Of a stretch of 48,274 nucleotides of DNA, positions 1-48,274 are shown one piece after another; within the stretch, counting starts at the first letter, position 1; every line of letters begins with the position of its first letter. The stretch comes from Thaumarchaeota archaeon casp-thauma3 (GTDB lineage: Archaea; Thermoproteota; Nitrososphaeria; Nitrososphaerales; Nitrosopumilaceae): assembly GCA_001510275.1 (NCBI GenBank), contig LFEY01000029.1:1-48274 (forward strand), read 5' to 3'. The position numbers and the translations under genes were made by a program. The notes below the pieces were generated by a model, which did no database searches, was not told the DNA's origin, and was given only the letters and a program-made list of their open reading frames with translations.

Positions 1-90
1 TGGTTTAACTTCTGCTGGTTTTGTCTCAGCTGGTTTAACTTCTGCTGGTTTTGTCTCAGCTGGTTTAACTTCTGCTGGTTTTGTCTCAGT
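1..90. repeat. Three tandem 30-bp direct repeats inside the coding region
   Basis: Three head-to-tail 30-bp units occupy 1-30, 31-60 and 61-90. The first two are identical and the third differs at its last base. The unit length is a multiple of three and encodes ten residues, so gain or loss of copies keeps the frame. The array may continue to the left of the window. Confidence 0.9.
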
Positions 91-192
91 GGATGTAGAT
101 CCTAATTGAGTAGAAAGTTGATTTAGTTTTGCTTCTAATTTGGCAATCTTAGATTCTAGATCTTTTTTAGTTTGCTTTTTAGCAGCTACCAT
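1..192 (-). CDS. Coiled-coil protein with Pro/Lys/Glu decapeptide repeats (C-terminus beyond window)
   Basis: The gene reads leftward off the window edge. It begins MVAAKKQTKKDLESKIAKLE, a Lys/Glu-rich amphipathic stretch of about 35 residues that looks coiled-coil. This is followed by a low-complexity tail built from the decapeptide ETKPAEVKPA, present in three copies here and cut by the edge. The ATG at 192 is supported by a TATA-like box on the minus strand (TACATAAACC, 213-222) centred about 26 nt upstream, which implies a leaderless transcript. Function is unknown. The Pro/Ala/Lys/Glu tail resembles flexible linker regions, and no enzyme motif is visible. Confidence 0.6.
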   Translation of the reverse strand, partial: MVAAKKQTKKDLESKIAKLEAKLNQLSTQLGSTSTETKPAEVKPAETKPAEVKPAETKPAEVKP

Positions 193-291
193 TAATCTGA
201 ATGAAGAATCTAGGGTTTATGTACATTTGGGTTGATTACCATGAACCAAACTTGATCAAGTTTTATATGCACAGATGACATAATAGTCCTA

Positions 292-666
292 ATGGATGAC
301 TTTGAAAAAGAATATCCTGAATTTGACTGGAAAAATACACCAGCATACAAGCATCCAGGTGGCAAAGATTGTCCATGTCCAAAGCACGAATACATTAGAG
401 AACAGATTAATTTTACAAAACAAGTAAATGAAAAAGGAAGAGAAGCATCTAGAGTTACACTCAAGTTTTGTCCCGATCATTACAGAGTATACATGGATGA
501 AGTAATACCGGCAATGCCATTAAAATACAAAATTCTAACAAAAATTGCTCTAAAGATAGGAGCAATTCAAGTTGAACAATTAAAGTACATGGAATCAGAA
601 TTGTGTTTTTACTGCAAATTTGGATCTGGCGGTCATGATAGAAAGACTGAACTGCCTCCAATGTAG
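292..666 (+). CDS. Conserved-looking cysteine-rich protein of unknown function
   Basis: This 124-residue protein carries a Cys pair in CPCPKH near residue 29, a further CPDHY, and a C-terminal CFYC. Together these could form a metal site, probably zinc. The rest is soluble and mixed alpha/beta with no membrane segment. The ATG is placed by a TATA box (TTTATATG, about 263-270) 26 nt upstream, indicating a leaderless start. It converges with the small zinc-finger gene whose stop codon begins at 668, leaving one base between them. I do not recognise a family. Confidence 0.65.
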   Translation: MDDFEKEYPEFDWKNTPAYKHPGGKDCPCPKHEYIREQINFTKQVNEKGREASRVTLKFCPDHYRVYMDEVIPAMPLKYKILTKIALKIGAIQVEQLKYMESELCFYCKFGSGGHDRKTELPPM

Positions 667-667
667 A

Positions 668-898
668 TCATTCAGGGCTTAGCAAAATTTTTGGTTTGTT
701 TGGAGTATCATGATGACATCTCTTTCCACATAAAGGACATTTTTTTCTATCAAGAAATATGCATTGACAGATATGAGAATCAAGGTATGACTTGGCAGGT
801 TGGTTGGGTTCGCCTGTTCCATTACAAAATGGACATTGAGAACCAAGTAATTCTATGGTTCCATTTCCCTTACAAACTACACATTTGTCATCTACCAA
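668..898 (-). CDS. Small DnaJ-type zinc-finger protein
   Basis: This 76-residue protein contains CVVCKGNG and CPFCNGTG, which are CxxCxGxG units as in the central zinc domain of DnaJ/Hsp40. A third Cys group follows (CQC, then CPLCGKRCHH). There is no J-domain and no peptide-binding domain, so it is a free-standing zinc module. It could assist folding or act as a redox or nucleic-acid-binding finger. The start is uncertain: TTG at 898 fits a weak TATA near 928 on the minus strand, and no upstream ATG is available. Confidence 0.6.
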   Translation of the reverse strand: MVDDKCVVCKGNGTIELLGSQCPFCNGTGEPNQPAKSYLDSHICQCIFLDRKKCPLCGKRCHHDTPNKPKILLSPE

Positions 899-1012
899 TA
901 CTGTTTTTTCTATGAATGAGAACTAAAATACATTTGTTAAAAGAATTTTAAGAAAACCCCACTTTTACGTAAATCCAGTTACGCTTATACTTGAACTAAC
1001 TTCAGAGCCATT

Positions 1013-2455
1013 GTGCCAATAGAAGACATTCATGAATTAATTACAGAACTTGAAAAGAATGGAGAATTAAAGAGAGTCAAAACTGAAGTTGACTCTAATT
1101 TAGAAATTGCAGAGATACTAAGAAGAGAAATGTATTCTAACGGTTCTGCAATTCTTTTTGAAAATGTAAAAGGATACGACATTCCAGTTTTAGGAAATGC
1201 ATTTGGGTCCATGAAAAGATTAGAGATTGGACTTGAGATGACAGACTTTACTGAAATTGGTAAGCGTATTGTAGATATGACCAAGTTGGATGTTCCATCA
1301 GGTTTACTAAATAAAATAAAAAAACTTCCAGAACTCTCAAAGATGACAGCATCATTTCCTAAAGCAGAAACAAGCGGACCAGTAACTGAAATAACATCAA
1401 GTGATGCATCTTTTGATGATTTACCGATTCTAAAATCATGGCCTAATGATGCTGGTCGATTTATTACTCTAGGATTAGTTGCTACAAAACATCCAGAAAC
1501 AGGAATAAGAAATCTTGGAGTTTATAGAATGCAAATAATTGATAAAACACATGCGTTGATGCACTGGCAAAAACACAAGAGAGGAGCTCACCATGGAGAT
1601 ATTTCAAAAGACAAAGGAGAAAAAATACCAGCTGCAATAATTATTGGAGGAGAACCTGCAACAATATTTTCATCAATTGCACCAGTGCCAGAAGGACTAG
1701 ACAAGTACTTGTTTGCAGGAATTACAAGAAAAGAAGGAATCAAGACAGTGAAATGTAAAACAATTGATTTGGATGTTCCAGCAAATGCCGAAATTGTGTT
1801 AGAGGGATATGTTGACCCAGTAGATATTAGAGATGAAGGACCATTTGGGGATCATACAGGCTACTATACACCAGTTGAACCATATCCAACATTTACACTA
1901 ACAGGAATCATGAGAAGAAAGGATCCCATCTATGTAACAACTGTTGTTGGAAAACCAATTCTTGAAGATGCATATATTGGAAAAGTCATTGAACGATCAT
2001 TTTTACCATTGATTCAGATGTTCCATCCAGAAGTAGTAGATTTCAATATGCCGTCAGCAGGATGGTTCCAAGGATTTGCAATTATTTCAATCAAAAAGAG
2101 ATACCCAGGCCAAGCAAAGAAAGTGATGATGGGATTATGGGGAATGGGTCAACTCTCACTAACAAAAATGCTGGTGGTAGTAGATGATGACATCAACATT
2201 CACGACATGAATGATGTTATTTGGGCAATTACTACAAGAGCAGATGCCGCAAGAGACACAATAATTATCAATAACACACCAACTGATACTCTTGATCCTG
2301 CATCACCACTTGTCAACTTAGGTTCCAAAATGGGAATTGACGCAACTCAAAAAACAAAAGAAGAAGGATATGAAAGAGAGATTCAGCAAATAGTGAAAGT
2401 AGATGATGAAACAAAAGATCTAGTAGATTCCAAGTGGTCTGATTATGGACTATGA
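1013..2455 (+). CDS. UbiD-family (prenylated-FMN) decarboxylase
   Basis: The 480-residue product has full UbiD-family length. It contains the family signature EGPFGDHTGYY at residues 275-285, preceded by Arg273, in the region that holds the catalytic Glu/Arg/Glu network and binds prenylated FMN and a metal. The N-terminus (LEKNGELKRVKTEVD, LFENVKGYDIPV) is also typical. Two roles are plausible. One is anhydromevalonate-phosphate decarboxylase of the archaeal mevalonate pathway. The other is the UbiD-like decarboxylase of the futalosine menaquinone pathway, which the convergent mqnC would favour. The sequence alone does not separate them. The start is GTG, with a TATA-like CTTATACTT about 29 nt upstream, so the mRNA is probably leaderless. 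Confidence 0.88.
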   Translation: MPIEDIHELITELEKNGELKRVKTEVDSNLEIAEILRREMYSNGSAILFENVKGYDIPVLGNAFGSMKRLEIGLEMTDFTEIGKRIVDMTKLDVPSGLLNKIKKLPELSKMTASFPKAETSGPVTEITSSDASFDDLPILKSWPNDAGRFITLGLVATKHPETGIRNLGVYRMQIIDKTHALMHWQKHKRGAHHGDISKDKGEKIPAAIIIGGEPATIFSSIAPVPEGLDKYLFAGITRKEGIKTVKCKTIDLDVPANAEIVLEGYVDPVDIRDEGPFGDHTGYYTPVEPYPTFTLTGIMRRKDPIYVTTVVGKPILEDAYIGKVIERSFLPLIQMFHPEVVDFNMPSAGWFQGFAIISIKKRYPGQAKKVMMGLWGMGQLSLTKMLVVVDDDINIHDMNDVIWAITTRADAARDTIIINNTPTDTLDPASPLVNLGSKMGIDATQKTKEEGYEREIQQIVKVDDETKDLVDSKWSDYGL

Positions 2456-3568
2456 TACACTAATAGGATTATAGAAATTATCTCTCTCTTCTACTTGATA
2501 TCCAATCTGATTAATAGCATCAATGATTATTTTATCAGTTAGTTCAGTAGAACGAGCACCAGTACACGAAACAACTTCTTCTCCAATTAATGTACCACCA
2601 AAGTCATCAGCCCCATATTGCAAAGCAAGTTGAGCCATGCCAACCCCATTTGTCAACCATGAAGATTGAATATGTGGGATTAAATCATCAAAAACTAATC
2701 TGGAGATTGCAATCATCTTCAAAAGTTGAACTCCTCCAGTTCCATATTCAACTAATCCCTCTTCATGCATCAAAGTATTGTTTGGTTCAAAATTCCATGG
2801 GATAAATGCCATGAAGCCTTTTGTTTTTTCTTGTAGTTTCACAATTTTGAAAAAGTGATCAACAATATCATTATTATTTTCTACATGACCATACATCATA
2901 GTTGCAGAAGCTGGAAGTCCAAGTGAATGTGCTTCATCCATTATTCTAATCCAATCATCACTGGAAATTTTCTTTGGGCTAATAACATCTTTAACTGAAT
3001 CAACTAAGATTTCAGCTCCTGCTCCAGGTATTGATTGTAAACCAGCATCTTTTAGCCTTGCCAAGATTTCTTTTGTTGATGATTTTTCAACTCTTGCAAT
3101 CATATCAATTTCAGATGTAGATAATCCATGAACCCCAACTTGTGGGAATTTCTCGCGAATCATTCTAAATGCATCTTCATAATACTCTATTGTTAAATTG
3201 GGATTGTGTCCACCTTGAATCAAAACTTGACGGATCTTAAACATATCACATGCAATCTTTACTCTAGATTCAATTTGATCAAGTGTTAATGTGTAAGAGT
3301 CTTCAGCACCAGGAGATCTATAAAATGCACAAAATTTGCAATCAGTGATACAGACGTTGGTATAATTCAAAATGATATTATTTACAAAAGATACTTTTTT
3401 GCCAAATTGTTTTCTTGTTAGATGCCCAGCAACAAGTCCCATAAGATGAACATCGTTAGACTCTAAGAGTCTCATACAATCTTCAGGTTCAGGTCTTTGA
3501 CCATTAAGAGAATTTTCTAAAATGTCTTTGATATCGCTTTTTTGTATCTGTTCAGTAGTTTGGCTCAA
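2450..3568 (-). CDS. mqnC: Radical SAM cyclic dehypoxanthinyl futalosine synthase (MqnC-like)
   Basis: The 372-residue protein carries the radical-SAM cluster motif in NVCITDCKFCAFYR (CxxxCxxC), followed by QGGHNPNL, SIPGAGAEILVD, ATMMYGHVE, GFMAFIPWNF and a late QSSWLTNGVGMAQLAL block. This matches MqnC along its whole length better than CofH. MqnC cyclises dehypoxanthine futalosine on the way to menaquinone, and Nitrosopumilus-type archaea are known to contain menaquinones. A role as CofH in F420 synthesis is the main alternative because the two are paralogues. The gene converges with the UbiD gene and overlaps it by 6 nt. Confidence 0.8.
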   Translation of the reverse strand: MSQTTEQIQKSDIKDILENSLNGQRPEPEDCMRLLESNDVHLMGLVAGHLTRKQFGKKVSFVNNIILNYTNVCITDCKFCAFYRSPGAEDSYTLTLDQIESRVKIACDMFKIRQVLIQGGHNPNLTIEYYEDAFRMIREKFPQVGVHGLSTSEIDMIARVEKSSTKEILARLKDAGLQSIPGAGAEILVDSVKDVISPKKISSDDWIRIMDEAHSLGLPASATMMYGHVENNNDIVDHFFKIVKLQEKTKGFMAFIPWNFEPNNTLMHEEGLVEYGTGGVQLLKMIAISRLVFDDLIPHIQSSWLTNGVGMAQLALQYGADDFGGTLIGEEVVSCTGARSTELTDKIIIDAINQIGYQVEERDNFYNPISVS

Positions 3569-3726
3569 TTGTTATTCATCTTTTTTAATTTCTATTTAAT
3601 CCTTGATAGAAAAATTAAACAAAAAAAAGAATTTAACTCAAGGAGGGATTTGGGCTCAATTATAGATTAACCTGAGTTCAATGATTCACGTTATTTTTAA
3701 GTAGGGTACAAAAAGTAGATCAACAC

Positions 3727-4509
3727 ATGGTATCAGGTAATGAAATTAGACTTAATCGAATTCTCAAAAAAGGAAGAATGCTTTGTATCCCAATGGATCA
3801 TGGGATTTCAAATGGACCTATTGAGGGTCTTGAAGACCCTGCTTCTATGATTTACAAATGTGAGGCACATGGTCTCACAAGTGTAATTATAAACAAAGGA
3901 ATTCTTAAAACATTACCTAAACCAACTAGAATTGGAGTTTTAGTTCATTTTTCAAGTAGTACAATATTATCATTATCACCTAATCGCAAAATGCTAACGG
4001 GTACAGTAAAAGAAGCTGTAGCAATGGGAGCAGATGGTGTTTCATTACACATCAACGTTGGAGGTAAGGAAGAACCAGAGATGCTAGAACAGCTTGGAAT
4101 GACTGCTGATCAATGTCACAGATGGGGAATGCCACTTTTAGCAATGATGTATCCAAGAGGTGAAAACATCAAGAATCCACACGATCCTGAAATTGTGGGA
4201 CATGTTGCAAGGATTGGTGCAGAATGTGGTGCAGACATTGTTAAGACATTATACACTGGAGACGTAGATTCCTTTGCAAAAATTGTAAAGAGTACACCAG
4301 TTCCAATTGTTATTGCAGGTGGACCTAAAGCAAAAACAGATTTAGATATTCTTCAAATGACTGAAGATGCAATGACTGCAGGAGCTAAAGGTGTTACATA
4401 TGGTAGAAACATCTTTGCACATAAAACACCTGAAAAAATGGTAGCAGCATTAGCTGAAATAATTTTCAGGAAAGGAACTGCAAAGGAAGCATTGAAGAAA
4501 ATTGAGTAA
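3727..4509 (+). CDS. aroA': 2-amino-3,7-dideoxy-D-threo-hept-6-ulosonate (ADH) synthase
   Basis: This 260-residue class-I aldolase (DeoC/LacD fold) carries the N-terminal signature [13 protein letters not shown] and a Schiff-base lysine in [11 protein letters not shown] (about Lys173). In archaea it condenses 6-deoxy-5-ketofructose-1-phosphate with aspartate semialdehyde, replacing DAHP synthase as the entry to the shikimate pathway. Its downstream partner, dehydroquinate synthase II, overlaps it by 8 nt, which strongly supports this role over a glycolytic aldolase. An AT-rich box at 3690-3700 about 30 nt upstream probably drives the whole aro operon. Confidence 0.9.
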
Positions 4510-5563
4510 AACAAGAGAATTAATAATTACACCTAAAGTGTCTCAGGCACAATTAACTAAATTCCTTCCTCAATTAGAAGATGAAGGAGTCAAAATGATA
4601 TATCTCGATCCCAAAAAACTAGGCAAGAAAAAAACAAAACTGCAAACAATTTTCCCTTCAAATGCTGCAAAATATGTAGTTCTTGAAAAGGAAGGAGTAG
4701 GCAAGCCAAAAGGTAAGAAAGTGGGAAGAAGATTTCAAATATTATCAAACTCAGATATTGAAAATGTTCTTTCGATTGCAAAGAAAGGGCTAGACTTTGT
4801 GATAGTAGAAGTAAAAGATTGGAAAATAATTCCCCTAGAAAATATTATTGCCAAACTCCATAAAATACATACCAAAATTTTCGCAGTTGCAAGAACACCT
4901 GAAGAAGTCAGAAAAATGTTTTCAATTTTGGAAGTAGGAGTTGATGGAGTAATTTTCAGCACATCTTCAATTACCGAAGTAAGAGAGGTAATGGTATATC
5001 TAGGAACCAGCAGTTTTGAGATGGAAGCTGCAAAAATTATTGAGATAAAAGAAGTTGGAGATGGTGAACGGGTTTGTGTAGATACAGCTTCAATTCTTCA
5101 CAAAGGTGAAGGGATGTTAATTGGAAGTAGATCAAACTTTTTGTTTTTAGTTCATAATGAATCAGTAGGATCATCATTTACATCTCCAAGACCATTTAGA
5201 GTAAACGCAGGTGCTGTTCATTGTTATACTCTTGCACCAGATGGTACAACTAACTATCTTTCAGAAATTGAAACGGGTTCTGAAGTGTTAATTCTTAATT
5301 CTAAAGGAAAGGCAAGAAGAGTAATAGTTGGAAGATCAAAGATTGAGCGAAGACCAATGTTAATGATCAAAGCATCTGTAAAAGGAGAAATAGGTGGAAT
5401 TATTGCACAAGATGCAGAAACAATTCGTTTCGTAAAACCAAATGGACAACTAGTATCAGTGACACATCTAAAGAAAGGGGATACAGTTATGGTGCATGCA
5501 AAACAGGCTACAGGTAGACACTTTGGGATGGAAGTTTCAGACGAATACATATTAGAAAAATAA
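4502..5563 (+). CDS. aroB': 3-dehydroquinate synthase II (archaeal type)
   Basis: The 353-residue product matches archaeal dehydroquinate synthase II, which oxidatively deaminates and cyclises the ADH intermediate to 3-dehydroquinate with NAD. Recognisable blocks are VDGVIFSTSSITEVREV in the middle, GEGMLIGSRSNFLFLVHNES, and FRVNAGAVHCYTLAPDGTTNYLSE in the C-terminal half. It is unrelated to bacterial AroB. The start is TTG at 4502, inside the end of the ADH synthase gene, implying translational coupling. The next gene, aroD, begins 1 nt after its stop. Confidence 0.92.
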   Translation: MSKTRELIITPKVSQAQLTKFLPQLEDEGVKMIYLDPKKLGKKKTKLQTIFPSNAAKYVVLEKEGVGKPKGKKVGRRFQILSNSDIENVLSIAKKGLDFVIVEVKDWKIIPLENIIAKLHKIHTKIFAVARTPEEVRKMFSILEVGVDGVIFSTSSITEVREVMVYLGTSSFEMEAAKIIEIKEVGDGERVCVDTASILHKGEGMLIGSRSNFLFLVHNESVGSSFTSPRPFRVNAGAVHCYTLAPDGTTNYLSEIETGSEVLILNSKGKARRVIVGRSKIERRPMLMIKASVKGEIGGIIAQDAETIRFVKPNGQLVSVTHLKKGDTVMVHAKQATGRHFGMEVSDEYILEK

Positions 5564-5564
5564 A

Positions 5565-6236
5565 ATGAAACACAAAACTTGCGTATCCATTGCAGAAAAA
5601 ACACCATACAAAATAAAACAGACATTAAAAATTGCACTAAAAAAATCAGATTATGTTGAAATTAGATTTGATTTTTTAAAGATTGAACAAATCCCAGAAG
5701 CATTAGAGATAATTAAAAAAGATCTAAACAAGATTGTGTGTACACTAAGACCAAAAATAGAAGGCGGTAAATTTACAGGAAATGAAAAAGAACGAATTGC
5801 TATACTAAAACTAATTGCAGAATATAATCCGTTCTTATTAGATGTAGAATTCAACACGTTAAAGAGGAATTCATCACTGGTAAAATATCTGAAATCAACA
5901 AAGACAAAATTACTTGTATCATGGCATGACTTTAAGAAAACACCAAGTTCTACAGAACTAAAAAATAAAATGAATCAGATGAGTAAATTCTCATCTAATG
6001 TAAAAATTGTAAGTACGGCAAAATCAACTAATGATTCTAATAGAATGCTTGAGTTATACAGCAAAAAAGGAAAGAACAATCTAATATCATTTGCAATGGG
6101 GGATTTTGGCAGAATTTCAAGAATTTTGTGCCTGTATTTAGGCAGTCCATACACATATGTCTCATTAGGAAAAGCAATTGCCCCTGGTCAGTTTAGTGTT
6201 GATGAAGTAAAGAAAATTACAAATCTGAAAAAATGA
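5565..6236 (+). CDS. aroD: 3-dehydroquinate dehydratase, type I
   Basis: This 223-residue protein is a type I (Schiff-base) dehydroquinase converting 3-dehydroquinate to 3-dehydroshikimate. It has YVEIRFDFLK near the N-terminus for substrate binding, the VSWHDFKKTP block holding the catalytic His, the lysine in VKIVSTAKS expected to form the imine, and a C-terminal GQFSVDEV segment that closes the active site. The length is slightly below the usual 220-250. It is the third gene of the aro operon. Confidence 0.9.
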   Translation: MKHKTCVSIAEKTPYKIKQTLKIALKKSDYVEIRFDFLKIEQIPEALEIIKKDLNKIVCTLRPKIEGGKFTGNEKERIAILKLIAEYNPFLLDVEFNTLKRNSSLVKYLKSTKTKLLVSWHDFKKTPSSTELKNKMNQMSKFSSNVKIVSTAKSTNDSNRMLELYSKKGKNNLISFAMGDFGRISRILCLYLGSPYTYVSLGKAIAPGQFSVDEVKKITNLKK

Positions 6237-6287
6237 TCAGATTGTCAATTGAGAGTTTAAATCAATCATATAACTCAGAAAAATAAG

Positions 6288-7109
6288 ATGGGGAAAACAT
6301 TTGCAGTGATTGGAGACCCAATTGATCATTCGTTATCACCAAATATTCATAGTGCAGTATTCAGAGAACTGAATCTAGATTGCTCATACATTGCTTATAG
6401 AATTCCTAAAGGTGAATTAAAGGAAGGGATTGATGGATTAAAAAAAATCAAGATTGAGGGATTCAATGTTACCATCCCTCACAAAATTGAGATGATGAAA
6501 TATCTTGATAAAATTGATGAGTCATGTAGCTTAATTGGTGCAGTTAACACAGTTGTAAACATGGATGGTATCCTTAAAGGATACAACACGGATATGGATG
6601 GTTTCTTAGAACCTTTTAAGAAAAAGAAATTAAATATTGTAGATACCAAGGTGCTTCTTCTTGGAGCAGGAGGGGCTGCAAGAGCAATAGTTGCAGGATT
6701 TGCAAAAGAGAAAGCAAAGAGCATAACTATTGCAAACAGAACACTAGAAAATGCAAATAATCTTTCAGAGTTTTCAAAAAAAATAGGATTGAGTGCTACT
6801 GGAATCAAAATTGAAGATGTAAATAATTCTGTAAAAGATTATGACATTATTGTTAACGCTACATCAGTAGGTCTAAAGAATGAGCCAAGTCCAATTTCTT
6901 TAGAAGGCATTAATGAAAAAACAATTGTGTATGACATTGTATACATGCCAATGAATACAGATTTTATCAAAAAAGCAAAAGAAAAGGGGGCAATTATCAT
7001 TTTTGGATATGAGATGCTTTTAGGGCAAGCAGCAAGAGCATTTGAAATTTGGCACAATATGGAAGCACCTTATAATGCAATGAAAAAAGCATTGTTTGGA
7101 GGATTTTGA
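6288..7109 (+). CDS. aroE: Shikimate dehydrogenase
   Basis: The 273-residue product carries the shikimate-binding motifs DHSLSPNIHSAVF and FNVTIPHK (catalytic Lys), then NTDMDGF, the Rossmann motif LLGAGGAARAIV, and the C-terminal block GYEMLLGQAARAFEIW. It reduces 3-dehydroshikimate to shikimate with NADPH. A 51-nt gap separates it from aroD and contains a TATA-like CATATAAC, so an internal promoter is possible. Its TGA shares one base with the ATG of the shikimate kinase gene (ATGA-type junction). Confidence 0.95.
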   Translation: MGKTFAVIGDPIDHSLSPNIHSAVFRELNLDCSYIAYRIPKGELKEGIDGLKKIKIEGFNVTIPHKIEMMKYLDKIDESCSLIGAVNTVVNMDGILKGYNTDMDGFLEPFKKKKLNIVDTKVLLLGAGGAARAIVAGFAKEKAKSITIANRTLENANNLSEFSKKIGLSATGIKIEDVNNSVKDYDIIVNATSVGLKNEPSPISLEGINEKTIVYDIVYMPMNTDFIKKAKEKGAIIIFGYEMLLGQAARAFEIWHNMEAPYNAMKKALFGGF

Positions 7110-7963
7110 TGGCAAAAGCAAAGGCTACAGTACATGGAGCAATTTCTCTTGTAAATGCGATTGCAAACCAAAAAGGGGCAACTTTAGGAATTGCATTAGA
7201 GGTACAAGCAACAGTTGAAACTAGTTCTGGGAAGGGGATTATACTCCAATCTAAAAATAAAAGTCTCAGTTCTCGCTTGATCAATAAAACTGTTGAAAAA
7301 ATTGTTTCAAAGAGAGACCTAGAGCAAAATAAAATTGTAATTACACTTGATTCAGAAATTCCAACTGGATATGGACTTAAAAGTTCAAGCGCCATTTCAT
7401 CTGCAGTAGCACTAGCATGTGCAAAAATATTTAAACCAGAATTTACTGATCAACAAATCCTACTTGCAGGAGTTGATGCATCAATTGAATCTAAGGTAAG
7501 CATTACGGGTGCCTTTGATGATGCATGTTCATGTTATTATGGAGGATTTAATGTTACAGATAATGCAAAGAAAAAAAGAATTCATTTTGAAAAAGGTCCA
7601 ACAAATTTAGTTGCAGTAATTTTTATCCCAAAAAATAGAAAAAGAGGAAATCTAAAAAATCTCAAAGATCTTTCATCAGTATTTGAAAATGCTTGGGAAT
7701 TGGCAAGAAAAGCTAACTATTGGGAAGCGATGATCATTAATGGGTTAGCAACTGCATCCATTCTAAATTCAGATCCTAAAATCATCATAAGTTTAATTGA
7801 AAAAGGTGCACTTGGGGCATCAGTTTCTGGGAATGGACCTGCTGTTGCAGCAATAACAAAAAAAGAAAACGAAGTAAATATAAAAAAAGTATTTTCAACA
7901 TTAGAAGGAAACATAATTGTTTCAAAAGTTAGTAACAAAAAGGCTGAAGTTCATGAATTGTAA
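7109..7963 (+). CDS. aroK: Shikimate kinase, archaeal GHMP type
   Basis: This 284-residue GHMP-superfamily kinase has the ATP-binding motif PTGYGLKSSSAISSAVA at about residues 85-101 and a C-terminal ASVSGNGPAVAAI loop. It phosphorylates shikimate and is unrelated to the bacterial P-loop AroK. Homoserine kinase and mevalonate kinase share the fold, but its position between aroE and aroA settles the assignment. I prefer the ATG at 7109, which overlaps the aroE stop by one base, over the in-frame TTG at 7106. Confidence 0.93.
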   Translation: MAKAKATVHGAISLVNAIANQKGATLGIALEVQATVETSSGKGIILQSKNKSLSSRLINKTVEKIVSKRDLEQNKIVITLDSEIPTGYGLKSSSAISSAVALACAKIFKPEFTDQQILLAGVDASIESKVSITGAFDDACSCYYGGFNVTDNAKKKRIHFEKGPTNLVAVIFIPKNRKRGNLKNLKDLSSVFENAWELARKANYWEAMIINGLATASILNSDPKIIISLIEKGALGASVSGNGPAVAAITKKENEVNIKKVFSTLEGNIIVSKVSNKKAEVHEL

Positions 7964-9221
7964 AGTTAAAAAATCAAAGATTGCAGGGCAAGTGGTTTGC
8001 CCTCCAAACAAAAGCTATACACATAGAGCAATTTTTCTTGCATCGCTTGCAGGAAATAACAGTAGAGTAGATAATGTGTTGTTTTCAGAAGATACTATTG
8101 CAACAATTGAGGCTTGCAAAAAATTTGGAGCAGAAATAGAAATTGAAAATTCTTCAATTATTGTCAAAAATCCAATAAAATTAGGAATAAATGTGCCTGA
8201 AATCAATACTGAAAACTCTGGAACAACTATCAGAATTGCCTCAGGTATCGCTAGCCTATTTTCTGAAGAGATTATTTTAACAGGGGATTCTAGCCTACAA
8301 AAAAGACCTATGCAGCCTCTCTTAGATGCATTATCAAGTATAGGTGCACAGTGTAGTTCAACAGATGGAAAGCCACCGATCAAAATTAAAGGAAAGATTT
8401 TGGGAGGGGATGTAATAATTCCAGGAAATATTTCAAGCCAATTCATATCTGCGTTATTAATTTGTGCACCACTAACAGAAAATGGAATTAATCTAACCAT
8501 AGAAGGAAATTTGGTTTCAAAACCATATCTTGATGCAACCATTGCTACAATGAGAGAGTTTGGAGTATCTGTACAAACATTAATCCCATACAAAAGATAC
8601 AACATTACACCACAAATCTATAAAAGTACTACATTTACAGTTCCAATAGATTTTTCAAGTCTTGCACTACTTCTTTCAGCTGCAGTACTTAATGGAGAAG
8701 AAATCATAATCAAAGGAAACATAGGGAACTTGCCACAGGGAGATGAAGTTTTTATTGATATTTTAGAACAATTAGGTGTCACTGTAATTATTAACGAAGA
8801 AGAAATTAAAATCAAATCCCCTCAAAAATTAACGGGAGGTAGATTTGATTTAAGTAATTCACCAGACCTTCTTCCACCTCTTTCAATCTTGGCATTAAAC
8901 ACATCAAATCCAATTGAGATAGTTAATGTGAAACATGCAAGATTAAAAGAAACAGATAGAATTGCAATTATATCAAGAGAACTTGTAAAACTTGGAATCA
9001 AAGTTCAAGAAAAAGATGATGGTTTAATTTTAGAATCATCAAAAAATCTAAAAGGAGCAGAATTGAATTCTGAAAACGACCATAGATTATTTATGGCATT
9101 TTGTATTGCAGGTATGTACATAGGAGATTGCACAGTGACAGATCCAGAATCAGTCAAAGTATCATATCCAAGTTTTGTAGAAGATATGAATATGCTTGGT
9201 GCACGAATTCAAATTGAATAA
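7953..9221 (+). CDS. aroA: 5-enolpyruvylshikimate-3-phosphate synthase
   Basis: The 422-residue product has the EPSP synthase landmarks: CPPNKSYTHRAIFLASLAG near residue 10 (the Lys/Ser phosphate site), NSGTTIRIASG near residue 88, LQKRPMQPL, GNISSQFISALL, and the late SPDLLPPLSILA, KETDRI and DHRLFMAF blocks. The ATG at 7953 begins just before the conserved N-terminus and overlaps the kinase gene by 11 nt. An earlier TTG at 7917 would add 12 residues unlike the family. It is the last gene of the first aro transcription unit. Confidence 0.94.
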   Translation: MNCKVKKSKIAGQVVCPPNKSYTHRAIFLASLAGNNSRVDNVLFSEDTIATIEACKKFGAEIEIENSSIIVKNPIKLGINVPEINTENSGTTIRIASGIASLFSEEIILTGDSSLQKRPMQPLLDALSSIGAQCSSTDGKPPIKIKGKILGGDVIIPGNISSQFISALLICAPLTENGINLTIEGNLVSKPYLDATIATMREFGVSVQTLIPYKRYNITPQIYKSTTFTVPIDFSSLALLLSAAVLNGEEIIIKGNIGNLPQGDEVFIDILEQLGVTVIINEEEIKIKSPQKLTGGRFDLSNSPDLLPPLSILALNTSNPIEIVNVKHARLKETDRIAIISRELVKLGIKVQEKDDGLILESSKNLKGAELNSENDHRLFMAFCIAGMYIGDCTVTDPESVKVSYPSFVEDMNMLGARIQIE

Positions 9222-9394
9222 GACTTGAATGGGTTTAGTGACAGTTTAGATCTCTTCAAAAGATGATAATTTTGGTTCAAGATTCATGACTTGTAAAATA
9301 ATTCTCGAATTTGCATGAAATCAGGGGCAAAAATCTGAACAAATAATATTAAAAAAATCACTGTTTTTGTGCCTATTTTGTTATGAATGTCCTT

Positions 9395-9413
9395 GTGACT
9401 AGTTCTAGGTCAC
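9395..9413. promoter_or_regulatory. Palindrome abutting the aroC TATA box (putative operator)
   Basis: The 19-bp sequence GTGACTAGTTCTAGGTCAC reads as an almost perfect inverted repeat: outer GTGAC/GTCAC arms and an inner CTAG-TT-CTAG. It ends 1-2 nt before the TATA-like ATTATAAAC (9415-9423), which lies about 24 nt before the aroC ATG. That places it over the expected BRE/TFB contact site, where binding of a dimeric repressor would block initiation. No regulator is known for it. Confidence 0.5.
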
Positions 9414-9442
9414 TATTATAAACATCATTTAACTTTGATACT

Positions 9443-10540
9443 ATGTTGCCGGGAAGTTCTATTGGTCAGCGTCTTGTTTTAACAAGTTTTGGTGAAAGTC
9501 ATGGAAAAGCTATTGGTGCTGTATTAGATGGCTGTCCTGCAGGATTAGAAATCGATGAAAAAGAAATCCAAATAATGTTAGACCAAAGAAAACCAGGCCA
9601 GAATCTTATTTCAACTCAAAGAAAAGAAGGAGATGTGGTAGAAATTGTATCAGGTGTTTTTAGAGGACATACTACTGGTGCACCAATTACAATGATAATT
9701 TGGAATAATAATCAAAAATCAAAAGATTATGAGAATTTAAAAACAAAACTAAGACCAGGCCATTCAGATTATCCGGCTATGATAAAATATAATCATCATA
9801 ATGATTATAGAGGTGGTGGTAGGTTCTCTGGAAGACTAACTGCAACACATGTTATGGGAGGAGCTATTGCAAGAAAATTACTTAAAGTAACATTAGGAAT
9901 TGAAACAAACTCATTCACATCACAAATTGGAAAAATAAAGATGGAAAAAGAATTTAATGAAAAAATGATCAATTCAATTTATAAAAATGAAGTAAGATGT
10001 CCTGAAAACAAAACTGCAAAAATAATGAGAGCAAGCATTATGAATGCAAGAAAGAAGGGAGATTCTCTAGGAGGAATAATTGAATCAGTTACAACAAATA
10101 TTCCAGTAGGATTAGGAGACCCAATTTTTAGTTCATTAGAATCAGATTTGAGTAAAGCAATTTTTTCAATTCCATCTGTAAAAGGAATTGAATTCGGTTC
10201 AGGATTTAGAGGTTCAGAACTGTATGGTTCTGAAAATAATGACTTGTATATTATTAAGAAAGGAAAAATAATGACAAAGACAAACAATTCGGGGGGAATT
10301 CTCGGCGGTATTTCAAATGGAATGCCAATTACTATGAGAATAGCATTCAAGCCAGCATCATCAATTGCACAAAAACAAAGTACAGTAGACATTAAAACTA
10401 AAAAAGAGACAATCCTTCAAGTTAAAGGAAGACATGACCCATGTGTGGTACCTAGAGCACCACCTGTAGTAGATGCACTTGTATCTTTAACCCTAGCAGA
10501 TCACGCACTACTTGCAGGGACAATCAAACCTGTTTTGTAA
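9443..10540 (+). CDS. aroC: Chorismate synthase
   Basis: The 365-residue protein shows all three chorismate synthase signatures: FGESHGKAIGAVLDGCPAG near residue 12, a central GRFSGRLTATHVMGGAIARKLL block, and RHDPCVVPRAPPVVDALVSL near the C-terminus. It forms chorismate from EPSP and needs reduced FMN. A 221-nt gap separates it from aroA, with its own TATA box and a palindrome, so it heads a second transcription unit with the mutase-aminotransferase and tyrA genes. The transcript is probably leaderless. Confidence 0.96.
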   Translation: MLPGSSIGQRLVLTSFGESHGKAIGAVLDGCPAGLEIDEKEIQIMLDQRKPGQNLISTQRKEGDVVEIVSGVFRGHTTGAPITMIIWNNNQKSKDYENLKTKLRPGHSDYPAMIKYNHHNDYRGGGRFSGRLTATHVMGGAIARKLLKVTLGIETNSFTSQIGKIKMEKEFNEKMINSIYKNEVRCPENKTAKIMRASIMNARKKGDSLGGIIESVTTNIPVGLGDPIFSSLESDLSKAIFSIPSVKGIEFGSGFRGSELYGSENNDLYIIKKGKIMTKTNNSGGILGGISNGMPITMRIAFKPASSIAQKQSTVDIKTKKETILQVKGRHDPCVVPRAPPVVDALVSLTLADHALLAGTIKPVL

Positions 10541-10544
10541 GAAA

Positions 10545-11915
10545 ATGTCAGATATTAATGAACTTCGAAATAGGATGGATGAAGTTACTTTAGAAATGAT
10601 AAAGCTATTAAAAAGTAGAACAGATATTTCAAAAGAGATTGGAGAAGTCAAAAAGAGTATCGGTAAGGGCGTTACAGATGAATTACGAGAAGACAATTTA
10701 CGTGAAAAAGTAATCATATTATGCAAGGATATAGGACTTGATGAGACAATTGCAACAAAATATTTGAATTTTCTCTTAAATGAATCAGTAAAAGTTCAAT
10801 CAACAAATAAAGAAACACATCTATCTATTTTCTCAAAAGCAAAATCACTTGAGCAACAAGGAAAAAAAATAATCCACATGGAAGTTGGAGAGCCTGACTT
10901 TTTACCACCACCTATTGTAAAAAATGCTTTAGAAGAAGTATTTGATAAAGGATTTCTGAAGTATGGTCAAGTAAAAGGAATGCCAGCCTTTAGAGAAGCA
11001 CTTGCAAAACATATCTCTAATAATTTCAACACCAATGTCACACAAAACAATATTATTGTTAGTCCAGGTGCAAGATTTTCAATTTTTACTGCAATAACTA
11101 CACTTCTTAATCCAGGAGATGAAATGATTGTAATTGAACCTGCATGGCCTGCATACAAAGACTGTGCACTAAACGCTGGAATCAAAGTTAGGACTATCAA
11201 TACAACTCTAAAAGACAAGTGGGAGCCATCTTTGAAGCAGATTGAAAATACAATCAATTCAAACACAAAGATGATCGTACTTAACTATCCAAACAATCCA
11301 ACAGGAAAGATTCTTCCTGAAAAGTTACAAGATGACATAATTAATCTAGCTAGAAAAAATGACCTCTATGTGTTAAGCGATGAAGTCTATTCCCAATATG
11401 CAAAAAGTAGTTGGAAAAGTATTCTAAGTTACAATTATGAAAAAAGTATTGTTACTCAATCATTCTCAAAATCCCATGCAATGACAGGGTTCAGAATTGG
11501 ATATGGTATAGCAGATACAAAAATTATCGAAAAAATGGCAAAATTAGAAGCATTATGCCTAACAAATGTCTCAGAACCCATACAATACGTAGCTATGAAA
11601 GCACTTGAGGCAGATACGTCCAATAATACTAATACAGTACAAAACAGACTAGACGTATTGGTACAAAAAGCAAAGGAATTGGGATTAGATTTTGTTGTTC
11701 CAGATGGCGCCATGTATCTTTTTGCACGAGTCAATCAAGAAGGATTTGATGGGATTCAATTTGCCAACAGCGCACTTGAGAAGGGTTTAGCAATAGCACC
11801 AGGAGAAGGATTTGGAGATTACAAAAATTTCATTAGGATTTCTGCATGTCAAGATGAAAAAATACTGATAGAGGGAATGGAAATATTGCAAGATATTATG
11901 AGAGAAAAACAATGA
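10545..11915 (+). CDS. Chorismate mutase (AroQ)-aminotransferase fusion
   Basis: The 456-residue protein joins two enzymes. Residues 1-85 are an AroQ-type chorismate mutase retaining the expected charged residues: Arg8, Arg25, Lys36, Asp45, Arg48 and Glu49 align with E. coli Arg11, Arg28, Lys39, Asp48, Arg51 and Glu52. Residues from about 95 on are a class-I fold PLP aminotransferase with VGEPDF, NYPNNPTGK, a Schiff-base Lys in SQSFSKSHAMTGFRIGY and a final FIRIS block. The fusion probably makes prephenate and transaminates prephenate or an arylpyruvate. I start it at ATG 10545, 4 nt after aroC, instead of the in-frame TTG at 10512. It overlaps tyrA by 4 nt. Confidence 0.9.
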   Translation: MSDINELRNRMDEVTLEMIKLLKSRTDISKEIGEVKKSIGKGVTDELREDNLREKVIILCKDIGLDETIATKYLNFLLNESVKVQSTNKETHLSIFSKAKSLEQQGKKIIHMEVGEPDFLPPPIVKNALEEVFDKGFLKYGQVKGMPAFREALAKHISNNFNTNVTQNNIIVSPGARFSIFTAITTLLNPGDEMIVIEPAWPAYKDCALNAGIKVRTINTTLKDKWEPSLKQIENTINSNTKMIVLNYPNNPTGKILPEKLQDDIINLARKNDLYVLSDEVYSQYAKSSWKSILSYNYEKSIVTQSFSKSHAMTGFRIGYGIADTKIIEKMAKLEALCLTNVSEPIQYVAMKALEADTSNNTNTVQNRLDVLVQKAKELGLDFVVPDGAMYLFARVNQEGFDGIQFANSALEKGLAIAPGEGFGDYKNFIRISACQDEKILIEGMEILQDIMREKQ

Positions 11916-12766
11916 ATAAAACAATAACAGTTATTGGGGCTGGAGGTCAAATGGGACAATGGTGTACAAAATATTTTGCAAGTAAAAATTTTGAAGTAAC
12001 AGGTTATGATTCAGAAAATAAAGTTACAGGAAAAGACATCATAGTATCAGATTCTTTAGTTGGGGCAATTCTAAAGGCAGATTATGTTATTTTGTGTACC
12101 CCTACAAGAAGAACCCCAGAGATTATCAGATTGATTGCAAAAGAGATGAAGAGAGGAACATATCTCATTGATATTTCATCAGAAAAATCTAAAGTTGCAT
12201 CATCATTATCAAAGATGCCAGTTAAGATTAATCCAATTTGTATCCATCCAATGTTTGGTCCAGGAGCAAAAACGATAATAGGTCAAAATATAATTTCAAT
12301 TCCAATCAAAGATGCTAAAAAAGAATTGATTGTTGCAAAATCATTATTTGAAGGAGCAAACTTTGTTACAATTGATGCAATCGAACATGACAAAAAAATT
12401 GCAGTAATTTTAGGATTAACTCATTTAATAAATCTCGTTTTTGCAAAAATTATCTCAAAAGATGAAAAGACACACCTAACAGAAAAAATGTCAGGAACCA
12501 CTTTTAGAGTGCAAAAGACATTAGCAGAAAGTATAATGACAGAATCTCCAGAATTAATTGAGACTATCATTGCAAACCCGGAGATTAGAAGAGTTGCAGA
12601 GGAACTTTGGAAGGATGTTGGAAGATTACTTACTGCAGTTCAAGAATCAAAGACGGAAGAAGTGATTAATTACATCAAAGAGTGCCAAGAGAATTTAGCC
12701 AAGCATACGGACACCAATGAATCCTACAAAAGACTAACAAAAATGATAAAAGCCGTTGAAAAATAA
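11912..12766 (+). CDS. tyrA: Prephenate (or arogenate) dehydrogenase
   Basis: This 284-residue NAD(P)-dependent enzyme opens with the Rossmann motif VIGAGGQMGQW. It continues with ILCTPTRRTPEI, IDISSEKSKV and the HPMFGPGAK block, which are typical of TyrA. There is no fused mutase or ACT domain; the mutase is in the preceding protein. The upstream aminotransferase leaves open whether the substrate is prephenate or arogenate. Its ATG overlaps the previous stop by 4 nt, so the two are co-translated. Confidence 0.9.
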   Translation: MNKTITVIGAGGQMGQWCTKYFASKNFEVTGYDSENKVTGKDIIVSDSLVGAILKADYVILCTPTRRTPEIIRLIAKEMKRGTYLIDISSEKSKVASSLSKMPVKINPICIHPMFGPGAKTIIGQNIISIPIKDAKKELIVAKSLFEGANFVTIDAIEHDKKIAVILGLTHLINLVFAKIISKDEKTHLTEKMSGTTFRVQKTLAESIMTESPELIETIIANPEIRRVAEELWKDVGRLLTAVQESKTEEVINYIKECQENLAKHTDTNESYKRLTKMIKAVEK

Positions 12767-12771
12767 CGGAC

Positions 12772-13176
12772 ATGCGTTCAACTAAGATAGTTACATCTTT
12801 CATCAAAGATAATGAGAAATTATTAATTCTAAAAAGAAGTGATAAGGTAAAATCAATGAAAGGATTATGGGCAGGAATTAGTGGAATCATAGAAAAAAAT
12901 GAAGTCCCGCTAAAAAGAGCAAAAATTGAGATTCTCGAAGAAGTAGGAATAACTGAAGAAAGAATTACACTAATTAGATCTGCAGACGAATTAAGAATTA
13001 ATTCACCTCAATATGATAATCATGAATGGGAAATATTTCCATTTTTGTTTGAAGCAAAAAATCCAACAATTAATCTTAATTGGGAAAATTCTGAATTTAA
13101 GTGGATAAATGTAGAAGAATTAGAAAAGTATGAAACAGTGCCTAGTCTTCAAAAAGTGTTATTCAGCCTGTTGTAA
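12772..13176 (+). CDS. Nudix hydrolase
   Basis: The 134-residue protein has a Nudix box running from Gly to GI (GIIEKNEVPLKRAKIEILEE...). The spacing GX5EX7xEUXEEXGU is conserved, but the first Arg of the REUXEE core is replaced by Ile. The metal-binding glutamates remain, so metal-dependent hydrolysis of a nucleoside diphosphate derivative is still plausible. It starts 5 nt after tyrA and may be co-transcribed. Its end overlaps thiC, which converges on it, by 18 nt. The substrate cannot be read from the sequence. Confidence 0.82.
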   Translation: MRSTKIVTSFIKDNEKLLILKRSDKVKSMKGLWAGISGIIEKNEVPLKRAKIEILEEVGITEERITLIRSADELRINSPQYDNHEWEIFPFLFEAKNPTINLNWENSEFKWINVEELEKYETVPSLQKVLFSLL

Positions 13177-14481
13177 ATTTTTATTTTCATAGTTTTTTTG
13201 CTGTGGCAACATCATGTAAACACAAGCACCACCACACATGGTACAAGGTACATTATTTCCAGGATGTTGTCCAGTTCGATTATGAATTTTAGCGGCGGCT
13301 TCTGGATCAATTGATAATGCAAGTTGTGTTTCCCAATCCAAAGTACGTCTGGCTTCAGTCATTTTCATATCCCATTTGATAACTTTATCACGAATTTTTA
13401 CAAGATCACCTACATGAGCTGCAATTCGATATGCGATCAACCCTGCTTTTACTTCTTCAGCATTTGGTAAAGCTAAATGTTCAGAAGGAGTAAGATAACA
13501 TAAAAGATCAACACCCTCACTTGCTGAAACTGCAGCCCCAATAGCACTTGCAATGTGATCATGTCCAGATGCAATATCAGTAACTAAAGGACCAAGAACA
13601 TAATATGGAACATCACCAATTAGTGATTTTGCTAGTCTAACATTTGCTGCAACCTCATTTAGTGGGACGTGCCCTGGACCTTCAACCATCACTTGAATAT
13701 CTTGTTCATGTGCACGTTTTGTTAACTGAGATATATTGATCATTTCTTGAACTTGTAGTTCATCATGAGAATCCAAAATTGAGCCTGGTCTGAGTGCATC
13801 TCCAAGGCTAAATGTCACATCGTATTTTTTTGCAATTTCAACAAGATAGTCATAATGAGTCAAATATGGATTTTCTTTGTCATGTTTTAACATCCATGCT
13901 GCAGTAATAGTTCCCCCTTTACTTACAACACCACCATATCTCTGAACTTTTAAAATTCTTTTTGCAATATCTTTTGTAATTCCACAGTGAATTGTTGTAT
14001 AATCAACTCCATCTTTTGCATTGTTTTCAAATGCATTTAGAAAATCATCTTCAGTTAAATTTAGAGGATTTTTGTGAACCTCAATACCATAATTGTAGGC
14101 TTCATAAATTGGAACAGTTCCAAAAACAATTGGAGCGACATCTAAAAGAGCCCGTCTTATTTTTTTAACATCCCCACCATCACTAAGATCCATTATTGTA
14201 TCTGCATGATATTTCACTGCAACATTTGCTTTTTCAATTTCTTCTTCCAAGTTTACATTTAGAGTAGAAGTTCCAATGTTGACGTTTACTTTAGTTTTAA
14301 GACCTTTACCAATTCCAACATTGTGAATTTTTTGTGGTCTGACATTATTACTTGGAATTATTATGGAACCACGTGCAACTTTTGGGATTAGCCAATCAAG
14401 TGAAACATCTTCATCTTTTGCAACTTGCTTCATTTCATCAGTAGCAACACCACGTCGTGCAGCAGTCATCTGAGTCGCCAT
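13159..14481 (-). CDS. thiC: Phosphomethylpyrimidine synthase (HMP-P synthase)
   Basis: The 440-residue protein is ThiC, the radical-SAM enzyme that rearranges aminoimidazole ribotide to hydroxymethylpyrimidine phosphate for thiamine. It begins MATQMTAARRGVATDEM and contains VNVNIGTSTLN, ADTIMDLSDGGD, VSKGGTITAAWMLKH, DALRPGSI and VEGPGHVPLNE. The C-terminal cluster motif is CTMCGGAC, spaced CX2CX3C, one residue shorter than the CX2CX4C of the E. coli enzyme. The start is ATG 14481; an in-frame TTG at 14514 would add an atypical extension. No TPP riboswitch core was evident upstream. Confidence 0.95.
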   Translation of the reverse strand: MATQMTAARRGVATDEMKQVAKDEDVSLDWLIPKVARGSIIIPSNNVRPQKIHNVGIGKGLKTKVNVNIGTSTLNVNLEEEIEKANVAVKYHADTIMDLSDGGDVKKIRRALLDVAPIVFGTVPIYEAYNYGIEVHKNPLNLTEDDFLNAFENNAKDGVDYTTIHCGITKDIAKRILKVQRYGGVVSKGGTITAAWMLKHDKENPYLTHYDYLVEIAKKYDVTFSLGDALRPGSILDSHDELQVQEMINISQLTKRAHEQDIQVMVEGPGHVPLNEVAANVRLAKSLIGDVPYYVLGPLVTDIASGHDHIASAIGAAVSASEGVDLLCYLTPSEHLALPNAEEVKAGLIAYRIAAHVGDLVKIRDKVIKWDMKMTEARRTLDWETQLALSIDPEAAAKIHNRTGQHPGNNVPCTMCGGACVYMMLPQQKNYENKNLQQAE

Positions 14482-14616
14482 AAAACAATATACGTTTTCA
14501 CCTGATTTAAACAATCAGGAAAGTTACAAAAAACTATAGATCGCTCAAAAATTTCTTGGTGCTATATTAAGAAAATTGATCGATCTTATATGTCAGAATT
14601 AACATAATGTATCACT

Positions 14617-14715
14617 ATGAGAACTATCAGAGAATGCAGACATTGTGGTAGGGAGTTTTACAGTATGAAAGATGAATTTTGTTCTTTTAATTGTGTTAGT
14701 GAAGTGTCATCATAA
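14617..14715 (+). CDS. Tiny zinc-finger protein (32 aa)
   Basis: A short reading frame between thiC and the next genes encodes 32 residues containing CRHCGREFYS and FCSFNC, a CxxC plus CxxxC arrangement typical of small treble-clef or ribbon zinc fingers. A TATA-like CTTATATG (14584-14591) lies about 28 nt before the ATG, consistent with a leaderless mRNA. The metal-ligand pattern and promoter together make a real gene likely. Function is unknown. Confidence 0.55.
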   Translation: MRTIRECRHCGREFYSMKDEFCSFNCVSEVSS

Positions 14716-14724
14716 TAATCTGAA

Positions 14725-14943
14725 TTAATTCAAATGCAATTCTTGTTTTAATGCTAATTTTTCAGAGTTAATTTTAGATATTCTGTTCAAAATAGGTGTA
14801 ATAATACGCTCAGAATCAGGTGAATTTACAAAATTTTGTTTAATCTCGTTAATTCTTTGTTTCAATTCAATTTCAGATAAAATCAACGAGATATAATTCC
14901 GAAGTTTTTGATTTTCAGATTTTATAGATTCTATTTCAGACAT
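14725..14943 (-). CDS. Small coiled-coil protein
   Basis: The 72-residue protein begins MSEIESIKSENQKLRNYISL and is rich in Glu, Lys, Ile and Leu with heptad-like spacing, suggesting a dimeric coiled coil. The ATG at 14943 lies 4 nt after the stop of the upstream zinc-ribbon gene, so the two form a small operon. The frame extends further upstream, but that part overlaps the zinc-ribbon gene and is unlikely to be translated. Function is unknown. Confidence 0.6.
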   Translation of the reverse strand: MSEIESIKSENQKLRNYISLILSEIELKQRINEIKQNFVNSPDSERIITPILNRISKINSEKLALKQELHLN

Positions 14944-14947
14944 GGTA

Positions 14948-15139
14948 TCATCTAGGAGGACTCCAACTCTCTTCAACTCTATCATCAATATTTTCAGAAA
15001 CAAGGTATTGTTTTTCACATTTGAAACATTGCCAGAGAAATTTTCCATCTCTCTTTGTTTGATATTGCATAGGCAACAAGCAAGTTGTGCATTGTAATTC
15101 TTTAGGTGAAGAATCACCCACCATAGGAATTTTACTCAT
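14948..15139 (-). CDS. Small zinc-ribbon protein
   Basis: This 63-residue protein contains CTTCLLPM and CFKCEKQY separated by about 20 residues, a four-cysteine zinc ribbon with a TKRDGKFLWQ strand between the knuckles, as in topoisomerase or transcription-factor ribbons. I start it at ATG 15139 (MSKIPMVGDSSPKE). The longer frame to 15187 would add a hydrophobic N-terminus unlike the rest. It is coupled to the coiled-coil gene downstream. It may be a nucleic-acid-binding module, but no family is recognised. Confidence 0.62.
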   Translation of the reverse strand: MSKIPMVGDSSPKELQCTTCLLPMQYQTKRDGKFLWQCFKCEKQYLVSENIDDRVEESWSPPR

Positions 15140-15253
15140 TACATAAAACAAGCCATTGAAGTATAAAATAGATATGAAAAAACTCAATCATACATATGAG
15201 AAGATTTGTAGTTTAAAGGAAAAATAGATTAGTACTGAAAATAAGAAAATATT

Positions 15254-16552
15254 GTGAATTTACTTTCAATTGGAGGCTCTGATCCTTCATCAGGTGCAGG
15301 TATTCAAAGTGATATCAAAACTTTTTCGTTATTTAATGTACATTGTCTAACTGTAGTTACTGCAATTACTGGACAAAATACCTCAAGTTTTGGAATGGTT
15401 GAACCAGTATCAGAAAAAATTCTAAAAAATCAATTAAAATCAGTAATGTCAGATTTTAAAATTGACGGAATAAAAATCGGGATGGTGTACAATTCTAAAA
15501 TCATCAAAGCACTACATCATCAATTAAGGAAATTAAAAGTTCCAATAGTTATTGATCCAGTATTCAAATCAACTACAGGCGGATTATTAATTGAAAGTTC
15601 TGCTATCAAAGATTTTCAAAAATTTATAGTTCCTCTTGCAACAATAATTACACCAAATAAATTCGAGGCTGAAATTCTATCAAAAACTAAGATTAATGCA
15701 AAAAATACACCTGAAAAAGTTGCAAAGATAATTCAAGAACTAGGATCAAAAAATGTCGTAATTACAGGAATTGAGACAAAAAATGATCAAATATCAGATT
15801 TTGTGCTAGAAAAAAACAATAAATATTTTATTTCAGGTAGTAAAATTTCTAAAATTAATCATGGAAGTGGATGTAATTATTCTGCAGCTATAATTTTTGC
15901 ACTTGCAAAAAATAAAAGCATAAAAGAATCGGTAAAATTTGCCAAGCAATTTACCTATAATTCAATAAAAAATGCAAAAAATTTAGGAACCGGAATTGCA
16001 ATTACAGACATTCAAAAATATGATAAAATCAATTCAGAGTTATCAGATGCAATTAACAAATTTATAGAAATTAAAAACATCTACAAAAATATTCCAGAAT
16101 GCCAAACAAATTTTGTATATTCCAAACAAAAACCAAAATCAATAAAAGATGTCCTAGGTATTTCTGGAAGAATTGTTAAAGCTGGAAAATATCCAGTGAT
16201 TGCAGGTAATTTGACATATGGTGGTTCAAAACATGTTGCAACAGCACTGCTAACAATGAATAAAAAATTCCCAGAAATTTGCTCAGCATTGAATTTAAAA
16301 TATCAAGACGTGACAATAGCAAAAATAAAAAAATCAAAATTAATAGTTTCAAGTTATGATAGAAGTAATGAACCTAAAAACATAAAATTAAAAAAATCAA
16401 CCATAGAATGGGGGATGAAAAGTGCAATTAAAAACTCAAAGAAAGCATCTGATGTAATATTTCACAAAGGAAGTTTTGGAAAAGAGCCCATGATTATAGT
16501 TTTTGGAGAAAATCCAAATAATGTTTTGGAAAAAATTTTAAAAATTATTTGA
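15254..16552 (+). CDS. thiDN: Bifunctional HMP/HMP-P kinase - thiamine-phosphate synthase (ThiDN)
   Basis: The 432-residue protein has an N-terminal ThiD kinase (about residues 1-250: IGGSDPSSGAGIQSD, TAITGQNT, VIDPVFKSTTGG, and the anion-hole block INHGSGCNYSAAI) fused to a ThiN domain (about 260-432: LGISGRIVKAGKYPVIAGN, TYGGSKHVATALL). ThiD phosphorylates hydroxymethylpyrimidine phosphate. ThiN couples it to the thiazole, replacing bacterial ThiE. The start is GTG, directly in front of the conserved glycine loop. With thiC across the small genes it forms a thiamine locus. Confidence 0.92.
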   Translation: MNLLSIGGSDPSSGAGIQSDIKTFSLFNVHCLTVVTAITGQNTSSFGMVEPVSEKILKNQLKSVMSDFKIDGIKIGMVYNSKIIKALHHQLRKLKVPIVIDPVFKSTTGGLLIESSAIKDFQKFIVPLATIITPNKFEAEILSKTKINAKNTPEKVAKIIQELGSKNVVITGIETKNDQISDFVLEKNNKYFISGSKISKINHGSGCNYSAAIIFALAKNKSIKESVKFAKQFTYNSIKNAKNLGTGIAITDIQKYDKINSELSDAINKFIEIKNIYKNIPECQTNFVYSKQKPKSIKDVLGISGRIVKAGKYPVIAGNLTYGGSKHVATALLTMNKKFPEICSALNLKYQDVTIAKIKKSKLIVSSYDRSNEPKNIKLKKSTIEWGMKSAIKNSKKASDVIFHKGSFGKEPMIIVFGENPNNVLEKILKII

Positions 16553-16610
16553 TATAGTTTAGTCAATATCTATACTTGAACATAAATACTCATACCTCAA
16601 ATAGGAATTT

Positions 16611-17312
16611 GTGAAAGCTGTTATTCTTGCTGGAGGATTAGGTACAAGACTTCAACCATACACGACATTTCTTCCAAAACCTATGCTACCATTAGGTGAA
16701 AAACCAATACTAGAGCATTTGATATATTGGATAAGAAAAAACGGTATCAAATCAATCGTTTTGTGTGTAAGTTATCTTAGAAAAACTATTGAAGACTATT
16801 TTGAAGATGGTAAAAGATTTGGAGTTAACATAGAATATGCAATTTCAAACAGAGCATTATCTACTGCAGGTCAGCTCAAAACTGCAGAAAAATTCATAGA
16901 TGACACTTTCGTTTGCGTATATGGAGATTCAATTTTTCATTTCAGTCTTAGAAATATGATAAAACAACACATTAAGAAAAAGGCATTTGTTACTATGAGT
17001 CTAAATGAATACAAAACGAACTTACCTTATGGAGTAATTGAAACTTCCAAAAATGGAAGAGTGTTAAGCTGGAATGAAAAGCCAAAGATCACAGCTAATG
17101 TAAACATGGGATGTTATGTAATGGAGCCCAAAGTTTTGAGTCTAATCCCAAAAAATAAGCCATATGGAATGGATGATGTTATAAAAAAAGCCATGAGTAG
17201 AAAAAAAATAGTAAGTAGTTTCATATCAAAGAAAGGATTTACAGACATTGGCAACAAATCATCTTACAAAAAAGCATATCAAGAATATATTCAAAAACTC
17301 GGAAAGAACTGA
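16611..17312 (+). CDS. Sugar-phosphate nucleotidyltransferase (NTP_transferase family)
   Basis: The 233-residue protein begins MKAVILAGGLGTRLQPYT, the nucleotide-binding loop of sugar-1-phosphate nucleotidyltransferases, followed by PKPMLPLGEKPILEHLI, VCVYGDSIF and WNEKP. It stops after the catalytic domain, without the C-terminal left-handed beta-helix acetyltransferase of GlmU or ST0452-type enzymes. The sugar and the base used cannot be read directly. The GNA1-like acetyltransferase 8 nt downstream suggests an amino-sugar such as GlcNAc-1-phosphate. The start is GTG, with a TATA-like CATAAATAC about 27 nt upstream. Confidence 0.85.
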   Translation: MKAVILAGGLGTRLQPYTTFLPKPMLPLGEKPILEHLIYWIRKNGIKSIVLCVSYLRKTIEDYFEDGKRFGVNIEYAISNRALSTAGQLKTAEKFIDDTFVCVYGDSIFHFSLRNMIKQHIKKKAFVTMSLNEYKTNLPYGVIETSKNGRVLSWNEKPKITANVNMGCYVMEPKVLSLIPKNKPYGMDDVIKKAMSRKKIVSSFISKKGFTDIGNKSSYKKAYQEYIQKLGKN

Positions 17313-17320
17313 AAATAAAA

Positions 17321-17758
17321 ATGAGTGAGATAATCATCAGAGAATTAAAAAAAGAAGACCTCTGGAATGGATTTCTAACAACACTTGATTCATTAAGACA
17401 AGCAAGTGACATTGATAGAAACGATGCTGAAAAGATTTTTGAAAAAATTAATTCAAATCCAGATCATATAATAGCAATTGCAGAATTAGATGGAAAAATA
17501 ATAGGATCTACAACACTTCTAATTGAGCCAAAATTTATTCACAAAGGAGGATTGGTAGGCCATATTGAAGATGTTGTGGTAAACAAAAACTTTCAAGGAC
17601 AGAAAATTGGTGAAAAAATTATGAAATATCTTCTTGAATTTGCAAAAAATCGAGGTTGTTACAAGACAATTTTAGATTGCACAGATGATGTAAAACCATT
17701 TTATGAAAAATTGGGCTTCAAACATATTGCAAATGAGTTAAGATTTAATCACATCTAG
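17321..17758 (+). CDS. GNAT acetyltransferase resembling eukaryotic glucosamine-6-phosphate N-acetyltransferase (GNA1)
   Basis: This 145-residue GNAT protein shows, from about residue 70, TLLIEPKFIHKGG, then GHIEDVVVNKNFQGQKIGEKI (the acetyl-CoA loop), then CYKTILDC and FYEKLGFKH. This order and wording are close to eukaryotic GNA1, which acetylates glucosamine-6-phosphate. It directly follows the nucleotidyltransferase, so the pair would supply two steps toward UDP-GlcNAc. Specificity is inferred from similarity by eye. The 3′ end overlaps the convergent membrane-protein gene by 4 nt. Confidence 0.8.
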   Translation: MSEIIIRELKKEDLWNGFLTTLDSLRQASDIDRNDAEKIFEKINSNPDHIIAIAELDGKIIGSTTLLIEPKFIHKGGLVGHIEDVVVNKNFQGQKIGEKIMKYLLEFAKNRGCYKTILDCTDDVKPFYEKLGFKHIANELRFNHI

Positions 17759-18195
17759 AAATATTCTTTTTTTGGGCGCTTCTTTTTACATTTGAATAAA
17801 ATTGCACCTACCCCCATTACTGGAATAGACAATGCCATAAATAAAATTGGTAAATACCTTACTGAATCTGTAATATAATCATCATTAATTTTATCTACCA
17901 TAGAATAACAAACAGACATCCCTGCTAACAAAATTATCCCTCCTACAATGATCATTCCACCAATTTGTTTTGAACCGTAATGTTTTGACATGATAAAGGC
18001 AACTGCAGCTAAAATTCCAGCTGGTCCAACACCAATGGAAATAAACATAAATATTTTTGGATCTGCCTCAAATGCTCTTAAAAATTCATCATCTTCAGGA
18101 ATATCAATCATAAAGTTATAAACGGAAATCATTTCTCCTGCAAACATTGCAAACAAACCAACACTAGTAATTGCAAGCCATTTCTCAATTGCCAT
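17755..18195 (-). CDS. Four-helix membrane protein of unknown function
   Basis: The 146-residue protein has about four hydrophobic segments, near residues 8-28, 48-70, 77-97 and 112-135, and a strongly basic cytoplasmic-looking tail (KCKKKRPKKEYF). An acidic loop (IPEDDEFLRAFEADP) lies between the first two helices. No transporter or enzyme motif is visible. It begins with ATG at 18195 and stands between the GNA1-like gene, which converges on it, and the GalT-like gene upstream on the same strand. Confidence 0.65.
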   Translation of the reverse strand: MAIEKWLAITSVGLFAMFAGEMISVYNFMIDIPEDDEFLRAFEADPKIFMFISIGVGPAGILAAVAFIMSKHYGSKQIGGMIIVGGIILLAGMSVCYSMVDKINDDYITDSVRYLPILFMALSIPVMGVGAILFKCKKKRPKKEYF

Positions 18196-18237
18196 AATCC
18201 TAACAAATTTTAATTGATAAATAAACCATTCAAAAAA

Positions 18238-19254
18238 TCAGACAATTCCAACTAGGTTGGCTAATTCTTTTCTGGACGCTGCTCCAAGTTTTTCTGCAGC
18301 TTGTTCAGGTTGGATATCATTTAAGAAAATTCCATATCCACGTTCTAATCCAGACCAAGGTTTGGTTATGGGGTAAATTTCTATATGCCAGTGAATTTGT
18401 TTACTGTTTTTCTTTTCAGGAGAAAGATGGAATGCAAAATTATATGAAACATTTTTGACAGTTTTTGAAAGGCCACCCAAAGTTGATCGTAGAATTAATG
18501 ACAAATCATTGATTTCTTTTTGGGATATTTTTGAGAAACTAGTAGTATGTTTTTTGGGAGAAATCCAAAATTCGTATGGATATGAAGGAGCCCAAGGACA
18601 AAATGCAATAAATCCTTCTGTTTGAAGAACTTGCCTTGGACCAGCAATTTCTTCATTTACAATTTGGCACATAGGACAAACACCTTTTTCGTTTAAAATT
18701 TTGTGAGAGGCTTCTGCTTCTTCTTCAATTGTTGGTGGAATTGTGGAAAATGTTAGAACATGAAGATGAGGGTGTGGATTCTTATTTCCAGCTAATTCAC
18801 CGTGGTCACCATAAATTGAAACATAAGTTACACCTTTTTGTGTATAAAGCCATCTTAGTCTATCTTGAACTACAACTAGAACATTTGACCATTGTTCAGG
18901 GTCAATTGTTGCAAATGTGTCTTTTTTATTTGGTGATGCAACTACAATGTAATGATAACCATATGAAGGCTCACTATAGTAAGGTCTTTCACTGTAAGAA
19001 TTTTCAGCATCTATTGAAACAATTGGATTCTTACTTTCAAAAACTCTAATTGACCACCCCTTTACATATTCATCTTCATTGTCTTGAAGACGTTGCAACA
19101 TTCCATCTTTTGCAACAAGAGACAAAAGAGAAGGATTTGTCATGGATTCATTTCCAGGGGCATAAGGAAATTTATCAGGATCTACAACTTTATCATCTTT
19201 TTTTGAAACAATCATGATGCGCTCAGAAACATAACCCTTGCGCATATCCCCCAT
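18238..19254 (-). CDS. GalT-like HIT-superfamily nucleotidylyltransferase/phosphorylase
   Basis: This 338-residue protein resembles galactose-1-phosphate uridylyltransferase. It starts MGDMRKGYVSERIMIVS, carries a zinc-type CPMC near residue 194, and has two HIT repeats ending in QIHWHIEIYPI. The nucleophile motif reads NPHPHLH where classical GalT has HPHGQ, so the residue two after the nucleophilic His is His, not Gln. It may transfer a UMP group as GalT does or act as an ADP/UDP-sugar phosphorylase. The ATG at 19254 matches the family N-terminus; the frame continues upstream to a TTG at 19302. Confidence 0.8.
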   Translation of the reverse strand: MGDMRKGYVSERIMIVSKKDDKVVDPDKFPYAPGNESMTNPSLLSLVAKDGMLQRLQDNEDEYVKGWSIRVFESKNPIVSIDAENSYSERPYYSEPSYGYHYIVVASPNKKDTFATIDPEQWSNVLVVVQDRLRWLYTQKGVTYVSIYGDHGELAGNKNPHPHLHVLTFSTIPPTIEEEAEASHKILNEKGVCPMCQIVNEEIAGPRQVLQTEGFIAFCPWAPSYPYEFWISPKKHTTSFSKISQKEINDLSLILRSTLGGLSKTVKNVSYNFAFHLSPEKKNSKQIHWHIEIYPITKPWSGLERGYGIFLNDIQPEQAAEKLGAASRKELANLVGIV

Positions 19255-19363
19255 AATTATTATTGGAAGTAAATGGATGTTAAAATGTTTACTAAGATCC
19301 AATTAAAGTCAAAATTAAAAAAATTGCAACAGAATTTTCACGAGATTAGGATAACCATATCTT

Positions 19364-19391
19364 GATCAAAAAATGATGTTTTATTTTGATC
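19364..19391. promoter_or_regulatory. Inverted repeat in the divergent GalT-like/apgM intergenic region
   Basis: GATCAAAA (19364-19371) and TTTTGATC (19384-19391) form a perfect 8-bp inverted repeat around a 12-nt AT-rich spacer. It sits in the 196-nt gap between two divergently transcribed genes, upstream of the likely apgM TATA (TTTAAA near 19411). It could be a dimeric regulator site. AT-rich composition makes short inverted repeats common, so support is moderate. Confidence 0.3.
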
Positions 19392-19450
19392 GGACATTTT
19401 GATGTAAGCTTTAAAGGAAAGCATCAGACTTTCAATGAACAGGGAGTATT

Positions 19451-20737
19451 GTGGATAATTCTAATGTTCATATGATTTACGTTCTTTTAGATGGAGTCGG
19501 AGATCTTCCACATCCAGACTTGAATGGAAAAACACCATTAGAGGCTGCAAATACACCAACTTTAGACAAAATTGCTAGTAATGGAGTAATAGGAGAGGTA
19601 ATTTCTGTTGGGAAAGGAATAGCTCCTGAATCAGACATTGCTGTTTTCAACATGTTAGGATACAAATTCAGTCATACAGATTATGCAGGTCGAGGAGTGA
19701 TTGAAGCTATAGGAATTGGAATCGACTTTAAGGATGGAGATTTAGCACTAAGAGGAAATTATTCTACATTAGATGAGGAAGGAGTAATCATAGACAGAAG
19801 AGCTGGAAGACACATTGAAAGAGAAGACGCAGAGGGAGTGGCAAAAGAAATTGAAGAAAAGATCAAATTTTCACATCCTGATACATCAGTTGTTGTTTCT
19901 CCAACAATTGGACATAGAGTAACAGTTAGAATTAGAGTAAACTCTAGAAAGTTATCTTCAAAAATTACCAATACAGACCCAGCATACAGCAATATTGGAG
20001 GTATGGGAGTGGCAAAAGCTGTCGGAGATTTCTTAAAAATTGAAAAATGTTTACCTTTAGAAGAAAATGAAGATTCTAAATTCACTGCAAATCTAGTAAA
20101 TGAGTTCTCAGAACAAGCAATCAATATTTTAAAAGAGAGTAAAATTAACAAAAAACGACAAGAACAAAACAAAAAACAACTCAGTTGTATTTTACTTAGA
20201 GATGCAGGTAACAAATATCCAAATGTGACTCCGATTAACGAAAAACATACTATGAAATTTTCATGTATAGTGGATATGCCAGTTGAGCTTGGAATTTCAG
20301 AAGTTCTCAAAATGAAAGTATTTGAAGCTGGTGGATTAACAGACTATGAAGAAAAAGCAAGAGCAGCTGCAAAGGCAATGGATACTCAAAATGCAATATA
20401 TGTTCATCTCAAAGGACCAGACGAGTTTGGTCATGATGGAGATGCAATTGGTAAGATGAAAAACATAGAAGAAATCGACCAGAGATTCTTTAAAACCCTT
20501 GTTGAAAACATTGACTCAAGTAAAGTTGCAATTATTATTTCAGCTGATCATTCAACGCCATGCATTTACAAAGGACATAGTGATGATCCTGTTCCAATTT
20601 TAGTTTCAGGGGATTTCATTAAAAATGATGGAACAACAAGAATGACTGAAAAACAAGCTAAAAAAGGAAGTATTGGTTTGCTTCAAGGTGCAGAAGTAGT
20701 TTCAAAAGCTCTTGAATTAATTAAAGCTCAAACATAG
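19451..20737 (+). CDS. apgM: 2,3-bisphosphoglycerate-independent phosphoglycerate mutase, archaeal type
   Basis: The 428-residue protein belongs to the alkaline phosphatase superfamily and interconverts 3- and 2-phosphoglycerate. It has YVLLDGVGDLPHP with the first metal Asp, SDIAVFNMLGY with the nucleophilic Ser, YAGRG, HLKGPDEFGHDGD and the late metal motif ADHSTPC. These fit archaeal aPGAM over bacterial GpmI. The start is GTG, preceded by a GGGAG Shine-Dalgarno-like stretch about 5 nt upstream. Its role would be gluconeogenic in an autotroph. Confidence 0.93.
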   Translation: MDNSNVHMIYVLLDGVGDLPHPDLNGKTPLEAANTPTLDKIASNGVIGEVISVGKGIAPESDIAVFNMLGYKFSHTDYAGRGVIEAIGIGIDFKDGDLALRGNYSTLDEEGVIIDRRAGRHIEREDAEGVAKEIEEKIKFSHPDTSVVVSPTIGHRVTVRIRVNSRKLSSKITNTDPAYSNIGGMGVAKAVGDFLKIEKCLPLEENEDSKFTANLVNEFSEQAINILKESKINKKRQEQNKKQLSCILLRDAGNKYPNVTPINEKHTMKFSCIVDMPVELGISEVLKMKVFEAGGLTDYEEKARAAAKAMDTQNAIYVHLKGPDEFGHDGDAIGKMKNIEEIDQRFFKTLVENIDSSKVAIIISADHSTPCIYKGHSDDPVPILVSGDFIKNDGTTRMTEKQAKKGSIGLLQGAEVVSKALELIKAQT

Positions 20738-21281
20738 TCAAGTTGTTTGCTTGTTGCATTTCAACTGTGTTGTTTCTAATTCTATCTACATCCATTGAAT
20801 GATACATGGAAGGAGAAGTTCCTAGTTTTTCCAAAACTCTACTTAACATTCCAAGCCCAATAGAGAGTTCATCTTTTTGAGCATGAGCAAATGCAACTGC
20901 TAATAGAATAATTCCTTGAACAAGCTCTTTTTCTCGTCCAAAACATTGTTTCCAAACACCTTCAAATGACTCATGACTTTCCCAAAATCTTTCATTGTTA
21001 AAGTAGAAAATTCCATCTTTGATACCCTGTTCTTTATCGATCACTTCTTCTACGACATGCCGGATATTATCGATAGGACCAATTGGAGATAATTTTTCAA
21101 TAAGCAAATCAAGGTCGTCTTTTTCAACAGCTACATCAAATTCTACAAATTTTCTGGCAATTCTGGCAACTCTTACTGAGACATTCATATCAGATGCGAG
21201 ATCTCTGGCTTTGTAAACTATCTCACGAGAATGTTCAGGTTTATAGTCTTTATTTTTAAAATGAAGCATATATCGTTCCAT
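20721..21281 (-). CDS. DUF309-domain protein
   Basis: The 186-residue product has a C-terminal DUF309 helical domain recognised by FYFNNERFWESHESFEGVW, the HExxExxW signature, then a helical GIILLAVAFAHAQK segment. The first about 90 residues form an additional alpha/beta domain. The biochemical function of DUF309 is not established, and the conserved His/Glu face hints at metal or ligand binding. The gene converges with apgM, overlapping it by 17 nt, and diverges from the S24e gene. Confidence 0.8.
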   Translation of the reverse strand: MERYMLHFKNKDYKPEHSREIVYKARDLASDMNVSVRVARIARKFVEFDVAVEKDDLDLLIEKLSPIGPIDNIRHVVEEVIDKEQGIKDGIFYFNNERFWESHESFEGVWKQCFGREKELVQGIILLAVAFAHAQKDELSIGLGMLSRVLEKLGTSPSMYHSMDVDRIRNNTVEMQQANNLTMFEL

Positions 21282-21330
21282 GGCATTAATTTGTAAGAAT
21301 TTCTTAAATTTCTTTTCTAATTACAATCAA

Positions 21331-21340
21331 GGTTTATATG
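21331..21340 (+). promoter_or_regulatory. TATA box of the S24e-S27ae operon
   Basis: GGTTTATATG lies about 29 nt before the ATG at 21365, the normal archaeal TATA-to-start spacing. It argues for a leaderless mRNA beginning at MSIIETITD. It also argues against the upstream in-frame start at 21338, which would lie next to the TATA box. Confidence 0.6.
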
Positions 21341-21364
21341 AAATATCTAAAGGATTTTGGATAC

Positions 21365-21820
21365 ATGTCTATTATTGAGACTATCACAGACGTTGATAAC
21401 ACCTTCTTATCTAGAAGAGAGCTAACGTGTAATTTTGCAGGATTGGGAGGTAAACTCAAAAAAATGGAAGCAGTAGATATGGTTACTAAAGAATTCAAAC
21501 TAGACGGTAAAATTGTAATTCCAATGGGATTGAAAACGCATGTAGGAAAACCAATGATTACAGGAACTTTCTATGTTTATGATGATGAAGGGTTAGCAAA
21601 AAAACAGGTTAACCCAACAATTTTCGCAAGACTAGAAAAAATGAAAACAAAACTAGTTGAAGCAGAAGCAGCAAAAGAAGCTCCTGCAGAAGATGTAGTA
21701 AAAGAAGCTCCTGCAGAAGATGTAGTAAAAGAAGCTCCTGCAGAAGATGTAGTAAAAGAAGCAGAAGTAAAAGCAGATGAATCAACTGAAGAACCAAAAG
21801 AAGAGGAGAAATCCGAATAA
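21365..21820 (+). CDS. rps24e: 30S ribosomal protein S24e with acidic repeat tail
   Basis: Residues 1 to about 98 are S24e ([43 protein letters not shown]), a small-subunit protein shared by archaea and eukaryotes. Beyond the usual end lies a tail of about 50 residues rich in Glu, Ala and Lys. It includes three exact copies of EAPAEDVVK and ends in [10 protein letters not shown]. The tail is probably disordered. The stop codon overlaps the S27ae start by one base (TAATG), so the two are translationally coupled. Confidence 0.92.
21677..21757 (+). repeat. Three tandem 27-bp repeats in the S24e tail
   Basis: Three identical 27-bp units (21677-21703, 21704-21730, 21731-21757) encode the nonapeptide EAPAEDVVK. 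The copies are identical at the DNA level, so the expansion is recent or is kept uniform by slippage or recombination. The unit keeps the reading frame. Confidence 0.92.
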
Positions 21821-22005
21821 TGCCTGTAGAAAAAAAAGGTAAAAAAGGATCCAGTCCAAATGTATACAAATATTTCAAAATAGATGGAGATAAAATATCA
21901 AGAATTAGAAGAATTTGTTCAAGATGTGGTAAAGGTGTATTTATGTCAGAACATAAAGACAGACACGCGTGTGGAAAGTGTGGACTAACAGAGTTTAATC
22001 AATAA
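21820..22005 (+). CDS. rps27ae: 30S ribosomal protein S27ae
   Basis: This 61-residue zinc-ribbon ribosomal protein begins [12 protein letters not shown] and has [23 protein letters not shown], the four-cysteine signature of archaeal S27ae, without the ubiquitin fusion found in eukaryotes. It overlaps the S24e stop by one base. A perfect AT-only palindrome (TTTAAATTAATTTAAA, 22011-22026) follows its stop and could mark the transcript end. Confidence 0.93.
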
Positions 22006-22076
22006 AAAAATTTAAATTAATTTAAAATAAATTATGAAAAACATGTTTATCATTTTCAAATAGAATATGATCTAAT

Positions 22077-22784
22077 TTAATACAATTTTTTTTTGTGAAT
22101 TTTAGAACTTTTTTCTTCTAATTGTTCAATTTTTGAAATAAAAGCAGGAGCTAGTTTAATTTTAGAAAGAGATTCTACAGATAATTTTACAGTGTTTGTA
22201 TCCAAGGAGATATTAGATTTAGGTAGATCTCTATCAGCCCAAAATTTTATGACCTTGTCTTCTAGTTTAAAATCACGAAAACCAGCAGGAAATTTTTTTG
22301 TTATATGATTCAACAAAGTACGATCTTTGAAGACAGCTCTAGGTTCAAACAACCTAGTTTCATCACTGTAAACATTTTCGAATAAATTTCCAGAAATTTC
22401 ATCTGAAAGTAACTCCATCTTTGAGATTTTTCTTATCAACTCCAGAAAGTGTAAAAACTCGTGCGCCAATATTGCATGAATTGTTCCTTTTAGCCCATAA
22501 GCAATTAGTGGTGCAGAAATTTGGATTACAACCTGAAATTTTTCATCAAACATCACAGGTATTGTTCTTGCAAACAAGATTCCATACTCATAAGAATTTG
22601 GGTTAGGAGAGGAAATTACAAGGGATGGTTCTACATAAGCAGTAGGGAATTTAATTCCTGAGGCTTTTTCAATTCTATTTATTCCTGCAACAGCGATAGG
22701 AAAACGATCTACTGTAAGATCATACACATCATCAGGGATTATTCCTTTGGTATGTGCATCTCTCAAACGTACTAACGGATCCAA
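22077..22784 (-). CDS. Putative zinc metalloprotease-like protein (HExxH)
   Basis: The 235-residue protein contains HAILAHEFLHFLELI near residue 107, an HExxH motif followed by a helical stretch as in zinc metallopeptidases. A downstream acidic region (LLSDEISGNLFENVYSDE) could supply the third ligand. No membrane segment or signal peptide is seen. The start is decided by a strong Shine-Dalgarno run GAGGAGGA about 3 nt upstream of a TTG codon, since no nearby ATG exists. Substrate and true activity are unknown. The rest of the sequence matches no family I recognise. Confidence 0.6.
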   Translation of the reverse strand: MDPLVRLRDAHTKGIIPDDVYDLTVDRFPIAVAGINRIEKASGIKFPTAYVEPSLVISSPNPNSYEYGILFARTIPVMFDEKFQVVIQISAPLIAYGLKGTIHAILAHEFLHFLELIRKISKMELLSDEISGNLFENVYSDETRLFEPRAVFKDRTLLNHITKKFPAGFRDFKLEDKVIKFWADRDLPKSNISLDTNTVKLSVESLSKIKLAPAFISKIEQLEEKSSKIHKKKLY

Positions 22785-22826
22785 TGTTCCTCCTCGATAA
22801 TTATGAATGTAAAAAGGTTAGTTTAG

Positions 22827-22925
22827 TCAGGATCTAGGTTTTCCAGATTTTGCTTTCTTTTTTTTACGTGTTTCCGCCCTTTGATCAGCATGTCTTTTGT
22901 GTTTACCTTTTTTTCTTATTGGCAT
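22827..22925 (-). CDS. Very basic 32-aa protein
   Basis: A short frame encodes MPIRKKGKHKRHADQRAETR followed by a KKKK run and ending in SGKPRS. Almost half of the residues are Lys, Arg or His, which suggests RNA or ribosome binding. It lies just upstream of, and in the same direction as, the HExxH gene. Its short length lowers confidence, but the composition is very unlike antisense or random frames here. Confidence 0.5.
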   Translation of the reverse strand: MPIRKKGKHKRHADQRAETRKKKKAKSGKPRS

Positions 22926-23119
22926 ATTGTTTTAGAATTTTAGCGTTAGTTAATTGTTATCATTATAACGTATTTTTCCAACATGTTTTTTGGGCGTTGA
23001 TATTTTCCTGAAAGATTTGAGTTAAATGATGATTATTCATGCTCAGAATCACAGCCATCATATCATTGCGAGGGTAAACGAATAGTTCAATAAGATCTGC
23101 AAAATCTTAGTAAATAGAT

Positions 23120-23269
23120 ATGAAGTACATGTGCAGAACCTGCAAAAAAAAATGTGATGATATTCCAGAACATATGATGAAAGAACACAACTTTTCAAAA
23201 ACAATTGTGGAATCCCAACTCAAAGCAAACCCAAATTCTTATAAGAATTCCTTTGAAGTATTAGATTAA
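23120..23269 (+). CDS. Small C2H2-like zinc-finger protein (49 aa)
   Basis: The 49-residue product begins MKYMCRTCKKKCDDIPEHMM and continues KEHNF. Cys5, Cys8, His18 and His23 follow the classical C-x2-C-x9-H-x4-H spacing of a C2H2 zinc finger. The remaining tail is polar with no further motif. Only one finger is present, so DNA recognition by itself would be weak; it may instead bind protein or RNA. It is one of several tiny zinc-binding genes in this interval. Confidence 0.5.
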   Translation: MKYMCRTCKKKCDDIPEHMMKEHNFSKTIVESQLKANPNSYKNSFEVLD

Positions 23270-23294
23270 TAACGCTAAAGGATACAAAAATTTA

Positions 23295-23405
23295 TTATCC
23301 ATATAATTGAAATTTTCTTTTACAATTGCCACAAAATCTTTGTTTAGTTTTCTTGCTTTCAGTACCTAAAATTGATCCACATCTATCACATTTTTCTTTA
23401 ATCAT
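23295..23405 (-). CDS. Small zinc-ribbon protein (36 aa)
   Basis: The 36-residue product starts MIKEKCDRCGSI and continues with FCGNCKRKF, giving two CxxC knuckles 15 residues apart (CDRC and CGNC), a minimal zinc ribbon. It has an ATG start and an AT-rich promoter-like stretch upstream on the minus strand. The four-cysteine layout supports a real gene. Function is unknown. Confidence 0.48.
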   Translation of the reverse strand: MIKEKCDRCGSILGTESKKTKQRFCGNCKRKFQLYG

Positions 23406-23610
23406 TATGTTTAATTTCTAAATAATATGTTGTTTCACCTCTTATGAATGTGATACATATTTTTCAATCACTTTGTGACTAGAATGAAAATTCTTGATGA
23501 TAAAATTAGATTTAGGTTTCAAGTGCAAAATTTGTAAAAGCAATTTCAGAAGTTTGTGTTTTGTACAATAGAAGTAAAGAGATAATATACAATGGGGTAT
23601 AACCTAGTAT

Positions 23611-23796
23611 ATGGTACTTGTATTGATAGGAATTGTAATAGGAATTCTAATAGTAGTAATTTTAATTATCAAGGTAACTAGAACACCTGCCCATGATGTT
23701 GTAGGTATTGATATGCATTGTAGAAAGTGTGGGATAAAAACAAATGGATTAGCATGTCCAAAATGTGAAGCAAACACCAAGTCATTTGGTGTTTAA
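23611..23796 (+). CDS. Membrane-anchored zinc-ribbon protein (61 aa)
   Basis: The protein opens with a single hydrophobic helix (residues 2-22, almost all Ile, Val, Leu and Gly) and ends with CRKCGIKTNGLACPKCE, a compact CxxC-x9-CxxC ribbon facing one side of the membrane. A TATA-like GATAATATAC (23581-23590) lies 25 nt before the ATG, so a leaderless transcript is likely. It may tether a nucleic acid or protein partner to the membrane. No family is recognised. Confidence 0.6.
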   Translation: MVLVLIGIVIGILIVVILIIKVTRTPAHDVVGIDMHCRKCGIKTNGLACPKCEANTKSFGV

Positions 23797-23830
23797 TTTT
23801 AGTTTCAGGTACTTGTTGTTTATTTAATTA

Positions 23831-24976
23831 TCATTGTACTTCAACATCAAGAAAATCAAATTCCTGACACATGCATGATGTGTTAAGAATCTTAGAGATT
23901 CCAGGTGAGACATCATCACTATTTACAAATCGCTTTACGGGCAACCCTCCTTCAGCTTTGATAAATAATGTAAAGGCATTCTTAGAATTTTTTTTGTATT
24001 TTACAGAGAAAGCTTTCTTCTCAGAGCGTTTTCCAGATTTATCATAAACCACAATAGGATGTTTTTGAAGATCTTTTAATTTTTTTAGATTTTTTGAATC
24101 AATTTCATCTTCTGTAGAAATTTTTACTTCTATTGATGAATTAAATTTAAGAGGTTTTTTTGGAGATTCTAAAATAAATTTGAGGTTAGTAATTTTGAGA
24201 AAATCAAATGTTTTAGAAGTTAATTTCAAATTTCTTTTAGAGGGATTTTGAATTTTAACAAAAAATGGCCTTCCAGTACCTAAAACCAGACTAGATTTAT
24301 CTTCACCACCAATCCATGTAAATTTAGCAGTAGTACCACCAAATTTTTCAAAAAGAAATTGAGAAATTATTCCTTCAATACTATCAAATTCAGAAATTCC
24401 ATGAAAATTACAAATTCTACATCCTTTTCCAAAACAATTTGCGCAAGACTTTTGTTTTTGAGAAATTCCCCTTGAAGTTTTGATATATCTTCCAGAAAGA
24501 GATATTGATTTTGAACGTAGTTGACAAGATTCATCTTTCAAGTTTACTGTAAAAGTTACATCTGGATCTAAAAAATCAACAATCTTTTTTGTTTTTCTGG
24601 AAAATAATTTTCTTAATTCTTTTGATACATCAGTCTTTACGCTATCAATTCCTTTTAGTTTGTATTTTGAACGAATGTAATCATCTCTATCAATAATAGA
24701 TGGTTTTACCATGGCTCCTACACTAAATGATGAAAAAGAATAATTCGATGCAACATCAAGCATTAATCTCAAAAAATGATTTAGATTATCAAACAGGTTT
24801 TTACAGATATAGCACTTTTGAGTAGAGTCTGAATTTTTTTTAAGTTTTTTGCCAAGAAGTTTGTTTGATGAAAAATGTAATTGTTTTGAAAATAATCTAC
24901 CTAAGCAATTGTCACACAATTCATGTTTTTTTAAGATTTGATTTGCGAGAAGCACAGATTTTTGATAATCAGACAT
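23831..24976 (-). CDS. pus10: tRNA pseudouridine synthase Pus10 (divergent active-site motif)
   Basis: The 381-residue protein has the N-terminal Pus10 zinc/THUMP features (CDNCLGRLF near residue 19, CYICKNLF near 54) and the catalytic-domain blocks SLSGRYIKTSRGISQKQ, CANCFGKGCRIC and LGTGRPFFVKI. Archaeal Pus10 makes pseudouridine 54/55 in the T-loop. The usual GREDxDVRmLG active-site motif reads GGEDKSSLVLG here: the Glu-Asp pair remains but the Arg before it and the later Asp-Val-Arg are lost. The gene lies downstream of srp54 on the same strand. Confidence 0.85.
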   Translation of the reverse strand: MSDYQKSVLLANQILKKHELCDNCLGRLFSKQLHFSSNKLLGKKLKKNSDSTQKCYICKNLFDNLNHFLRLMLDVASNYSFSSFSVGAMVKPSIIDRDDYIRSKYKLKGIDSVKTDVSKELRKLFSRKTKKIVDFLDPDVTFTVNLKDESCQLRSKSISLSGRYIKTSRGISQKQKSCANCFGKGCRICNFHGISEFDSIEGIISQFLFEKFGGTTAKFTWIGGEDKSSLVLGTGRPFFVKIQNPSKRNLKLTSKTFDFLKITNLKFILESPKKPLKFNSSIEVKISTEDEIDSKNLKKLKDLQKHPIVVYDKSGKRSEKKAFSVKYKKNSKNAFTLFIKAEGGLPVKRFVNSDDVSPGISKILNTSCMCQEFDFLDVEVQ

Positions 24977-25002
24977 GTTAGAAGAGAGTTCAGCGCGTAA
25001 GA

Positions 25003-26328
25003 CTATCCTAATCCCATTTTTCTAAGTGTGCCTTGCATTTGTCGTCCTTTGGAGGCTTTCATCATATTCTTTGAGTTTTTGTAATTTTTGACAAGTTCTT
25101 TAACTTCACCTTCTGGCCATCCAGAACCTCTAGAAATTCGTTTGATTCTTGATGAATTAAGCAAGTCAGGATCTTCTTTTTCAGCTTTGGTCATACTTTG
25201 AATGATGTATCTCCATTTTGATACTCTACCTTCCATTTGATTTAGTTGATCGCCTTTTACCATTCCTGAAAGACCAGGCATACTCTCAAGAATTCCTTGC
25301 AAGGAGCCTACTTTAGTAACTTCTTCTAACTGAGAAAGAAAATCTTCCATGTTCATTTTCCCACTAGAGATTCTTTTCATTCGGACATCATCACCCTCAT
25401 TTTCTAATCGTTTTGCTAAATCCAATACTGCCTGAATATCACCCATTCCAAGTAATCGTCCAACAAATCGTGTGGGAGAGAATTTTTCTAAATCATCAAT
25501 TCGTTCACCAGTACCAATGTACATTATTTGTGCACCAGTAGCTGCAGATGCAGCAAGTGCACCACCACCTTTTGCAGAACTATCCAGTTTTGTAATTATT
25601 ACACCACCCACCGGGATAGTTTTATGAAATGCTTCTGCTTGATTGTAGCATTGTTGTCCAATGGTTCCATCTATTACAAGTAATGCTAAATCAGGTTCTG
25701 CAACTTTATTAATTCTAGCCATCTCATCAAGTAAGTCTTGTTCTTCTTTGTGACGTCCTGCTGTATCAATCAGAATTACATCTAAGGGTTGTCCTGCAAA
25801 ATGTTTTAACCCATTTTTTACAATACTAGGAGAATCTTTGTTGTTTTCTTCGCCATATACTTCAACATTTGATTTTTCACACATAGTTTTGAGTTGAACT
25901 AATGCACCAGGTCTATAGGTATCAGCACCTACAACTCCAACTTTGTATCCTTGTCTAGTCAAAAACTTGGCAAGTTTTGATGCAATAGTAGTTTTACCAC
26001 TACCCTGAATCCCAAGCAAAATTAGTTTATTTTGTTTTCCAGGTTTAAAGTCAAAATCAGACTCATTTCCCAATAATTTTGAAAGTTCATCATAGAGTAT
26101 CTTTACAATATGATCTTTACGTGAAAGGCCAGGAGGAGGAGTCTCATTTAGGGCTCGTTCTTCTAGTTGTTTTGTAATTTTAAGAACCAATTTTACATTA
26201 ACATCAGATTGCAATAATGCTCTTTGAACATCTTTAGAGAGTTCTTTGATAAGTTCCTCATCTATACCTGAAGATTTTATAATCTTCTTGATTGCAGCAC
26301 CTAAACTCTCCTTAAGCCCATCAAGCAT
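25003..26328 (-). CDS. srp54: Signal recognition particle 54 kDa protein
   Basis: The 441-residue GTPase has an N-terminal helical bundle (residues 1-90), the P-loop GIQGSGKTT near residue 105, DTYRPGA, DTAGRHKEE, TKLDSSAKGG, and a C-terminal M domain with the methionine-rich helices that bind 7S RNA and signal peptides. The length is normal for archaeal SRP54. It overlaps the upstream dph6-like gene by 8 nt. SRP19 is encoded elsewhere in the window (46659-46958). Confidence 0.96.
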   Translation of the reverse strand: MLDGLKESLGAAIKKIIKSSGIDEELIKELSKDVQRALLQSDVNVKLVLKITKQLEERALNETPPPGLSRKDHIVKILYDELSKLLGNESDFDFKPGKQNKLILLGIQGSGKTTIASKLAKFLTRQGYKVGVVGADTYRPGALVQLKTMCEKSNVEVYGEENNKDSPSIVKNGLKHFAGQPLDVILIDTAGRHKEEQDLLDEMARINKVAEPDLALLVIDGTIGQQCYNQAEAFHKTIPVGGVIITKLDSSAKGGGALAASAATGAQIMYIGTGERIDDLEKFSPTRFVGRLLGMGDIQAVLDLAKRLENEGDDVRMKRISSGKMNMEDFLSQLEEVTKVGSLQGILESMPGLSGMVKGDQLNQMEGRVSKWRYIIQSMTKAEKEDPDLLNSSRIKRISRGSGWPEGEVKELVKNYKNSKNMMKASKGRQMQGTLRKMGLG

Positions 26329-27010
26329 TGTACTTCAACTCTGCATCCACTATTTCAAACCTTCCTCTATAGCCATCCCATATTTTTTTAGATTGATTGA
26401 TTTTGATCAAATTTGAAAAGAGAGGGCAATTAATCACAAATGTTTCTGCTTCACCTCCTTCAAAGTTCAAGTTGAATCCAAATTTCTCAGACAATTGTCT
26501 CAAAGTATCAATATCAGATTTTGAGATTTGTTTCCCTAACCAAGTGTCATCCAAACCATCAGAGGATACAGTTGTCATTATAAAATCAAAATTAGATTCT
26601 AGTAAATCATTCATGTATTGTTCTGGTTCAGTATTCCATAAAGGTGCAACTGCAATCAAGTCTAATTTTGAACAAAGAGTTTCAAATTTTTCTTTTTGAA
26701 ATTGACTTTTAATTCCACCATGAACCAATCCTTCAATATGGAATTTTTCTTTAGCATTTTGCAATAAATTCTCTAGTGCAAATAATTCATCATCAGTTTC
26801 ATCAGAATCAGAATGAATGGTTAATTGAGGAATACTCATAGATTCAGATTGTAATTTTGTCCATTGTAAATTTGGATGATGTAGCAAATGACTTTCTTCG
26901 GATTTTGTAAAAACACTTAGAAGGCACGTAACTTCATGTCCTTGTTTTTGTGCCACATAGATTGCATATGTGCTATCTTTTCCACCTGAAAAAAGGGAAC
27001 CTAACTTCAT
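26321..27010 (-). CDS. dph6: Diphthine-ammonia ligase family ATP pyrophosphatase
   Basis: This 229-residue adenine-nucleotide alpha-hydrolase has the PP-loop SGGKDSTYAIY at residues 9-19, HGGIKSQFQK in the middle, and the late EGGEAETFV block typical of the Dph6 (DUF71) family. Dph6 amidates diphthine on elongation factor 2 in the last step of diphthamide formation. Its position beside aIF5A and SRP54 genes fits a translation-related role. It overlaps srp54 by 8 nt. Confidence 0.85.
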   Translation of the reverse strand: MKLGSLFSGGKDSTYAIYVAQKQGHEVTCLLSVFTKSEESHLLHHPNLQWTKLQSESMSIPQLTIHSDSDETDDELFALENLLQNAKEKFHIEGLVHGGIKSQFQKEKFETLCSKLDLIAVAPLWNTEPEQYMNDLLESNFDFIMTTVSSDGLDDTWLGKQISKSDIDTLRQLSEKFGFNLNFEGGEAETFVINCPLFSNLIKINQSKKIWDGYRGRFEIVDAELKYNA

Positions 27011-27059
27011 GATCTAAAAAATATTCAATTCAACAAACACTTGAGATTTGTTGAAAAAA

Positions 27060-27122
27060 GATGCTTCATTACTCATAATCCTCATCAAAAATCAGACGGC
27101 TTTTCCGCTCATCATCAGCATC
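27060..27122 (-). ncRNA. Box C/D sRNA predicted to guide 2′-O-methylation of elongator tRNA-Met C34
   Basis: Read on the minus strand, the 63-nt RNA has a perfect 6-bp terminal stem GATGCT/AGCATC (27117-27122 with 27060-27065). Inside the stem lie box C ATGATGA (27109-27115), a 13-nt guide, D' CTGA (27092-27095), a 3-nt spacer, C' TTGATGA (27082-27088), a 12-nt guide, and a D-like ATGA (27066-27069) abutting the stem. This is the full archaeal C/D geometry, except that box D has A for C. The D guide is complementary to TACTCATAATCC; by the N+5 rule it points to the C of the CAU anticodon. The RNA starts 4 nt after the aIF5A stop. Confidence 0.68.
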
Positions 27123-27126
27123 CACA

Positions 27127-27537
27127 TTAGCTTTTAATGCGCATGATTTTAGTTTTATCCATCACAACCCAATACTCTACATTTTGCCCATTTTCCAATT
27201 TTCCCTTAACTTCATCATCAATCAGACTTACATCAATTGTCTCAAATGTTTCAGAGTCCATAACTTGTACAGTATTACCATTAATTGAGATTATTTGACC
27301 TACTTTCTTGTTAATCAGTGGAATGTGAATTTGCATACTTACGGGGCCTACATGAGGTCTTTTTTGACCATCAAAAATTCCCTCTGCAACAATTCTTGCT
27401 TTTGCTGCACCGTGTTTTCCTGGTTTTGATGTATCATATTCAACAATTCTGCATGGTTCTCCACTGGGTTGATCAGAATGTGGCAATAAAATGTAAGAGC
27501 CTATTTTCAAAGAACCAAGATCTGAAGGTTTGCTCAT
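27127..27537 (-). CDS. eif5a: Translation initiation factor aIF5A
   Basis: The 136-residue protein is the archaeal counterpart of eIF5A, which helps the ribosome past difficult peptide bonds. The conserved loop TSKPGKHGAAKAR presents Lys41, the residue modified to hypusine or deoxyhypusine. An N-terminal SH3-like domain is followed by an OB-fold domain. The predicted box C/D sRNA lies 4 nt after its stop on the same strand, so the RNA may be processed from the aIF5A transcript. Confidence 0.95.
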   Translation of the reverse strand: MSKPSDLGSLKIGSYILLPHSDQPSGEPCRIVEYDTSKPGKHGAAKARIVAEGIFDGQKRPHVGPVSMQIHIPLINKKVGQIISINGNTVQVMDSETFETIDVSLIDDEVKGKLENGQNVEYWVVMDKTKIMRIKS

Positions 27538-27613
27538 GAAAAAACAGTTTGTCGTCGAATATTTAACTTTTCTAATTGAAGTTTAATTCATCAAAAAAGA
27601 AGATGGTTAAAAT

Positions 27614-27856
27614 CTAAATAGTTTCAAGTTTTTCAATTCCAAAAAAAATGCCATAATAGTCTGAATAAGAAATATCAGTAATCCTAAGATTAAATTTTTG
27701 TGTAATTTGTTCTATATGGATAAATTGCACTTTATCTTGATTTGTTTTGACTTTTACATGACCATCAGTTATTAGTTTCTCCCAATCAGGGTGATTACTC
27801 ACTATAAAATCAAAAATTTCATCATACTCTTCTAAATTTTTTTCATTCAAATTCAT
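27614..27856 (-). CDS. Small acidic protein of unknown function
   Basis: The 80-residue protein (MNLNEKNLEEYDEIFDFIVS...) is soluble and acidic, with a predicted alpha/beta character and an aromatic C-terminal stretch (YSDYYGIFFGIEKLE). It has an ATG start, its own intergenic space on both sides and no overlap with known genes, so it is likely real. I recognise no domain. Confidence 0.5.
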   Translation of the reverse strand: MNLNEKNLEEYDEIFDFIVSNHPDWEKLITDGHVKVKTNQDKVQFIHIEQITQKFNLRITDISYSDYYGIFFGIEKLETI

Positions 27857-27942
27857 TTTTTACATATCAAGTGGAACTTTAAATCTTATGAAATGGTTCT
27901 TGTTTTAGACATAGATAAAAAGTAGTGATAAGAATTTACACC

Positions 27943-28158
27943 ATGGCTCACAAACCAGGTCCTGAAAGAAAATTATCAATGAAAAGCAGGTTGATTATCA
28001 TTGCAATAATGTTTGTTGTTATTAACTTGGTTTTCTATTTTGGATTTGACTCTTCAGATGAATCAGAAAATATAGTTGATTTAGATGATAAAACACAACT
28101 GAATATTGAAAAAAATACTGAATTAGAACAAGAAATAGAGATTTCAATTAATCCATAG
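27943..28158 (+). CDS. Single-pass membrane protein with acidic tail
   Basis: The 71-residue product starts MAHKPGPERKLSMKSR, has one hydrophobic helix (about residues 17-35) and ends with a strongly acidic tail (SSDESENIVDLDDK and onward). The basic N-terminus suggests the N-in orientation with the acidic tail outside. I prefer ATG 27943 to the in-frame GTG at 27925 because an AT-rich ATAGATAAAA box (27911-27920) is centred 27 nt before it. Function is unknown. Confidence 0.55.
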   Translation: MAHKPGPERKLSMKSRLIIIAIMFVVINLVFYFGFDSSDESENIVDLDDKTQLNIEKNTELEQEIEISINP

Positions 28159-28204
28159 ATTACAGTATAATCATTCTCATAGATTACATGTTATTTTTAA
28201 TAAT

Positions 28205-29896
28205 CTAGTAATATTGATGCATTTGTCTTTGTTCTAGTCCTTCTTGCTCAAAGTGATTATGAGATTTTCCACCATCATGATGAGCATGAACTACTCCATC
28301 AACATGACAATGTGTGTTGTCAATCAAATTCTTCATGAACACATCATCTATGTTTAAAATCATGTTAGTTACCTCAACTGCAGTTTTGAAGACTTGTTGT
28401 TTTACAACCACTGTTTCTATGATTTCTGATGAGGACATATCTAATATTTTTCTAATGTTAGAATTTATCCCATACCATTTCATTTGACCATTAGACTTTG
28501 CAAATTTTGCCCGTAATTGAGTTAAGGTATCGAGTACATCCATGCCTATATTCTGGGCTAATGTCAATGGTATTTCTTCTACAGCATCTGCAAATCTCTC
28601 TATTACAATTTGTTCTTTACCTTCAATGATTAGTGCTTGCTTTCTAATTTTTTGTGCAACTATTCCTTCAGAAGAACCAGCACCATACACAATGAATGGG
28701 TTTTCAAGAAAATTTCTCAATACATGAAATGCGTTTAAAGCATTTCTGTGGAATTCATCAAGGTATCGTTTTGAGTTTGCTCTCAATAACAAAGTTACAG
28801 ATTTTGGATTATTCCCACCTTCTACAAAAACCATTTTATCGCCACCTACAGTTTTCTCATAAACTTTTTTTGCAAATCCCAATTCATCACTAGATATTTT
28901 TTCAATATTTTTACAGGTCTTAGCACCAGTTGCTTTTTCTAACCACCATAAATCATTGTACTTTACTCTCCGTATTGAGATAATACCTTTTTTTGCAAGA
29001 GTCTCTTGGACAAACTCATTTACTCCTTTCCGAGAGATTACAACATTAGCTCCTGAATCTACAATATTTTTTACAAGTGTAAGCAAGTCTTCGTTTTCTT
29101 GATTAAGAAATTGATTCATTTGTTCAGGCGATGTTATTTTTATCTCTGACTCTGATTTTGTCTTCATTGTTTCTAGTGAATCATTAATTAATAAAATCTT
29201 GGCATCTTGAATAATTCTAGGCATTGCTGAACTATCTATTGTTTTATCAAGTACTGTACCTCTAATCAATTGTATTTCTGCAGCATTTCCTATTTTTTCT
29301 TCAATCTTAATATCATCAATATCTATCTGTCCATTTTCTAAATTAGCTATCTCACATATTGCATCGATAATGATATCCACAATCTTTGTATTTTCTTCCT
29401 GCAAATCAAAAATTGCTTTTCCCTCTAAACAGGTAATTAGTAATTGTCTCATTATTTTTCTATCTTTTCTGTTTGATTTTATCTTGATTTCATCTAATGT
29501 CTCCAAGGCATAATCTAAACATCGCTCATAACCTCGTGTAATTGTAGCAACAGGAACTCCAATTTTTAATAATCCTTCAGCATGTTTAAGCAAACTACCT
29601 ATCAGAACAGCTGCAGATATTGTACCATCCCCAACATGAGTATCAACTGTATTTACAGCCTCTATAACAGATTTAGCTGCTGGATGATCAACATCAACTT
29701 TTCTCAAAAATGCACCACCATGTTTTGTTATAGTGTCTTCACCAAGTATGTCGATGTACATTTTTTCCATACCACGTGGACCAAGAGATGTTTTAACTAT
29801 TTCTGTAACAAGTTTACCTGAAATTAGATTATACATTTGTGATTCTTGTAATCCAATACGTGAAATATCTTGATCAAGTATACCAGGATATTTCAT
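28205..29896 (-). CDS. Divergent group II chaperonin (thermosome) subunit
   Basis: The 563-residue protein aligns with thermosome/CCT subunits throughout: TSLGPRGMEKM (residues 37-46), HVGDGTISAAVL (87-98), a retained catalytic-type Asp in RYLDEFHRNAL, and FADAVEEIPLTLAQNIGMD. Several ATP-site residues differ from the norm: TITNDGA reads TITKHGG (55-61), and GGGA in the late nucleotide loop reads GAGSS. The C-terminus is His-rich (HCHVDGVVHAHHDGG) where standard subunits end in Gly/Met repeats. It is probably a specialised paralogue that co-assembles with canonical subunits or has altered ATPase. Confidence 0.85.
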   Translation of the reverse strand: MKYPGILDQDISRIGLQESQMYNLISGKLVTEIVKTSLGPRGMEKMYIDILGEDTITKHGGAFLRKVDVDHPAAKSVIEAVNTVDTHVGDGTISAAVLIGSLLKHAEGLLKIGVPVATITRGYERCLDYALETLDEIKIKSNRKDRKIMRQLLITCLEGKAIFDLQEENTKIVDIIIDAICEIANLENGQIDIDDIKIEEKIGNAAEIQLIRGTVLDKTIDSSAMPRIIQDAKILLINDSLETMKTKSESEIKITSPEQMNQFLNQENEDLLTLVKNIVDSGANVVISRKGVNEFVQETLAKKGIISIRRVKYNDLWWLEKATGAKTCKNIEKISSDELGFAKKVYEKTVGGDKMVFVEGGNNPKSVTLLLRANSKRYLDEFHRNALNAFHVLRNFLENPFIVYGAGSSEGIVAQKIRKQALIIEGKEQIVIERFADAVEEIPLTLAQNIGMDVLDTLTQLRAKFAKSNGQMKWYGINSNIRKILDMSSSEIIETVVVKQQVFKTAVEVTNMILNIDDVFMKNLIDNTHCHVDGVVHAHHDGGKSHNHFEQEGLEQRQMHQYY

Positions 29897-29991
29897 TCAC
29901 TTTTAGCATTCTTTTAGATATTAAAACATACTTGCTGACTAGTTTAATTTATGGAAAAAAACATGAAATCAACAACTTACGTTATTTGATT

Positions 29992-31581
29992 TTACGTCAC
30001 ATTCTTACTTGTAACATCTTCACCAGGGTCAGATTTGCTGGAGTCATATCCTCCCGGCATAGCCTCACTACCACCTTTGAAGTGTTTCAAATCTTCTCCT
30101 GCAATAACATCTTCTTCTGGTGGGACATAGTCTCGTATATCGTGTCTTGCTTTTCCTGGATATTTGCCTTGTGTCGCAAGTGCTACTACTATAAACAAAA
30201 CAACTGCAATAACTGGAGGTATCATTGTATCTAATCCTGCCCACTCTTCTGGCATTGTAAAGAAGAAGATGAATCGTATAAGTGAACCAACAACAAGAGA
30301 TGCAATAGCTGCAGGCATGTTTGCCTTTTTCCAGAACAATCCAAATGTAAGTGGAGCAAATGCTCCAGCAAAAACTATGTCAAATGCTAAGATAAGATAA
30401 ATTCCTGGTGCGGGTATGAAATACCCAATTGCAGTTCCAACTACCATCATTGGAATAATTGCAAGACGAGTTACTTTGAGTAATTGACTATCACTCCAAT
30501 TTGGTTTTCCCATCCATCGTTTTCTAATTATTCTCTGCATCATATTTCTAGAGATTACACTAGATATTGCTAATAGTCCTCCACTTGCAGTAGACATTGA
30601 TGCCCCAATTACGCCCATCAATATTGCTGCACCAATTGCAAATGGCATAAATTCTGTAGATAGTATAGGTAATGCTAAATCAGGTATAGTATCTGCGGGG
30701 AGATAATAAAACGCCACAATTCCTAGCATGCTTGTTGGAATTACAGTAAACATAGTAAGTGCCCCACCCATTAGCGCACCTCTTTGTGCTGTTTTTGGGT
30801 TGCGAGCTGAAAATACTCTTTCCATAAAGTCAAGTGCAACTATATCTCCCAATCCTAGTGCAAGAATAGCTCCCCAATTAATTAACGCCCCATTGGCAAC
30901 GTCGTATAATCCCGAAAGATCCATGAATTCCGGTGGTGCGTTGTTGTAAATTACATCCCAAGGGGTATCTGCAAAGTTTCCAGCAAAGAAAAGGAACCCA
31001 GCCCAGAACGCACCTATTGCAAGATAGACTTGGAACAGATTTGTATAAGCTGATGCAAATAATCCGCCAGCAATTGTGTAAATTACTACTACTATAGCTG
31101 AAATTGCAATGCCATAGAAATAATCTATGCCAAAAACAACTTCTAAAATAAATCCACTAGCAGCTAAATTACCTGCAACAAGAATTAGAAAACTAATAAT
31201 CATAAGAATGCCAGAAATTCCTTCTGCTCCATTTCCAAATCTTCTAAAATAGAAATCAGGTAATGTAATCATTGACATTTTGTTTAGGGGTTTAGCATAG
31301 AATGCAGCTGTTACAAGTAGACATAATCCCAGACCAATTGGAATAACTGCTCCGGCCCAAAATCCAAATTCAAATACAAGTGCAATATTTCCTAACGTTG
31401 AATTTCCATCAACTGCTTGAGCTGCAAGCATTGTTCCAACCATAAACAAAGGCAGACTTTTTCCTGCAACGATTAATCTCTTACCGCTGTTTTTGACTAG
31501 TTTACCTGCAAATACTCCTACTACAAGCGTAATTACGATAAAGACGGCAACTGCAATACCAAAGCCTTCCATCTCCACCAT
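29992..31581 (-). CDS. Sodium:solute symporter family transporter (candidate urea/guanidino-compound uptake)
   Basis: The 529-residue protein has about 13 hydrophobic segments and SSS-family features such as an early GKSLPLFMVG helix break, SMITLPDFYFRRFG and IAGGLFASAYTNLFQ. It ends with a hydrophilic tail of about 60 residues. The substrate is not readable from the sequence. DUR3-type urea carriers belong to this family, and the promoter shares an 18-bp element with the ureohydrolase gene, so urea or a related compound is a reasonable guess. I choose ATG 31581, since the TATA box (31602-31610) is 25 nt upstream and too close to the alternative ATG at 31590. Confidence 0.82.
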   Translation of the reverse strand: MVEMEGFGIAVAVFIVITLVVGVFAGKLVKNSGKRLIVAGKSLPLFMVGTMLAAQAVDGNSTLGNIALVFEFGFWAGAVIPIGLGLCLLVTAAFYAKPLNKMSMITLPDFYFRRFGNGAEGISGILMIISFLILVAGNLAASGFILEVVFGIDYFYGIAISAIVVVIYTIAGGLFASAYTNLFQVYLAIGAFWAGFLFFAGNFADTPWDVIYNNAPPEFMDLSGLYDVANGALINWGAILALGLGDIVALDFMERVFSARNPKTAQRGALMGGALTMFTVIPTSMLGIVAFYYLPADTIPDLALPILSTEFMPFAIGAAILMGVIGASMSTASGGLLAISSVISRNMMQRIIRKRWMGKPNWSDSQLLKVTRLAIIPMMVVGTAIGYFIPAPGIYLILAFDIVFAGAFAPLTFGLFWKKANMPAAIASLVVGSLIRFIFFFTMPEEWAGLDTMIPPVIAVVLFIVVALATQGKYPGKARHDIRDYVPPEEDVIAGEDLKHFKGGSEAMPGGYDSSKSDPGEDVTSKNVT

Positions 31582-31608
31582 GGCTTTCATAAATTATGAA
31601 AATTATAT

Positions 31609-31625
31609 AAATATTCTAAATTTCA
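31609..31625 (-). promoter_or_regulatory. 17-bp element next to the symporter TATA box, repeated at 32902-32918
   Basis: On the minus strand TGAAATTTAGAATATTT directly precedes the TATA box of the symporter gene. An identical 17-mer precedes the TATA box of the 83-residue protein gene with the same offset of about 3 nt from the TATA centre. It covers the BRE position and extends well beyond a normal BRE, suggesting a shared regulator or a duplicated promoter. Confidence 0.6.
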
Positions 31626-31637
31626 AGTAAAGTACGT
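31620..31637 (-). promoter_or_regulatory. 18-bp upstream element shared with the ureohydrolase promoter (copy 1)
   Basis: The minus-strand sequence ACGTACTTTACTTGAAAT lies just upstream of the symporter TATA box. It is identical over 18 bases to 34296-34313 in front of the ureohydrolase gene, in the same orientation relative to transcription. An exact 18-mer in two promoters of separate transcription units is strong evidence of common control. Confidence 0.7.
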
Positions 31638-31838
31638 TTTAGGCAGAGAAACTAATACGTATAATACATTTGATACAATAATTAATGCAAATTTATGGGT
31701 TTTAAGGAAAATTCATTTTACAATAGGTTATTTTAGAAAATTATAAATTTCTTATTTTTAGATCGCAAAAAATTTCGAATGAAAGTACATTATGATTTTA
31801 ACTCAAAATCTTATTAATTTAATCCTCTTAGATATAAT

Positions 31839-32009
31839 GTGGATAAACAATATGCTTTTGCAGTTATCTTAATTATCTTAGGACTTGGTTTAAATCAATC
31901 TGGTTCATCTGATTCTTTTTACAGTGGTCTTGGAATTGGAATTGTAGCAATGGGAACATTTTGGGTAGTAATTCGATTAATTAAAGAATTGAAAAGAAGA
32001 GAATCTTAG
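31839..32009 (+). CDS. Small two-helix membrane protein (56 aa)
   Basis: The 56-residue product (start GTG, then DKQYAFAVILIILGLGLNQS) has two hydrophobic helices, about residues 6-18 and 29-48, joined by a Ser/Gly-rich loop, and ends with a basic KELKRRES tail. A TATA-like TTATTAATTT (31811-31820) sits about 25 nt before the GTG, which supports a leaderless start. The 30-nt gap to the next unit's promoter is short. Function is unknown. Confidence 0.5.
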   Translation: MDKQYAFAVILIILGLGLNQSGSSDSFYSGLGIGIVAMGTFWVVIRLIKELKRRES

Positions 32010-32027
32010 ATCATCAAATGTACAAAA

Positions 32028-32038
32028 TTATATAAACA
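32028..32038 (+). promoter_or_regulatory. Strong TATA box for the 173-aa protein gene
   Basis: AATTATATAAA-type sequence (ATTATATAAAC, about 32027-32037) is centred near 26 nt before the ATG at 32058, the textbook archaeal spacing for a leaderless message. Confidence 0.6.
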
Positions 32039-32057
32039 ATAAATTAGGTTATTTCGT

Positions 32058-32579
32058 ATGCCAGGAAAAGGATATGCTACAGTTGGGATGAAACCTGTAA
32101 TTACAACTAGATTACAAGAAGCAACCGATAAGAGTTATCCTGGAATGTTTCTACCGAGTACCTTAATCATCATAATGAATGAAATTAAGAAAGGGTATTA
32201 TTCAGTAGACACTCATAAAATAAAATTAGATTTATCAGGTCGTTATAATACCATAACCATCAGAGCAGATGTTAAAAACTGGTTAGAAGAAAATCACAAA
32301 AAGTTAGGTGAAGAGTATGAAGAAAAATACAGTGTAAAATGCTTTACAAAATTTGTGAGTTATTTTATTGTCAACATGCTTGAATCAAAAAATGATGCTC
32401 AAAACCATTCCATTAGTCTAAAGGGGACAGATTTTAAATGGCTTCATGAAGAGTACCAAAAACAGAAAAAGGATTTGAACGATTCAAATGAAAGTCCAAG
32501 TTTTGAACGATTTGCAGATACCTACATTAATGAATTACTTGTAAAGATTAAAGCAGCAAAAGAGATCTTAACACTGTAA
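32058..32579 (+). CDS. Protein of unknown function, possible DNA-binding N-terminus
   Basis: The 173-residue protein opens MPGKGYATVGMKPVITTRLQ and continues with a Pro-kinked helix (FLPSTLIIIMNEIKK), a short-strand-plus-two-helix pattern reminiscent of ribbon-helix-helix regulators. The rest is charged and helical, with no membrane span. It has a strong leaderless promoter. I do not recognise the family, and the regulatory role is only a suggestion from the N-terminal pattern and its place near the nitrogen genes. Confidence 0.6.
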   Translation: MPGKGYATVGMKPVITTRLQEATDKSYPGMFLPSTLIIIMNEIKKGYYSVDTHKIKLDLSGRYNTITIRADVKNWLEENHKKLGEEYEEKYSVKCFTKFVSYFIVNMLESKNDAQNHSISLKGTDFKWLHEEYQKQKKDLNDSNESPSFERFADTYINELLVKIKAAKEILTL

Positions 32580-32621
32580 ATACAATTAGTTGTAATCTAA
32601 ATTTTTAAAATATTAAAAAAA

Positions 32622-32873
32622 TTAGAGCGGGGTCATAGTATCAATTAATCGTGCATTAGTTACATGGCCATCTTTTTCTTGTATTTCAAGATCTACAGTA
32701 TATTTCAAAGCATTTAACATGAAATTAACTTGAACATCCCAAGCTTCTCTAGGTCCTTTTTCAGGAATTTGAAATGTCTCATTTATTCTAAAGTCATTTA
32801 CATCGCCATATAACGCATTAATTGCTTTTCTTGATGCACTGTCAATATCTTCTGGTGTGCTAACGTTTGGCAT
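32622..32873 (-). CDS. Small protein of unknown function, promoter shared with the symporter
   Basis: The 83-residue soluble protein (MPNVSTPEDIDSASRKAINA...) is predicted alpha/beta with an N-terminal helix and several strands, and it has no cysteines. The TATA box (AAATATAAAA, 32894-32903) is 26 nt before the ATG. The next 17 bases upstream are identical to the symporter promoter, so it is probably co-regulated with that transporter. No known domain is visible. Confidence 0.62.
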   Translation of the reverse strand: MPNVSTPEDIDSASRKAINALYGDVNDFRINETFQIPEKGPREAWDVQVNFMLNALKYTVDLEIQEKDGHVTNARLIDTMTPL

Positions 32874-32901
32874 TACTAAATTCTACACAGAACAAATATA
32901 A

Positions 32902-32918
32902 AAATATTCTAAATTTCA
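32902..32918 (-). promoter_or_regulatory. 17-bp promoter element, second copy
   Basis: TGAAATTTAGAATATTT on the minus strand is identical to 31609-31625 and sits at the same position relative to the TATA box. Unlike the symporter copy, it is not followed upstream by the 18-bp ACGTAC element. Confidence 0.6.
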
Positions 32919-32944
32919 TTTTGATTTTTTCTAATTAGTAATTA

Positions 32945-34183
32945 TTATAATTTTGTAAGTCTTTTTAAAAATGAATCCTTTACTGTTTTATCTAATACTC
33001 CTTGTACTTTATATCTATAAAAAATTGCAGTTTGATTATCAGGTTCAAGTTCTATTGCTTTGTTGTACCATTTTAGAGATTCTTCATATTTTTTTAATGA
33101 GAAAAGTAATTTTCCTTTATAGCTTATTGCATATACATAATTCGGACTAATTTTTAATGCTTTTTCACAGTATTCGAGTGCCTCATTATATTTTTTTGAA
33201 TGTTCTAGAAACCACACCATACTACATATGGCAATAACATTTCTCGGTTCAACCTCTAATGCATATTCACAATAGAATCTTGCCTCTCCAAACTTTTTCA
33301 ATGAAGATAATGATATACCTTTACTGTAAAGAGCTCTAACATTATTTGAGTCATATTCTAAAATTTTATCATAGCACTCTATGGCTTTTTTATGTACGCC
33401 TGTTTTGTCTAATACCATTCCTTTATTGAAGTGAGCATCAGTACATTTTGGGTCAATTTCCAGAGCCTTATCATAAAATACAAAAATATCTTTGTTTGAA
33501 AATCCTGCAAAATCAAGTGTCCATCCTTTGGCTACCAGTGCCTTGGTATTTTTGTTATCTATCTCTAAAGCCTTAGTATAAAATTTTATGGCTACTTCAT
33601 GATTTCCTTCCTTTGTAAGTTTTTGTCCTTTTTCATATAGTGTATCAGATTGCTTAGAATCCTCATCAACGGCTTTTTTTAAGAATGATACCGCCTCAGA
33701 GCTCTTGTCTAATCTTCCAAGAATCAAACTTTTATTGTAAAGAGCAGAAGAATTTTTTGGATTATTCAACAAAACTTGATCAGTTAGTTTTAGAGCTTCT
33801 TCATTACGGCCTAATTTACTAAGACACAGACCCATTGATGTTAACGAATCAGAATATTGTGAATCAATTTCAAGAGTTTTTTTGAAATAAGATATTGCTT
33901 CTTCATATTTTTCCATATTCTCAAGTGAAATACCTTTGTTGTACAAAGCATCTAGATTTTTTGGATCTATTGATAGGACATGATCAAAACAAATTATGGC
34001 ATTTTGAAAATCATACATTTTATGCAATGTTGTGCCTTTATGAAGTTGTGCTACAATATTTTCAGGTTCTAGAGAAATAGCTTTGTTAAATTTTGAGATA
34101 GCTTTTTTAAATTGATTGTAATAAACTGCTGTTAAACCTTGGTTCAAAAAATACCATGCATTTTTTGAATTTTTTAATATCAT
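32945..34183 (-). CDS. Tetratricopeptide-repeat protein
   Basis: The 412-residue protein is built almost entirely of about eleven 34-residue TPR units with the usual W/L-G-Y-A-F-A-P pattern, for example ALYNKGISLENMEKYEEAIS. There is no signal peptide, membrane segment or catalytic domain, so it is a cytoplasmic scaffold for protein-protein contacts. It is divergent from the ureohydrolase gene across a 167-nt intergenic region. Partner proteins cannot be inferred. Confidence 0.88.
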   Translation of the reverse strand: MILKNSKNAWYFLNQGLTAVYYNQFKKAISKFNKAISLEPENIVAQLHKGTTLHKMYDFQNAIICFDHVLSIDPKNLDALYNKGISLENMEKYEEAISYFKKTLEIDSQYSDSLTSMGLCLSKLGRNEEALKLTDQVLLNNPKNSSALYNKSLILGRLDKSSEAVSFLKKAVDEDSKQSDTLYEKGQKLTKEGNHEVAIKFYTKALEIDNKNTKALVAKGWTLDFAGFSNKDIFVFYDKALEIDPKCTDAHFNKGMVLDKTGVHKKAIECYDKILEYDSNNVRALYSKGISLSSLKKFGEARFYCEYALEVEPRNVIAICSMVWFLEHSKKYNEALEYCEKALKISPNYVYAISYKGKLLFSLKKYEESLKWYNKAIELEPDNQTAIFYRYKVQGVLDKTVKDSFLKRLTKL

Positions 34184-34295
34184 ATAGATATTTTAATTCA
34201 AATATTATTTTTATAGTTTAGTTAAATCGTATATTACACATAATTTGATTTTTTTTAATTACTTGATGATTATTGGTCACAGATAAAACAAAAAT

Positions 34296-34313
34296 ACGTA
34301 CTTTACTTGAAAT
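34296..34313 (+). promoter_or_regulatory. 18-bp upstream element shared with the symporter promoter (copy 2)
   Basis: ACGTACTTTACTTGAAAT on the plus strand lies just before a TATA-like TTTAATTAT (34315-34323) and 38-55 nt before the ureohydrolase ATG. It is identical to the minus-strand copy at 31620-31637. Confidence 0.7.
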
Positions 34314-34350
34314 CTTTAATTATCAAAGTCTCGAATAAAATTCGATTAAA

Positions 34351-35466
34351 ATGGGCATGGAATTTTATGGTGATGATTTTCAAGGTGCAGATGTTGCACC
34401 ATTTGTAGGAATTAATACATTTTTGCACCTTCCTTGGGTAAGAACACATAAAGAATTGCTTGAAGCAAAACCTGACGTTGCAATTATTGGAGAGCCTTTT
34501 GATTTTGGTACCACTATTCGCCCTGGAGCAAGATATGGACCAAGAGCAATCAGAGCAGCTTCTACAATACCATCACCTCCCTTTGAGCGATTCAATATTG
34601 AAACGGGTGCAGACCCATTTGGAACTTTCCGAACAGTAGATTATGGTGACGTTATAGTTTCACCAGGTGATGTAATAGAATCACACAAGAGAATGACCAT
34701 TAAAGTCAAGGAAGTACTAGAGGCAGATGGCATTCCTGTAATGCTTGGAGGAGATCACTCAATTACTTATGCAAATGTTAGAGCTTTTCAGAAAAAATGG
34801 AAAAACATTGGTATGATTCATTTTGATACGCATGCTGATTGTGCACCACAAGGATTAACAGGTTTCAAGTATGATCATGGTGCACACATTAGAAGAATAA
34901 TGGAGATGGGTTGCATGAAAGGAAAAAACTATTCTCTTGTAGGTCCAAGAGGGTATTGGCCAGGACGAGATTTGTACAAATGGATGGCTGATCAAGATTT
35001 CCAATGGTTTACAATGCTTGATGTTGAAGAATTAGGAATTGATTACATTGCAAAGGAAATAGCTGACAGAGCAAATGACGGAACAGATGCTGTATATCTC
35101 AGTTGGGACATTGATTCTTTTGATCCTGCTTATGCACCAGGTACTGGAGAACCTGAACCAAACGGACTTACATCAAGAGAAGGAATTAGAATGATACGTC
35201 AATTATCAAAATCATTTGATCCTGATAGATTTGCAATGGATTTGGTAGAAATTGCTCCAGCATATGATGTCAGTGATTCAAGTTCTTACAATGGTGGTAT
35301 TACATCAGGGTTGGGACAAAGATTAGTTATAGAACTATTAGCTGGATTGTCATTAACAAAAAGAGGTTTGGATGGAGGAGATCCTGTGAGACCTAAAAAT
35401 TATCGGGGTACTGGAAATACATATAATTTTGGAAATCCACGTGCTGAAATCCCAAAGAGAGATTAA
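34351..35466 (+). CDS. Ureohydrolase (arginase/agmatinase superfamily; candidate guanidine hydrolase)
   Basis: The 371-residue protein has every dinuclear-metal ligand of the superfamily: His136 (GGDHS), Asp159, His161 and Asp163 (FDTHADCA), and Asp253 and Asp255 (SWDIDSFDP). Such enzymes release urea from a guanidino compound. It is longer than a typical agmatinase of about 300 residues, with a 45-residue N-terminal lead and a C-terminal extension. The next gene is a nickel transporter and then urease follows. Known Ni-dependent guanidine hydrolases also belong to this superfamily and are of similar length. Agmatinase remains a real alternative. Confidence 0.85.
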   Translation: MGMEFYGDDFQGADVAPFVGINTFLHLPWVRTHKELLEAKPDVAIIGEPFDFGTTIRPGARYGPRAIRAASTIPSPPFERFNIETGADPFGTFRTVDYGDVIVSPGDVIESHKRMTIKVKEVLEADGIPVMLGGDHSITYANVRAFQKKWKNIGMIHFDTHADCAPQGLTGFKYDHGAHIRRIMEMGCMKGKNYSLVGPRGYWPGRDLYKWMADQDFQWFTMLDVEELGIDYIAKEIADRANDGTDAVYLSWDIDSFDPAYAPGTGEPEPNGLTSREGIRMIRQLSKSFDPDRFAMDLVEIAPAYDVSDSSSYNGGITSGLGQRLVIELLAGLSLTKRGLDGGDPVRPKNYRGTGNTYNFGNPRAEIPKRD

Positions 35467-35547
35467 TGAAAATTGAGGTATGAGTACCCATATCCACAGT
35501 AACCAATATTTTCTTCATGAACAAACAACATAGGAACAGTGAGATGA

Positions 35548-36303
35548 TTGATTGAAACATTAATGGGAATGTTGCAAGCCAACAATCCTTTTTTAATAAT
35601 AATTGCAGGTCTAATGATTGGATTAGTACATGCTTTTGAGCCTGATCATCTCAGTGCAGTCTCTACCCAGATATTAAAAAATAACAATAATACAAGTGAT
35701 TCAAAAAAACTAGAATTAAGGAGTTTAACTATCAGTTCTTCTTTAAGAGGAGTGTTTTGGGGAATGGGACATACATCCAGTATAATTCTAATTGGATTAT
35801 TGATTGCAGGTTTATCATTAAACATACCTAATGATTTCTTTCTTAGTGCAGAAATGGTTGTAGGTTTCATGTTAATTGTTTTAGGGATTTTAACATTTAC
35901 AAACAAAAGTATCTTCAAACAAAAACATATTCATCCTCACAAACATTCAAACGGAATTGCTCACACTCATTCACACAATCATGGTGCAGAACATAAACAT
36001 AGTCATAAATCATATCTAATAGGATGTATTCACGGTATTGCAGGTACTGGTAGTCTTGTAGCATTAATTGCTTCTACTATGAATGGTTTTGATATGATGA
36101 TTTATTTTTTAATTTTATTTGGGATAGGCAGTATAATTGGTATGACTGTTGCTAGTGGAATTATAGGATTACCATTTATTTTATTATCAAAAATAAGTTC
36201 AGCTACTAAATATCTAAGATATACAATTGCTGGAATAACTTTCGTTATAGGTATCAATATTGTATTTACAATCGGGTTAGATAGTAAATTATTTTTAAAC
36301 TAA
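35548..36303 (+). CDS. NicO/UreH-type nickel transporter
   Basis: The 251-residue membrane protein has about six helices, the HAFEPDHLSAVST motif in the first helix, a second GMGHTSSIILIG motif, and a His-rich cytoplasmic loop (HPHKHSN, HTHSHNH, HKHSHK). These are hallmarks of UreH/RcnA-like nickel or cobalt carriers. Standing between a metallo-ureohydrolase and urease, it most likely imports Ni2+ for one or both. The start is uncertain: TTG 35548 has a GTGA Shine-Dalgarno-like box 4 nt upstream, and ATG 35563 is an alternative. Confidence 0.82.
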   Translation: MIETLMGMLQANNPFLIIIAGLMIGLVHAFEPDHLSAVSTQILKNNNNTSDSKKLELRSLTISSSLRGVFWGMGHTSSIILIGLLIAGLSLNIPNDFFLSAEMVVGFMLIVLGILTFTNKSIFKQKHIHPHKHSNGIAHTHSHNHGAEHKHSHKSYLIGCIHGIAGTGSLVALIASTMNGFDMMIYFLILFGIGSIIGMTVASGIIGLPFILLSKISSATKYLRYTIAGITFVIGINIVFTIGLDSKLFLN

Positions 36304-36313
36304 ACATGCAAAG

Positions 36314-38026
36314 TTAAAACAAATTGTAAAGTCTTGCCAATGAAACTTTCTCTGCAGGATCTGTAGTTGCAAGTTTTCCATCAACTTTTACTTCATATGT
36401 TTCAGGATTAACCTCAATGTTTGGTGTAAGATCATTATACAACATGTCTTTTTTTCCAATAGAACGACAATTTTTCACAGGAACTAATTTCTTTTTTGAA
36501 TTGATTTCAGATTCTAGGCCTTTATCCAGTGCTAATTGCGATGTGAAGGTTACAGAAGTAGAATATTTTGTTTGACCAATGGCTCCAAACATAGGACGAT
36601 ACATTACTGGTTCAGTAGTAGGAATTGAGGCATTTGGATCCCCCATAAGCGAATACGCAATAAAACCACCTTTAATGATCATCTTTGGTTTGACCCCAAA
36701 GAATTGAGGAGACCAAATTACAATATCAGCTAATCTTCCAGGCTGTAATGACCCAACATAATCAGAAATGCCATGAGTTATGGCAGGATTTATTGTGATT
36801 TTAGCAAGATACCGCTTTACTCTAAAATTATCATTTTGGGCATTATCTTCTGGAAGATTACCAGTCATCTTTTTCATTTTATCAGCAGTCTGCCAGTTTC
36901 TAGTTGTAACTTCTCCTACTCTCCCCATAGCTTGACTATCAGAAGACATCATACTCAATACTCCAATATCATGTAATACATCCTCTGCTGCAATAGTTTC
37001 TCCTCGAATTCTAGACATTGCAAAGGACAAATCTTCAGGTACTGATGAGTTTAGGTGATGACAAACCATCATCATGTCAAGATGTTCTGCTAGTGTGTTT
37101 ATTGTAAAAGGTCTTGTAGGATTTGTAGATGAAGGAAGTATGTTTTCTTCACCTGCAATTTTTATAATATCAGGAGCATGACCACCTCCAGCTCCCTCAG
37201 TATGATAAGTATGGATTGTTCTTCCAGCAATTGCTTCAATTGTATCATCAACAAATCCACATTCATTTAGGGTATCGGTATGGATTGCAACTTGAGTATC
37301 AGTTTTATCTGCAACATTCAAAGCAGAATTAATTGTAGCAGGAGTGGTACCCCAATCTTCATGCAATTTTAGCCCACAAGCTCCTGCTTCGATTTGTTCA
37401 AGTAATGCAGTTTCACGAGAGTCATTTCCTTTTGCAAGAAAACCAAAGTTTAACGGTAATTCATCAACTGATTCAATCATTCTATGAATATTCCATTTAC
37501 CAGGAGTGCATGTTGTTGCATTGGTTCCATCAGCAGGGCCGGTTCCTCCACCAATCATTGTAGTTGTACCATTACAAATTGCATGTTCTATTTGTTGAGG
37601 AGAAATAAAATGAACATGAGAATCAATTGTTCCAGGAGTGCAAAGGGTATTCTCACCGGCAATTATCTCAGTGTTTGAAGAAATTATTATATCAACATCA
37701 TCCATGATGTCAGGGTTACCAGCGTTTCCTACACCAACGATTTTTCCATCTTTTATTCCAATATCAGCTTTAATAATTCCTAAAACAGGATCCAGCACTA
37801 TAGCATTAGTAATTACAAGATCTACTGATTTTTCTCTAGGCACTCCACTTGCTTGCGCTAATCCATCTCGGACACTTTTTCCTCCACCAAATACAGCCTC
37901 ATCACCATATTTGATCAAGTCTTTTTCAATTTCAATAATCAAATCAGTATCAGCAAGGCGAATACGGTCACCTACAGTAGGACCAAACAAATCGGCATAT
38001 GTTTTTCTTGGAATATTCAGAGGCAT
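36314..38026 (-). CDS. ureC: Urease alpha subunit (catalytic)
   Basis: The 570-residue protein has full UreC length and active-site residues: the HVHF metal motif, the carbamylated Lys220 in [37 protein letters not shown], the flap MVCHHLN, and the metal Asp in [13 protein letters not shown]. It hydrolyses urea to ammonia and carbamate, giving ammonia for oxidation and assimilation and CO2 for fixation. It shares one base with the ureB stop region and is the last gene of ureABC. Confidence 0.98.
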
Positions 38027-38400
38027 TATGTTATCCCCTTGAACCCTTTTTCGATTGCTTTTTTGAATGCCTCTTCTTGTTTTTCTGCTAGACTTCCATT
38101 TACTAGACCATTAAATCCATAAACAATTTTTTTCCCACCAAATTCTGTTAGTTCAATTTCTTTTGTTTCTCCTGGTTCAAATCTTACTGATGTTCCAGCA
38201 GGAATATTGAGATGATACCCATAAGATTTTTTTCTTGGAAATTCAAGTGCCTTGTTTACTTCAAAAAAGTGTGTATGTGATCCTACTTGTATTGGCCTAT
38301 CACCAGTATTTCTAACACTAACAGATGTGATAGACTTACCAACATTAGCAGTAATTGATTTGTCAGATAGAAAGTATTCTCCAGGAATCATATGTATCAC
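38026..38400 (-). CDS. ureB: Urease beta subunit
   Basis: The 124-residue protein matches UreB, a structural subunit of the trimer: [18 protein letters not shown] at the N-terminus, then [19 protein letters not shown] and [16 protein letters not shown]. It is slightly longer than usual owing to its C-terminal [12 protein letters not shown] extension. It overlaps ureA by 4 nt and touches ureC by one base, so the three subunits are translationally coupled. Confidence 0.97.
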
Positions 38401-38699
38401 ACAATAGGGTCGTGAACTGTCACCAGTTTAGTTCCATCTTCAAAAGTTGCTTCCACCTGAATGGAGTGAATTAGATCTGCAACTCCAGGCAAAACATCAT
38501 TTTTTGACAAAACTTTTCTTCCAGAGCTCATAAGTTCTGGAACATTTCTTCCATCTCTTGCACCTTCTAAGATATGATCAGCAATAATAGATATAGCTTC
38601 AGGATGGTTGAGTTTTAGTCCACGATTTTTTCGTCTACGAGCAAGTTCTGCAGTAACAAAAACATTCAGTTTTTCTAATTCTTTAGGAGTAAGCATCAT
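38397..38699 (-). CDS. ureA: Urease gamma subunit
   Basis: The 100-residue protein begins [20 protein letters not shown] and contains [25 protein letters not shown] and the [18 protein letters not shown] end typical of UreA. An ATG at 38699 (or 38696) gives the usual 100-residue length. The longer frame to 38741 is rejected because a TATA box (GATTAAATAC, about 38721-38730) sits 26 nt upstream of the ATG and inside that extension. Confidence 0.96.
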
Positions 38700-38753
38700 T
38701 GAATTGAATAACGTATTAGAGTATTTAATCATTAAAAGCATTAAAAGAATCTA

Positions 38754-38770
38754 ACAAAGTATAACTTTGT
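38754..38770. promoter_or_regulatory. Palindrome in the divergent ureA-ureE promoter
   Basis: ACAAAGT-ATA-ACTTTGT is a perfect 7-bp inverted repeat with a 3-nt centre. The central AGTATAACT coincides with the expected TATA position 27 nt before the ureE GTG, and the site also lies about 30 nt upstream of the ureA TATA box. A dimer bound here could control both halves of the urease cluster. Confidence 0.55.
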
Positions 38771-38788
38771 CAAAAAATAAAGTTACTT

Positions 38789-39271
38789 GTGTTAGAAGTT
38801 AATTCACCAATAGGAAATATTTTTCTTGATGAAGGATTTGATGATCTAAAAAGTAAAAATGTTGAAAGACTTGTGATTTCACGGATGGAACTAGAAAAAA
38901 GAATTTTGAGAAGAAAGACAGATCGTGGAACAGATATTGGCTTGAAGTTAGACCCAGGGATAAGACTTCGTCATGGAGATGTTATCAAAAATGGAGATAC
39001 AAAAATTGTTGTAGAACAGTTACCAGAAAAAGTGATTTCTGTTAGACTGAAAACCAAAAACATGGATGTAATGATACTCTTAGGACATATTATTGGAAAC
39101 AGACATAGACCAATATCCATTCAAAAAGAAGAAATTTTGTTTCCAATTCAAGCAGATTCAGAAAAGGAGGTATTCACAAAATTATTTCAAAGCATTATCA
39201 ACTATATTGAAATGACAGTAGAAGAAAAAATATTTTCACCTCATTCAGGAGCTGATATACATGAACATTGA
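38789..39271 (+). CDS. ureE: Urease accessory protein UreE (nickel metallochaperone)
   Basis: The 160-residue protein has the UreE architecture: an N-terminal peptide-binding domain, and a C-terminal metal-binding domain with LLGHIIGNRHRPISI around residues 98-112 and a His-containing tail (HSGADIHEH). It delivers Ni2+ to the UreG/UreF/UreD complex. The start is GTG. Its 3′ end overlaps ureF by 11 nt. It heads the plus-strand accessory operon ureEFGD. Confidence 0.93.
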   Translation: MLEVNSPIGNIFLDEGFDDLKSKNVERLVISRMELEKRILRRKTDRGTDIGLKLDPGIRLRHGDVIKNGDTKIVVEQLPEKVISVRLKTKNMDVMILLGHIIGNRHRPISIQKEEILFPIQADSEKEVFTKLFQSIINYIEMTVEEKIFSPHSGADIHEH

Positions 39272-39962
39272 TGAAATAGAACAAGAGTTAGGGGTAATGC
39301 AGTTATCAGACTCGTTTTTTCCCACAGGTATTTTTGCTACGTCAAATGGATTGGAATTTTTATTCAAAGAAAAAAAGATTCAAGGAATGACAGACGTTGT
39401 AGAGATAATTAAAATTAATATTCTCCAACAAATAGGGCCATCAGATTGTGTTGCACTTGCAAATGCATTTGATAGTGCATGCAAAAATGATTTTGATAAA
39501 GTAATTGAGGCAGATAACATTGGTTTTGCCACAAAATCAATAAAAGAAATACGTAATGCATCAACAAGATCAGGTATTCAGTTAATCAAATGCGTATCAG
39601 AATTTGTAAAAGATGATAAAATTTTGAATCAATACAAAGAGGATGTGATAAAAAATAAAGTATATGGGGTATTTCCTGTGGCATTTGCAATTTGTTGTAA
39701 TGCATTAAAAATTAAAAAAGAAAAAAGTATGATGATGATGCTATATGGTTTTACTGTAGGTGTTGTAGGAGCAGCACTACGATTAGGATTAATTCAGCAT
39801 TTTGAAGGTCAAAAAATTATTCACAGTGTAAAACCAATTATCAGTCAAACTATCAAAGAGTATTCAAATAAATCACTTTTTGAAATGTGGCAATTTGCTC
39901 CTCAAGTAGACATCATTCAGATGTCACATGAGAAGATGGATTCTAAAATGTTTATTACATAA
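39261..39962 (+). CDS. ureF: Urease accessory protein UreF
   Basis: The 233-residue, mostly helical protein has the UreF N-terminal SDSFFPTGIFATSNGLE signature, a central STRSGIQLIKCVSEF helix and the late VGVVGAALRLGLIQHFEGQ block. UreF binds UreD and UreG and gates GTP-dependent nickel insertion into urease. It overlaps ureE by 11 nt, and ureG starts 17 nt downstream. Confidence 0.92.
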   Translation: MNIDEIEQELGVMQLSDSFFPTGIFATSNGLEFLFKEKKIQGMTDVVEIIKINILQQIGPSDCVALANAFDSACKNDFDKVIEADNIGFATKSIKEIRNASTRSGIQLIKCVSEFVKDDKILNQYKEDVIKNKVYGVFPVAFAICCNALKIKKEKSMMMMLYGFTVGVVGAALRLGLIQHFEGQKIIHSVKPIISQTIKEYSNKSLFEMWQFAPQVDIIQMSHEKMDSKMFIT

Positions 39963-39979
39963 AAATTGAATTTTTTATT

Positions 39980-40636
39980 ATGACTCATATTCCAAGAATT
40001 GGTATTGGTGGACCTGTTGGTTCAGGAAAAAGTATGCTTATTGAACGCTTAGTACCAATGTTGGCTGAAAAGGGATACAGTGTAAGTATAATCTCAAATG
40101 ATGTGATTTCAAAAGAAGATGCAGATAGAATTAGAGATAATTTGGCTACTAAAAGAGGGTTATTACCAGAAAATTTAGTCATAGGTCTTGCAACAGGTGG
40201 ATGCCCACATACCGCAATTAGAGAAGACCCTTCCATGAATCTTGCAGTTATAGAAGAAATAGAATCAAAACATACTGAACTTGATCTAATAATTATTGAA
40301 AGTGGAGGGGATAATATTACAACTACATTCAGTCCCATTCTTGCAGATTATTCTATGTACATAATTGATGTTGCAGGTGGAGACAAGTACCCAAGAAAAG
40401 GAGGGTTAGGAATTGAGAGTTGTGATCTTTTAGTAATTAACAAGATTGATCTTGCCATGATGGTTGGAGCAGATCTTGACATTATGAGAACAGATGCAAA
40501 AAAGATCAGAAATGAAAAACCATTTGAATTTATCAACTGCAAAACTGATGAAGGAGTAATGAAAATAGCTGAACACATCATTCGTGATGTTTTACTAGAT
40601 TCTGTACCAAAATCAGCGATTGCACAAAAGGTGTGA
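39980..40636 (+). CDS. ureG: Urease accessory GTPase UreG
   Basis: This 218-residue SIMIBI-class GTPase has the P-loop GIGGPVGSGKSMLIERL at residues 7-23, the VIGLATGGCPHTAIRED metal motif (Cys-Pro-His), ESGGDN, and the base-recognition NKIDLA. It powers nickel delivery to urease and dimerises through the CPH motif. Sequence and length are standard. Confidence 0.97.
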   Translation: MTHIPRIGIGGPVGSGKSMLIERLVPMLAEKGYSVSIISNDVISKEDADRIRDNLATKRGLLPENLVIGLATGGCPHTAIREDPSMNLAVIEEIESKHTELDLIIIESGGDNITTTFSPILADYSMYIIDVAGGDKYPRKGGLGIESCDLLVINKIDLAMMVGADLDIMRTDAKKIRNEKPFEFINCKTDEGVMKIAEHIIRDVLLDSVPKSAIAQKV

Positions 40637-40639
40637 TTA

Positions 40640-41566
40640 GTGAATAAACTAGGATATTATACGCCAGAAGATATACCAAAAGAAATTCTAACTTTTGAGA
40701 CAGAAGTAAAACAGTTAGGAGTTGGAAAAACAGGGAAGGTAGGCATTCTAGATATAGAACTACAAAAAGATAGTACAGGTAAAACAATAATTACAAAGCA
40801 ATTTTCTCAAGTTCCATTACAACTTCAACGAGCAATATATCCTGAAAATTCACTTCCAGAAATGGCATATCTTTACGTTATTTCACCATCGGGTGGAATT
40901 TTACAAGGAGACAGATACAGAACAGATGTAGTATTAAAAAATAAAGCCATTGCCCACATGACAACTCAAGGTGCTACTAACATTTATAGCATGAATTCAA
41001 ATTTTGCATCACAAATTTTGAACATTACAGTTGATGAAAATTGTTATCTTGAATACATTCCTGATCAAATAATCCCACACAAGAACTCTAGGTATTATCA
41101 AAAAGTGAATCTCAACATTCACAACAATTCTACTTTAATTTATTCAGAAATTTTAACTCCAGGAAGAGTTGCCATGGATGAATCTTTTGAGTATGATATT
41201 TGTTACCTAAGAACACATTGTAAGAATCAAGATAAGAAAATAAGATTTTTAGAAAATACAAAAATCGAACCAAAAAAACAAAAATTGAAAGATTTTGGCA
41301 TATTAGGAGAGTATAATGTAGTTGGAACAGTGTACATCTTGACTAGAAAAGATGATGTAAATGAACTGGAAAATATCATAAACAAAAGCATTGAAAATAC
41401 AGATGTAGTTTCTGTTGGAACATCAATTCTTCCAGACGAATCAGGAATAGTCATCAGAATTTTAGGAAATAAGACAGATATTGTTTTTGATATAATTTCT
41501 AAGATACTTGAAATCAGTAGAAAGAAAATTCTCAGAGCATCATTTACTAAAACAAGAAAAAATTAG
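40640..41566 (+). CDS. ureD: Urease accessory protein UreD/UreH
   Basis: The 308-residue protein has the UreD features LPEMAYLYVISPSGGILQGDRY, MTTQGATNIYSMN, CYLEYIPDQIIPHKNSRYYQ and EILTPGRVAMDE. It is the scaffold that docks on apo-urease together with UreF and UreG. It starts with GTG 3 nt after ureG and ends the accessory operon. A convergent unknown gene ends 5 nt downstream. Confidence 0.93.
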   Translation: MNKLGYYTPEDIPKEILTFETEVKQLGVGKTGKVGILDIELQKDSTGKTIITKQFSQVPLQLQRAIYPENSLPEMAYLYVISPSGGILQGDRYRTDVVLKNKAIAHMTTQGATNIYSMNSNFASQILNITVDENCYLEYIPDQIIPHKNSRYYQKVNLNIHNNSTLIYSEILTPGRVAMDESFEYDICYLRTHCKNQDKKIRFLENTKIEPKKQKLKDFGILGEYNVVGTVYILTRKDDVNELENIINKSIENTDVVSVGTSILPDESGIVIRILGNKTDIVFDIISKILEISRKKILRASFTKTRKN

Positions 41567-41571
41567 GATTA

Positions 41572-42183
41572 TTATTTTAATTGATCAAGAAGTGAGAGAC
41601 TCATCAAATTAGTCATTATCAATCCTTTTCTGTTAACATCACGTCGCGTTTGATCACAATATTTCTTTACACTTTGATGGCTCTTTTCACTTGCAACTTC
41701 AATTACTACAATATTTTCAGAGTATGGGAATGTAAATTTTGAAGGAATAGAACAAAAGGTATTCATATGTCCAAGTCCAGCCTTCTCAATTTTCTCTCTT
41801 TTTAGTAATAGATTTGCAATTTCTTGTAGGTCTTCATCATGTTCTCCATATTCTACATAATATACAGAAACAAAATTAGTGTCTCCTTGAACTTCTCTTT
41901 GGAAAAGATCATCTGTGATGTTAAATACAAAAGTGGTTTTCTCTTGATTATATTTAGAAAGATCTTTTGATATCTGTTCACTATCTTTGAATTTGGCTAG
42001 AAGATAATGATTAGTAGAATCAGAAAAGTATGGTTTACTTTCAATAGAGAATGTACCTGTAACAAAAAATAATTTTTCTATATTTTTTGAATTAATCCAA
42101 GATTCTTTAAGCTCAACAGACTCATGTGTGTGCAAATACGGAGCACAAACATAACCAGAGTAAGATAATTGTAGTTCGGACAC
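41572..42183 (-). CDS. Protein of unknown function beside the urease cluster
   Basis: This roughly 203-residue soluble protein (VSELQLSYSGYVCAPYLHTHES...) has a beta-rich N-terminal half and a helical C-terminus with a Lys/Arg-rich KYCDQTRRDVNRKG segment. It shows no known domain. The GTG at 42183 (or TTG 42186) lies 28 nt after a TATA-like CATAAATA. Just upstream is AACGTACTATAC, which differs by one base from the core of the symporter/ureohydrolase element, so it may belong to the same regulon. Confidence 0.6.
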   Translation of the reverse strand: MSELQLSYSGYVCAPYLHTHESVELKESWINSKNIEKLFFVTGTFSIESKPYFSDSTNHYLLAKFKDSEQISKDLSKYNQEKTTFVFNITDDLFQREVQGDTNFVSVYYVEYGEHDEDLQEIANLLLKREKIEKAGLGHMNTFCSIPSKFTFPYSENIVVIEVASEKSHQSVKKYCDQTRRDVNRKGLIMTNLMSLSLLDQLK

Positions 42184-42216
42184 CAAATCTTCAAAAACTT
42201 TTGTGAGTATTTATGC

Positions 42217-42228
42217 GTATAGTACGTT
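42217..42228 (-). promoter_or_regulatory. Possible third copy of the ACGTAC element
   Basis: On the minus strand, AACGTACTATAC sits next to the TATA box (about 42208-42215) of the unknown gene beside ureD. It matches AACGTACTTTAC of the symporter promoter at 11 of 12 positions and has the same orientation to transcription. The TTGAAAT half of the longer element is not conserved here. Confidence 0.4.
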
Positions 42229-42296
42229 AACGATCATGTTTGGATAAAATCTAGCTACGATAGTTTTTTAATAGTAGAGATCTTCGTTTTCCTTGT

Positions 42297-42423
42297 CCCA
42301 AGCTAGCTCAGCCTGGTAGAGCTCCCGGCTGTAGTTGTTGGCTTTAGATGGCTGACCAAAAAACAGCATATCAGGCATACAGAAACCGGGTTGTCGATGG
42401 TTCAATTCCGTCGCTTGGGACCA
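42297..42423 (+). tRNA. tRNA-Tyr(GTA) with a 50-nt intron
   Basis: The exons fold fully: acceptor CCCAAGC/GCTTGGG with A73 and an encoded CCA (42421-42423), U8 A9, D stem GCTC/GAGC, anticodon stem CCCGG/CCGGG, anticodon GTA at 42331-42333, T stem GATGG/CCGTC with loop TTCAATT. The intron (42335-42384) lies between positions 37 and 38. A TATA-like TTTTTAATAG lies about 25-30 nt upstream. Confidence 0.95.
42335..42384 (+). other. tRNA-Tyr intron with canonical bulge-helix-bulge splice sites
   Basis: The central 4-bp helix is CTGT (exon 1) with ACAG (intron end). The 3-nt bulges are AGT on the 5′ side and AAA on the 3′ side. Cutting after the second base of each bulge gives G37 and A38, exactly the archaeal endonuclease pattern. 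The intron is 50 nt with no open frame. Confidence 0.85.
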
Positions 42424-42523
42424 CAACCCTTTCTGAAAATAAAAAAAATAATTTTAAAAATAAGAAAAAGAAAGACTAGTTTAAGAAAACAAAGATGAAA
42501 TCTTAAATTAAAAAATTCATTGT

Positions 42524-42715
42524 CTATTCTATTTTTTTGACTTTTTGAGCTGCTGGGCCTTTTTGACCTTCGCCTACTTCAAACTCGACTTTATCGCCTT
42601 CGTTGATGAATCCGTCAACATCTGATTTGTGAACAAACAGATCGTCTCCACCTTCTCTCTCGACAAAGCCAAAGCCCTTAGTACGGTTGAACCATTTTAC
42701 GGTGCCTTGTTCCAT
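42524..42715 (-). CDS. Cold-shock domain protein (CspA family)
   Basis: The 63-residue protein is a single cold-shock domain with RNP1 KGFGFVER and RNP2 DLFVHKS, beginning [16 protein letters not shown] and ending [11 protein letters not shown]. It binds single-stranded RNA or DNA and probably melts RNA structures. Csp proteins are mainly bacterial. The codon use here looks somewhat more G+C-rich than in neighbouring genes, which would fit an acquired gene. It shares orientation with aIF1A upstream. Confidence 0.95.
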
Positions 42716-42786
42716 TTGTTTTTCAAATAATTTATCACTATATTAACTAAGTTATCAAAAGGAAAGTAAGTCAAATACAATTATGG

Positions 42787-43098
42787 CTAAAAATCTTTAG
42801 GAATATGATTTTGTTCTTTTAACCATGTTACTTGAGGAAGTGTGAATCTCCAAATAATATCACCTCGTTCTGCCTCTTTAAAATCCCAAGGTGCAATAAT
42901 CACAATATCATTATCTCTAATCCAAACTCTTCTCTTTAGTTTTCCTCTAATTCTACCACGTCGGGTAAGATTATCAGCACATTTTATCATGACATTTTCG
43001 CCTCCAAGCATCTTTATGACTCTTCCAAAAAGTTCACCTTCTTCTGGAAGACGAATTTCTTTAAGAGCACTTTCATTTTTTACTTGGCGTTTACCCAT
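42787..43098 (-). CDS. eif1a: Translation initiation factor aIF1A
   Basis: The 103-residue OB-fold protein (MGKRQVKNESALKEIRLPEEGELFGRVIKMLGGENVMIKC...) matches archaeal/eukaryotic IF1A, with the DNLTRRGRIRGKLKRRVWIRDND and IIAPWDF blocks. It binds the A site of the small subunit during initiation. The start is ATG at 43098. No overlap with neighbours. Confidence 0.96.
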   Translation of the reverse strand: MGKRQVKNESALKEIRLPEEGELFGRVIKMLGGENVMIKCADNLTRRGRIRGKLKRRVWIRDNDIVIIAPWDFKEAERGDIIWRFTLPQVTWLKEQNHIPKDF

Positions 43099-43207
43099 GA
43101 CTATAATTTAGATTATAAGCATATAACTGATAGTATTTTTGATGATGGGAAATTCATTTGGACTATACTACACAAGGGATTTTATCTATTATAATGAAAA
43201 TTAATCT

Positions 43208-43633
43208 ATGGAGTTTAGATGCATAGAAGAGTGCTCTCAGTGCTGTATTGAAAGAGAGTATTATCCAAGTAAAAAATTTGGAAAGATAGGGGTACTAATA
43301 CTTCCTGAGGAAAAAGAAAGAATAGAAAAATTAGCAAAAGTAAATGGATTAAAGATCAAAATATTACCAAGAATTGGAACTTCTGAAGACAAAAATTTGA
43401 TTCCAACAAAAATTTTGGCATATCAATTGATGGGAATTGAAAGAAATGGAAACACATGCCCTTTCTTAGATACAGATAGTGGGAATAAATCACCACATGG
43501 AGGATTTCATTTTCAGACTCTTTTCCCTGTCTTTTCTTGCATTCAGCAGCTAACATATACAATAAAGCTGATTGGATATGTTCTGATTTTTTTAGAGGTT
43601 CAGCTTGATCTAGAAACAGAGTATGAGCAGTAA
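43208..43633 (+). pseudogene. YkgJ-like (CxxCC) protein, apparently truncated
   Basis: The first about 98 residues look genuine: CIEECSQCCIE near the N-terminus is the CxxCC signature of YkgJ-type zinc/iron-cluster proteins, and NTCPFLDTDSGNKSPHGGF is the usual middle block. In the family this leads to a Cys-x-Ile-Tyr...RP...CR segment. Here, after HGGF (about 43505), the frame turns into a hydrophobic stretch that is antisense to a reading frame from the other side. The C-terminal metal ligands are therefore missing. A natural short variant is the alternative. Confidence 0.55.
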
Positions 43634-43697
43634 TGAATTGTCTATTTTTAAGATGTGTAACTGCAATCTCACAATTTACTTTTGTAGTCAATACCAA
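43506..43697 (-). pseudogene. Helical protein, C-terminus apparently lost
   Basis: On the minus strand the first about 64 residues (MVLTTKVNCEIAVTHLKNRQ, then FITAHTLFLDQ and LLYMLAAECKKRQGKESENE) read like a real helical, TPR-like protein. After that point the frame (open to 43356) is antisense to the YkgJ-like gene. A TATA-like CTTATAAAATA about 43713-43723 supports a start at TTG 43697 or 43691. The coding part shown ends at the estimated junction. Confidence 0.45.
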
Positions 43698-43742
43698 TAT
43701 CCAATGTTTTTATTTTATAAGATTTTGTAATGATAAATCAAA

Positions 43743-44819
43743 TCAGGGATTTATCACAGCACGCCCAATAATTTTTCGTGCTTTGAGATCTTCCAAGGCA
43801 TTATTTGCCTCATCAAGAGGATATCTTTTTGATATGACTGGTTTTATTACACCTTTTTTTGCCAACTCAATTAATTCGATCATATCCTTGTAGTTACCAG
43901 TATAAGCACCCTGAATAGTAATGGATTTGAGTGGAATTGTCACAAGAGATATTTCCAGAGATCCTCCAAAAAGTCCAACAAGTATCAGATTCCCCCTTTT
44001 TCGCAAAACTCCCAGTGCCGTTTTTACAGTTTGTGGAGCATTTACAAAGTCAATAACACTATCAGCCCCTTTACCATTACAAATAGAAATTATTTTTTCT
44101 ATTGGACTTCCTGTTCCACTGGATATAGATCCAACCACACTAGTATTTACAACAAAATCTGCACCCATCTTTTTTGCAGTTTCAAATTTTTTGTCATCAT
44201 TATCAATGCAGATGATTTTAGCTTTTGTTGTTGCTTTTGCAAGTTGAATTGCCATTAATCCTAATCCACCAGCTCCAATTATCACCAAGTATTCAGGGGA
44301 ATTTGCATTTGCTTTTTTGACAGCATTATATGCAGTAAGTCCAGAACAAGCAAGTGATGTTGCTGAGTCTAAATCAACACCATCAAGTTTTGCCAAATAT
44401 TTAGAATCAGGAATTAAAGCATAATCAGAATACCCACCATCTTGAAAAACACCCATGGATTTAGGGGCATCACATAGATTTTCATTTCCTACTTTACATG
44501 CAGGACATTCTCCACAACCTATCCAAGGAAAAACTAGAACTTCGTCTCCTTTTGATATTCCAGAAACTCCATCACCAATTTCTTCAACAATTCCTGCAAT
44601 CTCATGCCCTGGAGTTACAGGGTATTTTACACCTCTATCGGTAACTTTCATAAATTCTCCATCACCAAGATCATATCCACCTTCCCACAAGTGCAAATCA
44701 CTATGACAAACACCAACGGATTTTACTTTAACTAAAACCTGATTTCCTTGAGGTTTGGGTGTCTCAGATTCAGATATTGCAAGAGGCTCATTAGGACCTA
44801 TAATTCGGGCAGATTTCAT
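43743..44819 (-). CDS. Zinc-dependent alcohol dehydrogenase (MDR superfamily)
   Basis: The 358-residue medium-chain dehydrogenase has the catalytic zinc ligands in VGVCHSDLHLW and TPGHEIAG, a structural zinc site CGECPACKVGNENLC, and the NAD-binding motif IIGAGGLGLMAIQLA. It oxidises or reduces an alcohol/aldehyde pair; the substrate is unknown. I start it at ATG 44819 because the TATA box on the minus strand (AATATAAG reversed, 44840-44848) is 25 nt upstream. The ATG at 44837 lies too close to that box. It is divergent from scpA. Confidence 0.88.
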   Translation of the reverse strand: MKSARIIGPNEPLAISESETPKPQGNQVLVKVKSVGVCHSDLHLWEGGYDLGDGEFMKVTDRGVKYPVTPGHEIAGIVEEIGDGVSGISKGDEVLVFPWIGCGECPACKVGNENLCDAPKSMGVFQDGGYSDYALIPDSKYLAKLDGVDLDSATSLACSGLTAYNAVKKANANSPEYLVIIGAGGLGLMAIQLAKATTKAKIICIDNDDKKFETAKKMGADFVVNTSVVGSISSGTGSPIEKIISICNGKGADSVIDFVNAPQTVKTALGVLRKRGNLILVGLFGGSLEISLVTIPLKSITIQGAYTGNYKDMIELIELAKKGVIKPVISKRYPLDEANNALEDLKARKIIGRAVINP

Positions 44820-44850
44820 AGATTGATTTTTTGTCATAACAATATAAGAG

Positions 44851-45591
44851 TTGACTGGAAGTGAGAAAAAAATAGAGCCCTTAGATATTATTGAATATGA
44901 CGAAAGTTATCATGTGAGTGAATCACAAACTCCCAAAGATATTTCTCAAGAACCAGTGAATATTTTATTTGACCCAAAATCGGTTGCTAAAAAAGACGTT
45001 TGGGAAATTGACCTGATTCAAATTTTGAATTTATTAATAAAAATTTTAGAAAAATCAGGTACGAAGGATCTCAAAGTTGCAGGAATGGCAGCATTATCAT
45101 CATCATTAATCTATAGAATGAAAGTAGAAAGTATTTTTGCATTACAAAGAGCAGCAATGGAGAAAAAATCAATACATCAAAGAACAGATGTAGATATTGA
45201 ATTAATAGATATTCCATTTAGGCATGAATCTACATATCCAGTTTCACTAGACGATTTGTTAGGATTACTTCAAAATCTCATAGGTACAATTGCAAATCCT
45301 CAATCAAGAAGAAACAGACAACTAGAGATTGAACCAATTGAAGCACCTGATTTCCAGGAATATTTCATTTCACTTGAAAGTATTATAGGGAAATATGAAG
45401 ACTTGGTGATGAAGAAAATTTCATTAACAGGATTTGGATTACTTCAAGACATTATTGCAGATCTTGATGAAATTGATTCAATCAGATGTTTCTTTGCAAT
45501 ATTATTTTTGGCCAGAGACCAAAAGGTAGATCTGGAGCAAATTGAAGAAGACATCAAAATTACGGTAATAAAAGAAGAATTAACAAAGTGA
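44851..45591 (+). CDS. scpA: Segregation and condensation protein A (kleisin)
   Basis: The 246-residue acidic protein carries the kleisin N-terminal motif PVNILFDPKSVAKKDVWEIDLIQIL (first part shown by residues 31-50) and a C-terminal winged-helix-like end. It links the SMC ATPase heads in chromosome organisation. Start choice is uncertain (TTG 44851), since the conserved region begins about 30 residues later. The scpB gene follows 53 nt downstream. Only about 31 nt separates it from the alcohol dehydrogenase start. Confidence 0.85.
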   Translation: MTGSEKKIEPLDIIEYDESYHVSESQTPKDISQEPVNILFDPKSVAKKDVWEIDLIQILNLLIKILEKSGTKDLKVAGMAALSSSLIYRMKVESIFALQRAAMEKKSIHQRTDVDIELIDIPFRHESTYPVSLDDLLGLLQNLIGTIANPQSRRNRQLEIEPIEAPDFQEYFISLESIIGKYEDLVMKKISLTGFGLLQDIIADLDEIDSIRCFFAILFLARDQKVDLEQIEEDIKITVIKEELTK

Positions 45592-45644
45592 TCAATAATG
45601 GAGAAAGGGTTTCTTTAACTAGATTTTAGAGGAGATGTAGATAA

Positions 45645-46223
45645 TTGGCTAAAATTGCAAATACGGATGACGCAACAGCACGAATTGAAGCAGCCCTTTA
45701 CTCAGCAGGCAGACCTCTTAGAATAGAAGAACTAATCAGAGCCTCAGGCACAGAATCTAGAACAAAGACACTAGAATCACTTGACAACATTATGAAAAAT
45801 ACAAAGTCAGTATTCAAAGCGCTTGAAGTAATCACACTTCCAGATGGATCATATGTATTTCAGTTAAAACCAGAATTTAGTTCTACGGTGAAAAGATATG
45901 CCTCAAAACCAATTCTTCCAAATGCTGCACTAAAGACATTATCTTACATTGCATATAGTCAACCAATCTCATCAAAACAACTTGTGGAAACAAGAGGTTC
46001 AGGAGTTTATGCTCATCTAAAAGAACTACGACAATTAGATTTCATCCAGCATCAAAATATTGGAAGATTAAAAATTTACACGACAACAGAAAAGTTCCAA
46101 AAATATTTTGGAATTCAAGGAAATGTAGAAGATCTAAAACAAAGACTTTTCTCCAAAGTAAGAAAAACAGCAAGTATGAGTCAAACAAATCCAGCTCCTC
46201 AAATTGTTACAGAATTAAACTAA
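45645..46223 (+). CDS. scpB: Segregation and condensation protein B
   Basis: The 192-residue protein has two winged-helix domains typical of ScpB: ARIEAALYSAGRPLRIEELI at the start, YVFQLKPEFSSTVKRYASKP, then LKTLSYIAYSQPISSKQLVETRG. It dimerises on ScpA and bridges the SMC complex. The start is TTG, with GGAGATG about 7-13 nt upstream as a ribosome-binding site. It is presumably co-transcribed with scpA. Confidence 0.9.
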   Translation: MAKIANTDDATARIEAALYSAGRPLRIEELIRASGTESRTKTLESLDNIMKNTKSVFKALEVITLPDGSYVFQLKPEFSSTVKRYASKPILPNAALKTLSYIAYSQPISSKQLVETRGSGVYAHLKELRQLDFIQHQNIGRLKIYTTTEKFQKYFGIQGNVEDLKQRLFSKVRKTASMSQTNPAPQIVTELN

Positions 46224-46240
46224 GCCTAATTTTTTGCGTT

Positions 46241-46250
46241 TTGTATAAAT
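46241..46250 (+). promoter_or_regulatory. TATA box of the S8e-SRP19 unit
   Basis: TTGTATAAAT is centred about 29 nt before the S8e GTG start, the expected spacing for a leaderless archaeal mRNA. Confidence 0.6.
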
Positions 46251-46273
46251 TAGAGTAATTCAGACAAGTTTTT

Positions 46274-46657
46274 GTGAAAAAATCAGTAGAGAATTTAGCA
46301 ACCAGTAAAATAACTGGAGGAAGAAGACATCCACTGAGAACTAGACGCAAGTATGAAATGGATAGATATCCAAATGAACCTGTTAATGGACCTCAAGTAA
46401 CAATAACAAGACGAGTCCGTGGAAATAATAGAAAGACAGCTTTGAAATCAATTGATTTTGTTAATCTAGCTACAGAAGAAGCTAAAGTTAAGAAAGTAAA
46501 AATTCTCAAAGTTTTAGAGAACGCTACAAATAATGATTACAAAAGACGTGGTATCATTACAAAAGGTGCAATATTAGAAACACAAGAAGGTAAGTGTAAA
46601 ATAGTTTCCAAGCCAGGACAAAACGGAATAGCTAACGCAATTTTACTAAAGGAATAA
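46274..46657 (+). CDS. rps8e: 30S ribosomal protein S8e
   Basis: The 127-residue basic protein matches archaeal S8e: KITGGRRHPLRTRRKYEMDR near the N-terminus, then RVRGNNRKTALKSIDFVNLAT and the KGAILETQEGKCKIVSKPGQ end. The start is GTG, 29 nt after a TATA box. SRP19 starts 1 nt after its stop, so the two are in one operon. Confidence 0.95.
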   Translation: MKKSVENLATSKITGGRRHPLRTRRKYEMDRYPNEPVNGPQVTITRRVRGNNRKTALKSIDFVNLATEEAKVKKVKILKVLENATNNDYKRRGIITKGAILETQEGKCKIVSKPGQNGIANAILLKE

Positions 46658-46658
46658 A

Positions 46659-46958
46659 ATGAAAGATTACGAACACATCGTAATCTGGTTGGATTATTTT
46701 AACAAGAATTTAAAAAAATCAAAGGGAAGAAGACTTGGATTAGAAAAATGTGTTTTTGATCCTTCATTAAATGAATTAATGGATGCAACAAAAACTGCAG
46801 GATTTGAAATTACAGAATCAAATGACAAAGTAAGATTTCCTAAAAGGCCATTTGTTAGGTCAGGGTATGTTATTTTACCAAAAGAATCCTCCAAAACAAA
46901 AGTTCTTGACAAAATTTCGGAAAAATTAATTGCAAAAAGGGCCAAACAGTCAAAATAA
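46659..46958 (+). CDS. srp19: Signal recognition particle 19 kDa protein
   Basis: The 99-residue protein has the SRP19 pattern: IVIWLDYFNKNLKKSKGRRL at the N-terminus and a basic KRPFVRSGYVILPKE block. It binds helices 6 and 8 of 7S RNA and prepares the SRP54 site. It follows S8e in the same operon. Confidence 0.93.
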   Translation: MKDYEHIVIWLDYFNKNLKKSKGRRLGLEKCVFDPSLNELMDATKTAGFEITESNDKVRFPKRPFVRSGYVILPKESSKTKVLDKISEKLIAKRAKQSK

Positions 46959-47052
46959 AATCAAATCTAGCTCTTAACTAAAGTAAAGTTGACAGAAGTC
47001 TATGATAAGAATATCAAATTATTGTTTTTAATTGCAGGAGATAGGCGAAATA

Positions 47053-47301
47053 ATGCACCTAGCCGGTAGTGGCAGGGTAATCGTTCAACTATCTAAAAAA
47101 TTAGATGAAGGACAAATACTCTGTGACGAGAAAGGAACTAGAGTTGCAAAAGTAATGGAATTGATTGGTCCAGTTAGTAGACCATTTGCATCTGCAATTC
47201 CGTTAACAAACAATATCAAAAAATTTGTTGGCAAAAGTGTTTTCGCATCTGAACAATCTCCAGCTATTACACCAAAAAAATTTAGGAGAAGAAAAAAATG
47301 A
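47053..47301 (+). CDS. gar1: H/ACA RNP component Gar1
   Basis: The 82-residue protein is a small beta-barrel with RVIVQLSKKLDEGQILCDEKG and the diagnostic VMELIGPVSRPFASAIP, followed by a basic tail (KKFRRRKK). Gar1 works with Cbf5, Nop10 and L7Ae in RNA-guided pseudouridylation. I start it at ATG 47053, preceded by a GGAGATAGG-like ribosome-binding stretch; a TTG at 47032 in frame would include that stretch. It overlaps tfb by 4 nt (ATGA). Confidence 0.88.
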   Translation: MHLAGSGRVIVQLSKKLDEGQILCDEKGTRVAKVMELIGPVSRPFASAIPLTNNIKKFVGKSVFASEQSPAITPKKFRRRKK

Positions 47302-48251
47302 ACATATTAGAACCCCAAAGCTGTCCTGAATGTAAATCGACATTAGTTGATGACATGCAGAATGGTGAAATAATCTGCTCTGGTTGCGGCGTTGTAGTCG
47401 ATGATCAGATAGTAGATTTTGGTCCAGAAACAATAAGCTCAAATCTCGAAGACAAGATGAAGCTAGCAAGAGCAACCGGACAAACAACTTATTCCCAGCA
47501 TGATTTGGGAATAACAACTGAGATCTCACTTGGTGCAAAGGACTTTAGTGGAAAAACAATCAACCATGAAGTTGCAAATCAAATGCACAATCTCAGAAAA
47601 TGGCAACAAAGAATACGAATTTCCACACCAAGAGAAAGAAGACTTGCAACTGTTTTAACAAAAATGGGTGAAACATGCGCGGGTCTTAATCTTTCAAGAA
47701 ACGTATTGGAAACTGCTTCTATGATATACAGAAGTTTGGATGGACATGTTGATGTGAAGGGAAAATCAGTAGTTAGTATTACAACTGCTACAATTTACAT
47801 GGCATGCAAACAATGTGAAGTAGTAAGATCACTAGAAGAAATTTGTCGAGGAATATGTCCAGCAAAAGATGTTAAAGCAAAAACAAAACTTGCAGCAAGA
47901 TACTATAGAACCATGGTAATGGAAATGGGACAATTAACTGCCCCAGTTGTAACCATGGACAAATACATCTCAAAGATAGCAAATATGACACAAACTGAGG
48001 TCAGAGTCGAAAGACTAGCCTTGGAAATTGCAGACAAAACCAAAGATAGTGGCATTTCAGATGGAAAAGCTCCAAATGGAATTGCAGCAGCATATCTGTA
48101 TGTTGCATCAGTATTACTTGGACAAAACGTACTTCAAAGAGACGTTTCAAGTATTGCAGGAGTCACAGAAGTTACTATCAGAAATAGATGTAAAGAGATT
48201 CTAACAAGTTACAAACTCAAAATTACTTTGAGACCATCTCTGACCAAATAA
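47298..48251 (+). CDS. tfb: Transcription initiation factor TFB
   Basis: The 317-residue protein has the N-terminal zinc ribbon (CPECKSTLVDD and CSGCGVVVDD), the B-finger/linker region with LARATGQTTYSQHDLG, and two cyclin repeats, the second ending with AGVTEVTIRNRCKEIL. TFB recruits RNA polymerase and reads the BRE next to TATA boxes. Its ATG overlaps the gar1 stop. A run of nine C residues follows 3 nt after its stop region. Confidence 0.97.
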   Translation: MNILEPQSCPECKSTLVDDMQNGEIICSGCGVVVDDQIVDFGPETISSNLEDKMKLARATGQTTYSQHDLGITTEISLGAKDFSGKTINHEVANQMHNLRKWQQRIRISTPRERRLATVLTKMGETCAGLNLSRNVLETASMIYRSLDGHVDVKGKSVVSITTATIYMACKQCEVVRSLEEICRGICPAKDVKAKTKLAARYYRTMVMEMGQLTAPVVTMDKYISKIANMTQTEVRVERLALEIADKTKDSGISDGKAPNGIAAAYLYVASVLLGQNVLQRDVSSIAGVTEVTIRNRCKEILTSYKLKITLRPSLTK

Positions 48252-48274
48252 TATCCCCCCCCCTTTTCATTTTA

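Follow-up and report, generated by a model that had tools for sequence, protein, structure and literature searches.

A 13-bp palindrome shared by the promoters of a sodium:solute symporter gene and of a ureohydrolase gene is probably the operator of a dedicated, pathway-specific regulator of ammonia-oxidising archaea, most likely a 173-aa protein, which would switch both genes. The features discussed below, all within the 48,274-nucleotide stretch of DNA that was analysed (the window), are collected in Table 1.

A palindromic element in two promoters

The first-pass annotation had singled out an exact 18-mer, ACGTACTTTACTTGAAAT, on the minus strand at 31620-31637 and on the plus strand at 34296-34313. 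Both copies were found at these positions. As described there, each lies upstream of a TATA box in the same sense to transcription and is oriented towards its own gene, the symporter or the ureohydrolase; from the end of the 13-base core considered below, it is 14 bp to the TATA box of the symporter and 6 bp to that of the ureohydrolase. The identity of the copies had been held to be far beyond what AT-rich composition would give, which does not stand for an unspecified repeat: Markov simulations with the composition of the window yield 0.4-0.9 exact repeated 18-mers per window. Further real repeated 18-mers come from tandem repeats, of which the window holds one with a 30-bp unit at the edge of the contig (1-89) and one at 21673-21750 whose 27-bp unit encodes KEAPAEDVV repeats. 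Because a repeated exact 18-mer is not rare in a 48-kb window of such composition, the identity alone is weak evidence, and the weight rests on location and conservation.

No third exact copy is present in the 1.22-Mb genome, and no other copy with up to three mismatches was found in the window (0.06 expected for ACGTACTTTACTTGAAAT). The genome-wide search with this tolerance, which the annotation had proposed as a check, returned four further matches, each with three mismatches and all outside promoters. As these matches are not promoters, and as the bases beyond the thirteenth run into the BRE/TATA region, the 18-mer was rejected as the functional unit. The real element is confined to the 13 bases at its start, which form an imperfect palindrome with the consensus DCGTA-N3-TACNN; the perfect palindromic form ACGTANNNTACGT also occurs among the sites of related loci. 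The pattern CGTA-N3-TAC gives six strand matches in the window, corresponding to five sites, against 0.49 expected, a number reached in none of 100 shuffles. It is the occurrence of the 13-bp core that exceeds chance. Scattering regardless of promoters, the outcome against which the first-pass annotation had set its reading, was not seen for the core within the window: the five sites (starting at 31625, 31657, 34227, 34296 and 42215) are all intergenic and lie in promoters.

Chance identity, or the recent duplication of a piece of promoter between neighbouring genes, could be invoked in view of the number of repeated 18-mers expected per window, and chance probably contributed to the identity of the last five of the 18 bases. 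The 13-bp core, however, is conserved before both genes in relatives, and the two promoters have diverged from each other outside it. For the core, this explanation is refuted by the comparison of promoters, and hardly any weight is left to it.

Table 1. Sites, promoter elements and genes of the symporter/ureohydrolase locus
Feature	Position	Strand	Remarks
Proximal site, symporter promoter	31625..31637	-	ACGTACTTTACTT, first 13 bases of the 18-mer at 31620-31637; conserved in relatives
Second site, symporter promoter	31657..31669	+	ACGTATAATACAT, inverted; its start lies 32 bp upstream of that of the proximal site; overlooked in the first-pass annotation
Proximal site, ureohydrolase promoter	34296..34308	+	ACGTACTTTACTT, inside the 18-mer at 34296-34313
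Second site, TPR/ureohydrolase divergent promoter	34227..34239	+	TCGTATATTACAC; 43 bp before the TPR gene, 111 bp before the ureohydrolase gene
Site before the 204-aa gene behind ureD	42215..42227	-	ACGTACTATACGC, near-perfect palindrome, 28-29 bp upstream; present in related locus L007 too
TATA box, symporter promoter	31603..31610	-	Read from sequence; TTATATAA conserved in relatives
TATA box, ureohydrolase promoter	34315..34322	+	TTTAATTA, preceded by BRE-like GAAATC; conserved
Sodium:solute symporter (SSF)	29992..31590	-	Family match; alignment of relatives suggests a start at 31581
Membrane peptide ORF, ~56 aa	31838-32010	+	GTG start; read by eye; between symporter and 173-aa gene
Candidate regulator, 173-aa protein	32058..32579	+	No Pfam family; predicted single-chain tandem ribbon-helix-helix with C-terminal helices
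83-aa protein	32622-32873	-	No Pfam family; conserved in the cluster in marine and soil species
TPR-repeat protein	32945..34183	-	Divergent from ureohydrolase; likely shares its control region
Ureohydrolase, arginase/agmatinase family	34351..35466	+	Family match
HX4DH-motif membrane protein	35548..36303	+	Nickel-permease-like by motif only; no Pfam match; conserved downstream neighbour of ureohydrolase
204-aa protein	41572..42186	-	No family assigned; operator before gene; follows ureD

Conservation and spacing of the sites

Promoters were compared over 66 related loci. Before the ureohydrolase gene, the 13-base core is conserved in marine Nitrosopumilaceae and in soil Nitrososphaerales, and of 69 ureohydrolase promoters from marine and soil ammonia-oxidising archaea, 60 retain a site near the TATA box. 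Conservation before the symporter gene is looser and covers the marine and related lineages; a second copy lies about 32 bp upstream there, in inverted orientation. Over 67 loci, the density of CGTA-N3-TAC is 1.87 per kb in intergenic DNA versus 0.076 in coding DNA. Ten control patterns, some of them with spacings changed to 2, 4 or 5, do not exceed 0.01-0.14 per kb in intergenic DNA; the core spacing of 3 is specific in these sequences. A reversed-pattern control was judged poor because CpG is depleted, and shuffles and spacing controls were used in its place.

The position of the sites is also constrained. Between the end of a proximal site and the start codon there are mostly 42-47 bp, the BRE/TATA following the site immediately, and the distances from site to start and from site to TATA are similar in nearly all relatives, marine and soil. 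The two symporter sites are 31-33 bp apart, or about three helical turns, in 15 of the 16 Nitrosopumilales promoters that have two; binding to them may be cooperative. The two ureohydrolase sites are mostly separated by 61-75 bp. Since the second of these lies 43 bp before the TPR gene in the window, it may serve this divergent gene, and it is mostly absent from Nitrosarchaeum/Nitrosotenuis-like loci, where the TPR gene sits elsewhere. Its retention in soil lineages without that TPR gene means that this would not be its sole role. In some loci (L021-L023, L044, L045), the 83-aa gene has a palindromic site 84-91 bp upstream.

A probable narrow regulon

The genome to which the window belongs contains 15 distinct sites of the relaxed pattern DCGTANWNTAC. 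Five are those of this locus, and the other ten comprise seven in coding and three in intergenic DNA. A match adjacent to a TFB gene (C1:28550) was left uncounted, since the match of the same sequence in another genome (G007) falls inside a reading frame. In genomes G025-G028, intergenic matches belong almost exclusively to the symporter gene, the ureohydrolase gene and a gene for a universal stress protein close by, and matches outside are nearly all coding. Several genera have sites before a universal stress protein gene, at differing places. No operator precedes ureABC or ureEFGD in the window, and none was seen in the urease operons of relatives. A wide nitrogen regulon was rejected, because the strict and relaxed genome scans and the context of the matches gave mostly coding matches; elsewhere in the genomes, the matches are mostly coincidental and lie in coding DNA.

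It was also considered that the sequence could be a general promoter element of the lineage, such as an extended BRE or an upstream element, as it adjoins the BRE/TATA in both promoters. Such an element would be expected before hundreds of genes, whereas the relaxed sites of the genome number no more than 15, about half of which are coding, and the second sites are well upstream of the TATA box. Unless many degenerate copies are bound, this explanation is refuted by the genome counts, and it is very improbable.

Near-confinement of the sites to the locus thus indicates a narrow, dedicated operator. Comparison of the sequences strongly supports a regulatory site linking symporter and ureohydrolase, on account of its conservation, fixed spacing, intergenic enrichment and loss together with one gene. 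The regulon proposed in the first-pass annotation is supported for these two genes; its extension to further nitrogen genes is not, and the urease operon is without a site.

Occurrence of the candidate regulator

The 173-aa protein is the best candidate for the regulator, and most likely the one that acts on these sites. Its gene, which lies between those of the symporter and the ureohydrolase in the window, is part of the cluster in most loci. Strong matches were found in 16 of 121 genomes, all 16 being among the 24 that encode the ureohydrolase. The 69 ureohydrolase promoters are distributed as 51 with both site and protein, none with the protein and no site, nine with the site and no detected protein, and nine with neither (Fisher p 9e-7, kinship uncorrected). 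Four changes of the site fall on the tree, three of which are required by supported branches; in no case does the protein change in the opposite direction. Co-loss amounts to 3-4 independent events, too few to reach significance in a phylogenetic sign test (p 0.25). No site was found directly before the 173-aa gene itself.

The nine loci with a site and no detected protein are mostly from fragmentary assemblies or on contigs cut there, and one belongs to a genome rated 97% complete (G139/L060). Near-complete genomes that lack the protein (G079, G097, G115, G089, G017 and G118) have no site in the ureohydrolase promoter. In G079, which is 97% complete, a 14-kb stretch carries the symporter, the ureohydrolase and urease, with neither the 173-aa protein nor any site, and G017 and G118 repeat this pattern.

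Alternatively, a real operator might be recognised by a different conserved regulator whose gene lies elsewhere, such as an Lrp/AsnC, ArsR, TrmB or further RHH protein; the 173-aa protein would then be no more than a linked member of the pathway. The nine loci just mentioned would fit this, binding by the 173-aa protein is read from co-occurrence, and ammonia-oxidising archaea possess many other small regulators. Against it, no genome was found to encode the protein without also encoding the ureohydrolase, and the near-complete genomes listed above have lost or lack the protein and the ureohydrolase-promoter site together. The neighbours fare less well as regulators: the TPR and 83-aa genes were rejected because both persist where the site is lost, and a ParB-like protein of soil species was rejected as the general regulator because it is missing from the genome analysed here. 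A regulator encoded elsewhere is consequently considered unlikely.

Predicted fold of the candidate regulator

The AlphaFold model of the 173-aa protein (mean pLDDT 84) displays the succession strand-helix-helix twice, with predicted units E6-11 H13-26 H32-44 and E64-69 H70-91 H96-116. In the PDB, Foldseek ranks chains of the F relaxosome first (probability 1.00, E 0.016, TM-score of 0.38 by query and 0.51 by target). Their fold, their length and the presence of three TraY molecules in that structure indicate that these chains would be TraY. F TraY is described as comprising a whole RHH dimer fold within one chain (PMC12117103). The match of the predicted fold is convincing in topology and weak in E-value. 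No Pfam RHH family is listed for the 35 members of the 173-aa family, and no sequence match to the PDB or to solved homologues was found for the protein. The invariant residues K12, T67 and R69 are in or beside the two predicted strands, a placement that would be expected of a DNA-reading ribbon.

Like TraY of plasmid F, the 173-aa protein is predicted to combine two strand-helix-helix units in one polypeptide, and these may form a DNA-reading ribbon. It differs from TraY by the lack of detected sequence similarity, by extra C-terminal helices, by its archaeal chromosomal gene beside metabolic genes and by its putative site. VirC2 and DndE are weaker fold matches with weak scores, and neither is a metabolic regulator.

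Among archaea, NrpR, the nitrogen repressor of methanogens, controls nitrogen genes by way of a palindromic site close to the promoter, GGAA-N6-TTCC. NrpR and the present operator have such a palindrome in common but differ in its sequence: GGAA-N6-TTCC is absent from these promoters, and its two matches in the window, a number at chance level, are both coding.

Proposed mechanism

As in TraY, the two ribbon-helix-helix units of a single 173-aa chain would pair into one two-stranded ribbon that reads DNA, so that the protein would bind the 13-bp palindrome as a pseudo-dimer. When bound, it would control the access or the recruitment of TBP/TFB at the adjacent BRE/TATA. The symporter, the ureohydrolase and the divergent TPR gene would be switched jointly, with a universal stress protein gene or the 204-aa gene in some species. 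The signal presumably reflects either the imported guanidino-type compound or the nitrogen state.

Activation is slightly favoured over repression, by analogy with other archaeal regulators, because the sites are upstream of the BRE/TATA, a position that in archaea favours activation. The same operator and regulator may instead serve repression, which the imported compound would relieve. Repression is the action of most RHH regulators known, and in genus g36 the core promoter was retained after the loss of both the 173-aa protein and the site; the sites, however, do not lie over the transcription start. If the 173-aa protein is indeed the regulator, repression would be the somewhat less probable mode.

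The presumed pathway

The symporter is similar to the PutP/choline type, and the closest relative of the ureohydrolase among solved proteins is guanidinobutyrase. Together with the HX4DH permease-like gene and the nearby urease genes, these similarities suggest import of a guanidino compound and its metal-dependent hydrolysis to urea. That a nitrogen compound would be imported and would yield urea on hydrolysis rests on the arginase-family annotation. According to a survey, no guanidine degradation pathway is known in ammonia-oxidising archaea (PMC11410670). For marine species, surveys also list dur3 in a second copy (PMC10753782), and the symporter is possibly this "dur3 copy 2". As the operator joins the symporter to the ureohydrolase and not to urease, the symporter may import the substrate of the ureohydrolase instead of urea.

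Two further observations were made at related loci. A small ORF with 27-37% identity to the urease gamma subunit, absent from the window, is found between the ureohydrolase and HX4DH permease genes at L025:9116, L027:9116, L036:8200 and L244:5204-5479. At L065:7364-8473, the ureohydrolase frame is broken by a stop in the assembly (same coordinates in G100, 1 TAG).

A second palindrome in soil species

In soil lineages, a second palindrome, TTCGRCNGYCGAA, is present about 42-56 bp before the symporter gene and about 82 bp before the ureohydrolase gene (loci L039-L043, L049, L050, L052, L053, L055-L061, L065 and L068). It co-occurs with a neighbouring ParB_N/HTH_ParB protein, the gene of which carries CGTA-N3-TAC sites in its promoter; this ParB-like protein is possibly a second regulator under the first. 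As with the 13-bp operator, the palindrome marks the promoters of symporter and ureohydrolase, but the protein family and the palindrome are different, and the system is restricted to the soil lineage.

Significance

In a literature search, in which subscription papers were mostly outside coverage, neither a regulator nor a binding site was found to be described for the nitrogen genes of ammonia-oxidising archaea, and no earlier description of this nitrogen-scavenging circuit came to light. The circuit may well consist of an unnamed family of single-chain tandem RHH proteins with its own palindromic operator, extending from marine to soil species and controlling the symporter and the ureohydrolase, with the ParB-like second regulator layered onto it in soil species. 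Ammonia-oxidising archaea are among the most abundant microbes of the ocean, and the use of organic nitrogen separates their niches.

The latter point is documented (PMC12686405). With a small protein and a 13-bp site, the proposed control of organic nitrogen use is directly testable in vitro, without genetics.
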